In this document: positions 1 through 46,549 of the stretch, piece after piece
How the letters are laid out: each line of letters starts with the position of its first letter
How positions within the stretch are numbered: the stretch's first letter is position 1
NCBI GenBank assembly: GCA_015063455.1
Contig: SVUC01000003.1
Coordinates: forward strand, 1-46,549
From: Oscillospiraceae bacterium
Lineage (GTDB): Bacteria > Bacillota > Clostridia > Oscillospirales > CAG-272
Direction of reading: 5' to 3'
DNA length: 46,549 nt
Made by a program: the position numbers and the translations under genes
The notes under the pieces: model-generated
What the model was told of the DNA's origin: nothing
What the model saw: only the letters and a program-made list of their open reading frames with translations
The model's database searches: none

Positions 1-942
1 GTATTGGGGAAGAGAATGAAGCATATATTTGTCGGAGACGTTGATCTTTCATCCACGAGGATGGGCGGCGATGATATTCGGAGGTTGTTCGAAGGGATAG
101 TCGGCGAGAGATTATCCACACCCGAATTCGAGCTTGACGGATCGTCACTTTCGATGAAGATGCACACGGTTCAGACGTACACCTGCACATCGGGAATGTT
201 CTCATGCGCGGCATCGAGCGTACACAGGTACTATGGTGATAAACACGGCTGCGATGCAAACTCCGATGAGGACAGCGATGCGGTGAATATTGACGGATCG
301 GAGGAATCTGCGAAGGTTGACGTGACGGACAACGCGCCCGAGGATATATGCGGAGATGTAATTACGGCATTTGAGGCGAGGGGCAAGCAGTACATGATAA
401 TATCGGACGGAATGGGAAGCGGAAGGGAAGCGGCGCTCACATCGGGGGTAGTGGTGTCACTTCTTGAGAGGCTTATCATGAGCGGTGCTGAGCTTGAGAC
501 TTCGCTGAAGATGCTCAACAGTATTGTGCGCTCGTGCGGACGAGAATGCTCAGCGACAGTTGACATAGCGGAGATCGACTGTGTCAGCGGTGAGGCGAGG
601 TTCATCAAAAGCGGCGCGGCACCCTCATTCGTGCTCAGGGACGGCAGTATATTCAGGCTTCAGTCAAAGACGGTTCCGATTGGAATAATAAGGGCGCTTG
701 ACGCCGAGATGATAAAGTTTGACGTGCAGGCAGGGGATACTGTAGTTATGATATCGGACGGTGCGGCGAGGTCATATGATGAAGCTCCGTGGCTTCTTGA
801 TCTGATGTCGGCAAATGATTCTGTACTCAAGGGGGATGAGCAGGATGCCGCAATCACGATCGTATCGGAGGCTGCGATCCGCGGCTCTGTGGACGACATT
901 ACTGCGGGAGTAATGCGTATCAGGGCGGCGGAGACAAAGTAA
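1..942 (+). CDS. spoIIE: Stage II sporulation protein E, C-terminal PP2C-type phosphatase domain (5' truncated by window edge)
   Basis: ISDGMGSGREAALTSGVVVSLLERLI and DTVVMISDGAARS motifs typical of the SpoIIE phosphatase domain; frame is open to the window start. Confidence 0.88.
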   Translation, partial: VLGKRMKHIFVGDVDLSSTRMGGDDIRRLFEGIVGERLSTPEFELDGSSLSMKMHTVQTYTCTSGMFSCAASSVHRYYGDKHGCDANSDEDSDAVNIDGSEESAKVDVTDNAPEDICGDVITAFEARGKQYMIISDGMGSGREAALTSGVVVSLLERLIMSGAELETSLKMLNSIVRSCGRECSATVDIAEIDCVSGEARFIKSGAAPSFVLRDGSIFRLQSKTVPIGIIRALDAEMIKFDVQAGDTVVMISDGAARSYDEAPWLLDLMSANDSVLKGDEQDAAITIVSEAAIRGSVDDITAGVMRIRAAETK

Positions 943-964
943 ACTTTGGTATTATGCAAGAAAA

Positions 965-1010
965 GAAAAAAGAGAGAGCTTATGATGAAGATCTCTCTTT
1001 TTCTTTTTTT
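965..1010 (+). terminator. Rho-independent terminator-like hairpin after spoIIE
   Basis: gaaaaaagagagag / atctctctttttcttttttt complementary arms followed by a T-rich tract. Confidence 0.6.
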
Positions 1011-1030
1011 CTTTGGTTGATTCATTTTAG

Positions 1031-1463
1031 GGAAGCAATTTGCCGGATGCAAATTGCAATAGGTTTTCTTTGTCCTTACTCACCGAAGGTGAGTGGGCGG
1101 ACGGCGCACAAACTACTTTCATTCGGAAAGTGATTCAAGCCACACCTTTGTGAATACCGGCTATCAAGGGGTGAGTCGTGCAATTCACCGATGGTGAACA
1201 GCACTCCGATCCCCCCTTAAGTATCCCCCCTAAATTTACGGAAATATTGTAATCGAGACGCGACCAACAACTGCCGCGTCGATGAGGTATAACTTGAAAT
1301 TTGTACCCATAGGGGAGAATTCTTAAAGAGGGGATGTGGCATCCCGCAGGGAATGCCCCCTCTTTAAGTACCTGGATTCACAAGGACTCGGCACGAGAGT
1401 CCTTGTACGCCCCACGCGCAGTGGAAAGAAAGATCTAACGATTCGCACGAATCGTAATTTTGT
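1031..1463. repeat. Intergenic multi-hairpin element, copy A
   Basis: Shares modules with copies B-E: gcaatttgccggatgcaaattgc, ccccccttaag, gacgcg..gccgcgtc, cttaaagagggg..cccctctttaag, cacaaggactc..gagtccttgt, cgattcgcacgaatcg. Confidence 0.85.
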
Positions 1464-1478
1464 GCACTCCCTAAAGCG

Positions 1479-2084
1479 TCATAACCCTCGGCAGAGCTCC
1501 TCAAGTTCATCCGCACTCACAAGCATCCCGAGTGCGCGGTGCAGAGCGTTTGCGTTCATTCCTTGCGGCAGCCCGAGTCGGAGACAAAGTCTGTCCCGCA
1601 TCTCAGCCGCATTGTCACCGCCTGTGAGCCCAAGCTCACACATTAAAGATCGCGGGATCTCGGATCTCTTCTCCATATTCCCCTCACCGGAGGACGAGAA
1701 TTCAGGATGAACGGAGACAAACTTTGCGAATATCTCCCTGAGAATACCCGAATCTATCCCCTCAACTCCGAGGAAGCCTTCCTTTGACGCTTTTTCCTTA
1801 CGCCTCTCTTTTCCCTCGATCTGCGGCGTGTACAGATCGTATACCTTAATTCCACCGAGAATTCCTCTCAGATGAGACCTTATCACCTTTCCCCCGTTGT
1901 CGCTGTCGCAGAGGATCACGATCCCACGCTCACCGAGCTTTCTGATCAGCGCGCGCTTTTCTTCGCTTTTGAATACCCCAAAGCCGTCTGTGGTGATTAT
2001 TGTTCCATCAATTATTGACGAAAGACGGGCTTTGTCGTATTTCCCCTCAACGATCACGGGAATGTTTATCTTGATCTTGTCCAT
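1479..2084 (-). CDS. rnmV: Toprim domain protein, RNase M5-like (with DUF4093-type C-terminus)
   Basis: VIVEGKYDKARL...TDGFG...GIVILCDSDNGGKVIRSHL Toprim motifs characteristic of ribonuclease M5-like proteins. Confidence 0.75.
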   Translation of the reverse strand: MDKIKINIPVIVEGKYDKARLSSIIDGTIITTDGFGVFKSEEKRALIRKLGERGIVILCDSDNGGKVIRSHLRGILGGIKVYDLYTPQIEGKERRKEKASKEGFLGVEGIDSGILREIFAKFVSVHPEFSSSGEGNMEKRSEIPRSLMCELGLTGGDNAAEMRDRLCLRLGLPQGMNANALHRALGMLVSADELEELCRGL

Positions 2085-3143
2085 TTATCTTCCCTCAGCT
2101 TCTCCGAGTACGCACGAGCAGATCAGCTTCTCGATCACTCCGTAATCTGCGCCGCCTGTTTTCATCTCGAGATCACTTTCAGCACATTTTTTCATAATTC
2201 CTGCGAAAAATTCAAACGGTGCACTCTTCGCGGCTTTCCAGTAAAGCCCTGCCTTGTATTCGTGCATCTTCATTGTTTTGGCAAAATCCGCTTTTTCACG
2301 GCCGTCGAGGATGTACGCCGCGGCGCAGGCGAGATCGGAGAACACCTTGGTGATCTGTGAGAGGAGATAGATCGGATCTTCTCTCAGCCTCATTTTTACC
2401 GCAAGAGCTGACAGCGCAGCTGAAATGTTTCCCTCAAGCACGCAGTTTGCGAGACGAAATGCGTCATCTTCATCTGTTCGGGTTACGCAGATCTTCACGT
2501 CCTCCGGCAGAACCTCACGCCGTCCGCTTGACGCAACGTATGCCGCAGTTTTTCGCATCTCACCGATCAGGCGGTACATTGAACGTCCGCAGAGATTGAT
2601 GATCTCCTGCGAAACGTAAGGTGATATCGTCAGCCCGTATCCCGCAAAATGTCTCTCCATCCAGCGATGGAGCTTTCCGACAGGCTGAAATTCAAACTCG
2701 ATGACTTTCATAAATTTTGAAGCTTCGCGGAGAAATACCGACGGCCTTTTCGCCTGTCCGGCGTCAAATCCGCTCTCCGGAACACGAATGATCACAACTG
2801 TGTCGGAATAATCAGCCTCGCTGTGAGATTCGAGCAGGGAGAGAAGCTCACTTCTGTCTCGCTCCTTCAGCGAATCGAGGCTTGAGAAATAAATATCGAC
2901 AAGCTTTTTGTCAGACAGCATCGGCGGTGAGAGAAGGGCATCCGATATGGCGGGGAGATCTACCTCGCCGTCCCCGAAAACGAACTGAAAGCAGTTGAAC
3001 GCGGCGAGAGTTTCGTCGTCACAGATCTGTGATTTTATCTCAGCCGCGCGGTGATTTTTCAGATAATCCTCGTCGCCGTAGAAAAAGTATATTCCCGATA
3101 CCGATGCGGATTTTATTTCACTTGTAAGTTCTGTTTCTGTCAT
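2085..3143 (-). CDS. holA: DNA polymerase III subunit delta
   Basis: FFYGDEDYLKNHRAAEIK N-terminus, overall length and C-terminal organisation fit HolA. Confidence 0.8.
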   Translation of the reverse strand: MTETELTSEIKSASVSGIYFFYGDEDYLKNHRAAEIKSQICDDETLAAFNCFQFVFGDGEVDLPAISDALLSPPMLSDKKLVDIYFSSLDSLKERDRSELLSLLESHSEADYSDTVVIIRVPESGFDAGQAKRPSVFLREASKFMKVIEFEFQPVGKLHRWMERHFAGYGLTISPYVSQEIINLCGRSMYRLIGEMRKTAAYVASSGRREVLPEDVKICVTRTDEDDAFRLANCVLEGNISAALSALAVKMRLREDPIYLLSQITKVFSDLACAAAYILDGREKADFAKTMKMHEYKAGLYWKAAKSAPFEFFAGIMKKCAESDLEMKTGGADYGVIEKLICSCVLGEAEGR

Positions 3144-3288
3144 TGAAAAATCCTTTTTTGATAATAGAAAATTATTGTTAAAAGATTATAATTATGTTTT
3201 AACCCGAAGAGTGATATTTTTTCACACTTGGCGAGTACAATATATAGTATAAGAAGTATTTATGTGTTTTTTAAACAGGAGAGACTTT

Positions 3289-4395
3289 ATGGCAAATATT
3301 ATTGATTATCTTCATTGGAGAGGCGATCTTGCGTTTTCCGCCTCACCTTTCTGTGAGGTCGATAATCTTATCCTCTCAATGCTCTCACTTGTCGATTACG
3401 GCGGAATTATCGCTGACGACGTCCTGCCGTCTCCGATCAAGCTGTCAGATTGTTATAAAAAATATAAAGAGATCCACCCGAATGGTGAAGAATTCGGTGC
3501 GATCGTTCCTGTGGTGATGAACGATCTGTTTGAACTCGTCGCAAAATCTGCGAGATTCTCTGATCTTTATGTCACGTCGTACCGTGAAAAATCGAGCGAG
3601 GCTGAGTTTGCACAGTTCGCCGCGATCACGTTTGTCCTTCCCGACAATTCGGTATTTGTTTCGTACAGAGGTACGGATGACACCTTAAACGGCTGGAGAG
3701 AGGACTTCAACCTCAGCTTCACCTATCCCGTTGTGGCACAGAAAATGGCGGCTGAATATCTCACTGACATCGCCTCGATGGTCGGCGGAAAAATACGTCT
3801 CGGCGGACACTCAAAGGGTGGGCATCTTGCAATCTTTGCAGCCGCTTTTGCGCCGAAGAACGTGCGGGAGAGGATCATTACCGCATACAGCAATGACGGC
3901 CCGGGATTCGTTGAAGAGGTGATCGAATCTGAGGGATACCGCGAGCTGTCTGATTGCGGAAAGCTTGCTGTTATCGTTCCGCAGTCGTCTGTGATCGGAA
4001 TGCTTCTTGAGCACAGCGAGGATTACACAGTGATCGAGAGCACCATGTCGAACGGGCTTTTCCAGCACGATCCGTTTTCGTGGAGCGTTATCGGAAACCG
4101 ATTTGTACACAGCGAAAAGCTGTCGAAGAGTGGGGAGATGCACGACGCTGTTCTCGGAAAATGGCTTGGGGAAATGAGTGTTGACCAGCGGCGCGAATTT
4201 ACCGAGACGATGTTCGGAATAATTGAATCCACAGGTGCAAAGACGCTGAGCGATTTCGCGGTAGACGGATTCGGCAAGCTGTCAGCTGCGATCCGTGCTA
4301 TTGGAGGAATGGACAAGGAGACGAGGGAGAACATGACAAAGATCGTCCGCCGTCTCGCTGAGGTCAGCGTTGAGTGGAGAAAAAATAACAGTTGA
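3289..4395 (+). CDS. DUF2974 / Mbeg1-like alpha/beta-hydrolase family protein
   Basis: FVSYRGTDDTLNGWREDFN and GGHSKGGHLAIFAAAF (GxSxG-like lipase motif); ATG at 3289 preceded by aggagag. Confidence 0.8.
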   Translation: MANIIDYLHWRGDLAFSASPFCEVDNLILSMLSLVDYGGIIADDVLPSPIKLSDCYKKYKEIHPNGEEFGAIVPVVMNDLFELVAKSARFSDLYVTSYREKSSEAEFAQFAAITFVLPDNSVFVSYRGTDDTLNGWREDFNLSFTYPVVAQKMAAEYLTDIASMVGGKIRLGGHSKGGHLAIFAAAFAPKNVRERIITAYSNDGPGFVEEVIESEGYRELSDCGKLAVIVPQSSVIGMLLEHSEDYTVIESTMSNGLFQHDPFSWSVIGNRFVHSEKLSKSGEMHDAVLGKWLGEMSVDQRREFTETMFGIIESTGAKTLSDFAVDGFGKLSAAIRAIGGMDKETRENMTKIVRRLAEVSVEWRKNNS

Positions 4396-4473
4396 TAAAA
4401 TCTATCATAATAATTATACCGCCCGTATAAGTCAATGTCAAGCGAAGAATGGCAGAAAAATATCCCGCCTTCC

Positions 4474-4502
4474 TTGACTTGACTACATCGGTGTGCTATA
4501 AT
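4474..4502 (+). promoter_or_regulatory. SigA-type promoter TTGACT-17-TATAAT
   Basis: TTGACT (4474-4479), 17-bp spacer, TATAAT (4497-4502), 65 bp upstream of the ATG at 4567. Confidence 0.7.
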
Positions 4503-4566
4503 ATAATTGAATATCTGTAGGAAAATACAGATGTTAAATTTTAATTATATATGTTGGAGAAAAAAT

Positions 4567-5538
4567 ATGGATTCACGATATCTTCAGTCACTTGTTGACA
4601 ACAAGGATGCGGAAGGGAACGTTGTATTCCCGCCGATCAATCCCAGAACGGGAGACAATACTTACATAATCGAAAAGGCGATCGAGCTTGATTCACACAC
4701 GCACGTTACTCTTGACGGATGCAGAATGGTTCTCGCTGACGGAGTTTACGAGGGTGTATTTATCAGCAAGGGTATGTGGTACGAGGGTGTGCTCGAGAGC
4801 GATCTTTGCGATATTTCTATCGTCGGTAAAAACGGTGTTGTGTTCGACGGCGTTTCCACAAACGGTCTCACCGAGAGAACAGAAAAAGAGCTTGGTGTTC
4901 CCGTGCTGAGAAATTCCTTTATCAACCTCCGCGGTGTAAAAGGCTTCAGAATTGCCGATCTTCACCTCACTCACGGACGTTACTGGGGTATTACTCTCCA
5001 CTACTCGTCAGACGGTGTTATCGAAAACATCGACTACGATTTTGCAAACGATATGCGAAATCAGGACGGAATCGACCTCAGACGAGGCTGTTCCAATATC
5101 GTGATCCGCAACATTACAGGAAGATGCGGCGACGACGTTGTTGCTCTGACAGCTCTGAACGGATACGGCGAAACTGTATATGCCGATTCAACCGAATATC
5201 CGCCTCACGCTGTTGCGGGAATTGCGCCTCACATCACTGATGTCATAATCGAGAAGATCCACGCTGCCTGCTCGGGCGGACACGGAATCGTTCGTCTCCT
5301 CTGTCATGACGGAAACTGCGTCAAGAGAATTCAGATCGTCGATGTTGTCGACAAGAGACTCGAATGGGACGCACCGCCGGCGTACTCCGCTATCAGAATC
5401 GGAGATGACAGATACGCATATCACCACCGTGCAAGTCGTGAAGATATGACCGATATTACAATAAACGGTCTCGTATCCCACGCGAAGACTGATATTCTTG
5501 TGTGGGAAGGTGCTGAAGCTCCCACAATAATCAAGTAA
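4567..5538 (+). CDS. GH28-like right-handed beta-helix protein (polygalacturonase/pectate-lyase superfamily), no evident signal peptide
   Basis: FRIADLHLTHGRYWGITL, NQDGIDLRRGCSNIVIRNITGRCGDDVVALTA, SGGHGIVRL resemble GH28 NTD / DD / GHG motifs; start after ggagaaaaaat. Confidence 0.7.
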   Translation: MDSRYLQSLVDNKDAEGNVVFPPINPRTGDNTYIIEKAIELDSHTHVTLDGCRMVLADGVYEGVFISKGMWYEGVLESDLCDISIVGKNGVVFDGVSTNGLTERTEKELGVPVLRNSFINLRGVKGFRIADLHLTHGRYWGITLHYSSDGVIENIDYDFANDMRNQDGIDLRRGCSNIVIRNITGRCGDDVVALTALNGYGETVYADSTEYPPHAVAGIAPHITDVIIEKIHAACSGGHGIVRLLCHDGNCVKRIQIVDVVDKRLEWDAPPAYSAIRIGDDRYAYHHRASREDMTDITINGLVSHAKTDILVWEGAEAPTIIK

Positions 5539-5554
5539 ATTATTCTGAAAAAGT

Positions 5555-5590
5555 ATACTCCGCAGGCTGTTTTTTCGTCCTACGGAGTAT
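5555..5590 (+). terminator. Hairpin after the GH28-like gene
   Basis: ATACTCCG...CGGAGTAT 8-bp stem with T-run in the loop; weak T tract downstream. Confidence 0.35.
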
Positions 5591-5628
5591 TCTCAATAAA
5601 AGATATACCAAAGAAAGAGAAATTTGAA

Positions 5629-6687
5629 ATGAAAAAAGAAAAAGATCCAAAGATCGGTATTGTCGGCGGACAGGCTGTACTTGAAGGTGTTATGATGAAA
5701 TCGGGAGACCGCTGCTCTCTCGCTGTGAGAATGCCTGACGGAAAGATCAAGCTCGACAACTCGGAGCACGTCTCACTCAGAAAGCGGAAGAAGATCTGCA
5801 ATCTTCCGGTTGTCCGCGGATGCGTGTCGTTCGTTGAACAGATGATACTCGCCATGGATATGCTGACAAAATCTGCCGATATGCAGGGGATCGACACAGA
5901 CGAGCCTGAGACAAAATTTGAAAAATGGCTCCTTGAAAAATTCGGAGACAAGCTGATGACTGTAGTTGCGGGAATCGGAATGGTTCTCGGACTTGCGCTC
6001 GGACTCGGACTTTTCATCATGCTCCCGACCTTTATCGCAAAGGGAATCGACTACCTCGCGGGCGGACGTGTGTCTGAGATCGCGTTTATCGGCTCACTTA
6101 TCGAAGGTATCGTGAGAATCGCCTTGTTTGTCGGATACGTCTGGGCGGTGTCGCTGATGCCCGATATCAGACGCACTTACGAATATCACGGTGCTGAGCA
6201 CAAGTCTGTATTCTGCTTTGAGGCAGGACTCGAGCTCACTCCCGAGAACGCGAGAAAAATGTCGCGTCTGCACCCGAGATGCGGCACAAGCTTCATTTTT
6301 GTGATGCTTCTTCTTTCGATAATTCTCAATTCATTTCTTACCTGGGACAACGTGTGGATCCGCTTTGGCTCAAAGATCTTGATGCTTCCTCTTATCGTTG
6401 GAATCGGGTACGAGTTTATCAGATTTGCGGGCGCACACGACAATGTTTTCACGCGCATCATCTCAGCTCCGGGCAAGTGGATGCAGCACATCACAACACG
6501 CGAGCCGTCTGACGAGCAGCTTGAGGTCGCTCTTGCGGCGCTGAGAAACGCGATCCCCACAGAGTTTGGCGGAGTCGTACAGGGCAGCGGAATTCTCACT
6601 GATGACGGAGTTACGATTCCCGATAATGATGAGAAAAAAGACAGCGTTTCCTCCGCAGACTCGGGGGACAGCAAAGCGGAAGCATGA
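5629..6687 (+). CDS. DUF1385 (YqhQ-like) membrane protein
   Basis: IGIVGGQAVLEGVMMKSGDRCSLAVRMPDGKI and YEYHGAEHKSVFCFEAGLELTPENARKMSRLHPRCGTSFIF are DUF1385 hallmarks; upstream of prmC as is common in Firmicutes. Confidence 0.9.
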   Translation: MKKEKDPKIGIVGGQAVLEGVMMKSGDRCSLAVRMPDGKIKLDNSEHVSLRKRKKICNLPVVRGCVSFVEQMILAMDMLTKSADMQGIDTDEPETKFEKWLLEKFGDKLMTVVAGIGMVLGLALGLGLFIMLPTFIAKGIDYLAGGRVSEIAFIGSLIEGIVRIALFVGYVWAVSLMPDIRRTYEYHGAEHKSVFCFEAGLELTPENARKMSRLHPRCGTSFIFVMLLLSIILNSFLTWDNVWIRFGSKILMLPLIVGIGYEFIRFAGAHDNVFTRIISAPGKWMQHITTREPSDEQLEVALAALRNAIPTEFGGVVQGSGILTDDGVTIPDNDEKKDSVSSADSGDSKAEA

Positions 6688-7508
6688 CTTTATCCGAAAT
6701 TGCAAAAAAACTGACAGAGGGCGGTATCGATCACGAAGCAGCGAGATTTGAGGCACGCCTTCTTGTCGCTCATATAACGAAAAAAACACCCGCGCAGATA
6801 CTCGCAGATCCTCTGGCCGATTACGATTCTCCCGCGCTTATTGAAGCGGTTGAGAAGAGGGCGGGGAGATATCCTCTGCAGTACATCGTCGGTGAATGGG
6901 AATTTTGCGGTCTGCCGATCAAGGTGAACGAGAATTGCCTTATCCCTCGGGCAGACACGGAGATCACAGCCGAATACGCTATAGAAAACATGGTGGAGAG
7001 CGGTCGGTATCTCGATCTCTGCACAGGCTCGGGATGTATTGCGGCGGCGGTATTGCATTATACGAGATCGAAAAAATCGTCGGGATATGCAGTGGAGCTG
7101 TGCCGAGATACTGCATCTCTTGCGAGAGAAAACATCAGCCGACTTGGGTTGTCAGATGTGTGCGAGGTTGTTGAGGGGGATGCGGCAATCGATTTATTCC
7201 CCGGGGAATATTTTGATATTATTACGGCAAATCCGCCGTACATTGCCGAGGATGAGATGGACTCTCTTGAAGCGGAGCTGTCGCACGAGCCGCGGATCGC
7301 TCTGACCGACGGCGGAGACGGTCTTTCACTTATCCGCGCGATCATTGAAGTTTGGGGAAAAAAGCTCAGATGCGGCGGTCAGATGATAATTGAGCACGGC
7401 TGGAAGCAGGGGGATGCGGTTCGGGGAATCGCTGAAGAATTCGGAATGAAGTACACACCCCTGAAGGACCTCTCAGGAAATGTTCGTGCGGCTGTTCTGC
7501 ACTGCTGA
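6684..7508 (+). CDS. prmC: Peptide chain release factor N5-glutamine methyltransferase
   Basis: LIPRADTE, DLCTGSGCIAAAV, ITANPPYIAEDEM motifs; 4-bp overlap with the DUF1385 gene. Confidence 0.93.
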   Translation: MTLSEIAKKLTEGGIDHEAARFEARLLVAHITKKTPAQILADPLADYDSPALIEAVEKRAGRYPLQYIVGEWEFCGLPIKVNENCLIPRADTEITAEYAIENMVESGRYLDLCTGSGCIAAAVLHYTRSKKSSGYAVELCRDTASLARENISRLGLSDVCEVVEGDAAIDLFPGEYFDIITANPPYIAEDEMDSLEAELSHEPRIALTDGGDGLSLIRAIIEVWGKKLRCGGQMIIEHGWKQGDAVRGIAEEFGMKYTPLKDLSGNVRAAVLHC

Positions 7509-7569
7509 CGGAAGAAAAATCGCGCCTTATTCCAAAACGGAAAATAAAATTGACGTTACAGGTGGAATT

Positions 7570-9126
7570 ATGACATACATTAAATTTTGTGACACTACTC
7601 TCCGCGACGGTGAGCAGACACCCGGTGTGCATTTTGGTACTGCACAGAAGCTTGACATAACAAAGCGTCTTTCAAAAATGGGTGTTGATATTATCGAAGC
7701 GGGATTTCCTGCGTCATCTGTCGGAGATGCGGCGGCGGTTCGCGCGGTTGCTGAAGCGTCGGGCAGGGGCGAGCTTCACGGAGATCCTGTGATCTCAGCG
7801 CTCTCCCGCATGATACGGTCTGACATTGATGCGGCATCTGAGGCGATATCTCCCGCCAACAGACGACGGCTTCACATATTTATCGCAACAAGCGACATTC
7901 ACCTTGAAAATAAACTGAAGATCACGAGAGAAGAAGCTCTCGCAAGAATAAAAGAAAACGTAAGCTATGCGAAAGGTCTCGGCGTTTTTGACGAGATCGA
8001 GTTTTCGGCAGAGGATGCTACCCGAACAGATCCCGATTTTCTGATCGAAGCTGTACGCGCGGCGGTGTCAAGCGGAGCGGGGATCGTAAATATTCCCGAT
8101 ACTGTCGGATACACGACTCCCGATGAATTTTCACGCATCGTCAAGTCGGTGAGAGAAAATGTGGCGGGGGAATTTGAGATCAGCGTGCACTGTCACAACG
8201 ATCTCGGACTTGCGGCAGCAAACAGCCTTGCGGCGATCGAGGCGGGAGCTGTGCAGATCGAATGTACGGTAAACGGCCTCGGTGAGCGCGCGGGAAATGC
8301 GGCTATGGAAGAGATCGTGATGGCGCTCTCTGTGAGGGGAGATGTAATTCTCTCGGGCGGAGATAAGATCTTATGCGGAATAAATACACGCGAGATCGCT
8401 GAGACGAGCCGTATGGTGTCGTCGATCTCGGGTGTTGCGGTATCTCCGAACAAGGCGATCGTGGGCGCGAATGCGTTCTCTCACGCGAGCGGAATACATC
8501 AGCACGGGGTTATGGCGTCACGATCGACTTACGAGATCATGGATCCCGGGGTGATTGGTCTTTCTTCAAACAGCATCGTTCTCGGAAAGCTCAGCGGACG
8601 ACACGCTTTTGCGGACCGTGCGGCAAGTCTCGGGTACTCTCTCGATACTGCGGGAATTGATGCGGCATTTGCACGATTCAAAGAGATCGCTGACAAAAAA
8701 TCCGTGATAACGAATGATGACGTTCGTGCGATAATCGGTGAGTACCTCGACGGGCTCAGCGGAATGTATTATCTGAACACGTTCCAGATCCAATCTGGAA
8801 ATCACATAAAAGCGATGGCGCTTGTGTCGCTCAAGATACAAAACGGGGACTCCGAAGGGGAGATCGTTACCGAAGCGGCTCCGGGTGAGGGCCCGATCGA
8901 CGCGTCGTTCAATGCGATCAACCGCATTGCAGGGGCGGACGAAGCGGAGCTGATTTCCTACAACATTACTGCAATTACCGAAGGTACGGACGCTCTCGGT
9001 GAAGCCAAAGTTAAAATAAAGGTTGGCGAATCTGTCTTTACTGGCAGAGGTGTATCGACCGACGTGATCAAAGCCTCGATCAAGGCTTATCTCAGTGCGA
9101 TCAACAAGTGGAAGAATGTAAAGTGA
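7570..9126 (+). CDS. leuA: 2-isopropylmalate synthase
   Basis: [67 protein letters not shown] plus C-terminal LeuA regulatory domain. Confidence 0.93.
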   Translation: MTYIKFCDTTLRDGEQTPGVHFGTAQKLDITKRLSKMGVDIIEAGFPASSVGDAAAVRAVAEASGRGELHGDPVISALSRMIRSDIDAASEAISPANRRRLHIFIATSDIHLENKLKITREEALARIKENVSYAKGLGVFDEIEFSAEDATRTDPDFLIEAVRAAVSSGAGIVNIPDTVGYTTPDEFSRIVKSVRENVAGEFEISVHCHNDLGLAAANSLAAIEAGAVQIECTVNGLGERAGNAAMEEIVMALSVRGDVILSGGDKILCGINTREIAETSRMVSSISGVAVSPNKAIVGANAFSHASGIHQHGVMASRSTYEIMDPGVIGLSSNSIVLGKLSGRHAFADRAASLGYSLDTAGIDAAFARFKEIADKKSVITNDDVRAIIGEYLDGLSGMYYLNTFQIQSGNHIKAMALVSLKIQNGDSEGEIVTEAAPGEGPIDASFNAINRIAGADEAELISYNITAITEGTDALGEAKVKIKVGESVFTGRGVSTDVIKASIKAYLSAINKWKNVK

Positions 9127-9129
9127 GTT

Positions 9130-9640
9130 TTTGGGTATTTTTGCACTTTTGTAAGTGCATCAAATTACGATTTGCTTGATTCATTAGATTATTTTTTGGA
9201 GGAATTTGCCCGATGCAAATTCCGAATAGATTATATGCTCCTGCGCGGAGGGCGCATAAAGACCCTCGCGCCGGGTCTTTATGAATTCAGGCGCTTAAGG
9301 GAAGGCGGCAAGCCGCATCCTCCCTTAAGGATCCTACCTATTGGTGCAAACTTATAGTTATACCTCATCGACGCGGCAGTTGTTGGCCGCGTCTCGATTA
9401 CAGTATGTCCGTGGATTTAGGGGGGATTCTTAAGGGGGGATGTGCGGAGCACCCCCAGCCTTAAGCGGCTGGATTCACAAGGACCTGCCGTTAAGGTCCT
9501 TGTGCGCTGTCCGCGTAGGACATAAAGAAAAATACAATTTGCTTTGAGCAAATTGTTTCGAAAAAATCCACCGATTTGCACGAATCGAAATTTGATGCGC
9601 CCCACGCGCAGTGCGAGAAAAAACAAATGATTCGCACGAA
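9130..9640. repeat. Intergenic multi-hairpin element, copy B (core 9239-9520 inverted relative to copies A/C/D/E)
   Basis: Core tcctgcgcggagggcgcataaagacc...ggtccttgtgcgctgtccgcgtagga reads as the reverse complement of the other cores (cctcatcgacgcggcagttgttggccgcgtc vs gacgcggccaacaactgccgcgtcgatgagg). Confidence 0.85.
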
Positions 9641-9682
9641 TCACACCTTCAAAACAAAAAAACGACAAAGGAAACCGCAGTT

Positions 9683-11269
9683 ATGAAAATTGAGATCTTC
9701 GACACAACCCTGCGAGATGGAGAACAAGGCGCGGGAGTAGAATTTTCGCGCGATGATAAACTAAGAGTTATTCACGCACTCGATTCGCTCGGCGTATCAT
9801 ATATTGAGGCCGGAATGATCACGGATGAAAGAAGCCGTGAGTTTTTCGCATCTCTCGGGGATGTTCAGCGCGAGCTCAAAAACGCAAAAATTGCGGTGTT
9901 TACACAAACTTGCCGCGCGGGAGAGCGTGCGGACGACAGCAGACTCCTCTCTCTTGCCGCATCTTCCCCCGTTCCGACGGCGGTGATTTACGGAAAAGCG
10001 TGGCTCTATCAGGTAACAGACGTCCTGCAATCTACAGCGGACGAGAACCTACGTATGATCCGCGACAGTATTGCTTACCTCGTGGCCTCGGGCAAAGAGG
10101 TCATCTTCGACGCGGAGCATTTCTTTGATGGATATTCCGACAATCCCGCCTATGCGATCGAGGTGGTTGATGCCGCATTCAAGGCGGGCGCATCAAGAGT
10201 TGTCCTGTGCGACACGAACGGCGGTATGCTCCCCGATGTTGTTGGGCTTATAACATCCGCCGTGTGCGAAAAATATGAAAATATCGGCATCCATTGCCAT
10301 AACGATATGGGAATGGCGGTGTCGTGTACCATATCCGCTGTCCTCTCGGGCGCATCCCAGATCCACGGTACGATCTCGGGTGTCGGAGAACGCTGCGGAA
10401 ACGCCAATCTCAACACACTGATCCCCGTTCTGCAGCTCAAGCTTGGATTTGACTGCATAGGGGATAAGATCGCATCTCTCACCTCTATTGCAAGACAGGT
10501 GAACGAGGCTGCGAACCTCTCATTTAACGAAAGCGAACCGTTTGTCGGCGGATATGCCTTTACTCACAAGGCGGGCGCGCACATCGACGGAGTGAAAAAA
10601 GCTCCGCGATCGTTCGAGCATATCTCTCCCGAGACGGTTGGAAATACAAGAAATATTGTTGTCAGCGGACTCAGCGGACGCGCGGCGATCATTGAAAAAA
10701 TGGAGCTGTATATGCGTTCCCGCGGAGAAGAAGATTTCTCCTTTACAAAGGATGATCCGCGTGTGCTGAATGCGGTCGAGATGATAAAGGAGCGGGAGAC
10801 TGCGGGGTACGATTACGAGGATGCAGGTGCTTCCTTAGCCCTTGCGATCGACGATTCTCTCGGAATCAGGAGACGATTCTTCAAGCTTCTCAGCCTCAAG
10901 GTGATTGCAGGAGAGAATATTGAGGGGACCGGTGACGAATTTACCGCATCCGCGATGATAAAGATTTCGGTTGACGGCAGAGAGGAGCTCACGGCAGGCG
11001 AGGGAAACGGTCCTGTCAACGCGATTGACGAGGCTCTGCGCCGTGCGCTCAGCAGATTCTACCCGCAGATCAAGAAAATGCACCTGACGGACTACCGAGT
11101 TCGTGTGCTCGACTCCCGTGCGACCGCCTCCGCGGTTCGTGTATCGATCGAATCGACAGACGGGCATCGTGTATGGCGCACGATCGGTGTATCGTCTGAC
11201 GTTATCAATGCGAGCTGGCAGGCGCTCTGCGACTCGGTGGAGTATTTGTTGACGCTTAGTGAAGCGTGA
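9683..11269 (+). CDS. cimA: Citramalate synthase (LeuA-family paralogue)
   Basis: [104 protein letters not shown] match the CimA family signature. Confidence 0.87.
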
Positions 11270-11280
11270 TTATCTTTGGG

Positions 11281-11640
11281 CATTTTTGCACTTTTGTAAA
11301 GTGTATCAAATTACGATTTGCTTTAATTGTTAGGATTTAGGGAAGCAATTTGCCCGAGCAAATTGCAATTGGATTTTTATTGTCCTACGCGGACGGCGCA
11401 TAAGGACCTTGGCGGCAGGTCCTTATGAATCCAGCCGCTTAAGGATGGGAGTCGTGCAATTCACCGATGGTGAACAGCACTCCGATCCCCCCTTAAGAAT
11501 CCCCCCTAAAACTACGGACGGCACGTCCGTTGAGACGCGGCTAACAGCTGCCGCGTCGATGAAGATAAACTATAAGTTTTCACCCATAGGGGAGAATTCT
11601 TAAAGAGGGGATCAGGCATCCCCGCTGTAAGCGAAAGAAA
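11281..11640. repeat. Intergenic multi-hairpin element, copy C (right end truncated)
   Basis: Leader gcatttttgcacttttgtaaagtgtatcaaattacgatttgctt shared with copy B; core from 11393 (tcctacgcggacggcgcataaggacct...) shared with E; right terminal repeat missing after ggcatccccgctgtaagcg. Confidence 0.85.
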
Positions 11641-11678
11641 AATAAAATTTGAAATTAAACCTCGAAAGGTATACATAT

Positions 11679-12734
11679 ATGAAAACCGTTATTCTTCTTT
11701 TTGGAGGGAAATCCTCCGAATACGAAGTCTCGCTGTCATCCGCGACAGCAGCTTATAACAATATTGATAAGGAAAAATTTAACGTCATCACCGTGGGTAT
11801 CTCCCGCGAGGGCAGATTCTACCTCTATAACGACGATCCCGCAATGATCGCCGCCGACAGCTGGATGAATGGCGTGAAATATCCCCTGTCCGTTGACCTC
11901 GCCGAAGGCTGCCTCACTTACGAGCGCGACGGGAAGGTCGAGAAGATCAACGCAGACGCAGTCCTTCCTATGATCCACGGAAAATTTTGCGAGGACGGTA
12001 CCCTCCAGGGTATGTTCGCTGTCGCAGGAATCCCGATCGTCGGATGCGATTGTCAGTCATCTGCCGTTTGTATGGATAAAGCTGTAACAAAGGCGATCAT
12101 TGATAACCAGACGGGGATCCGTCAGGCGAAGGCGGTCGTCGTCCGTCAGTCTGATGTGAAAAATCCCGCCGATGCCGATGCTATCCGCGAAAAATGCGAG
12201 CGTGAGATCGGATACCCGATGTTCGTCAAGCCCGCGAGAGCAGGTTCTTCCGTTGGAGTCACAAAGGTCAAGTCGGCTGAAAAATTTGCCGAGGCTCTGA
12301 TGGCAGCACTTGATGAGGACTCAAAGGTTCTCATTGAAGAATCTATCCTCGGTCCCGAGATCGAAGTTGCGGTTCTCGAGGAGAGCGGAGTTTATACCGT
12401 CGCACATCCCGCAGAGATCGACAAGGGATCTGCCGAATTTTACGATTACGAGACAAAATATATCAGCGATGCGTCATCCTTCTATCTTCCCGCGAGACTC
12501 AGCGAGGAAAAAATGTGCGAGGTTATGGGGTATGCCGAGACGATCTTCAAGGCTCTTGACTGCAGAGCGTTCTCGAGAGTCGACTTCTTCTATACGCCCG
12601 AGGGCGAGTTCGTGTTCAACGAGATCAACACTCTCCCGGGATTTACCCCCATCTCAATGTACCCCAAAATGATGATGAATGAAGGAATCGCGTATTCTGA
12701 GATACTTGAAAGACTCATCTCGACCGCAAAATAA
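11679..12734 (+). CDS. ddl: D-alanine--D-alanine ligase
   Basis: VILLFGGKSSEYEVSLSSA, MFVKPARAGSSVGVTKV, FVFNEINTLPGFTPISMYPKM. Confidence 0.93.
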   Translation: MKTVILLFGGKSSEYEVSLSSATAAYNNIDKEKFNVITVGISREGRFYLYNDDPAMIAADSWMNGVKYPLSVDLAEGCLTYERDGKVEKINADAVLPMIHGKFCEDGTLQGMFAVAGIPIVGCDCQSSAVCMDKAVTKAIIDNQTGIRQAKAVVVRQSDVKNPADADAIREKCEREIGYPMFVKPARAGSSVGVTKVKSAEKFAEALMAALDEDSKVLIEESILGPEIEVAVLEESGVYTVAHPAEIDKGSAEFYDYETKYISDASSFYLPARLSEEKMCEVMGYAETIFKALDCRAFSRVDFFYTPEGEFVFNEINTLPGFTPISMYPKMMMNEGIAYSEILERLISTAK

Positions 12735-12787
12735 AATTTTGTTCAGCTGATTTGCTCACTTGAGACGCGTGAGAAAAAAGTTAGGTA

Positions 12788-12816
12788 TTGATTTTTTCTC
12801 ATTTGTCGGTTATAAT
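12788..12816 (+). promoter_or_regulatory. SigA-type promoter TTGATT-17-TATAAT
   Basis: TTGATT (12788-12793), 17-bp spacer, TATAAT (12811-12816) upstream of the M23 peptidase gene. Confidence 0.65.
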
Positions 12817-12921
12817 ATATAATAGGCAGAATATAAGTAAACGTGTTTTCGTATCGGATAACTTTTTCGTGCGGAAATACACAAAAATATACATAAAGTA
12901 AAACAGAGAGGATGGTACGCC

Positions 12922-14577
12922 GTGAAAAATAAAATTATTATCACAATAGTCGTACTTTTGTGCTTCATCCCGACACTCGCAGCAGTGCTCAGTTACCGTC
13001 AGGTGCAGAACGCTCCCATTGACGAGAACACCGCTGTTGCGATCACGATCAAGGATATCAACCAGAAGGAATACGTCCTGACCCGTGAGACAGACGGTGA
13101 AGAAGCTGAGGCGCTTATAAAATTCTTCCTCACGATGAAGAAAAATTCACAGGCGATCCCTGCGCTTCCCACATCTCTTACAGGCGAGAAGTGCTATGTG
13201 GTCACAGTTTCGAGCAATGTGAAAAAAGAATCATACGAATGTTATTTTTCACAGGATCCTGCGACAAACTATTTTGTCTCAAACAACGGAACTGCCCACA
13301 AGATCAGCGAAGAGGATGCTAAGCAGTTTATAACCAGCGTTTACGCTGAGAGTCTTTACGACGACTCAACAATTCCGACACTTCTTCTGTCGCACGAGTA
13401 TTATGTAACTCCCGACAGTGCGATCTGGCAGTACAAAAACTACACGGGCGACTACGTTGACAGAAACGTTGACGAGCTTATAAATCCCGTTATGGAATCG
13501 TTCGAGATTGAAGGCGGACTTGATCTTGCGTTCAGCCACAATCCCGATTACTGTACTGTAAAGGTTACCGACGCGAAGAACGGATCGGTTCTCTTCGAGG
13601 ATATTCTCTCGAATCTTTCTCTGTTCAGACTTGACAACACAAAAGAGGTTGAGGTTACTGTTACAGCTAAGTGGTACGACGATCCCGGCAGATCATTCTG
13701 CGGTGAGCTTGGCTTCTCATTCGGATCTCTCGTTACTGCACCTGCTGAATTCTACCTCGGCATGACCACTGTTGAATCGGGTAAGTTTACTGCGATCACA
13801 GCTCTCAACGTAACACGTCCCGAGAAGATCGAATTTGTATCCACACTCCCGAACGGTGTGACACCGAAGTTCTTCGATGCAGGCGACAACAGAGCGGTAG
13901 CTCTTCTTCCGATCAACGCTGACTGTCCTTCGGGCATTTACACTCTGACATTCTCCTACGGCGGAGTAACACAGAACACAAATCTGACGATCGAAAATCC
14001 CGGTCCGAAGTATTCATACTACACAGTTCCCGCAAGTGTTGTTTCGGTTTACAGAACGACTGCAGCTCTCGAGCAGTTTGAAAATGCTACTCAGGAGATC
14101 ATGGCGAAGTCTGTGACAACGAGACACTTCTCAGGTCACTTCATACTTGGTGTGACAGGAAACTACCAGCTTATGCGAGGATTCGGCAGAGACGTATACC
14201 TCAACAACAGCACAACGGTTACATACCGCAACAACGGTGTTGACTACACGGCGGCTGCGGGATCTGACATTGTTGCGTGCAACGCAGGTGAAGTTGTATA
14301 TGTTGGAATCCTTGATTATGCAGGAAACATTGTCGTAATTGATCACGGTTGGGGACTCAAGACGTGGTACTACAATCTCGGTTCTGTTACAGCCACAGTT
14401 GGTGACGTTGTAACACGCGGACAGAAGATCGGTACTGCAGGTCAGACAGGCTTCACGGGTGCGGTTGGCGCACACATTGCGATGTCGGTTGGAAATCAGT
14501 TTGTATCTCCTTACGACACTTGGTCTGACAGTCCTATCGCCGGTAAAGTTATAATTGCAAAGATTGATGAGCGCTGA
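12922..14577 (+). CDS. M23 family metallopeptidase (membrane-anchored)
   Basis: N-terminal TM helix; GSDIVACNAGEVVYVGILDYAGNIVVIDHGWGLKTWYYNLGSVTATVGDVVTRGQKIGTAGQTG...GAHIAMSVGNQFVSP LytM-like fold. Confidence 0.85.
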   Translation: MKNKIIITIVVLLCFIPTLAAVLSYRQVQNAPIDENTAVAITIKDINQKEYVLTRETDGEEAEALIKFFLTMKKNSQAIPALPTSLTGEKCYVVTVSSNVKKESYECYFSQDPATNYFVSNNGTAHKISEEDAKQFITSVYAESLYDDSTIPTLLLSHEYYVTPDSAIWQYKNYTGDYVDRNVDELINPVMESFEIEGGLDLAFSHNPDYCTVKVTDAKNGSVLFEDILSNLSLFRLDNTKEVEVTVTAKWYDDPGRSFCGELGFSFGSLVTAPAEFYLGMTTVESGKFTAITALNVTRPEKIEFVSTLPNGVTPKFFDAGDNRAVALLPINADCPSGIYTLTFSYGGVTQNTNLTIENPGPKYSYYTVPASVVSVYRTTAALEQFENATQEIMAKSVTTRHFSGHFILGVTGNYQLMRGFGRDVYLNNSTTVTYRNNGVDYTAAAGSDIVACNAGEVVYVGILDYAGNIVVIDHGWGLKTWYYNLGSVTATVGDVVTRGQKIGTAGQTGFTGAVGAHIAMSVGNQFVSPYDTWSDSPIAGKVIIAKIDER

Positions 14578-14680
14578 CGTGATTTTTGAAAAATCTTGCC
14601 GTTAGACAGAATTCTCAACTGAATTGCTTAGATTTGAACGGTATACAGTTGGCTGAATCAGATAAAAAATAAAAATAACG

Positions 14681-14718
14681 ACCGTACGTAAGACTAACCT
14701 CGCGCGTACGGTTTGTTG
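14681..14718 (+). terminator. Hairpin terminator-like sequence after the M23 gene
   Basis: ACCGTACG...CGTACGGT stem followed by ttgttg. Confidence 0.4.
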
Positions 14719-14769
14719 ATAATTGGGGTTATTTCCTCATTTTAAGTTGAAATTTACGGAGCGTATTTT

Positions 14770-17700
14770 ATGCTTAATTTGATTATCGGGCGATCGGGTA
14801 CGGGAAAATCCCGCAAGATCTGCGAGATGATAAAAGAAGATATTGGAAAAAAGCGGCAGGTCGTTCTGATCGTTCCCGAGCAGGAAACGGTTGACTGGGA
14901 GACGCGGATGGCGGGAGAGCTTCACGTTTCATCAAATCTTTATCTCGAAGTGACGAATTTCACCCGTCTTGCGAATTCTGTCGGACGAGTTTTCGGTGGA
15001 CTTTGCGATACTGTAATTGATGAAGGCTCTCGTTCGCTTCTTGTGTGGCGCGCGATGCTCTCTGTTTGGGAATCTCTTGAGATATACAAAAACAATCTTC
15101 TCGGAGATCGTGAGGACAGGAACATTCCGCATCTGATGCGTGCGATCGACGAGCTGAAGGGAAGCGGGATATCGCCCCTTGAGGCTGAGAATGCACTCAG
15201 ACTTCTGACCGCTGAGGCAGAAGAGAATGGGCAGAACGATGGTGGTACGGCTGACGCATTAACGAGGCGGTCTGAGGGAGATTTGATCTCACGTCTGAAT
15301 GATGCGATCCTTGTTTATTCCGCATACGAGGCTATCTTGCATGAGGACTACATAGACCGAGGGGATCTTCTTATAAATCTTGCAAATCAGCTTAAGACCT
15401 GCAGATATTTTGAAGGAAAAAAGGTATATATTGATTCATTTTTCTCCTTGACAAAGCCCGAGATGACGATTCTCTCGCAGATGATATCGCAGAGCGAGGG
15501 TGTTACGGTGACGTTTATGTGTCCTCCGACGGCAGACGGGGCTGTAAATGAGGACGAAATACAGTTCGGTGAGGTGCGCGATTATCTCAGACGTGTGAGA
15601 TCTCTTGCCGCGAGGATCGGGGTGGAGGAGAACATCATCCCGATGCAGGAGAACCGCAGGCACGAAGGATGTGACGATCTCAGACTTCTTGAGAAGGAAA
15701 TTTTCGCATACTCGGAAGTGTCCGGCACAGGATCGGACGGTGAGGACAGCTCGGACAGCGTCAGCATAATCAGTTGTGCTGACAGATACGATGAAGCGGA
15801 GGCTTGTGCGGCGATAATCGACCGACTTGTGCACGAGGGATACAAATACTCCGACATTGCGGTTGTGGCGAGAGATATTAGCACCCGCGAGGGAATAATT
15901 GACACCGTAATCAGACGTCACGGCGTGCGATGCTTTATGGCGAAGGCAAATGACGTCTCGCGTACTCCTGCGGTGAGATTTGTTATGGCGGTTATGTCTG
16001 TTATCGCGGACGGCTGGCAGAGGGAAGATATTATTTCTCTCGTCAAAACGGGACTCACGCCGCTCGGAAAATCGGGTGACGATTGGGAAGAGGATATTCT
16101 CGAGAGATACACAACAACGTGGAATATCTCCGGCAGACGAATGTACACGGCAGACGCGTGGTCAATGAACCCCGACGGATACAAAACGGAGATCACGGAA
16201 CGCGGCGCGGAGATCATACGGATCGCAAACGAAGCGAAAGAAAAGCTTATCCCGCCTCTTGAGAGGCTGGCGGAGAGCTTCGACGACGGAAAGATCAGCG
16301 CACGAGCAATTGCTGAGGGAATTGTTTCCCTCGCGGGTGATTATGAAATTTACGTCGGACTTGAGGAGATCGCAAGATCTTACGAAAGCCTCGGTATTCC
16401 CATGCAGGCGGATCAGACGAGGAGATCATGGGGATACGTCTGCGAGATCCTTGATAAAATGGTGAATATGCTCGGAGATACCTTGATGGACGCGGGCGGA
16501 TTTTTGAATCTGTTCACCCGTGTGGCGTCACTTATGGATACGGGTACGATCCCGACGGGTATTGACGAGGTCACGCTCGGAAGTGCGTCTGGTGTTCGAG
16601 TCGGTGAAGCAAAGTGCGTGATCGTTCTCGGCTCGGTCGAGGGTGAATTCCCCGCCGCTGTATCAGATGAGAAAAATTATTTCGGCGAGCGGGACAAGAT
16701 CGCGCTCGAAGCGGTTGGGCTTGAGCTCTCCTCTCCCGACAGCGATATACTCAACGCGAGAGAATATTTTATGTACTATCGAACCGTGGCGATGCCGACG
16801 GAAAAGCTGTTTGTTATCGTTCAGGGTGGAGAGAATATGTCAGAGGGTGCGCGGCGAATTGATGAAATCTTTTCTTCCTGCGGCAAAAATGTCGTGCGAA
16901 AATTCGGTGAGCTTCCCCTCGGTGAGATCGTTTACACAAAAGCGGGTGCGAGGTATCTGCTCTCACGCCGCAAATCTGAGGAAGACCGAGCTCTACTTCG
17001 CAGAATAATCGGCGTGGATGAGGTGGAAAAGAGCGGCTTGAGGGTCACCGATGCTGCGCTAGACTTTGAAGGTGAGATCCCGAGATCAATGCGCCTGTCG
17101 CAGAGCAGGATCGAGACTTTTGTGTCGTGCCCGTTCAATTACACCTGCAAGTATCTCGCGCGGATCGAGCCTGAGCCGAAGGCGGAGATCAGGTCTGTGG
17201 ATGTCGGTAATTTTGTACACAGTATTCTCGAAAAGTTTTTCGTCAGTATCCCGTCAGACAGGCTGAAATCAGCGGACTTGACGAGGGAGGAGACGGCGGC
17301 GATCGTTGACGGACTCATTGACGAATACCTTGAAGCTCTTGCAAATTCAAGCGGAAGGGCGAACGAGTTCTCGCGAGGATCGGGAAATGCACGGTTTGCG
17401 TACCTGTACGATCAGCTGAACAAAAATGTGCTTTCGTTCGTCGATGCGATAGTTGAAGAGTTCCGTGAGAGTAAATTTGAGCCTGCGGGGTACGAGGTGT
17501 CGGTCGGACTTCCCGGAAGCGCGGTCAGTGCAATCGAGCTTGAGAGTGACGATGGAATTCGTGTAATACTCGGCGGAGTCGTCGACAGGATCGACAAATA
17601 TACGGCAGAGGACGGAACGGTTTACTTCAGAATTGTCGACTACAAAACAGGGTCTAAGACGTTCTCGCTCGATGACTTGAAGCTTGGTTACGGAGTTCAG

Positions 17701-18174
17701 CTGATGATCTACCTGTTTTCGATCTGGAAATTCGGATCTGCGGCTCTGGGAGAGGGCTGCGTAGTCCCCGCGGGTGCTGAGTACTACATCACAAAACCTG
17801 CGGTTTCGACTCGCGAAAACGAAGGCTCAATTGAGCTTGACGGAGACGAATCGGTCAGAAAAATCGAGAAAAGCGGAATTTTCACCGAAAATGAGGAAAT
17901 TCTCCGTGCAATGGAGCGCGATCTTGGCGGCAGATTTGTTCCTGTGAAAGTGGGGAAGAACGGCGAGATCAAGCCATCCGACAAACATTCGGTAATTCTC
18001 GATGCGGCAAGATACTCCGAGATCTACGCAGATCTCGAAAGAACGATCGGGAAGATTGCATCAGAGATAGCTCGGGGACGTGCAGATGCGAAACCGAGAA
18101 AACACGGCGGACGCCTGCCTTGCGAATGGTGCGAGAACAAATATATTTGCAGAAATAAAATTACAATAAATTAA
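14770..18174 (+). CDS. addB: ATP-dependent helicase/nuclease subunit B
   Basis: LIIGRSGTGKSRKI Walker A; SCPFNYTCKYL plus C-terminal PCEWCENKYICRNK cysteines of the AddB Fe-S nuclease domain; directly upstream of addA. Confidence 0.9.
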   Translation: MLNLIIGRSGTGKSRKICEMIKEDIGKKRQVVLIVPEQETVDWETRMAGELHVSSNLYLEVTNFTRLANSVGRVFGGLCDTVIDEGSRSLLVWRAMLSVWESLEIYKNNLLGDREDRNIPHLMRAIDELKGSGISPLEAENALRLLTAEAEENGQNDGGTADALTRRSEGDLISRLNDAILVYSAYEAILHEDYIDRGDLLINLANQLKTCRYFEGKKVYIDSFFSLTKPEMTILSQMISQSEGVTVTFMCPPTADGAVNEDEIQFGEVRDYLRRVRSLAARIGVEENIIPMQENRRHEGCDDLRLLEKEIFAYSEVSGTGSDGEDSSDSVSIISCADRYDEAEACAAIIDRLVHEGYKYSDIAVVARDISTREGIIDTVIRRHGVRCFMAKANDVSRTPAVRFVMAVMSVIADGWQREDIISLVKTGLTPLGKSGDDWEEDILERYTTTWNISGRRMYTADAWSMNPDGYKTEITERGAEIIRIANEAKEKLIPPLERLAESFDDGKISARAIAEGIVSLAGDYEIYVGLEEIARSYESLGIPMQADQTRRSWGYVCEILDKMVNMLGDTLMDAGGFLNLFTRVASLMDTGTIPTGIDEVTLGSASGVRVGEAKCVIVLGSVEGEFPAAVSDEKNYFGERDKIALEAVGLELSSPDSDILNAREYFMYYRTVAMPTEKLFVIVQGGENMSEGARRIDEIFSSCGKNVVRKFGELPLGEIVYTKAGARYLLSRRKSEEDRALLRRIIGVDEVEKSGLRVTDAALDFEGEIPRSMRLSQSRIETFVSCPFNYTCKYLARIEPEPKAEIRSVDVGNFVHSILEKFFVSIPSDRLKSADLTREETAAIVDGLIDEYLEALANSSGRANEFSRGSGNARFAYLYDQLNKNVLSFVDAIVEEFRESKFEPAGYEVSVGLPGSAVSAIELESDDGIRVILGGVVDRIDKYTAEDGTVYFRIVDYKTGSKTFSLDDLKLGYGVQLMIYLFSIWKFGSAALGEGCVVPAGAEYYITKPAVSTRENEGSIELDGDESVRKIEKSGIFTENEEILRAMERDLGGRFVPVKVGKNGEIKPSDKHSVILDAARYSEIYADLERTIGKIASEIARGRADAKPRKHGGRLPCEWCENKYICRNKITIN

Positions 18175-18184
18175 TGTAAAAGAT

Positions 18185-21100
18185 ATGGGTAAAGTGAATT
18201 TTACTGAGTCGCAAAAGAGAGCGATTTACTTTGAAGATAAAAATCTGCTCCTGTCGGCTGCGGCGGGAAGCGGGAAAACGGCCTGTCTCAGTGCGAGGAT
18301 CGTAGAGCTCGTCGGACAGGGACGTGCGGATATTTCCGAGATGCTGATCGTGACTTTTACTAAAGCCGCAACGGCGGAAATGCGCTCGAGAATTGCCTCA
18401 GCTATGCGAAACGAGGCGGCGGAATGCAGAGCTGATGATCCTGCGCGCGCTGAGCGTTTGCGGAGAAATGCGGGAAAGATCGGATCGGCAGAAATATCCA
18501 CGATCCATTCATTTTTATACAAAAATATCAGAAAATATTTTCCTGCCGTGGGGTTCCCAAGTGACTCGAAAATAATCGATGAAGTTCGCGCGAAGAGTAT
18601 TAAAAAGCGGATAATCAAGCAGATCGTCAACTCTGAGTTCGAGAAAACGGCAGAAAGCGAGTCTCAGATGACGAATCCGTTCGTTTTGCTTGCGAACACG
18701 ATAGGTATTACCCGCGACAGCGAGAAGATCGACGAAGAGATTCTTTGGATGGTTGACAAGATCGGTGACGACACTTACGCGAATGAATATACATCCGCGG
18801 TGGATAAAATTGCGGACGGTGAGGATCTGTTTGACACCGTGTTTGGTGTAAAACTGAAGAAGAGTATATGTGACTTGGTTCGTTATTACACCGGGGTATT
18901 TGAAGTGCTCAGTCGTAAAATCGCAGAGTATCCAGAGATCGACAAAAAGTATCGCACGGCACTTGACGGTGATCTTTCGTGGTGTCGACAGATGCTCGAT
19001 CTCGTGGGTGCTCACGAGCTGAAATATGACGTCCTGAAGGATGAGTTCCTCGACTATTCACCTGCACGCTTGGGATCGGTGGGCGAAAAGCACAAAAATG
19101 AGCTTTGTGCAGATTATAAACATATCCGCGATCTGTTCAAAAAAGATCGGAGCGCATTTGCGGAGACATATTTCTGCTATTCATCAGATGAGAACAGAAG
19201 ATCCGCTGAGAAAATGAGGTCTATCACGCGGGTGCTTTACAACATTGCGCGTGAATACCGTGAGCAGCTCGAAAAAATCAAGGTGAAGAACGCCTGCATC
19301 GAGTACGATGACCTTGAGAGGATCGCGCTGAAGCTTTTTGTCGACGAAAATGGACAGCCGACAGCTATTGCGCGAGAGATCGGTGAGAAATACAAGTACA
19401 TTTTTGTGGATGAATACCAGGATACAAACGATGTGCAGGACAAAATTTTTACCGCGATCTCGGAAAATTCGGTCAGATTTATGGTCGGCGACATCAAGCA
19501 GTCGATCTACCGATTCCGCGGTGCTGAGCCGGATGTTTTCAAGAGATACAGAGACGAGTGGGGGAAGTCCGCCGAATCTGGCGGCGCGGACTCTAATGAT
19601 TTTGACTCGCGCTCGGGTGAGTCGATATTCCTCAGTGAGAATTTCCGCTGTGACGGACCTGTTATAGATTTTACGAACGCCGTTTCTCACTCAACCTTGA
19701 CCTTCGGCGGCATCGGATATCTTACTGAGGATGACCTCATAAAAGGAAAGAGAGACGGCGGGGACGAGCCTGTTGACCTTATTTTGATCGACAAAAAAAG
19801 TGTACAAAATGAAACAGATGATGGTAGCCCGGACGCGATCGACGAGGCTTCTGTGGTTGCACAGATCGTGCGAGACATGGTCGGAAGATACTCTTACGAT
19901 GCCGGAAAAATTGTTCGTCCAAGTGATTTCGCTATCATTATGCGTAGTCCGGGAGCGTCAGCGGAGAGGTACAAAGCGGCGCTCGGCAGATTCGGGATAC
20001 CTGTAAATACTGCAAAAGAATCGCCCGCGGAAGATTTCGCATCGGTAAAGCTTCTCATTTGCCTGCTCAATTTTGTGGACAATCCCTTGCGTGAGGTGTA
20101 TACGGCGGGCGCACTCATCTCTCCTGTTTTTTCGTTCACTCCTGCACAGATCGTCGCGCTCAGACGTTTATCGGACGGATTTTTGTTTAAGACGGTTTCC
20201 GATATCGCGCACGGAAATATCGAAGCTGACGAGGAAATCTGCATCAAATGTGAGCGTGTTGTGCGCTGGTATGACGCCGAAAAAACGATCGTTGGTGGTA
20301 TTTCGCTGCCCGATTACATTGAATATTTAATCAACAATAATGAATTAAACAGTATCCCTGAAGTGATAGAAGATCCGCTTGAATCCTCTGCTTTGCGGTC
20401 CTTCGCTGAGCGCGCGAGGGAGTTTGAGAACGGCTCGCTCAACCCCAAGAACAGGGGACTTTCGGCTTTCTTGCGAAGCTTGAGAGAAGACGAGATCGGC
20501 GGACAAACTGAGGGAAAAAAGAGTACGGCTGAGGATTCGGATGCGGTCTCGATTTTGAGCATCCACGCATCAAAAGGGCTCGAATACCCCGTCTGTATCA
20601 TAGCGGAGTGCGGAAAAAAGCGTAATTCCGGGGATGAAACAGGCACAATTCTCGTTGATAAGAAGTATGGCGCAGCAATGATGCTCCCATCTGAGAAGGG
20701 GCTTGAGAGGTACGACAACATCTTCCGACGGATGATCTCATCTCAGATCAGAGACGAAGCGATCAATGAAGAAATGCGGATGCTGTACGTCGCGCTCACC
20801 CGTGCGAGAAACAAGCTTATCCTCACGGCAAGCGTCAGCGATGCAGACAAAAAACTCGCGTCAGCTTCTGTTGAAAGTGAATATTGTGGTGAATATTTAA
20901 TCAAAAATAAGTCGTCTTACGTTGATTGGCTTCTTGATGCATCATTTCGGGGAGGACTCGGCGACAAGGTGAGTGTAAACGTCATTCGCACGGATCGCGT
21001 GGCAGACGATCTTGTGGGTGAGGCGGATGATGACAGCGGAGACGACGTAATTTCCGAGAGAGAGGACGAGTACGAAATCATCCGGGCGCGGATTGAGAAA

Positions 21101-21823
21101 GATCCGTACGACGATTATCTCGCAGGGATCCCGTCGAAATTGCCTGTGTCAGATCTGCGCGGAAACATTCTCGATAAAGGGGCAGACGACGAGGCAGAGG
21201 ACGAGCTCGGTGATGAGTCGGATGAGATCGAGAAGCCGTCATTTATGATCGGTGAGAGATTTGCGACTGCGGCTGACCGAGGAAATGCGGTACATCTCTT
21301 TATGCAGTTTGCGGATTTTGACCGTCTCAAGTCTGAAGGATTTGAGGCTGAGGCGAATCGTCTTATTGAAAAAAAGTTTATCTCAGTTGAACAATATGAA
21401 CTTATAAATCGTCGTCAAATTGAAAGATTTATCGGAAGCTCGCTGCTCGACAAGATCACTCGCTCACCCCTCGTGAAGCGTGAGTTCAGATTCAATGCGC
21501 TCCTTGACGCTTCACGATTCACGGAAAAAGACATCTTGAAGCGCAAGCTCGACGAGTCGGGTACAAAGATCACGATTCAGGGCGTTGTTGACTGCGTTTT
21601 CCGCGATCCCGATTCGGAAAAGCTCGTTCTTGTAGACTACAAAACCGATTCGCTGAGCGCGGAGGAGTGGGAAAACCGTGAGCTTGCGGAGAGAAAACTG
21701 CGCGAGAGACACAGAAATCAGCTCACATATTACCGAGAGATCTGCTCTGAGATGTTCTGCGAGGAGATCGAGGAGGTCTATGTTTACTCGACTGTGCTCG
21801 GCAGGCTGATCGAGATTTATTGA
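18185..21823 (+). CDS. addA: ATP-dependent helicase/nuclease subunit A
   Basis: LLSAAAGSGKTACLSARIVE Walker A, YKYIFVDEYQDTNDVQ, GDIKQSIYRFRGAEPDVFKRY, SIHASKGLEYPVCIIAECG, LVLVDYKTDS nuclease motif. Confidence 0.95.
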   Translation: MGKVNFTESQKRAIYFEDKNLLLSAAAGSGKTACLSARIVELVGQGRADISEMLIVTFTKAATAEMRSRIASAMRNEAAECRADDPARAERLRRNAGKIGSAEISTIHSFLYKNIRKYFPAVGFPSDSKIIDEVRAKSIKKRIIKQIVNSEFEKTAESESQMTNPFVLLANTIGITRDSEKIDEEILWMVDKIGDDTYANEYTSAVDKIADGEDLFDTVFGVKLKKSICDLVRYYTGVFEVLSRKIAEYPEIDKKYRTALDGDLSWCRQMLDLVGAHELKYDVLKDEFLDYSPARLGSVGEKHKNELCADYKHIRDLFKKDRSAFAETYFCYSSDENRRSAEKMRSITRVLYNIAREYREQLEKIKVKNACIEYDDLERIALKLFVDENGQPTAIAREIGEKYKYIFVDEYQDTNDVQDKIFTAISENSVRFMVGDIKQSIYRFRGAEPDVFKRYRDEWGKSAESGGADSNDFDSRSGESIFLSENFRCDGPVIDFTNAVSHSTLTFGGIGYLTEDDLIKGKRDGGDEPVDLILIDKKSVQNETDDGSPDAIDEASVVAQIVRDMVGRYSYDAGKIVRPSDFAIIMRSPGASAERYKAALGRFGIPVNTAKESPAEDFASVKLLICLLNFVDNPLREVYTAGALISPVFSFTPAQIVALRRLSDGFLFKTVSDIAHGNIEADEEICIKCERVVRWYDAEKTIVGGISLPDYIEYLINNNELNSIPEVIEDPLESSALRSFAERAREFENGSLNPKNRGLSAFLRSLREDEIGGQTEGKKSTAEDSDAVSILSIHASKGLEYPVCIIAECGKKRNSGDETGTILVDKKYGAAMMLPSEKGLERYDNIFRRMISSQIRDEAINEEMRMLYVALTRARNKLILTASVSDADKKLASASVESEYCGEYLIKNKSSYVDWLLDASFRGGLGDKVSVNVIRTDRVADDLVGEADDDSGDDVISEREDEYEIIRARIEKDPYDDYLAGIPSKLPVSDLRGNILDKGADDEAEDELGDESDEIEKPSFMIGERFATAADRGNAVHLFMQFADFDRLKSEGFEAEANRLIEKKFISVEQYELINRRQIERFIGSSLLDKITRSPLVKREFRFNALLDASRFTEKDILKRKLDESGTKITIQGVVDCVFRDPDSEKLVLVDYKTDSLSAEEWENRELAERKLRERHRNQLTYYREICSEMFCEEIEEVYVYSTVLGRLIEIY

Positions 21824-21887
21824 ATAAAACTATTAAGGATATTCTTAAAAAACGGATATAAACGGGAAACCGAATAAAAGGTTACTT

Positions 21888-22283
21888 ATGGAAAAGATTT
21901 GGAATGAAATGTATGAGGCTGCAAAAGCCGTGTTGAATGAGCGGAGAATTTCGGAATATGTCACCTGCGGCGAAGTAGCTGCTGCGGTCTGTTCGAAATC
22001 CGGAAAGATATATACAGGTGTTTGTATAGATACTTGCTCAACACTTGGTATTTGTGCAGAAAGAAATGCTATTTTCAATATGATAACCGGCGGTGAGCAT
22101 GAGATCGACAAGGTTCTTTGTATTTTGCCCGATGGCTCAAACGGTGCACCTTGCGGCGCTTGCCGTGAACTGATGGTGCAGATTATGGCAGGGAATTATT
22201 ACGATATAGAAATTATGCTTGATTATTCCACAGGCAGAACCATAAGGCTCGGGGAAATAACTCCTGAGTGGTGGATCAAGTAG
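21888..22283 (+). CDS. Cytidine deaminase family protein
   Basis: ICAERNAIFNMI and GAPCGACRELM zinc-binding CAE / PCxxC motifs. Confidence 0.85.
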   Translation: MEKIWNEMYEAAKAVLNERRISEYVTCGEVAAAVCSKSGKIYTGVCIDTCSTLGICAERNAIFNMITGGEHEIDKVLCILPDGSNGAPCGACRELMVQIMAGNYYDIEIMLDYSTGRTIRLGEITPEWWIK

Positions 22284-22381
22284 ATTCGGTATTTCTACGA
22301 CAGCCATCACGCCTCGGTACCGTTATTTGTCTCTTGTTATCGTGAAGTATACAAAAATTATCGACAAACGATAAAAAACTA

Positions 22382-22410
22382 TTGACAAACATAAATTTGT
22401 GTGTTATAAT
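22382..22410 (+). promoter_or_regulatory. Consensus SigA promoter TTGACA-17-TATAAT
   Basis: TTGACA (22382-22387), 17-bp spacer, TATAAT (22405-22410) upstream of the DUF2975 gene. Confidence 0.85.
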
Positions 22411-22451
22411 GAAGATGCAGAAAACAAATAGAACAATTGGAGGGACAAAAA

Positions 22452-23009
22452 ATGAAGGGTGCTGACAAGATAGCAAAAGTTGTGACAAAGGTCGTTGAGG
22501 TGTTCCATTGGATTGCGGCGGCACTTATGGCTGCGGCAACGGTCTGCTCGATCGTTTATCCTGCGGGACTCAAATATTTCGTCGATTTTGATGCGAAGGA
22601 ATGCTGCGGTGTTGAGCTCGGAATATACGGATTTGAGGTAAACGCGCCGCTTACAGACGGGGCTGTAAACATGACAGCGTTCTGTTTGTTTGGAATCGGG
22701 GCTGTGCTCATTCTCTCACTTATGGCGATGATCTTCAGAAACCTCAATGCGATCATCAAGAATTCCGAGGGAACAACGCCGTTCCAGCCGCAGAACGTTA
22801 AAAAGCTCCGCGAGGTCGGTTTTTTCTCGATCGCGACTCCTGCGGTCGGATTTGTTATGAGCATCATTGCATATTTTGTGCTTGGCTCAGAGATGGCGGA
22901 AGTTTCAAACAGCCTTGACGGACTCGTGATCGGCATCGTGGTACTTTGTATCACGCAGTTCTTCGCGCACGGGATCGAGCTGGAGAAGGATGTTGACGGG
23001 CTTCTTTGA
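22452..23009 (+). CDS. DUF2975-type four-TM membrane protein
   Basis: Hydrophobic segments with NAIIKNSEGTTPFQPQNVKKLREVGFF typical of DUF2975; followed by a small XRE regulator, a common pairing; RBS ggaggg. Confidence 0.75.
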   Translation: MKGADKIAKVVTKVVEVFHWIAAALMAAATVCSIVYPAGLKYFVDFDAKECCGVELGIYGFEVNAPLTDGAVNMTAFCLFGIGAVLILSLMAMIFRNLNAIIKNSEGTTPFQPQNVKKLREVGFFSIATPAVGFVMSIIAYFVLGSEMAEVSNSLDGLVIGIVVLCITQFFAHGIELEKDVDGLL

Positions 23010-23018
23010 GGTGAGATT

Positions 23019-23228
23019 ATGGGAAAAATTGTGCTCAGACTCGACAGAATGATGGTGGAGAGGAAAATTTCCCTGAATGAGCTGGCAGAGCGTGTGGGGA
23101 TCTCGAACGTCAATCTGTCGAAGATCAAAAATAACAAGGTGACTGCTATCCGATTCTCGACTCTTGCGGCGATCTGCGAGGTGCTCGAGTGTGACGCAGG
23201 GGATATTCTGGAATATCAAAAGGACTAA
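23019..23228 (+). CDS. XRE/Cro-family HTH regulator (YozG-like)
   Basis: LDRMMVERKISLNELAERVGISNVNLSKIKNNKVTAIRFSTLAAICEVLECDAGDILEY. Confidence 0.9.
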   Translation: MGKIVLRLDRMMVERKISLNELAERVGISNVNLSKIKNNKVTAIRFSTLAAICEVLECDAGDILEYQKD

Positions 23229-23250
23229 GCCGGTATTTCGGCAAAAATAA

Positions 23251-23288
23251 GGGCGGTCTGCGTAAGTGCAGGTCGCCCGATTTTTTTT
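23251..23288 (+). terminator. Rho-independent terminator
   Basis: GGGCGgtCTGCgtaagtGCAGgtCGCCC followed by gattttttttg. Confidence 0.8.
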
Positions 23289-23303
23289 GAGTTGTATTGG
23301 GAA

Positions 23304-24233
23304 TTAAATAACGATCGGATTGATGTCCGCAAGGTCGTACGGCGTGTTCTGGTAAACGAAATAGTTGAGCCAGTTCGAGAACAGAAGATGCGCGTGTCCT
23401 CTCCACACGTTCTTCGGCGGAAGCGCGGAATCATCGTTTGTGAAATAGTGCTTCGGTATCTCGATCGGCTTGCCGAGATTTACGTCGCGGAAATATTCGG
23501 ATGCAAGAGTTTCGGCATCGTATTCGCTGTGGCCCGTTACGTAGAACAGACGACGCTTTTTTGATGCGATTATGTAAAGTCCCGCTTCATCCGATTCTGC
23601 GAGAATGTCAAGCTTGGCGCATTTTTCAACGTCTTCACGTTTTACTTCGGTGTGGCGCGAGTGCGGTGCGACAAATTCTTCATCAAATCCGCGAAGAAGT
23701 GGGTGATTCGGCTGAAGATTCTTGTGCTTGAAAACACCGAACATTTTTTTGTCCAGCGGATATTTGGGAATACCGTAGTGGAACCAAAGTGCAGCCTGCG
23801 CCGCCCAGCAGATGTGAAGCGTGGAGTAAACGTTCGATTTTGACCAGCGCATGATCTCGCACAGCTCGTCCCAATAGTCGACGTCGGAAAAATCAAGATT
23901 TTCGACAGGCGCACCTGTGATGATGAGACCGTCGAATTTTTCATTTTTTACGTCACCAAACGTGCGGTAGAACGTCTCCATATGCTCCGCACTCGTGTTG
24001 GATGCCTTATGGCTCGCGGTGCGAAGGAGAGTCAGCTCTATCTGAAGGGGAGTGTTCGAGAGGAGACGGATGATCTGTGTCTCGGTCGTGATTTTTGTGG
24101 GCATTAAATTGAGGATAGCGAGGCGCAGAGGACGGATATCCTGAGATGCCGCGCGAAGCTCGTCCATTGTGAATATGTTCTCAGCTGCGAGAAGCTCTGA
24201 CGCGGGAAGCCCGGTTGGAATTTTAATCGGCAT
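23304..24233 (-). CDS. metA: Homoserine O-acyltransferase (MetA family)
   Basis: [99 protein letters not shown]. Confidence 0.95.
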
Positions 24234-24292
24234 TGTGTAAACCTTTCGGTGATGATTTTGAACTTATGATAATTTCAGCGGTACGCCGCAGA

Positions 24293-25183
24293 TCAGTCTG
24301 CAAATCTGATCGTTTTGGTGTGTCCGTCGTGAGCAACGATCGTATTTTTGAAAACAGACTTAGGCTCACCCTCGAACTCGTCGGGATTGGGCAGAGACGG
24401 GCTGTAATGTGTCAGCCACAGCTCCTCGCATCCGCTTTGACGTGCGAGATTTGCCGCCTCGATCATTGTCATGTGAGACGATTCCTTTGCACGTGCTGTT
24501 TTCGCTTTCTCAAACATACCCTCGCAGACCAGAAGATCGGCGTCGGTAGCCATTGTTGAGATGATCTCACACGGGCGTGTGTCGGTCGCGTATGTCACGT
24601 GGATGCCGCGGCGCGCTTCTCCGAGTACCATATCGGGTGTGTACCCCTCGACGCTCTGGCCGTTCTGAAGACGTGACCAGAATTTCATCGGCACGCCGTT
24701 TGCCTCAGCCTTTTCTTTGTCGAATTTTCCCGAACGTGAGACGCGGATGTCGTATCCGATACACGGACAGGAGTGCTTCAGCTCAAACGAAGTGATGCTG
24801 TAGCCGTGACGGTCAAGTGAATCGAAATCTCCCATAACCTGAGTGTTGATGCGGAAGGGAAGCTCGGTGCAGATCGCGGTCAGAGCCTTGACGATCTCGT
24901 CAACTCCCTTCGGTCCGCAGATCAGAAGAGGATCGCGGTGACCTTCGTTTCCCATAGAGAGAAGAAGGCCGGGAAGTCCGCTGCAGTGATCGGCGTGAAA
25001 ATGTGTCAGCAGGATCGTGCCGATCTTTCCGAGAGAAAAACCTGCTTTTTTAACGGCAAGCTGAGTACCTTCGCCGCAGTCGATGAGAAGTCCCATGCCG
25101 TTGTAGCGCATATAACAGCAGCAGAGAAATCTTTCAAGATGCGGAACTGTACCGCCTGTTCCGGGGAGACAAACATCAAGCAT
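24293..25183 (-). CDS. rnz: Ribonuclease Z / MBL-fold metallohydrolase
   Basis: LLIDCGEGTQLAVKKAGFSLGKIGTILLTHFHADHCSGLPGLL; MLDVCLPGTGGT start preferred over the longer upstream extension. Confidence 0.85.
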   Translation of the reverse strand: MLDVCLPGTGGTVPHLERFLCCCYMRYNGMGLLIDCGEGTQLAVKKAGFSLGKIGTILLTHFHADHCSGLPGLLLSMGNEGHRDPLLICGPKGVDEIVKALTAICTELPFRINTQVMGDFDSLDRHGYSITSFELKHSCPCIGYDIRVSRSGKFDKEKAEANGVPMKFWSRLQNGQSVEGYTPDMVLGEARRGIHVTYATDTRPCEIISTMATDADLLVCEGMFEKAKTARAKESSHMTMIEAANLARQSGCEELWLTHYSPSLPNPDEFEGEPKSVFKNTIVAHDGHTKTIRFAD

Positions 25184-25259
25184 GATAACCCCCAATATGT
25201 GAAAAGTGTAAATTAAATCAAAAAACAGTAGAATTTTGCAGTCAAAAAATAAAAATATA

Positions 25260-25430
25260 AGCCCCGTAGTGCCGTTTTGAACAAGCATATAGAAACCCTG
25301 CTCTCGCAAGGACGGTGCCCTCTCCAACGGTTTGTGCTCCCAGCGTCCTGATCGCTGCGGCGGCGCGGAATGCGTCTCACGGCAGCGGAGGGAGGTCTGC
25401 ATCCCCGCGTCGGAAGTCCGGGCTCCTTTT
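25260..25430 (+). ncRNA. Candidate 6S-like (SsrS) structured RNA
   Basis: GC-rich ORF-less block; 5' AGCCC pairs with 3' GGGCT and CCG with CGG; internal CAGCGtcctgatCGCTG hairpin; GTGCCGTTTTGAAC-like 5' segment; T-run after the closing stem. Family assignment is from memory and was not searched. Confidence 0.5.
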
Positions 25431-25665
25431 TACTCTTCGTGGGTTTTTACGCTCGTTCTATTTCGCACACAACAGGACTGTTTGACTGCTGCGTATGATT
25501 GATTGTCGACTAAAGCCGTCTTACCGATACTCAAGTATCCGATACACAAGTATCCGCTAATAGATCTGATACTATTATTATATCAAAGTCGGCTGTCCTG
25601 TATGACTGTAAATTTCAGACAAAGTCTGATACAAGGTAAGCTGATAAGGGATTTTTGACTACTAT

Positions 25666-25992
25666 ATACCTTGCCGGATTAAAACAAAACTTTGGAGCAA
25701 GGTCAGCTGAGATGCAATTTAGTATTACTAAATACCTTGCCGGATTAAAACAAAACTTTGGAGCAAGGTCAGCTGAGATGCAATTTAGTATTACTAAATA
25801 CCTTGCCAGGCTAAAACAAAACTTTGGAGAATTTTCCCGCGGAAAATTCTCGGGAGCAAGGTAAGCTGATATGCAGTTAAGTATTACTAAATACCTTGCT
25901 AGGCTAAAGCAACACCTTGGAGAATTTTCCCGCGGAAAATTCTCGGGAGCAAGGTCAGATAATATGCAATTTCCGATTACTAAATACCTTGC
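25666..25992. repeat. Tandem array of 66/66/93/93-bp hairpin units plus a partial unit
   Basis: Units start with ataccttgc at 25666, 25732, 25798, 25891 and 25984; each has ACCTTGC...GCAAGGT inverted arms; units 3 and 4 carry an extra 27 bp containing GAGAATTTTCC-CGC-GGAAAATTCTC. Confidence 0.95.
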
Positions 25993-26313
25993 TCAGTCTT
26001 CATCATAAAAGATATCGGAGAATTCGTCGTCGAAAATATCGGCAATGCGATCGAATTCGTCGTCATCTTCAATTGTTTCGAGAATGTCCTCGCCGTCCTC
26101 GTCAACGCCGCACTTGAGAATGATGTATTCGCTGCTTTCTTCCTCGCCGTCTTCGTTTACGGGGATGAGAGCCTTGTAAACTGCGCCCTCGTGCTCAAGT
26201 GTTCCGAGAAGAGCAAAGTTGAGCTCGTTTCCGTCTTCGTCTGTAAGAGTGTATATCTCGGGATCGTATTCTTCTGCGGATTCGATCTCGTTCTTCTTGT
26301 CGAAGTTTTCCAT
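25993..26313 (-). CDS. DUF1292 (YrzB-like) acidic protein
   Basis: DPEIYTLTDEDGNELNFALLGTLEHEGAVYKALIPVNEDGEEESSEYIILK. Confidence 0.88.
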   Translation of the reverse strand: MENFDKKNEIESAEEYDPEIYTLTDEDGNELNFALLGTLEHEGAVYKALIPVNEDGEEESSEYIILKCGVDEDGEDILETIEDDDEFDRIADIFDDEFSDIFYDED

Positions 26314-26463
26314 AATTTATTCCTTTTCCTTTCGGTAAAATAATTCGTGCAATATTTGTATTTCTGTATCACTATTGTATCACGAAATTACCTTTTTGTC
26401 AATGTAATGATTGCGGTAATTTTTTATTTGAATCAACCAATAAATTACCAGCTATGCTGGTGG

Positions 26464-26636
26464 AGCGAAAATATTTTAGTTTAAAGGTTCACTCCGGGAG
26501 GGAGCTGTCGCCGCAGGTAACTGAGGGAGAGTGCGTTAACGTGTAATATGGCGATGTTTTACATTCCGCAGGCTCCTTCCACCGCGAGCGGTCCCCCTTC
26601 CTCCCGGAGGAAGGCTATGTTAACCGAATTTTCGCT
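26464..26636. repeat. MITE-like small element with nested inverted repeats
   Basis: AGCGAAAAT (26464-26472) / ATTTTCGCT (26628-26636), and CTCCGGGAGG (26492-26501) / CCTCCCGGAG (26600-26609); no ORF. Confidence 0.7.
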
Positions 26637-26772
26637 TGTAGTGCATCATATGAAGTTTGTGGACTATTTCAGTGCGCCCTAAAGCACAGCTATTCCTATG
26701 CCATTTTAGGACTTGTGCAACCACCGGTTTCACCGGTAATTTTTTATTATGTCGGCTGCCTGTTTTCCGCAG

Positions 26773-26801
26773 TTGACATATCGCGATTTCTTTGATATAA
26801 T
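26773..26801 (+). promoter_or_regulatory. Consensus SigA promoter TTGACA-17-TATAAT
   Basis: TTGACA (26773-26778), 17-bp spacer, TATAAT (26796-26801) upstream of galK. Confidence 0.75.
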
Positions 26802-26947
26802 TTATAATGAACAAATTTGCTCTGAAACTTCCCCCCGGAATGTTTATTTACATTTTTCTGATATTTCGGAAAACTATTTGTGATATAATCTTAGAATTAA
26901 AAACAAAAATCATTACATAAAATACAAAGCTAAGAAAGGCGACAGAC

Positions 26948-28246
26948 ATGAACACACTTGAACTCAGAAATACAATTCTCTCCGGCGGCATTGATGAAAC
27001 ACTCGAGGGCGGTCTTATGGTTCCCGCTGCAAATATTCCCGCGCAGAGAGAGAGATATGCATCTGCGGTATCCGAATTTGAGAAGCTCTACGGTGACGGA
27101 GATGTATCTGTATATTCCGTCGGCGGCAGAAGCGAGATCTCCGGCAACCACACAGACCACAACCACGGCAGAGTTATCGCGGCATCTGTTAACCTCGATA
27201 TCCTCGCTGTTGCTAAGAAAACAGACGACGGCGTTGTCAGAATCAAATCCGAAGGATTCCCCGAGGATGTAGTTTCTCCCGAGGCGATCGACGCTCCCGA
27301 CGAAGCTAAGTTCTTCACATCTGCCGCTATCATCGCAGGTATGGAAAAGGCTTTCGTTGACGCAGGTTACAAGATCGGCGGATTTGACGCATACACAACA
27401 TCGAACGTACTCAAGGGCTCCGGTATCTCCTCATCCGCGGCATTCGAGGTAATGGTCGGCAACATCCTCAACTACCTCTACAACGACGGTAAGGTTTCCA
27501 ACGTAGAGATCGCCAAGATGGCTCAGTTTGCTGAGAATAAATACTTCGGCAAGCCCTGCGGACTTATGGATCAGACAGCTTGCGCTGTAGGCGGATTCAT
27601 CACGATCGACTTCAAGGATCCCACATCTCCCGTTATCGAGAAGATGGATTTTGACCTCACATCCGCAGGATATGCGCTCTGCATCGTAAACACAGGCGGT
27701 AATCACGCTGACCTCAATGATGATTACGCGTCCGTTCCCGCTGAAATGAAGGCTGTTGCGGCTGAGCTCGGTGTTCCCGTTCTCCGCGACACATCAAAAT
27801 GCGCTCTTGACAAGCTTATGGCTGAAAAGGGAGCACAGCTCCGCGAAAAGCTCGGCGACCGTGCGATCATGAGAGCTTATCATTTCTTCGCGGAAAACGA
27901 AAGAGTTGCGGCACAGGTAGAGGCTCTCAGAGACGGTGACGTTGAAGGCTTCAAGCGCGGCGTTACTGCATCGGGCAACTCGAGCTTCAAGTTCCTTCAG
28001 AACGTTTACACAACAAAGAACGTAGCAGAGCAGGGACTCTCCCTCGCACTTTGCATTACTGAAGATTTCCTCAAGGGTACAGACGGTGTTTGCAGAGTAC
28101 ACGGCGGCGGATTCGCAGGTACGATTCAGGCGTTCGTTCCCGTCGATATGACAGACGCATACAAGGCAAAGATCAACTCCGTGTTCGGTGAGGGCGCGTG
28201 CCACATCCTCAGCGTAAGAAAGAACGGCGCTTGCAAGATCATCTGA
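26948..28246 (+). CDS. galK: Galactokinase
   Basis: VGGRSEISGNHTDHNHGRVIAASVN, GSGISSSAAFEVMVG, RVHGGGFAGTIQAFVP GHMP kinase motifs. Confidence 0.9.
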   Translation: MNTLELRNTILSGGIDETLEGGLMVPAANIPAQRERYASAVSEFEKLYGDGDVSVYSVGGRSEISGNHTDHNHGRVIAASVNLDILAVAKKTDDGVVRIKSEGFPEDVVSPEAIDAPDEAKFFTSAAIIAGMEKAFVDAGYKIGGFDAYTTSNVLKGSGISSSAAFEVMVGNILNYLYNDGKVSNVEIAKMAQFAENKYFGKPCGLMDQTACAVGGFITIDFKDPTSPVIEKMDFDLTSAGYALCIVNTGGNHADLNDDYASVPAEMKAVAAELGVPVLRDTSKCALDKLMAEKGAQLREKLGDRAIMRAYHFFAENERVAAQVEALRDGDVEGFKRGVTASGNSSFKFLQNVYTTKNVAEQGLSLALCITEDFLKGTDGVCRVHGGGFAGTIQAFVPVDMTDAYKAKINSVFGEGACHILSVRKNGACKII

Positions 28247-28271
28247 GATTACATATCAGGGGAAAACGAAA

Positions 28272-28676
28272 ATGAAGCTGAGCTATGACGACAAAACCAT
28301 AAAGACAGGTAAGGATGCACTGAAAAAGATCGCGCTGATATTTCTGAATTTTATCGTGTTCTGGGGGCTTCTTCACCTCATAATCCTTCTCTCCGACACA
28401 CTTCGGATGATGTGGATCTTCTACGTCGGAATGACGCTGTACGGAATTCTGCTCGGCGTGCTTTTCGTTGTTTTCTATGTGATGAACGGATTCACGTTTG
28501 ATGGGAAGGAAAAGACCGAAGAGGACCTGACTGACGAGTGGGATCACAAGCAGAAGAGGGAGTATCTCGAAAAGCTGAAGGTCAGCCGTGCAAAAGCAAA
28601 AAAGCTGATTTACTTCATTCTGCCTCTCGTTATGACGATCGCGGTGTATTATATTGAGATAAATTTCCTGTCATAG
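28272..28676 (+). CDS. Small integral membrane protein, function unknown
   Basis: Three hydrophobic segments; follows galK closely with aggggaa upstream. Confidence 0.65.
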   Translation: MKLSYDDKTIKTGKDALKKIALIFLNFIVFWGLLHLIILLSDTLRMMWIFYVGMTLYGILLGVLFVVFYVMNGFTFDGKEKTEEDLTDEWDHKQKREYLEKLKVSRAKAKKLIYFILPLVMTIAVYYIEINFLS

Positions 28677-28701
28677 GCTACAATACATAAATTAATTGAA
28701 T

Positions 28702-29181
28702 ATGCAGAAGATTAAAATAATTGCAATGGGACGGCTTACCGAGGCCTCATTCCGTGACGCCGCAGGGGAATATCTGAAGCGGATGTCGAGGTATTATCAG
28801 GTAACAACGGTCGAGCCGAAGCCTGAGAATCTTCCTCAGAATCCATCGGACGCTGAGATCGAGCGTGCTCTCTCGCGTGAAGCTGAGAAGATCCTCGGGG
28901 AGATCTCCCCCCGCGCGTACGTCGTTGCGATGTGCGTTGAGGGAAAGACGATGTCATCGGAAGCTCTTGCGGCTCTTGCAGAGAAGCAGGCGGGGCTGGC
29001 TTCCGAGATCGTTTTCATCATAGGATCGTCGCACGGACTGCACGATTCTGTAAAAAAACGCGCGGATCTTCGTCTGTCGGTGTCTCCGATGACGTTTCCG
29101 CATGAGCTGTTCCGCGTAATGCTCCTTGAGCAGATATACCGTGCCGCTGAGATAAACGCGGGAAGCAAATACCACAAGTGA
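28702..29181 (+). CDS. rlmH: 23S rRNA (pseudouridine1915-N3)-methyltransferase RlmH
   Basis: MQKIKIIAMGRL, FIIGSSHGLHDSVKKRADLRLSVSPMTFPHELFRVMLLEQIYRAAEINAGSKYHK. Confidence 0.95.
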   Translation: MQKIKIIAMGRLTEASFRDAAGEYLKRMSRYYQVTTVEPKPENLPQNPSDAEIERALSREAEKILGEISPRAYVVAMCVEGKTMSSEALAALAEKQAGLASEIVFIIGSSHGLHDSVKKRADLRLSVSPMTFPHELFRVMLLEQIYRAAEINAGSKYHK

Positions 29182-29224
29182 TGTGGAAGAAAAACAAAAG
29201 TGAGAGAAAGAAGGCGTGATCCGA

Positions 29225-31015
29225 ATGAGATATTTACTTGATAAGATTAAAAAATCTCTGAAAACTTACATACAGATAGCAGTAGTGTTCGGGATAGCCG
29301 TTCTTGTTCTCTTGTATTTCCTCGGATATTACGATATTTCCTTCATCGACCGAAACGAATGGTTCGGCGGGTTTGGCTCAAGTGAGTCGGACAGCGTTGA
29401 GGAAGACAAAAAAGATCCTGTTGGAAGCGGATCCGATTCTCAGGGAAAGGATTCTTTGGAATCGGGCGATAAAAACGATAATCTTCCGTCAGACAGTCAG
29501 GGTGGATCGGACAGCGATACAGAGACAGACTCTCCGGCCCTTACTCCCGAGAAGGTCAAGAACACTATCAAGGTTTATGACGAGGGCAGGCTGGACGACT
29601 ACCTTTCTGAGATCGGAACAGTGTCGGGGTATGAGGACAGCGGACTTGTCAGAGCTGAGGAGACGTACAATTTCGTCCCGAACGAGACAACTCTCGCAAA
29701 AATGACGTTTTCGTTCAAGCTCCCGACGGCGTACTCTCTCCGCACGAGAGATGTGGTGAAAACATCCGTATATCTTGCGGACGACGAGCGAGGTAAGGTG
29801 GTTGAAGAAAACTACGTCACCGAGGACAGACCGTCAGTTGAGCTTTATATGGGATATATCATCATTGACAAGGGCGAGAATGTAATTCTCTGCTCGTCAG
29901 ACGGAACGCCTCTTTGTCAGTATCATCCCGACAGATTCACCCCCGCGTATGCGCGTGACACAGAGGGCAGACCTCTGTTTAAGAGACATATTTACGATGT
30001 TCCCGATGATCCCGCAGGACGTGACGTGTATTTCTACCTCTCAGAAGACGGCAAGAATTTCGTGGTCAGCGACTACGATCCCGAGGCGGATTCACGCGGA
30101 CTCACATTCGATTATCCCCGTGACTACGGCGTATCTGATTCGGATATGCATCCCGTTCGAGGCGAGGACGGACTTTACGATTATTACGTGAGAACGATCT
30201 GGGGCGGCTCATATCAGCTCACGGGATATAATTTCATCAAAGCATATCCTGTGTTTGACGGTGTTGGCGCGGTCGTGTGGAGCGAGGTCGTTCCGACTCT
30301 TGAGGCGTCGGGGTACGAGGAGGATGTTTACGAGCTTTACTACGGCGAGTACGAGCCCGGAGACGTTATCCCCGCCAATCGCGGAGCGATGACTTTTATT
30401 ACTCAAAACGGATACAGAATTATAAATCAGTACAATCCGTATTACAAGGAAGATTACGTCAGATACGTTATCGAATACTTGATGCCGCCGCTGACAGACG
30501 GAGTGGAGAGTATCGGATACTACTATTTTGACAACGGACTCGCAAGACTTCGCCGCCAGACGATCGACTGGTACGCTTGGGATAGCAGCCGCATTGTCCG
30601 CGTTATTTCCGACGAAGAAATTTTGATCAGAGCTGACGGAAGTGAATACGATGTCCCGGCAGGATATTCGATAGAAGGATACTCTGACGGCGTGATACTT
30701 CTGAAAAGCGACAGCACGAATCTTTACGGATTTATGGACTGCACGGGCGGATGGATAGCTCAACCAATCTATTCGGATGCGACGCCTTTTATTGAAGGAC
30801 TCGCAACGCTCACTCTTTCCGACGGTCGTGTTGGAATGATCGACGTGGAAGGAAATATTGTTCTTCCGTTCACTTACGACAGTATATCGCAGGTGTCAGG
30901 CGGACTTATTCTCGCTTACCGTGAAGAGAACGGATGGACCGTTATGCGTATGATGCACGAGCCCGAATCGGAGAGCAGCGAATGGTTTGAAGAAACAATA
31001 GAAGAAAACAACTGA
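29225..31015 (+). CDS. Membrane-anchored protein with C-terminal WG repeats
   Basis: N-terminal TM helix, Ser/Asp-rich linker, then NLYGFMDCTGGWIAQPIYSDATPFIEGLATLTLSDGRVGMIDVEGNIVLPFTYDSI. Confidence 0.75.
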   Translation: MRYLLDKIKKSLKTYIQIAVVFGIAVLVLLYFLGYYDISFIDRNEWFGGFGSSESDSVEEDKKDPVGSGSDSQGKDSLESGDKNDNLPSDSQGGSDSDTETDSPALTPEKVKNTIKVYDEGRLDDYLSEIGTVSGYEDSGLVRAEETYNFVPNETTLAKMTFSFKLPTAYSLRTRDVVKTSVYLADDERGKVVEENYVTEDRPSVELYMGYIIIDKGENVILCSSDGTPLCQYHPDRFTPAYARDTEGRPLFKRHIYDVPDDPAGRDVYFYLSEDGKNFVVSDYDPEADSRGLTFDYPRDYGVSDSDMHPVRGEDGLYDYYVRTIWGGSYQLTGYNFIKAYPVFDGVGAVVWSEVVPTLEASGYEEDVYELYYGEYEPGDVIPANRGAMTFITQNGYRIINQYNPYYKEDYVRYVIEYLMPPLTDGVESIGYYYFDNGLARLRRQTIDWYAWDSSRIVRVISDEEILIRADGSEYDVPAGYSIEGYSDGVILLKSDSTNLYGFMDCTGGWIAQPIYSDATPFIEGLATLTLSDGRVGMIDVEGNIVLPFTYDSISQVSGGLILAYREENGWTVMRMMHEPESESSEWFEETIEENN

Positions 31016-31041
31016 GAATAATTGATAAAAAGGATAAATAT

Positions 31042-31596
31042 ATGGCATTATTCGGAAAGAAAAACAACGATAAAAACGACAAAAACGAAAAGGAAGGCGC
31101 AAGCATTCCCGAGTCGACTCCCGATGTGAGAGCAGAAGAGGGAATGCCTGAGGCTGTCGCACAGGAGGCAGCACGCCCGAGATTTGAGTCACCTGCGGGA
31201 TTTGATTTCAACAGATATTTTCTCGCTGAGAGAAGGATCGTTCTTGAGAACGTGAGCTACGAGACTCAGAAGCCTGCAGCCGCTGCTCAGCTCAAGCTTG
31301 GTGTGAAGGATACGATTCTCGCGCACGTTCTCGGTCAGAGCGGTGTGAAGATCACCTACAACCGTTCGCTCAGATTTGAGCCTGAGGGACCGTTTACCTT
31401 GTCGGTATCGTTCGCTGTTATGCTCGTGTTCAATCCCGGAACAAGAGGCGAGGTCGACTGGTCAAAGATCGACGTTGCCGAGGAATTCAAGAAGAACTGC
31501 CCGCAGCTTGTTCAGACGATGATGGCGAAGGCAGCGCTCCTTGTTGCTGAGATCACTGCGGCAAACGGCGGTGCGCCAATCATTCCGCTGAGATAA
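31042..31596 (+). CDS. Hypothetical protein with SecB-like C-terminal domain
   Basis: LKLGVKDTILAHVLGQSGVKITYNRSLRFEPEGPFTLSVSFAVMLVFNP...LLVAEITAANGGAPIIPLR resembles SecB-fold organisation; charged lysine-rich N-terminus. Confidence 0.6.
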   Translation: MALFGKKNNDKNDKNEKEGASIPESTPDVRAEEGMPEAVAQEAARPRFESPAGFDFNRYFLAERRIVLENVSYETQKPAAAAQLKLGVKDTILAHVLGQSGVKITYNRSLRFEPEGPFTLSVSFAVMLVFNPGTRGEVDWSKIDVAEEFKKNCPQLVQTMMAKAALLVAEITAANGGAPIIPLR

Positions 31597-31689
31597 TTGC
31601 GGCAGGAAATTTGGGCTCGACAAGTTGAGGCGGCAGCCGGCTTATGACGCTGTCCTCGAGTTTATGAGATAAACTCTGTTGACCTCTGC

Positions 31690-31709
31690 GACCTTTTTGA
31701 AAAAAGGTC
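31690..31709 (+). terminator. Hairpin GACCTTTTT-ga-AAAAAGGTC
   Basis: Perfect 9-bp inverted repeat with 2-nt loop between the SecB-like and topoisomerase genes; no strong T tract after it. Confidence 0.35.
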
Positions 31710-31771
31710 GATCAAAAACTTTTATAAATATCTATAAAATATAATGACAAAGTGAAGCTGAGAAATATAGT

Positions 31772-33808
31772 ATGAAGAAAAAAGAAACAAAGCAAAGCTA
31801 CAACAATCAATCGATCACCTCGCTCAAGGGTGCTGACCGTGTCCGCAAACGTCCCGCCGTTATTTTCGGCTCAGACGGACTTGAGGGATGCGAGCATTCA
31901 GTGTTCGAGATTCTTTCAAACTCCGTTGACGAGGCTCGCGAAGGGTACGGAAACACCATAAATATCACCGCATTCGCCGATCTCTCGATTGAGGTTGAAG
32001 ACTTCGGACGAGGTGTTCCGCTCGGATGGAACGAGGGCGAAGGACGGTACAACTGGGAGCTCGTTTATTCTGAGCTTTACGCAGGCGGTAAGTACGACAA
32101 CAACTCCGACGGCTCGGCTTACGAATTCTCGCTCGGCCTCAACGGACTGGGCGCGTGTGCTACTCAGTATTCGAGTGAATTTTTCAATGTAAAATCTTAC
32201 GACGGTGAGAATCTCTCCGAAGTTTCATTCGAAAAAGGTGAGGCGATCACAGAGCTCACAGTGACTCCTCTTGAAAGAAGGGCTCGCCGCACAGGTACAG
32301 TTATCCGCTGGCGACCCGATCTTCAGGTGTTTACCGACATCAACATTCCGCGTGAGTATTTCACCGATATGCTCAAGCGTCAGGCGGTAGTAAACTCAGG
32401 TATCAAATTCGTTTTCCGCTGGGAAGTTCGCGGATTTGATGAAAAAGGTAAGCCAATCAAGCCCGGTACGTTTGAAACGGAAGAATTCTTCTACGAAAAC
32501 GGTATCTCCGACTATATTGCCGAGATCGCGGGTGACACAGCTGAGACAAAGATTACAGAGTTCCACCTTGAAACAAAGGGCCGCGACCGCGAGGATATGA
32601 AGGATTATAAGCTTATTGCCGATATTGCTTTTACTGTATCAAAAACTGTCAACGCTCTCGAATATTATCACAACTCATCGTGGCTTGAGCACGGCGGATC
32701 TCCCGAGAAGGCGGTCAAGCTTGCTTTCGTTTCCGCAGTAGATAAGAGACTCAAATCTACGGGCAAATATAATAAGAATGAATCGAAGATCACTTTCCCC
32801 GACATCGAGGACTGCCTGATCCTTGTGACAAACTCGTTCTCGACACAGACATCTTACGCAAACCAGACGAAAAAGGCGATCACAAACACGTTTATCGCCG
32901 ATGCTATGACGGAATTTCTCAAAGAACAACTTGAGTATTTCTTTGCGGAAAATCCCGTTGACGGCGACCGCCTCTGCGCCCAGGTCCTTGTCAACAAGAG
33001 ATCTCGTGAGCAGTCCGAGGCGACTCGTCTCAACCTCAAAAAGAAGCTCGCGGCAAGCACGGATGTTGCCAACCGTGTTGAAAAATTTGTTGCGTGCAGA
33101 TCGAAGGACCCTGATGTGAGAGAGGTCTACATCGTAGAGGGTGACTCCGCTATGTCATCGTGTAAGCTCGCAAGAGATGCCGAATTCCAGGCGATCATCC
33201 CTGTCCGCGGTAAGACGCTCAACTGCCTCAAAGCATCGTACGACAGAATTTTCAAGAGTGACATTATTCTTGACCTTCTCCGCGTTATCGGATGCGGTGT
33301 CGAGATCCAGACAAAGCATAAATCGGATATGGTTCCGTTCGATATAAACAATCTCCGCTGGTCGAAGATCATTATCTGTACCGATGCGGACGAGGACGGA
33401 TTCCAGATCAGAACTCTTCTCTTGACGCTGTTCTACCGACTCCTGCCGACTCTTCTCAAAGAGGGGAAGGTCTACATCGCGGAGTCTCCGCTGTACGAGA
33501 TCACTCCGTCGAAGGGTGAGGTTGAATTTGCGTACAACGAGCCTGAAAAAGCGGAGATCATCAGAAAATTTGAGGAAAAGGGCGTCAAATATACTCTTCA
33601 GAGATCGAAAGGTCTCGGTGAGAACGAGCCCGATATGATGTCAAAAACGACAATGAATCCCGCAACACGCCGACTTATCCGTGTAACTCCCGCTGACGCC
33701 GCCGCAACCGCCAGAATATTTGACATAATGCTTGGCGACGACCTTGACGGAAGAAAGAAATATATCGCGGAACACGGTCACGAATATCTGAAGGAAGCAG
33801 ATATTTGA
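31772..33808 (+). CDS. Divergent type IIA topoisomerase B subunit (GyrB/ParE family)
   Basis: RVRKRPAVIFGSDGLEGCEHSVFEILSNSVDEAREGYG GHKL domain; YIVEGDSAMSSCK, TDADEDGFQIRTLLLTLFYR Toprim; QRSKGLGENEPDMMSKTTMNP. Confidence 0.88.
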   Translation: MKKKETKQSYNNQSITSLKGADRVRKRPAVIFGSDGLEGCEHSVFEILSNSVDEAREGYGNTINITAFADLSIEVEDFGRGVPLGWNEGEGRYNWELVYSELYAGGKYDNNSDGSAYEFSLGLNGLGACATQYSSEFFNVKSYDGENLSEVSFEKGEAITELTVTPLERRARRTGTVIRWRPDLQVFTDINIPREYFTDMLKRQAVVNSGIKFVFRWEVRGFDEKGKPIKPGTFETEEFFYENGISDYIAEIAGDTAETKITEFHLETKGRDREDMKDYKLIADIAFTVSKTVNALEYYHNSSWLEHGGSPEKAVKLAFVSAVDKRLKSTGKYNKNESKITFPDIEDCLILVTNSFSTQTSYANQTKKAITNTFIADAMTEFLKEQLEYFFAENPVDGDRLCAQVLVNKRSREQSEATRLNLKKKLAASTDVANRVEKFVACRSKDPDVREVYIVEGDSAMSSCKLARDAEFQAIIPVRGKTLNCLKASYDRIFKSDIILDLLRVIGCGVEIQTKHKSDMVPFDINNLRWSKIIICTDADEDGFQIRTLLLTLFYRLLPTLLKEGKVYIAESPLYEITPSKGEVEFAYNEPEKAEIIRKFEEKGVKYTLQRSKGLGENEPDMMSKTTMNPATRRLIRVTPADAAATARIFDIMLGDDLDGRKKYIAEHGHEYLKEADI

Positions 33809-33832
33809 TCATTAAAACTAATTGGTAAATCA

Positions 33833-33870
33833 AAAATGGATGGGCGAACACTGTTCGCTCTTTCATTTTA
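33833..33870 (+). terminator. Rho-independent terminator
   Basis: GGGCGAAC-act-GTTCGCTC stem followed by tttcattttatttt. Confidence 0.65.
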
Positions 33871-33888
33871 TTTTGAATGGAGATTGCT

Positions 33889-34548
33889 ATGTCATCTGAC
33901 TTCAAGGTTCAGTTTTACAATAAAGATTTTATCGTAATATATAAGCCTCACGGGTATCTGTCGGAAGATTCTTCATCGGGCGAGAGCTGTCCTTATGCTG
34001 TCCGACAGTTTCTGGAGAGCGAGGGAGTACCTTGCGAAAATGTTTACACCGTGCACAGACTCGACAGGACGACTGAGGGACTTATGGTGTACGCACTCAC
34101 AAAAAAATCCGCAGCGGAGCTGTCGCGGCAGATTACTGACGGATTCTTCGAGAAGGTCTACACGGCCTACATTACCGCCTCGGATGAGCTTGAAAAATCG
34201 GGCGAGATGCGCGATCTTCTCTATTTCGACAGACAGAGGGATAAATCGTTTGTTGTCGAGAAGAAACGCGCGGGTGCGAAGGAAGCCGTTCTCGAATACG
34301 AGGTTCTTCGCTCGTTCGAGCTTGACGAGGAGCGAGTCAGCGAGGTGCGTGTACATCTTATGACGGGAAGAACGCATCAGATCAGAGTGCAGTTTGCATC
34401 CCGCAAATCGCCTCTTCTGGGGGATAAAAAATACGGCAGCCGATCATCTCACCGCGGACCGTCCCTTTTTGCAACGGAACTGAGGTTTGATTTTTGCGGA
34501 AAACGGTACGAGTTTCTCTGCGGAGCGGATGAGCCTTTGATCGGTTAG
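33889..34548 (+). CDS. RluA-family pseudouridine synthase
   Basis: VHRLDRTTEGLMVYALTKKSAAELSRQ, MTGRTHQIRVQFASRKSPLLGDKKYG. Confidence 0.92.
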   Translation: MSSDFKVQFYNKDFIVIYKPHGYLSEDSSSGESCPYAVRQFLESEGVPCENVYTVHRLDRTTEGLMVYALTKKSAAELSRQITDGFFEKVYTAYITASDELEKSGEMRDLLYFDRQRDKSFVVEKKRAGAKEAVLEYEVLRSFELDEERVSEVRVHLMTGRTHQIRVQFASRKSPLLGDKKYGSRSSHRGPSLFATELRFDFCGKRYEFLCGADEPLIG

Positions 34549-34706
34549 CGAAATCAACAACACAAGCCTTCTCGGAGGACTTAAAATCAGCAACCTGACA
34601 ATTGACGCGGAGGCGTAAGAAGAGTATAATATTCATCGTGTGTGTTTGTGCGGAGTGCATAATTTTTCCGCCCAAAATTAATTTTCGATACGTACGGTGA
34701 GGTATT

Positions 34707-35897
34707 ATGAACAAAATAGAGCACGTAAGGCATCATTCCGCGCGATACTCTGTTCTCAACGCTTTTCATACAATTTTAGACGCATCGGTCGGATTTGTCA
34801 GAAAAAATCCCGTTCTGACGATCGCTGCCGCACTTGCGATAGCAACATCTTTTATCGTAACTCCCGACATTGAGTATCTCGGTTATTTCGATTTCCGCAC
34901 GCTGACGTGCCTTCTCTGTACGCTCGCGGTGATCTGCGCGCTGAAGGAGATCAGATTCTTCTACGTGTGCGCTGAGAGGATCATCGGATTTGCGAAAAAC
35001 CTGCGCCTTGCGACGATAGCTCTTGTGTACATCACGTTCATTGGGTCAATGCTTATCGCAAACGATATGGCGCTGATCACATTCCTGCCTCTTGGATATA
35101 TCGTTCTCTCATGTACGAAGAACGAAAAATATATGGTGTTCGTGTTCATTCTTCAGAACATTGCGGCAAATCTCGGCGGTATGCTCACACCTTTCGGAAA
35201 TCCGCAGAATTTGTACCTCTACTCGTATTTTGAAATTCCCGCGGGACAGTTCGTCTCAGTGATGTTCCCGCCGTTCATCTTTGCGATGATCCTCATTACC
35301 CTCGCGTGCTTCATCGTTCCTTCTACTCCTCTTTCATATAACAGAGATGAGTACGAAATGCCGAAGAGACGACTTGTCGTTTACCTTGCGCTCTTTGCAC
35401 TCTCGATCCTCGTTGTTTTCCGCGGAATCCCGTATCAGCTCGGACTTATCGTGATTCCCACAGCACTATTCTTCCTCGACAGAAAAGCACTTCGGGAGGT
35501 CGACTGGGGACTTCTTATGACATTTGTGTGCTTCTTCATTTTCTCGGGAAACATGGCGAGAATCCCCGCGGTTGAAGCGGTAATCGGAACTCTTGTTGGC
35601 GGAAGCGAGAAACTGACACTTCTTACCTCGTCTCTCTCGTGCCAGGCGATCTCAAATGTTCCCTCAGCGATACTTCTCTCAAAATTTACTGTGAATTGGA
35701 AGGCGCTTCTCTACGGTGTGAATATCGGAGGATGCGGAACTCTTATTTCCTCTCTTGCGAGTCTTATTACCTTCAGAACATTTATGTCGCACAATCGCGG
35801 TGTACACGGTGCTGCCGGCAAGTATGTTGCGATGTTCTCCGTTGTCAATTTTGCGATGCTCGGACTCCTTCTCGCGCTTTGTATGGTGCTCGTGTGA
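34707..35897 (+). CDS. SLC13/ArsB-like anion permease (CitMHS-type)
   Basis: Multiple TM segments; ANDMALITFLPLG, NIAANLGGMLTPFGNPQNLYLYSYF. Confidence 0.82.
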   Translation: MNKIEHVRHHSARYSVLNAFHTILDASVGFVRKNPVLTIAAALAIATSFIVTPDIEYLGYFDFRTLTCLLCTLAVICALKEIRFFYVCAERIIGFAKNLRLATIALVYITFIGSMLIANDMALITFLPLGYIVLSCTKNEKYMVFVFILQNIAANLGGMLTPFGNPQNLYLYSYFEIPAGQFVSVMFPPFIFAMILITLACFIVPSTPLSYNRDEYEMPKRRLVVYLALFALSILVVFRGIPYQLGLIVIPTALFFLDRKALREVDWGLLMTFVCFFIFSGNMARIPAVEAVIGTLVGGSEKLTLLTSSLSCQAISNVPSAILLSKFTVNWKALLYGVNIGGCGTLISSLASLITFRTFMSHNRGVHGAAGKYVAMFSVVNFAMLGLLLALCMVLV

Positions 35898-35926
35898 GCT
35901 TGATTTAATAAAAAAGCATAAAAATT

Positions 35927-35965
35927 CCCCGACAGTCTTAATCACAGGGCTGTCGGGGATCTCTT
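35927..35965. terminator. Bidirectional terminator between permease(+) and YcxB-like(-)
   Basis: CCCCGACAG (35927-35935) / CTGTCGGGG (35950-35958) with flanking A- and T-rich tracts. Confidence 0.75.
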
Positions 35966-36465
35966 TATTTTGCCATAGATTTGATTTTTTCTTTACATTC
36001 TTCCCACGAGCCTTCAACGAAGGCGTCTTTGTAGAGGCGGATCACAAGATTGTTATTGAGAAAAATCAGGATGAGATCGCCTTTTTCTTTGATTTTTTTG
36101 ATGTTTTCATATTTCAGCTTTGTGACGGAGGTGTGGTCGGTGAGAATGATCTCTTCATCTGCAAATTCCGTGGTTCTGGTCCATTCGGAGACGCCGTACG
36201 TTTTTGCGAGCATTTTGTATCTGTTTGACCAGACGACAGATCGCGAGAAAAACAGCTTGAATACGGAAAGAAGAACGAACAGGATCGAAAGATACCAGTT
36301 TATTGCCTCCCCGCCGCCGATCGAAAGGAGAATTATCATAGAAATCCCGATCACGCCGACAAGACACCAAAGAACGAAAACGGTAATGTTCGCCCAGCCG
36401 AAGAGGGTATATTCTTTTGCCCAGGACATAATAATTTTTTTCGTTATTTTGTATTCGTTTTTCAT
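35965..36465 (-). CDS. YcxB-like membrane protein
   Basis: Two TM segments then WTRTTEFADEEIILTDHTSVTKLKYENIKKIKEKGDLILIFLNNNLVIRLYKDAF typical of YcxB-like proteins. Confidence 0.7.
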   Translation of the reverse strand: MKNEYKITKKIIMSWAKEYTLFGWANITVFVLWCLVGVIGISMIILLSIGGGEAINWYLSILFVLLSVFKLFFSRSVVWSNRYKMLAKTYGVSEWTRTTEFADEEIILTDHTSVTKLKYENIKKIKEKGDLILIFLNNNLVIRLYKDAFVEGSWEECKEKIKSMAK

Positions 36466-36529
36466 AGCACAGATCCTTTCTCAGCTTTTTGTGGGGGATT
36501 TGTTGTTCTCTGATCCCATTATACAACAA

Positions 36530-36560
36530 AAACGGCAGGGATACAATACCCCTGCCAAAA
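36530..36560 (-). terminator. Terminator downstream of the potABCD operon (minus strand)
   Basis: GGCAGGG / CCCTGCC inverted repeat with A-rich flank on + strand (T-rich on minus). Confidence 0.6.
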
Positions 36561-36574
36561 TTTTGCTGTGTGAC

Positions 36575-37639
36575 TCAGTCGCAGAGCGCGCGGAACTCTG
36601 TCCATACGTTGAGATGCGCGGTGTCCGCTTCCGCTGAGATGTTGCCGATCATTTCCATATTCTCTGAGGTGAATTCCTTGGGAAGAGTGAGGAAAGAACG
36701 GTATTCTTCGGAAATAAATTCTTCCGCTGCTGAATTTGTGCAGTAATAACCGAGGTATTCGTAGCAGTCAGCGGCGATCTCAGGTGTGAGAATGTATTCG
36801 ATGAACTTGTGAGCCGCATCGGAGTTCGGAGCTTTTGACGGGATGAACATTCCCATAATACCAAAGCCGATTCCTTCGTCGGGGAATACTATTTCAAGAG
36901 ACGGATCGGTCATCTTTGCGAGAGTAACCTGAGAGGTGTACATTACGGCTGCGCTGACCTCGCCTGAGAGAAGATCGTCCTGGATGTTGTCATCCTTGAT
37001 AAGTCTGATGTTCGGTGCAAGAGATTTGAGCTTTTCGCCTGCCGCGATGATCTCGTCTTCGGAGAGGGTGTTGTAGCTCTTTCCGTTGATCTTGAGAGCC
37101 ATACCGTTAATTACACGGTAGTTTGATATGATACCGACAGAATCTTCGAGAGACGGATCCCAGAGATCGCTGTAGCCTTTGATATCAACAGAAACTTTCG
37201 CAGGATCATATACGATCGTCTGAACACCCGCGCCGTAGGGAACGGTGTATTCGTCTGTGGGATCGAAGAACTGTCCCTGATATACGGGATTTACGTTTGT
37301 GATTGAGGGGATCTTCGATCTGTCGATCTTCTGAACAAGACCTTCAGCGATAGCGGCTTCGATGATGTAGTCGTCAGCGATTATGAGGTCGTAGTCTCCG
37401 CCGTCCGCCGCCTCAAGCTTGGAGAGCATAGTTTCGTTGTAGTCGAAATTGACGTAGTTTACGTCGATCGAATATTTTTCTTCAAATCCTGCAATGACTT
37501 CGTCGGGGAACATTCCTGCCCAGGTGTAGAGGTTCAGAGTTTCTTCATTTTTTGATCCGCACGATGAAAGAGTAAGCGCGGATGAGACGATAAGGGTAAG
37601 CGCGAGGATGAAGGTGAGAATTTTCTTTTTCATAAGCAT
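36575..37639 (-). CDS. potD: Spermidine/putrescine ABC transporter substrate-binding lipoprotein
   Basis: Lipobox LTLSSCGSK; LNLYTWAGMFPDEVIAGFEEKYSIDVNYVNFDYNETMLSKL. Confidence 0.93.
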   Translation of the reverse strand: MLMKKKILTFILALTLIVSSALTLSSCGSKNEETLNLYTWAGMFPDEVIAGFEEKYSIDVNYVNFDYNETMLSKLEAADGGDYDLIIADDYIIEAAIAEGLVQKIDRSKIPSITNVNPVYQGQFFDPTDEYTVPYGAGVQTIVYDPAKVSVDIKGYSDLWDPSLEDSVGIISNYRVINGMALKINGKSYNTLSEDEIIAAGEKLKSLAPNIRLIKDDNIQDDLLSGEVSAAVMYTSQVTLAKMTDPSLEIVFPDEGIGFGIMGMFIPSKAPNSDAAHKFIEYILTPEIAADCYEYLGYYCTNSAAEEFISEEYRSFLTLPKEFTSENMEMIGNISAEADTAHLNVWTEFRALCD

Positions 37640-37651
37640 CTCCGTTAGATT

Positions 37652-38437
37652 TTATTTTAATTTTTTGTCGGCAAATTTTCTGACTGCCGCCGCAAGTGCA
37701 TAGCACAAAAAAGTTACGGCGAGCATTATCGCGCAGAGCGCATTGATCTTCGGGGAAACCCCTGTTTTGAGCTGTGTATATACAATGATCGGCAGCGTGT
37801 TCACTCGTACTCCCGTGACGAAGATCGAGATTATCACGTCGTCAAAGCTCATTGCGAATGAGAGGAACATTCCCGAGAGAACAGCAGGCATAATGAGAGG
37901 CAGGGTAACTGTGAAAAACGCGGTTATCGGTGAAGCACCGAGATCACGCGCCGCCTCGATCTCGACCATACTCATTCCTTCAAGACGGGAGGAGACCTGC
38001 GTATAGATGTACGGTATACAGAATGCGGTGTGCGCTATCACAAGAGTGAGCATTCCGAATGGGAGCGAGAGAAGCTCAAAGAATGCGAGAAACACCATTC
38101 CGAGAACGATTTCGGGAATAATAAGAGGAAGGAGTGCCATTTTTGATACGGCGTATTTCATCGGCAGGCGTGCATTTTTTATCGTCAGGGCTGCAGATGT
38201 TGCGATAAACGCCGCCAGGAGAGAGGACGAGAATGCGAGGATAACTGAGTTGAATAGACCCTCAAGCATTGCGTCGTCCCGCAGGAGAGACTGATACCAT
38301 TTCAGAGAGAATCCGTCCCACGTCGACGATATTCTGCTTCCGTTGAAGGAATAAACAACGACGACGATGATAGGCAGATATGTCAGCGCTGTCATCAGTA
38401 TTGTGTACGCCGCAGACAATTTATTCGTTTTTTTCAT
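37652..38437 (-). CDS. potC: Spermidine/putrescine ABC transporter permease
   Basis: YTILMTALTYLPIIVVVVYSFNGSR; EAARDLGASPITAFFTVTLPLIMPAVLSGMFLSF EAA motif; start MKKTNKL at 38437. Confidence 0.92.
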   Translation of the reverse strand: MKKTNKLSAAYTILMTALTYLPIIVVVVYSFNGSRISSTWDGFSLKWYQSLLRDDAMLEGLFNSVILAFSSSLLAAFIATSAALTIKNARLPMKYAVSKMALLPLIIPEIVLGMVFLAFFELLSLPFGMLTLVIAHTAFCIPYIYTQVSSRLEGMSMVEIEAARDLGASPITAFFTVTLPLIMPAVLSGMFLSFAMSFDDVIISIFVTGVRVNTLPIIVYTQLKTGVSPKINALCAIMLAVTFLCYALAAAVRKFADKKLK

Positions 38438-38481
38438 GATCGGTAATATGACCTTGATTGTTGATACAAATTTTTGGGGGA

Positions 38482-39333
38482 TCAGCGTTCGTGCTTCGGT
38501 TTTCTGAGAAGGAGGGCACACACGGCGGCGGTCAGAAGCATAAGAACCGATGCGAGCGCGGCGGCACCCGGCTTGTTGTGCGATTTCATAAGAAGCTCTT
38601 CAATGAGGCTTCCGACGAGGACAACTTTGTTTCCGCCGAGGATCGACGCGATAAAGAACAGTCCCATTGACGGGATAAATGTGAGCACGATACCCGTCGC
38701 GAGTCCGGGGCGTGTGAGAGGAAGGGTTACGGTGAGAAAAGCTTTGATCTTACCTGCACCAAGATCGCGCGAGGCTTCGATCAGTGTGGGATCGAGCTTT
38801 TCTGCGACCTGATAAACCGAGGTAAACATAAAAGGAAGGAGAACATACACCATTCCCACTACTACGGCGGGGTAGGTGTACAGAAGCTTCAGCGGCTCAC
38901 TTGTGAGTCCGACTGCCATAAGGAGCTTGTCAAGGAGTCCGTTTGCGCGGAAAATTATGATCCAGCCGTAGAGGCGCAGGAGTGAATTTACCCAATAGGG
39001 AATCACCTGCATTGTGTAGATGAATCTGCTCATCTTCTTCGGAAGCATTGCGGCAGCCAGCCCGAACGGATACCCGATCAAAACAACGAGGATGGTTGAG
39101 ATGAGGGCGAGCTCGAGAGACTCCGCAAACGTTTTGAGGTACATTCCCGAGAAGACTTCTGCGTAATTTTCAAGAGTAAAGACCGAGGTGTAATCCCATC
39201 CGTCGCGTGTGCTGAACGAGAGTGCGATCATAAGGATCAACGGACCGAGCACAAACACGAGAGTAAAGAGATAAAGCGGAAGGGAGGCGAGGGTCGAGAG
39301 GGCGGCTTTCCTTTTTCTGATTCCGTTTTTCAT
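38482..39333 (-). CDS. potB: Spermidine/putrescine ABC transporter permease
   Basis: EASRDLGAGKIKAFLTVTLPLTRPGLATGIVLTFIPSMG EAA motif; overlaps potA by 1 nt. Confidence 0.92.
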   Translation of the reverse strand: MKNGIRKRKAALSTLASLPLYLFTLVFVLGPLILMIALSFSTRDGWDYTSVFTLENYAEVFSGMYLKTFAESLELALISTILVVLIGYPFGLAAAMLPKKMSRFIYTMQVIPYWVNSLLRLYGWIIIFRANGLLDKLLMAVGLTSEPLKLLYTYPAVVVGMVYVLLPFMFTSVYQVAEKLDPTLIEASRDLGAGKIKAFLTVTLPLTRPGLATGIVLTFIPSMGLFFIASILGGNKVVLVGSLIEELLMKSHNKPGAAALASVLMLLTAAVCALLLRKPKHER

Positions 39334-40421
39334 CAGACGTCCTCATCTTTCTCGCAGATGACGCCCGCATAAGGGGGAATCGACAGCTCAAGCTGATCTC
39401 CCGCGGAGACACTCATGTCAAGTCCGTACCGCAATGTTGTGATGCCTGTTCCGTGGACGTTGCAGGAGATACGCATTACACCGCCTGAGAAGCTGACGTC
39501 ATCGACCACTCCGTTCACCGTTGAGCTGTTGTCATTTGCGCCGACGGTGATCTTCTCACCTCGAACCGAGACGAAAACGGTGTCACCGCTTGTGTGTCCT
39601 CGTCCGCCTTCGCGGACAGTCAGAGTTGTACCCGCAAATTTTACGGTATTTTCGGAAACATAAGTGCAGGGGAGAATGTTCGAGTCTCCGACGAATCGTG
39701 CAATGTAGACGTACTCGGGAGAATCGTATATTTCGGACGGCGTGCCGATCTGGAGAAATCTGCCGTTTTTCATAACGGCGACGCGGTCTGACATATTCAG
39801 CGCTTCTTCCTGATCGTGCGTGATATATATGAACGTGATTCCGAGATCCTTTTGCAGTTTTTTGAGTTCTCCCTGCATTTCGCGTCTGAGGTTGAGATCA
39901 AGAGCGCCGAGAGGCTCGTCGAGCAGGAGTATCTTCGGTGCTGAGATCACGGCACGGGCGATTGCGACTCGCTGTTTCTGACCGCCCGAGAGGGATGAGG
40001 GGAAGCGTTTTTCGAATCCTGACATTCTCACAAGCGCGAGAGCGTCTGCGACGCGTCTGGCAATTTCAGCCGTCTGAGGCTTATTTTTTGCGATCTTCAA
40101 GGGGTATGCGACGTTGTCAAAGACGTTCATATGCGGGAAAAGCGCATAATTCTGGAAAACGGTATTTACGTCACGCTTATTCGGATCGGCGGATGTAATG
40201 TTATCTCCGGCGAGGAAGATCTCTCCCCCATCCGGGATCTCAAGGCCGCTGATGATTCGGAGAAGTGTGGTTTTTCCGCATCCCGATGATCCGAGGATCG
40301 TGAGAAACTCGCCTTCGTGTACGTCAAACGAGAGGTCGCGTATTACTTTGGTATCCCCAAAGGCTTTTGAAACCCCTTTGACTGAGAGGATAATTTCGTT
40401 TTGCCGAGTGTTTTTATCCAT
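39333..40421 (-). CDS. potA: Spermidine/putrescine ABC transporter ATP-binding protein
   Basis: LGSSGCGKTTLLRIISG Walker A, LSGGQKQRVAIARA signature, LLLDEPLGALDLNLR Walker B, C-terminal TOBE-like domain. Confidence 0.95.
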   Translation of the reverse strand: MDKNTRQNEIILSVKGVSKAFGDTKVIRDLSFDVHEGEFLTILGSSGCGKTTLLRIISGLEIPDGGEIFLAGDNITSADPNKRDVNTVFQNYALFPHMNVFDNVAYPLKIAKNKPQTAEIARRVADALALVRMSGFEKRFPSSLSGGQKQRVAIARAVISAPKILLLDEPLGALDLNLRREMQGELKKLQKDLGITFIYITHDQEEALNMSDRVAVMKNGRFLQIGTPSEIYDSPEYVYIARFVGDSNILPCTYVSENTVKFAGTTLTVREGGRGHTSGDTVFVSVRGEKITVGANDNSSTVNGVVDDVSFSGGVMRISCNVHGTGITTLRYGLDMSVSAGDQLELSIPPYAGVICEKDEDV

Positions 40422-40529
40422 TTATTAATAACCTTATTTTAAGACTATAGTTGGAATATTTTCCACAAATATATAATATCACATATCTGTGGGTGTGTCA
40501 ATTATTAAAAAATATTTTTGTGAATTTAA

Positions 40530-41050
40530 GATTTGATTTTTTTGAAGCAATTTGCGGGATGCAAATTGCAATAAGATTTTTATTGTCCTGCGCGGAGGGC
40601 GTATCAAATTTCATATCGCCGAGAGCGATAGATTCTTTTTCCACTGCGCGTGGGGCGCATAAGGACCTTGGCGGCAGGTCCTTATGAATCCAGCCGCTTA
40701 AGGCGGGGGTCGTATTAATTCACTGAAAGTGAATTAATACTCAGATCCCCCCTTAAGAATCCCCCCTAAAACTACGGATATAACATAAGCGGGACGCGGC
40801 CAACAACTGCCGCGTCGATGAGGTATAACTTGAAATTTGTACCCATAGGGGAGAATTCTTAAAGAGGGGATGTGGCTCCGCCACCCCCTCGTTGAGCGCC
40901 TGAATTCACAAAGACCCGGCGTGAGGGTCTTTGTGCGCCCCACGCGCAGTGGAAAGAAAGATATAACGATTTGTATGAATCGAATTTTTGTGTGCCCTCC
41001 GCGCAGTGGAAAGAAAGATCTAACGATTTAAGAAATCGTAATCTGATTAA
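40530..41050. repeat. Intergenic multi-hairpin element, copy D (concentric inverted repeats; core 40638-40955)
   Basis: Inner arms TTTCCACTGCGCGTGGGGCGCA (40638-40659) / TGCGCCCCACGCGCAGTGGAAA (40934-40955); outer arms TGCGCGGAGGGC (40589-40600) / GCCCTCCGCGCA (40994-41005). Confidence 0.92.
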
Positions 41051-41059
41051 TTTACTTTT

Positions 41060-41480
41060 AGGGAAGCAATTTGCCGGATGCAAATTGCGATAGGTTTTCT
41101 TTGTCCTACGCGGACGGCGCATAAGGACCTTGGCGGCAGGTCCTTATGAATCCAGCCGCTTAAGGAGGGGGTCGTGTTAATTCACTAAAAGTGAATTAAC
41201 ACTCAGATCCCCCCTTAAGAATCCCCCCTAAAACTACGGATATAACATAAGCGGGACGCGGCCAACAACTGCCGCGTCGATGAGGTTGAACTATAAGTTT
41301 ACACCAATAGGGGAGAATTCTTAAAGAGGGGATGTGGCATCCCGAAGGGAATGCCCCCTCTTTAAGTGCCTGGATTCACAAGGACTCGGCACGAGAGTCC
41401 TTGTGCGCCCTCCGCGTAGGAGCAATCTTCCGTGCGATTCGCACGAATCGAAATTTGATACGCCGCACGGCAGCGCAAAT
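41060..41480. repeat. Intergenic multi-hairpin element, copy E (core 41104-41421)
   Basis: TIRs TCCTACGCGGACGGCGCATAAGGAC / GTCCTTGTGCGCCCTCCGCGTAGGA (two mismatches); internal hairpins shared with copy D; same 318-bp core length as D. Confidence 0.92.
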
Positions 41481-41531
41481 CCTTCCACCCATAATTATGA
41501 ATAAATCCCCATAAAAATTCAAAATATAGGT

Positions 41532-41577
41532 TTGATTTTTACCAAAAAATAATATATGATATACATTGTATATCATA
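41532..41577 (+). promoter_or_regulatory. Promoter TTGATT-17-TATGAT with overlapping 23-bp palindromic operator candidate
   Basis: TTGATT (41532-41537), 17-bp spacer, TATGAT (41555-41560); palindrome TATGATATAC-att-GTATATCATA (41555-41577) covers the -10. Confidence 0.65.
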
Positions 41578-41635
41578 GAAAAGGTTTAATTATCGAACAA
41601 TAAGATAATGTGAACTAAAATTCAGAAGGAAAAGT

Positions 41636-44620
41636 ATGATTTTTGATAAAATAACAAAATCTGCACACACTCTCTCGCTCGGTATTGACGTCGGATCAAC
41701 GACCGCAAAGCTCGCACTCGTTGACGCAGGCAAATGTATCTATTCGACTTACGAAAGACATTTTGCAAGGATCCGCCAGACCCTCTCCCGTATGCTCAGC
41801 GATGCAAAAAAAGTGATCGGTGAGCGCGAATTCACCGTCGCTGTGTCCGGCTCGGCAGGACTCGGACTTGCTGAGGCAGCTGAGATCCCGTTTGTTCAGG
41901 AGGTCTGGGCGACGTCGGAGGTCATCAAAAAAATGGATCCCGACACGTCCGTTGTCATCGAGCTCGGCGGCGAGGATGCGAAGATAATCTTCTTCGACGG
42001 AGGAACAGACGAGAGAATGAACGGTACCTGTGCAGGAGGTACGGGTGCATTCATCGACCAGATGGCATCTCTCCTTGACGTCTCCCCCGATGAGCTTGAC
42101 GTACTCGCGCTTGAGCACAAAAAGATCTACCCGATCGCATCACGATGCGGAGTTTTTGCAAAAACTGACGTTCAGCCTCTTCTCAATCAAGGTGCATCGA
42201 AAGCGGATATAGCCGCAAGTATCTATCAGGCGGTAGTTAATCAGACGATTGCGGGACTCGCTCAGGGAAGACGTATAGAAGGACGTGTTATGTTTCTCGG
42301 CGGACCTCTTTATTTCTGCCGCGGACTCAGAGAGAGATTTGTGGAAACTCTCCGCCTCGACGAAGAGCACGCAATATTTCCCGATTACGCAAGAAATGCA
42401 GTGTCTCTCGGCGCGGCACTTTACTCGGAGAAAGCCTGTGAGAAAAAATATAAAATCACCGAGCTGATAGGCCTCATCGAAAACGCGAAGATCAACTCGA
42501 CCTCAACAAGAACAGCTCCGCTTTTTGAAAATGAGGAGGAATACAAGGAATTTGCCGCTCGTCACGCAAAGGCTGCCGTTGAGATCAAATCGCTCGACGA
42601 TTACTCGGGCAAGGCGTACATAGGTATCGACTGCGGAAGCACGACCACAAAGCTCACCGTAATCGGCGAAGATAATGAGATCCTTTATACATATTACGAT
42701 TCAAACCGCGGTAATCCTGTCGAGATCGTTAAGGCTGAGCTTGCCGAAATTTACAAAAAATGCTCGGACAGAGTGAAAATTGCAGGCTCTGCTGTAACAG
42801 GATACGGCGAGGACCTTATCAGACACGCGTTTTCCGTCGATTACGGAATCGTTGAGACGATCGCGCACTATACTGCCGCGAAATATTTCAAGCCCGAGGT
42901 CGATTTTATTCTCGATATCGGCGGGCAGGATATAAAATGCTTCAAGATCAGAAACGGCGCTGTCGACAGAATTATGCTCAACGAGGCGTGCTCGTCTGGA
43001 TGCGGATCGTTTATTGAAACATTTGCAAACAGTATGCACCTCTCAGCCGCAGATTTTGCGAAGAAAGCACTCTTTGCCGCGGCTCCCGTCAATCTCGGAA
43101 GCAGATGCACAGTTTTTATGAACTCGCAGGTCAAGCAGTCGCAGAAGGACGGCGCAACCGTTGAGGATATCTCGGCAGGACTTTCGATCTCCGTTGTCAA
43201 GAACGCGATCTATAAGGTGATCCGCGCTCATTCAGCGGACGAGCTCGGTGAAAACATCGTTGTTCAGGGCGGTACGTTCAATAACGACGCGGTACTCCGC
43301 GCATTCGAGCGTGAGATCGGCAGAGATTGTGTACGCCCAACGATCGCAGGACTTATGGGTGCGTACGGTGCGGCACTTTACTCAAAAACCAAGGCGGAAG
43401 AGACGGGAGAGGATTCGAGAATAATTTCTCAGGCATCTCTCAAGGTCTTCACGCATCAGTCAAAAACTACGACTTGCCGCGGATGTACAAATAATTGTCT
43501 CCTTACCGTCAATACATTCTCGGGCGGGGAGAGATTCATCTCGGGAAACAAGTGCGAGAAGGGAGCAGGGAATTCCTCTGCTGTTGACGGAGTGCCGAAT
43601 CTCCACGAATACAAGAGAAACAAGCTCCTCTCAATGTGTCCGACCGCGTCAGCTGTTGATAAAACAAAGATCGCGCCGCGCGGCATGATAGGACTTCCCC
43701 TGTGCCTCGGAATGTACGAGCTCCTTCCGCTGTGGGTTGGAATTTTCGAAAATCTCGGATTTACCCCCGTTTCGTCGGGTATGTCCTCGAAGAAGATCTA
43801 CGAAAAGGGACAGTTCTCGATCCCGTCAGATACAGCGTGCTATCCCGCAAAGATAATGCACGGACACATTGAAGTTTTGTGTGAAAATGGTATCGACACG
43901 ATCTTCTATCCGCGACTCACCTGGAATATAGATGAGGGAATGAGTGACAATCACTATAATTGTCCCGTTGTTGCGTATTACAGTGAGCTGCTCTGGGGAA
44001 ATATGGATTCACTCAAGGAAAAAGGACGCAGATTCCTATACCCGTACCTCTGCCTCGATAACGAAAAAGAGCTTTCGGCGGGGATCTACAAGGAATTCTC
44101 TCCGCTTTATCCCGATATGAAAAAATCAGAGGTGAGGGCGGCGGTCAAGGCAGGATTCGAGAAACTGAAAAAATATATGGATCGCGTAAAAAAGGAAGGC
44201 GAATACGCCCTCAGATACGCGAGAGAAAACTCGATGCCCATTATGATCCTCGCAGGACGTCCGTACCACGCGGACGCTGAGATCGGCCACGGAATCGACA
44301 AGCTTGCGGTATCTCTCGGATTTGTTGTCGTGTCTGAGGATTCGGTTTACCACCTCGCAGAAACGCCTGAGGTGAAGGTGCTCAATCAGTGGACTTATCA
44401 CTCACGTCTTTACAGATCGGCTGAATTTGCGGCACAGAACGATGACGTTCAGCTTGTACAGCTTGTGTCGTTCGGATGCGGAGTTGACGCGATCACCACT
44501 GACGAGGTCAAGCGTATCCTCGAATCGCAGGGCAAGTATTATACGCAGATCAAGATCGACGAGATCGCAAACCTCGGCGCCGTCAAGATCAGACTCCGCT
44601 CACTTGCGGCAGTACTTTAA
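41636..44620 (+). CDS. 2-hydroxyacyl-CoA dehydratase activase-type protein (two BadF/BcrD ATPase domains plus DUF2229-like region)
   Basis: SLGIDVGSTTAKLALVD and YIGIDCGSTTTKLTVIG repeats; GGQDIKCFKIRNGAVDRIMLNEACSSGCGSFIETFA; CRGCTNNCLLTVNTF; SDTACYPAKIMHGH. Confidence 0.9.
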   Translation: MIFDKITKSAHTLSLGIDVGSTTAKLALVDAGKCIYSTYERHFARIRQTLSRMLSDAKKVIGEREFTVAVSGSAGLGLAEAAEIPFVQEVWATSEVIKKMDPDTSVVIELGGEDAKIIFFDGGTDERMNGTCAGGTGAFIDQMASLLDVSPDELDVLALEHKKIYPIASRCGVFAKTDVQPLLNQGASKADIAASIYQAVVNQTIAGLAQGRRIEGRVMFLGGPLYFCRGLRERFVETLRLDEEHAIFPDYARNAVSLGAALYSEKACEKKYKITELIGLIENAKINSTSTRTAPLFENEEEYKEFAARHAKAAVEIKSLDDYSGKAYIGIDCGSTTTKLTVIGEDNEILYTYYDSNRGNPVEIVKAELAEIYKKCSDRVKIAGSAVTGYGEDLIRHAFSVDYGIVETIAHYTAAKYFKPEVDFILDIGGQDIKCFKIRNGAVDRIMLNEACSSGCGSFIETFANSMHLSAADFAKKALFAAAPVNLGSRCTVFMNSQVKQSQKDGATVEDISAGLSISVVKNAIYKVIRAHSADELGENIVVQGGTFNNDAVLRAFEREIGRDCVRPTIAGLMGAYGAALYSKTKAEETGEDSRIISQASLKVFTHQSKTTTCRGCTNNCLLTVNTFSGGERFISGNKCEKGAGNSSAVDGVPNLHEYKRNKLLSMCPTASAVDKTKIAPRGMIGLPLCLGMYELLPLWVGIFENLGFTPVSSGMSSKKIYEKGQFSIPSDTACYPAKIMHGHIEVLCENGIDTIFYPRLTWNIDEGMSDNHYNCPVVAYYSELLWGNMDSLKEKGRRFLYPYLCLDNEKELSAGIYKEFSPLYPDMKKSEVRAAVKAGFEKLKKYMDRVKKEGEYALRYARENSMPIMILAGRPYHADAEIGHGIDKLAVSLGFVVVSEDSVYHLAETPEVKVLNQWTYHSRLYRSAEFAAQNDDVQLVQLVSFGCGVDAITTDEVKRILESQGKYYTQIKIDEIANLGAVKIRLRSLAAVL

Positions 44621-44773
44621 TCTAAGATGAACTTTGTAGTGTGAAAGTTTTGATCCAACTTTTTGGGCAGTTGGTGGATTCTTAGGGTGAAGTCCTGAGT
44701 CGGAGCGGGGCTCCGAAACTACACAAATAGATTTTCGCAGTAACATCATTTTTCAGAAATACGGAATATTATA

Positions 44774-46033
44774 ATGAACAAAAAATTTGTTGAATTTACT
44801 TCGGATATGAAGGATACACATACGATCCTCATTCCGAATATGCTGCCGATCCACTTCAAGCTTGTCAAGCGGATCCTCGAAAATTACGGCTATAAGGCGG
44901 AGCTTCTTGAGACAGAGGGCGCGCATATCGCAGAGACGGGACTGAAATACGTCCACAACGATACCTGCTACCCCGCGATCCTCGTCATCGGTCAGATGAT
45001 GGACGCTCTTCTCTCGGGCAAGTATGACTTAAATAAAACTGCGCTTATGCTGTTCCAGACAGGCGGCGGATGCCGTGCATCGAACTACGTTTCTCTGATG
45101 AGAAAAGCTCTCGTCAATGCAGGAATGGAGCAGATTCCCGTTATTCCCCTCAGCTTTGCGGGAATCGAGAAGCACTCGGGATTCGATTTCTCCGTCGGAA
45201 TGATCGTCAGAATGGCTTGCGGAATCCTCTACGGAGACTTTATGATGTCACTTGCGAATCAGGTCCGCACTTATGAGATTAATAAAGGCGACGTTGCCGC
45301 GCTGTGCGACAAGTGGACGGAAAAGCTTGTTGGAGAAATGGCAGACTCAGGCATCAGCTTCGGAAGAATGAAGAAGAATTATGCCGCGATCATCAGAGAC
45401 TTTGCCGCGATCCCGCGGGAAAATAAAAAAGCGGTCAAGGTTGGCGTTGTTGGGGAAATTTACGTCAAATTCTCGCCGCTGGGGAATAACAATCTTGAGA
45501 AATTCCTCGTGTCAGAGGGTGCTGAGGTCGTGCTTCCCGGACTTGTCGACTTCTTCAATTACTGCTTCTACAACGGAATTATGGACTACAAGCTTTACGG
45601 ACATAATTTCAAGGGATATCTCTTCAATAAAGCGGCATTCGAATTTTTGTGCGCCCTTCAGGCTGATCAGATAAAGGCCATCAAAAAAGAGGGCACATTC
45701 CGCCCGATGACTCCGTTCAAGCACACACTTGAGCTGACGAAGGGTTACATCGGTCACGGAACGAAAATGGGTGAAGGCTGGCTTCTCTCGGCGGAAATGC
45801 TTGAGCTTGCAGACTCCGGTGTTATGAACATCGTCTGCACTCAGCCGTTCGGATGCTTGCCGAACCACATTTGCGGAAAGGGAATGATGAAGCCTATCAA
45901 GGAATCTATTCCCGAGGCAAACATTGTGGCGATCGACTACGACGCAGGCGCGTCCGCTGTAAATCAGGAGAACAGACTTAAGCTGATGCTCTCCTCAGCC
46001 CGCGCGGCACTCGAAGAAAAAGAGGATGCGTAA
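44774..46033 (+). CDS. 2-hydroxyacyl-CoA dehydratase (HgdB-like) subunit/domain protein
   Basis: YVHNDTCYPAILVIGQMMDALLSGKYDLNKTALMLFQTGGGCRASNYVSLMRKAL; TQPFGCLPNHICGKGMMKPIKE. Confidence 0.85.
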   Translation: MNKKFVEFTSDMKDTHTILIPNMLPIHFKLVKRILENYGYKAELLETEGAHIAETGLKYVHNDTCYPAILVIGQMMDALLSGKYDLNKTALMLFQTGGGCRASNYVSLMRKALVNAGMEQIPVIPLSFAGIEKHSGFDFSVGMIVRMACGILYGDFMMSLANQVRTYEINKGDVAALCDKWTEKLVGEMADSGISFGRMKKNYAAIIRDFAAIPRENKKAVKVGVVGEIYVKFSPLGNNNLEKFLVSEGAEVVLPGLVDFFNYCFYNGIMDYKLYGHNFKGYLFNKAAFEFLCALQADQIKAIKKEGTFRPMTPFKHTLELTKGYIGHGTKMGEGWLLSAEMLELADSGVMNIVCTQPFGCLPNHICGKGMMKPIKESIPEANIVAIDYDAGASAVNQENRLKLMLSSARAALEEKEDA

Positions 46034-46049
46034 CTGTAGATAAAAAAGA

Positions 46050-46101
46050 ACTCTCAGCAGATCTCCGAAATATTTCGGGAATTCTGCCGAGAGTTTTTTT
46101 G
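46050..46101. terminator. Bidirectional terminator between convergent genes
   Basis: ACTCTC(a)GCAGA...TCTGC(c)GAGAGT followed by ttttttt, preceded by taaaaaaga. Confidence 0.75.
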
Positions 46102-46110
46102 TCAGACTTT

Positions 46111-46549
46111 TCAATAATTCTCGAGAAACGAATGCATCTCGCCGTCCAGCTTGTACGCGGGGAGAGTGTCGATGTTCGCGCGGTGGATCGAGTTGAAGAT
46201 GTTTTTCTCAATGTCGGGATTGTTTTTCTTCAGCTCGCGGATCAGCGCCTTCGTCTCGCGTCTTTTCGATGCGTTCTCGTCGATCTCCGCTTCCTCCGTC
46301 ATTTTGCAGGCGCACTGCAGAAACTCGAGTCCGTTGTACCTCGCCCACGCGATGATCGAGTCCTCGTGAACCTTGTACAGCGGGCGGATCAGCTCCATAC
46401 CTTCGTAATTGGTGCTGTGCAGCTTAGGGAGCATACCCTGTATCTGCGCGCCCCACAGCATTCCCATAAGCGTCGTCTCGATCACGTCGGAGAAGTGATG
46501 ACCGAGCGCGATCTTGTTGCAGCCGAGGGATTTTGCAAAGCTGTAGAGA
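46111..46549 (-). CDS. tRNA 2-thiocytidine biosynthesis TtcA-like PP-loop protein (5' part beyond window)
   Basis: Minus-strand frame stays open to window end (SFAKSLGCNKIALGHHFSDVIETTLMGMLWGAQIQGMLPKL); PLYKVHEDSIIAWARYNGLEF. Confidence 0.82.
   Translation of the reverse strand, partial: LYSFAKSLGCNKIALGHHFSDVIETTLMGMLWGAQIQGMLPKLHSTNYEGMELIRPLYKVHEDSIIAWARYNGLEFLQCACKMTEEAEIDENASKRRETKALIRELKKNNPDIEKNIFNSIHRANIDTLPAYKLDGEMHSFLENY

Follow-up and report, generated by a model that had tools for sequence, protein, structure and literature searches.

A family of gene-less, multi-hairpin repeats with mirror-image ends, probably mobile, in gut Clostridia

Introduction

Non-coding repeats of bacterial genomes are usually explained either as short REP hairpins or as TIRs derived from insertion sequences (IS). 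Two tandem repeats, D and E, at positions 40,530 to 41,480 of contig SVUC01000003.1 from an Oscillospiraceae bacterium raise the question of whether either explanation applies to larger, multi-hairpin sequences devoid of genes. The original prediction, made from the letters of the window (the whole stretch of 46,549 nucleotides analysed here), had considered it plausible that they are either non-autonomous mobile elements or large structured elements of DNA or RNA.

Organisation of copies D and E

A check of the arms on the sequence bore out the description of D and E as gene-free, concentric multi-hairpin repeats with the same order of hairpins in each. The two inverted pairs proposed for D are both perfect, the 22-bp pair (40638-40659/40934-40955) lying within the 12-bp pair (40589-40600/40994-41005). 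In E, for which TIRs of about 25 bp had been proposed, pairing is almost perfect over the outer ~25 bp, and arms of 68 nt (41104-41171/41354-41421) show 81% complementarity. The ordered hairpin series holds for E, whose hairpin 4 is perfect, but not entirely for D, whose hairpin 4 lacks the 3′ arm CCCCTCTTTAAG and has CCCCCTCGTTGAG. The nested cap is present in D but is not specific to it, most copies being flanked by chains of extra hairpins. In line with the proposed lack of a transposase in the window, a Pfam scan of its 30 longer ORFs found none among them. The features of the two copies are listed below.

40531..41030, plus strand: copy D including the outer layer; core, A to A′, 40641-40952
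40547..40569, no strand: outer hairpin GCAATTTGC..GCAAATTGC to the left of D
40589..41005, no strand: outer ring of D, the perfect 12-bp pair around the D core
40641..40653, plus strand: left joint hairpin A of D, CCAC-TGCGC-GTGG, with GGCG next to it at 40654-40657
40658..40697, plus strand: left hairpin B of D (40658-40686) with its linker, whose GCCGC (40693-40697) is complementary to GCGGC in the loop (40671-40675)
40697..40757, plus strand: D hairpin C, CTTAAGG..CCTTAAG; apical palindrome 40712-40740
40793..40816, plus strand: D central hairpin GACGCGGC-caacaact-GCCGCGTC; an invariant CGATGA comes after it
40858..40896, plus strand: D hairpin 4, 3′ arm degenerate
40897..40952, minus strand: D right end module; B′ 40907-40935, CGCC 40936-40939, A′ 40940-40952
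41050..41490, plus strand: copy E with flanks; core, A to A′, 41103-41422
41066..41088, no strand: outer hairpin left of E
41103..41158, plus strand: E left end module and linker; A 41103-41115, GGCG 41116-41119, B 41120-41148
41159..41219, plus strand: E hairpin C; apical palindrome 41174-41202
41255..41278, plus strand: E central hairpin
41320..41366, plus strand: E hairpin 4, CTTAAAGAGGGG..CCCCTCTTTAAG
41367..41422, minus strand: E right end module; B′ 41377-41405, CGCC 41406-41409, A′ 41410-41422

Against shuffles, E folds with a z-score of -14.9 as RNA and -14.4 as DNA. Six strict end modules were found in the window and none in 20 dinucleotide shuffles of it.

Mirror-image end modules

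Alignment of many copies revealed a common end module composed of hairpin A (N4-TRCGC-N4′), the joint GGCG, hairpin B (CAYAAG..CTTRTG) and a linker starting with AATCNC. At the opposite end of the element, this module recurs on the other strand as a mirror image with the joint CGCC, and the core between the ends is species-specific and quasi-palindromic. Measured from end module to end module, the unit spans 285-713 bp (median 377). The 713-bp element (L130 1006-1718, in genome G017) has a longer core and is nearly double the usual length. A 63-bp minimal form (L039 5266-5328) consists of a joint hairpin, one CATAAGGAC hairpin and an inverted joint hairpin, with no core.

Covariation was scored over 14 base pairs, where 97% of cells were paired, against 34-52% in slid controls; changes were two-sided in 93 cases and one-sided in few. 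Hairpin A, for instance, occurs as GTCC/GGAC, CTCC/GGAG or CCAC/GTGG. RNAalifold, run on 14 full copies from the genome to which the window belongs, independently recovered hairpins A, B, B′ and A′, the central hairpin, and a closing helix formed by GGCG and CGCC. The copies of this genome are mosaics in which entire hairpins have been swapped, and one central hairpin was found as mismatched chimeras.

Evidence for selection on a folded strand

Hairpin B has a loop complementary to its following linker, through pairs as different as GTGCC/GGCAC, GCGCC/GGCGC, GAGCC/GGCTC, GTCG/CGAC, GGGCC/GGCCC and GCGCG/CGCGC, among others. Over 98 pairs, the complementary run averaged 3.63, against 2.69 ± 0.07 with permuted partners. 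In 35 elements with differing linkers, the local partner prevailed over the partner from the other end by 53 to 3 (p = 8e-13, an optimistic value given that these elements are related to each other). Since palindrome correction is not expected to yield such complementarity, the loop-linker pairing points to selection on a folded single strand and not merely on a double-stranded palindrome. The contact may be topologically a pseudoknot, or may reflect two mutually exclusive, alternating hairpins; according to our own estimate from H-type loop-length rules, the inward strand looks like the sterically easier pseudoknot.

A strand bias was also observed. In the inward reading, the non-Watson-Crick pairs of 92 distinct B hairpins comprised 30 A.C and 2 G.T, an excess that owes much to one recurrent position; after clustering of related hairpins, the events numbered 18:2, 11:2 or 8:2. 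Read on the outward strand, these A.C pairs become G.U (or G.T) wobbles, a polarity common to both ends. Pure palindrome conversion without selection was rejected on the loop-linker pairing and this strand bias.

The outward-strand wobbles and the loop-linker covariation would also be features of a multi-copy structured RNA, whose halves would be transcribed outward and whose pseudoknotted end would act in processing, stability or attenuation, its spread being a by-product; the terminator-like hairpins found on either side of the copy in one species also favor such an RNA. However, with outward polarity at both ends and opposite module orientations, the favored strand switches between the ends, so that no single RNA can hold both. 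Moreover, the elements favor neither tandem nor convergent gene contexts (11 tandem, 7 divergent and 6 convergent, the background proportions), promoters did not exceed shuffle expectation in the one copy scanned, the core is not kept between species, and the Rfam comparison that had been suggested gave no credible match at the gathering or a relaxed threshold. We consider a structured RNA unlikely. A terminator or cis-regulator role was rejected as well, the gene context being equal to background.

An ordinary MITE of a DDE-type IS, with TIRs recognized in double-stranded form and hairpins whose perfection is maintained by templated correction of palindromes, would account for the mirror-image ends, the intergenic dispersal and the absence of an ORF, and hairpin-templated repair does correct quasi-palindromes. 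Such correction, however, yields neither the loop-linker complementarity (53:3) nor the A.C/G.T bias, and no IS with these ends was seen, the sole 2.1-kb end pair being an IS110-interrupted element, which makes this origin decidedly improbable.

Other copies in the window and outer layers

The three related copies proposed elsewhere in the window are all real, but the left end of copy A is divergent and no right end is present in copy C.

1025..1460, plus strand: copy A, divergent left end
9157..9614, minus strand: copy B, core 9238-9521, between a leuA-like gene and a second HMGL-like gene; site empty in relatives
11281..11640, plus strand: copy C, right end missing, between an HMGL-like gene and a ddl-like gene; site empty in relatives

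Beyond the end modules, extra hairpin layers are the source of the concentric pattern. They include TATCAAATTTC and GCAATTTGC hairpins in the genome of the window; in one species, the outer hairpin GGAAGAAAAA-NNACC..GGTNN-TTTTTTC has the score of a terminator on both sides of the copy, directed into it. Because these flanking layers carry the similarity between copies past their ends, no exact terminus and no target-site duplication could be made out, even among the ~86-93% identical copies of one genome (G008).

Distribution

The genome of the window (2.2 Mb) harbors about 21 copies, with 41 end modules on ten contigs. End modules were detected in 15 of the 25 genomes of the genus, this one included (9-97 each), and in 20 of 25 Agathobaculum genomes (1-23 each). 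Surveys with stricter filters, which may miss weak matches, found ends in 14 of 395 genomes of the family (11 of the 14 within the genus), 9 of 295 of the order and 3 of 391 of the class, the genome of the window being one of these three. In order and class, ends of this architecture are almost absent outside the genus and Agathobaculum. The named carriers are gut and rumen Clostridia/Oscillospiraceae MAGs, as well as Agathobaculum desmolans, A. butyriciproducens and A. intestinipullorum. The arms, which the original prediction had proposed to follow through further copies, are conserved across dozens of genomes. Neighboring ends less than 800 bp apart face inward in 62 of 66 pairs, and nearly all end pairs are spaced by 250-620 bp.

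Several contigs of the genome of the window (among C49, C66, C129, C141 and loci L304-L318) begin or end inside an element copy. The family thus probably breaks short-read assemblies, and the copy numbers are lower bounds.

Insertion sites

The gene order leuA-like, HMGL-like (cimA), ddl-like is kept across the genus. At these junctions, end modules are present only in the genome of the window, with gaps of 485 bp (copy B) and 380 bp (copy C), and in none of 22 relatives; most of the leuA-cimA gaps measured in relatives are 33-151 bp. In three relatives, G003 (L246), G002 (L257) and G024 (L258), a longer leuA-cimA gap contains ~360-440 bp of unrelated sequence, and the genus may therefore commonly undergo intergenic repeat expansion. 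Located upstream of a BcrAD-like gene, the D/E site holds no copy in 20 relatives, one of which (G015) has an end module elsewhere in the compared stretch. As the three sites of the window (D/E, B and C) are empty in all relatives examined, which are species at ~49-79% protein identity and not strains, the copies appear to have been gained in this lineage. The occupied and empty sites, together with the dispersed and mosaic copies, support dispersal plus recombination.

Search for a mobilizing enzyme and for described relatives

Two transposase families were considered as mobilizers. First, PF01797 (Y1/RAYT) is absent from G005, G010, G011, G012, G015 and G019, incomplete MAGs with 21-97 ends each; it was rejected, being missing from most element-rich genomes, though with some doubt owing to the incompleteness of the MAGs. 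Secondly, PF02371 (IS110) is present in 5 of the 25 genomes of the genus and absent from G000, G012 and G022, also incomplete MAGs; it was rejected since its presence does not correlate with the element.

In the survey of end pairs, no autonomous parent IS was found, the only ORF-bearing pair being that of 2.1 kb in A. intestinipullorum (L295, G702:C27), where an IS110-family transposase gene (PF01548, PF02371; 1857-2999, minus strand) lies inside an element copy, interrupting it ~394 bp from the left end. This pair was rejected as an autonomous parent: it is an IS110-interrupted recipient and not a source. The insertion recalls those of IS110 into REPs.

Mobilization as a REP/REPIN-type element, through a REP-associated Y1 transposase (RAYT), is disfavored and highly improbable, for although the paired inverted hairpins in intergenic DNA and the outward-strand 4-base joint CGCC beside a hairpin resemble REPs and the tetranucleotide tag, GTAG or CGTC, at their hairpin base (PMC3733652), the joint GGCG/CGCC is neither of these, the unit measures 285-713 bp, and PF01797 is lacking in the six genomes named above. 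The match to the REP/RAYT family that had been envisaged thus failed on both tag and Y1 transposase. The 2013 REP survey mentions neither Firmicutes nor Clostridia (PMC3733652).

Phage and plasmid records (blastn) and IMG/VR (exact pattern), queried with sequence of the species itself or with one end type, gave no match. The literature on Clostridia, Faecalibacterium, Agathobaculum and MITE/pseudoknot, in a search that most subscription journals lay outside, yielded no matching description.

Discussion

Both halves of the original prediction gained support, mobility from the empty sites and structure from covariation. D and E are probably copies of one non-autonomous mobile element with a lifestyle like that of MITEs and REPINs. 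They belong to a family of gene-less, probably mobile elements of gut bacteria, ~300-450 bp long, which is apparently undescribed with respect to Rfam and the literature searched. Weighing against this reading, no transposase correlates with the element (Y1/RAYT, IS110), no target-site duplication or exact terminus could be made out, the empty sites come from a comparison of species and not of strains, the strand polarity also fits outward transcripts, and by our estimate the inward strand looks the sterically easier pseudoknot.

In the mechanism that we envisage for a mobile element, an enzyme supplied in trans would recognize the folded outward strand at each end, as single-stranded DNA rather than RNA, and would copy or move the unit into intergenic DNA; later recombination between copies would swap whole hairpins. 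More tentatively, the element may form a separate class, whose ends are recognized in the form of single-stranded pseudoknots folded from the outward strand and which is moved by a kind of enzyme not previously linked to such repeats; we hold this to be possible, though rather doubtful.

The replacement of entire hairpins with pairing kept, loop-linker contact included, indicates that selection acts on a folded single strand at each of the mirror-image ends, and the mode of movement becomes directly testable. A repeat family of gut bacteria is also delineated, with the cultured genus Agathobaculum among its carriers; this family probably accounts for part of the fragmentation of the MAGs that carry it.

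Among known systems, REPINs and BIMEs with RAYT share with the element intergenic inverted hairpin pairs, a tetranucleotide joint by the hairpin, mosaicism and many copies. However, they are hairpins of 20-40 bp or pairs of these, compared with 285-713 bp here, and the element has another joint, an extra pseudoknotted hairpin, a long core and no correlated Y1 transposase. Bacterial MITEs (Correia/NEMIS, RUP, ERIC, bcr1) are likewise non-coding, intergenic and non-autonomous, with inverted ends and strong secondary structure, and the element is short, non-coding and multi-copy with inverted ends, as a MITE is defined. It differs by covarying single-strand folds in place of a fixed TIR, and neither its parent IS nor a target-site duplication was found. 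Large structured Rfam RNAs resemble it in their multiple hairpins, pseudoknot and covariation, whereas the element displays a mirror-image module duplication, a variable core, a background gene context and no Rfam match. Finally, the double-hairpin elements of mitochondrial DNA, for which we know of no report of pseudoknotted ends, are mobile, gene-less chains of hairpins like the element described here, but they are much smaller and reside in organelle genomes.
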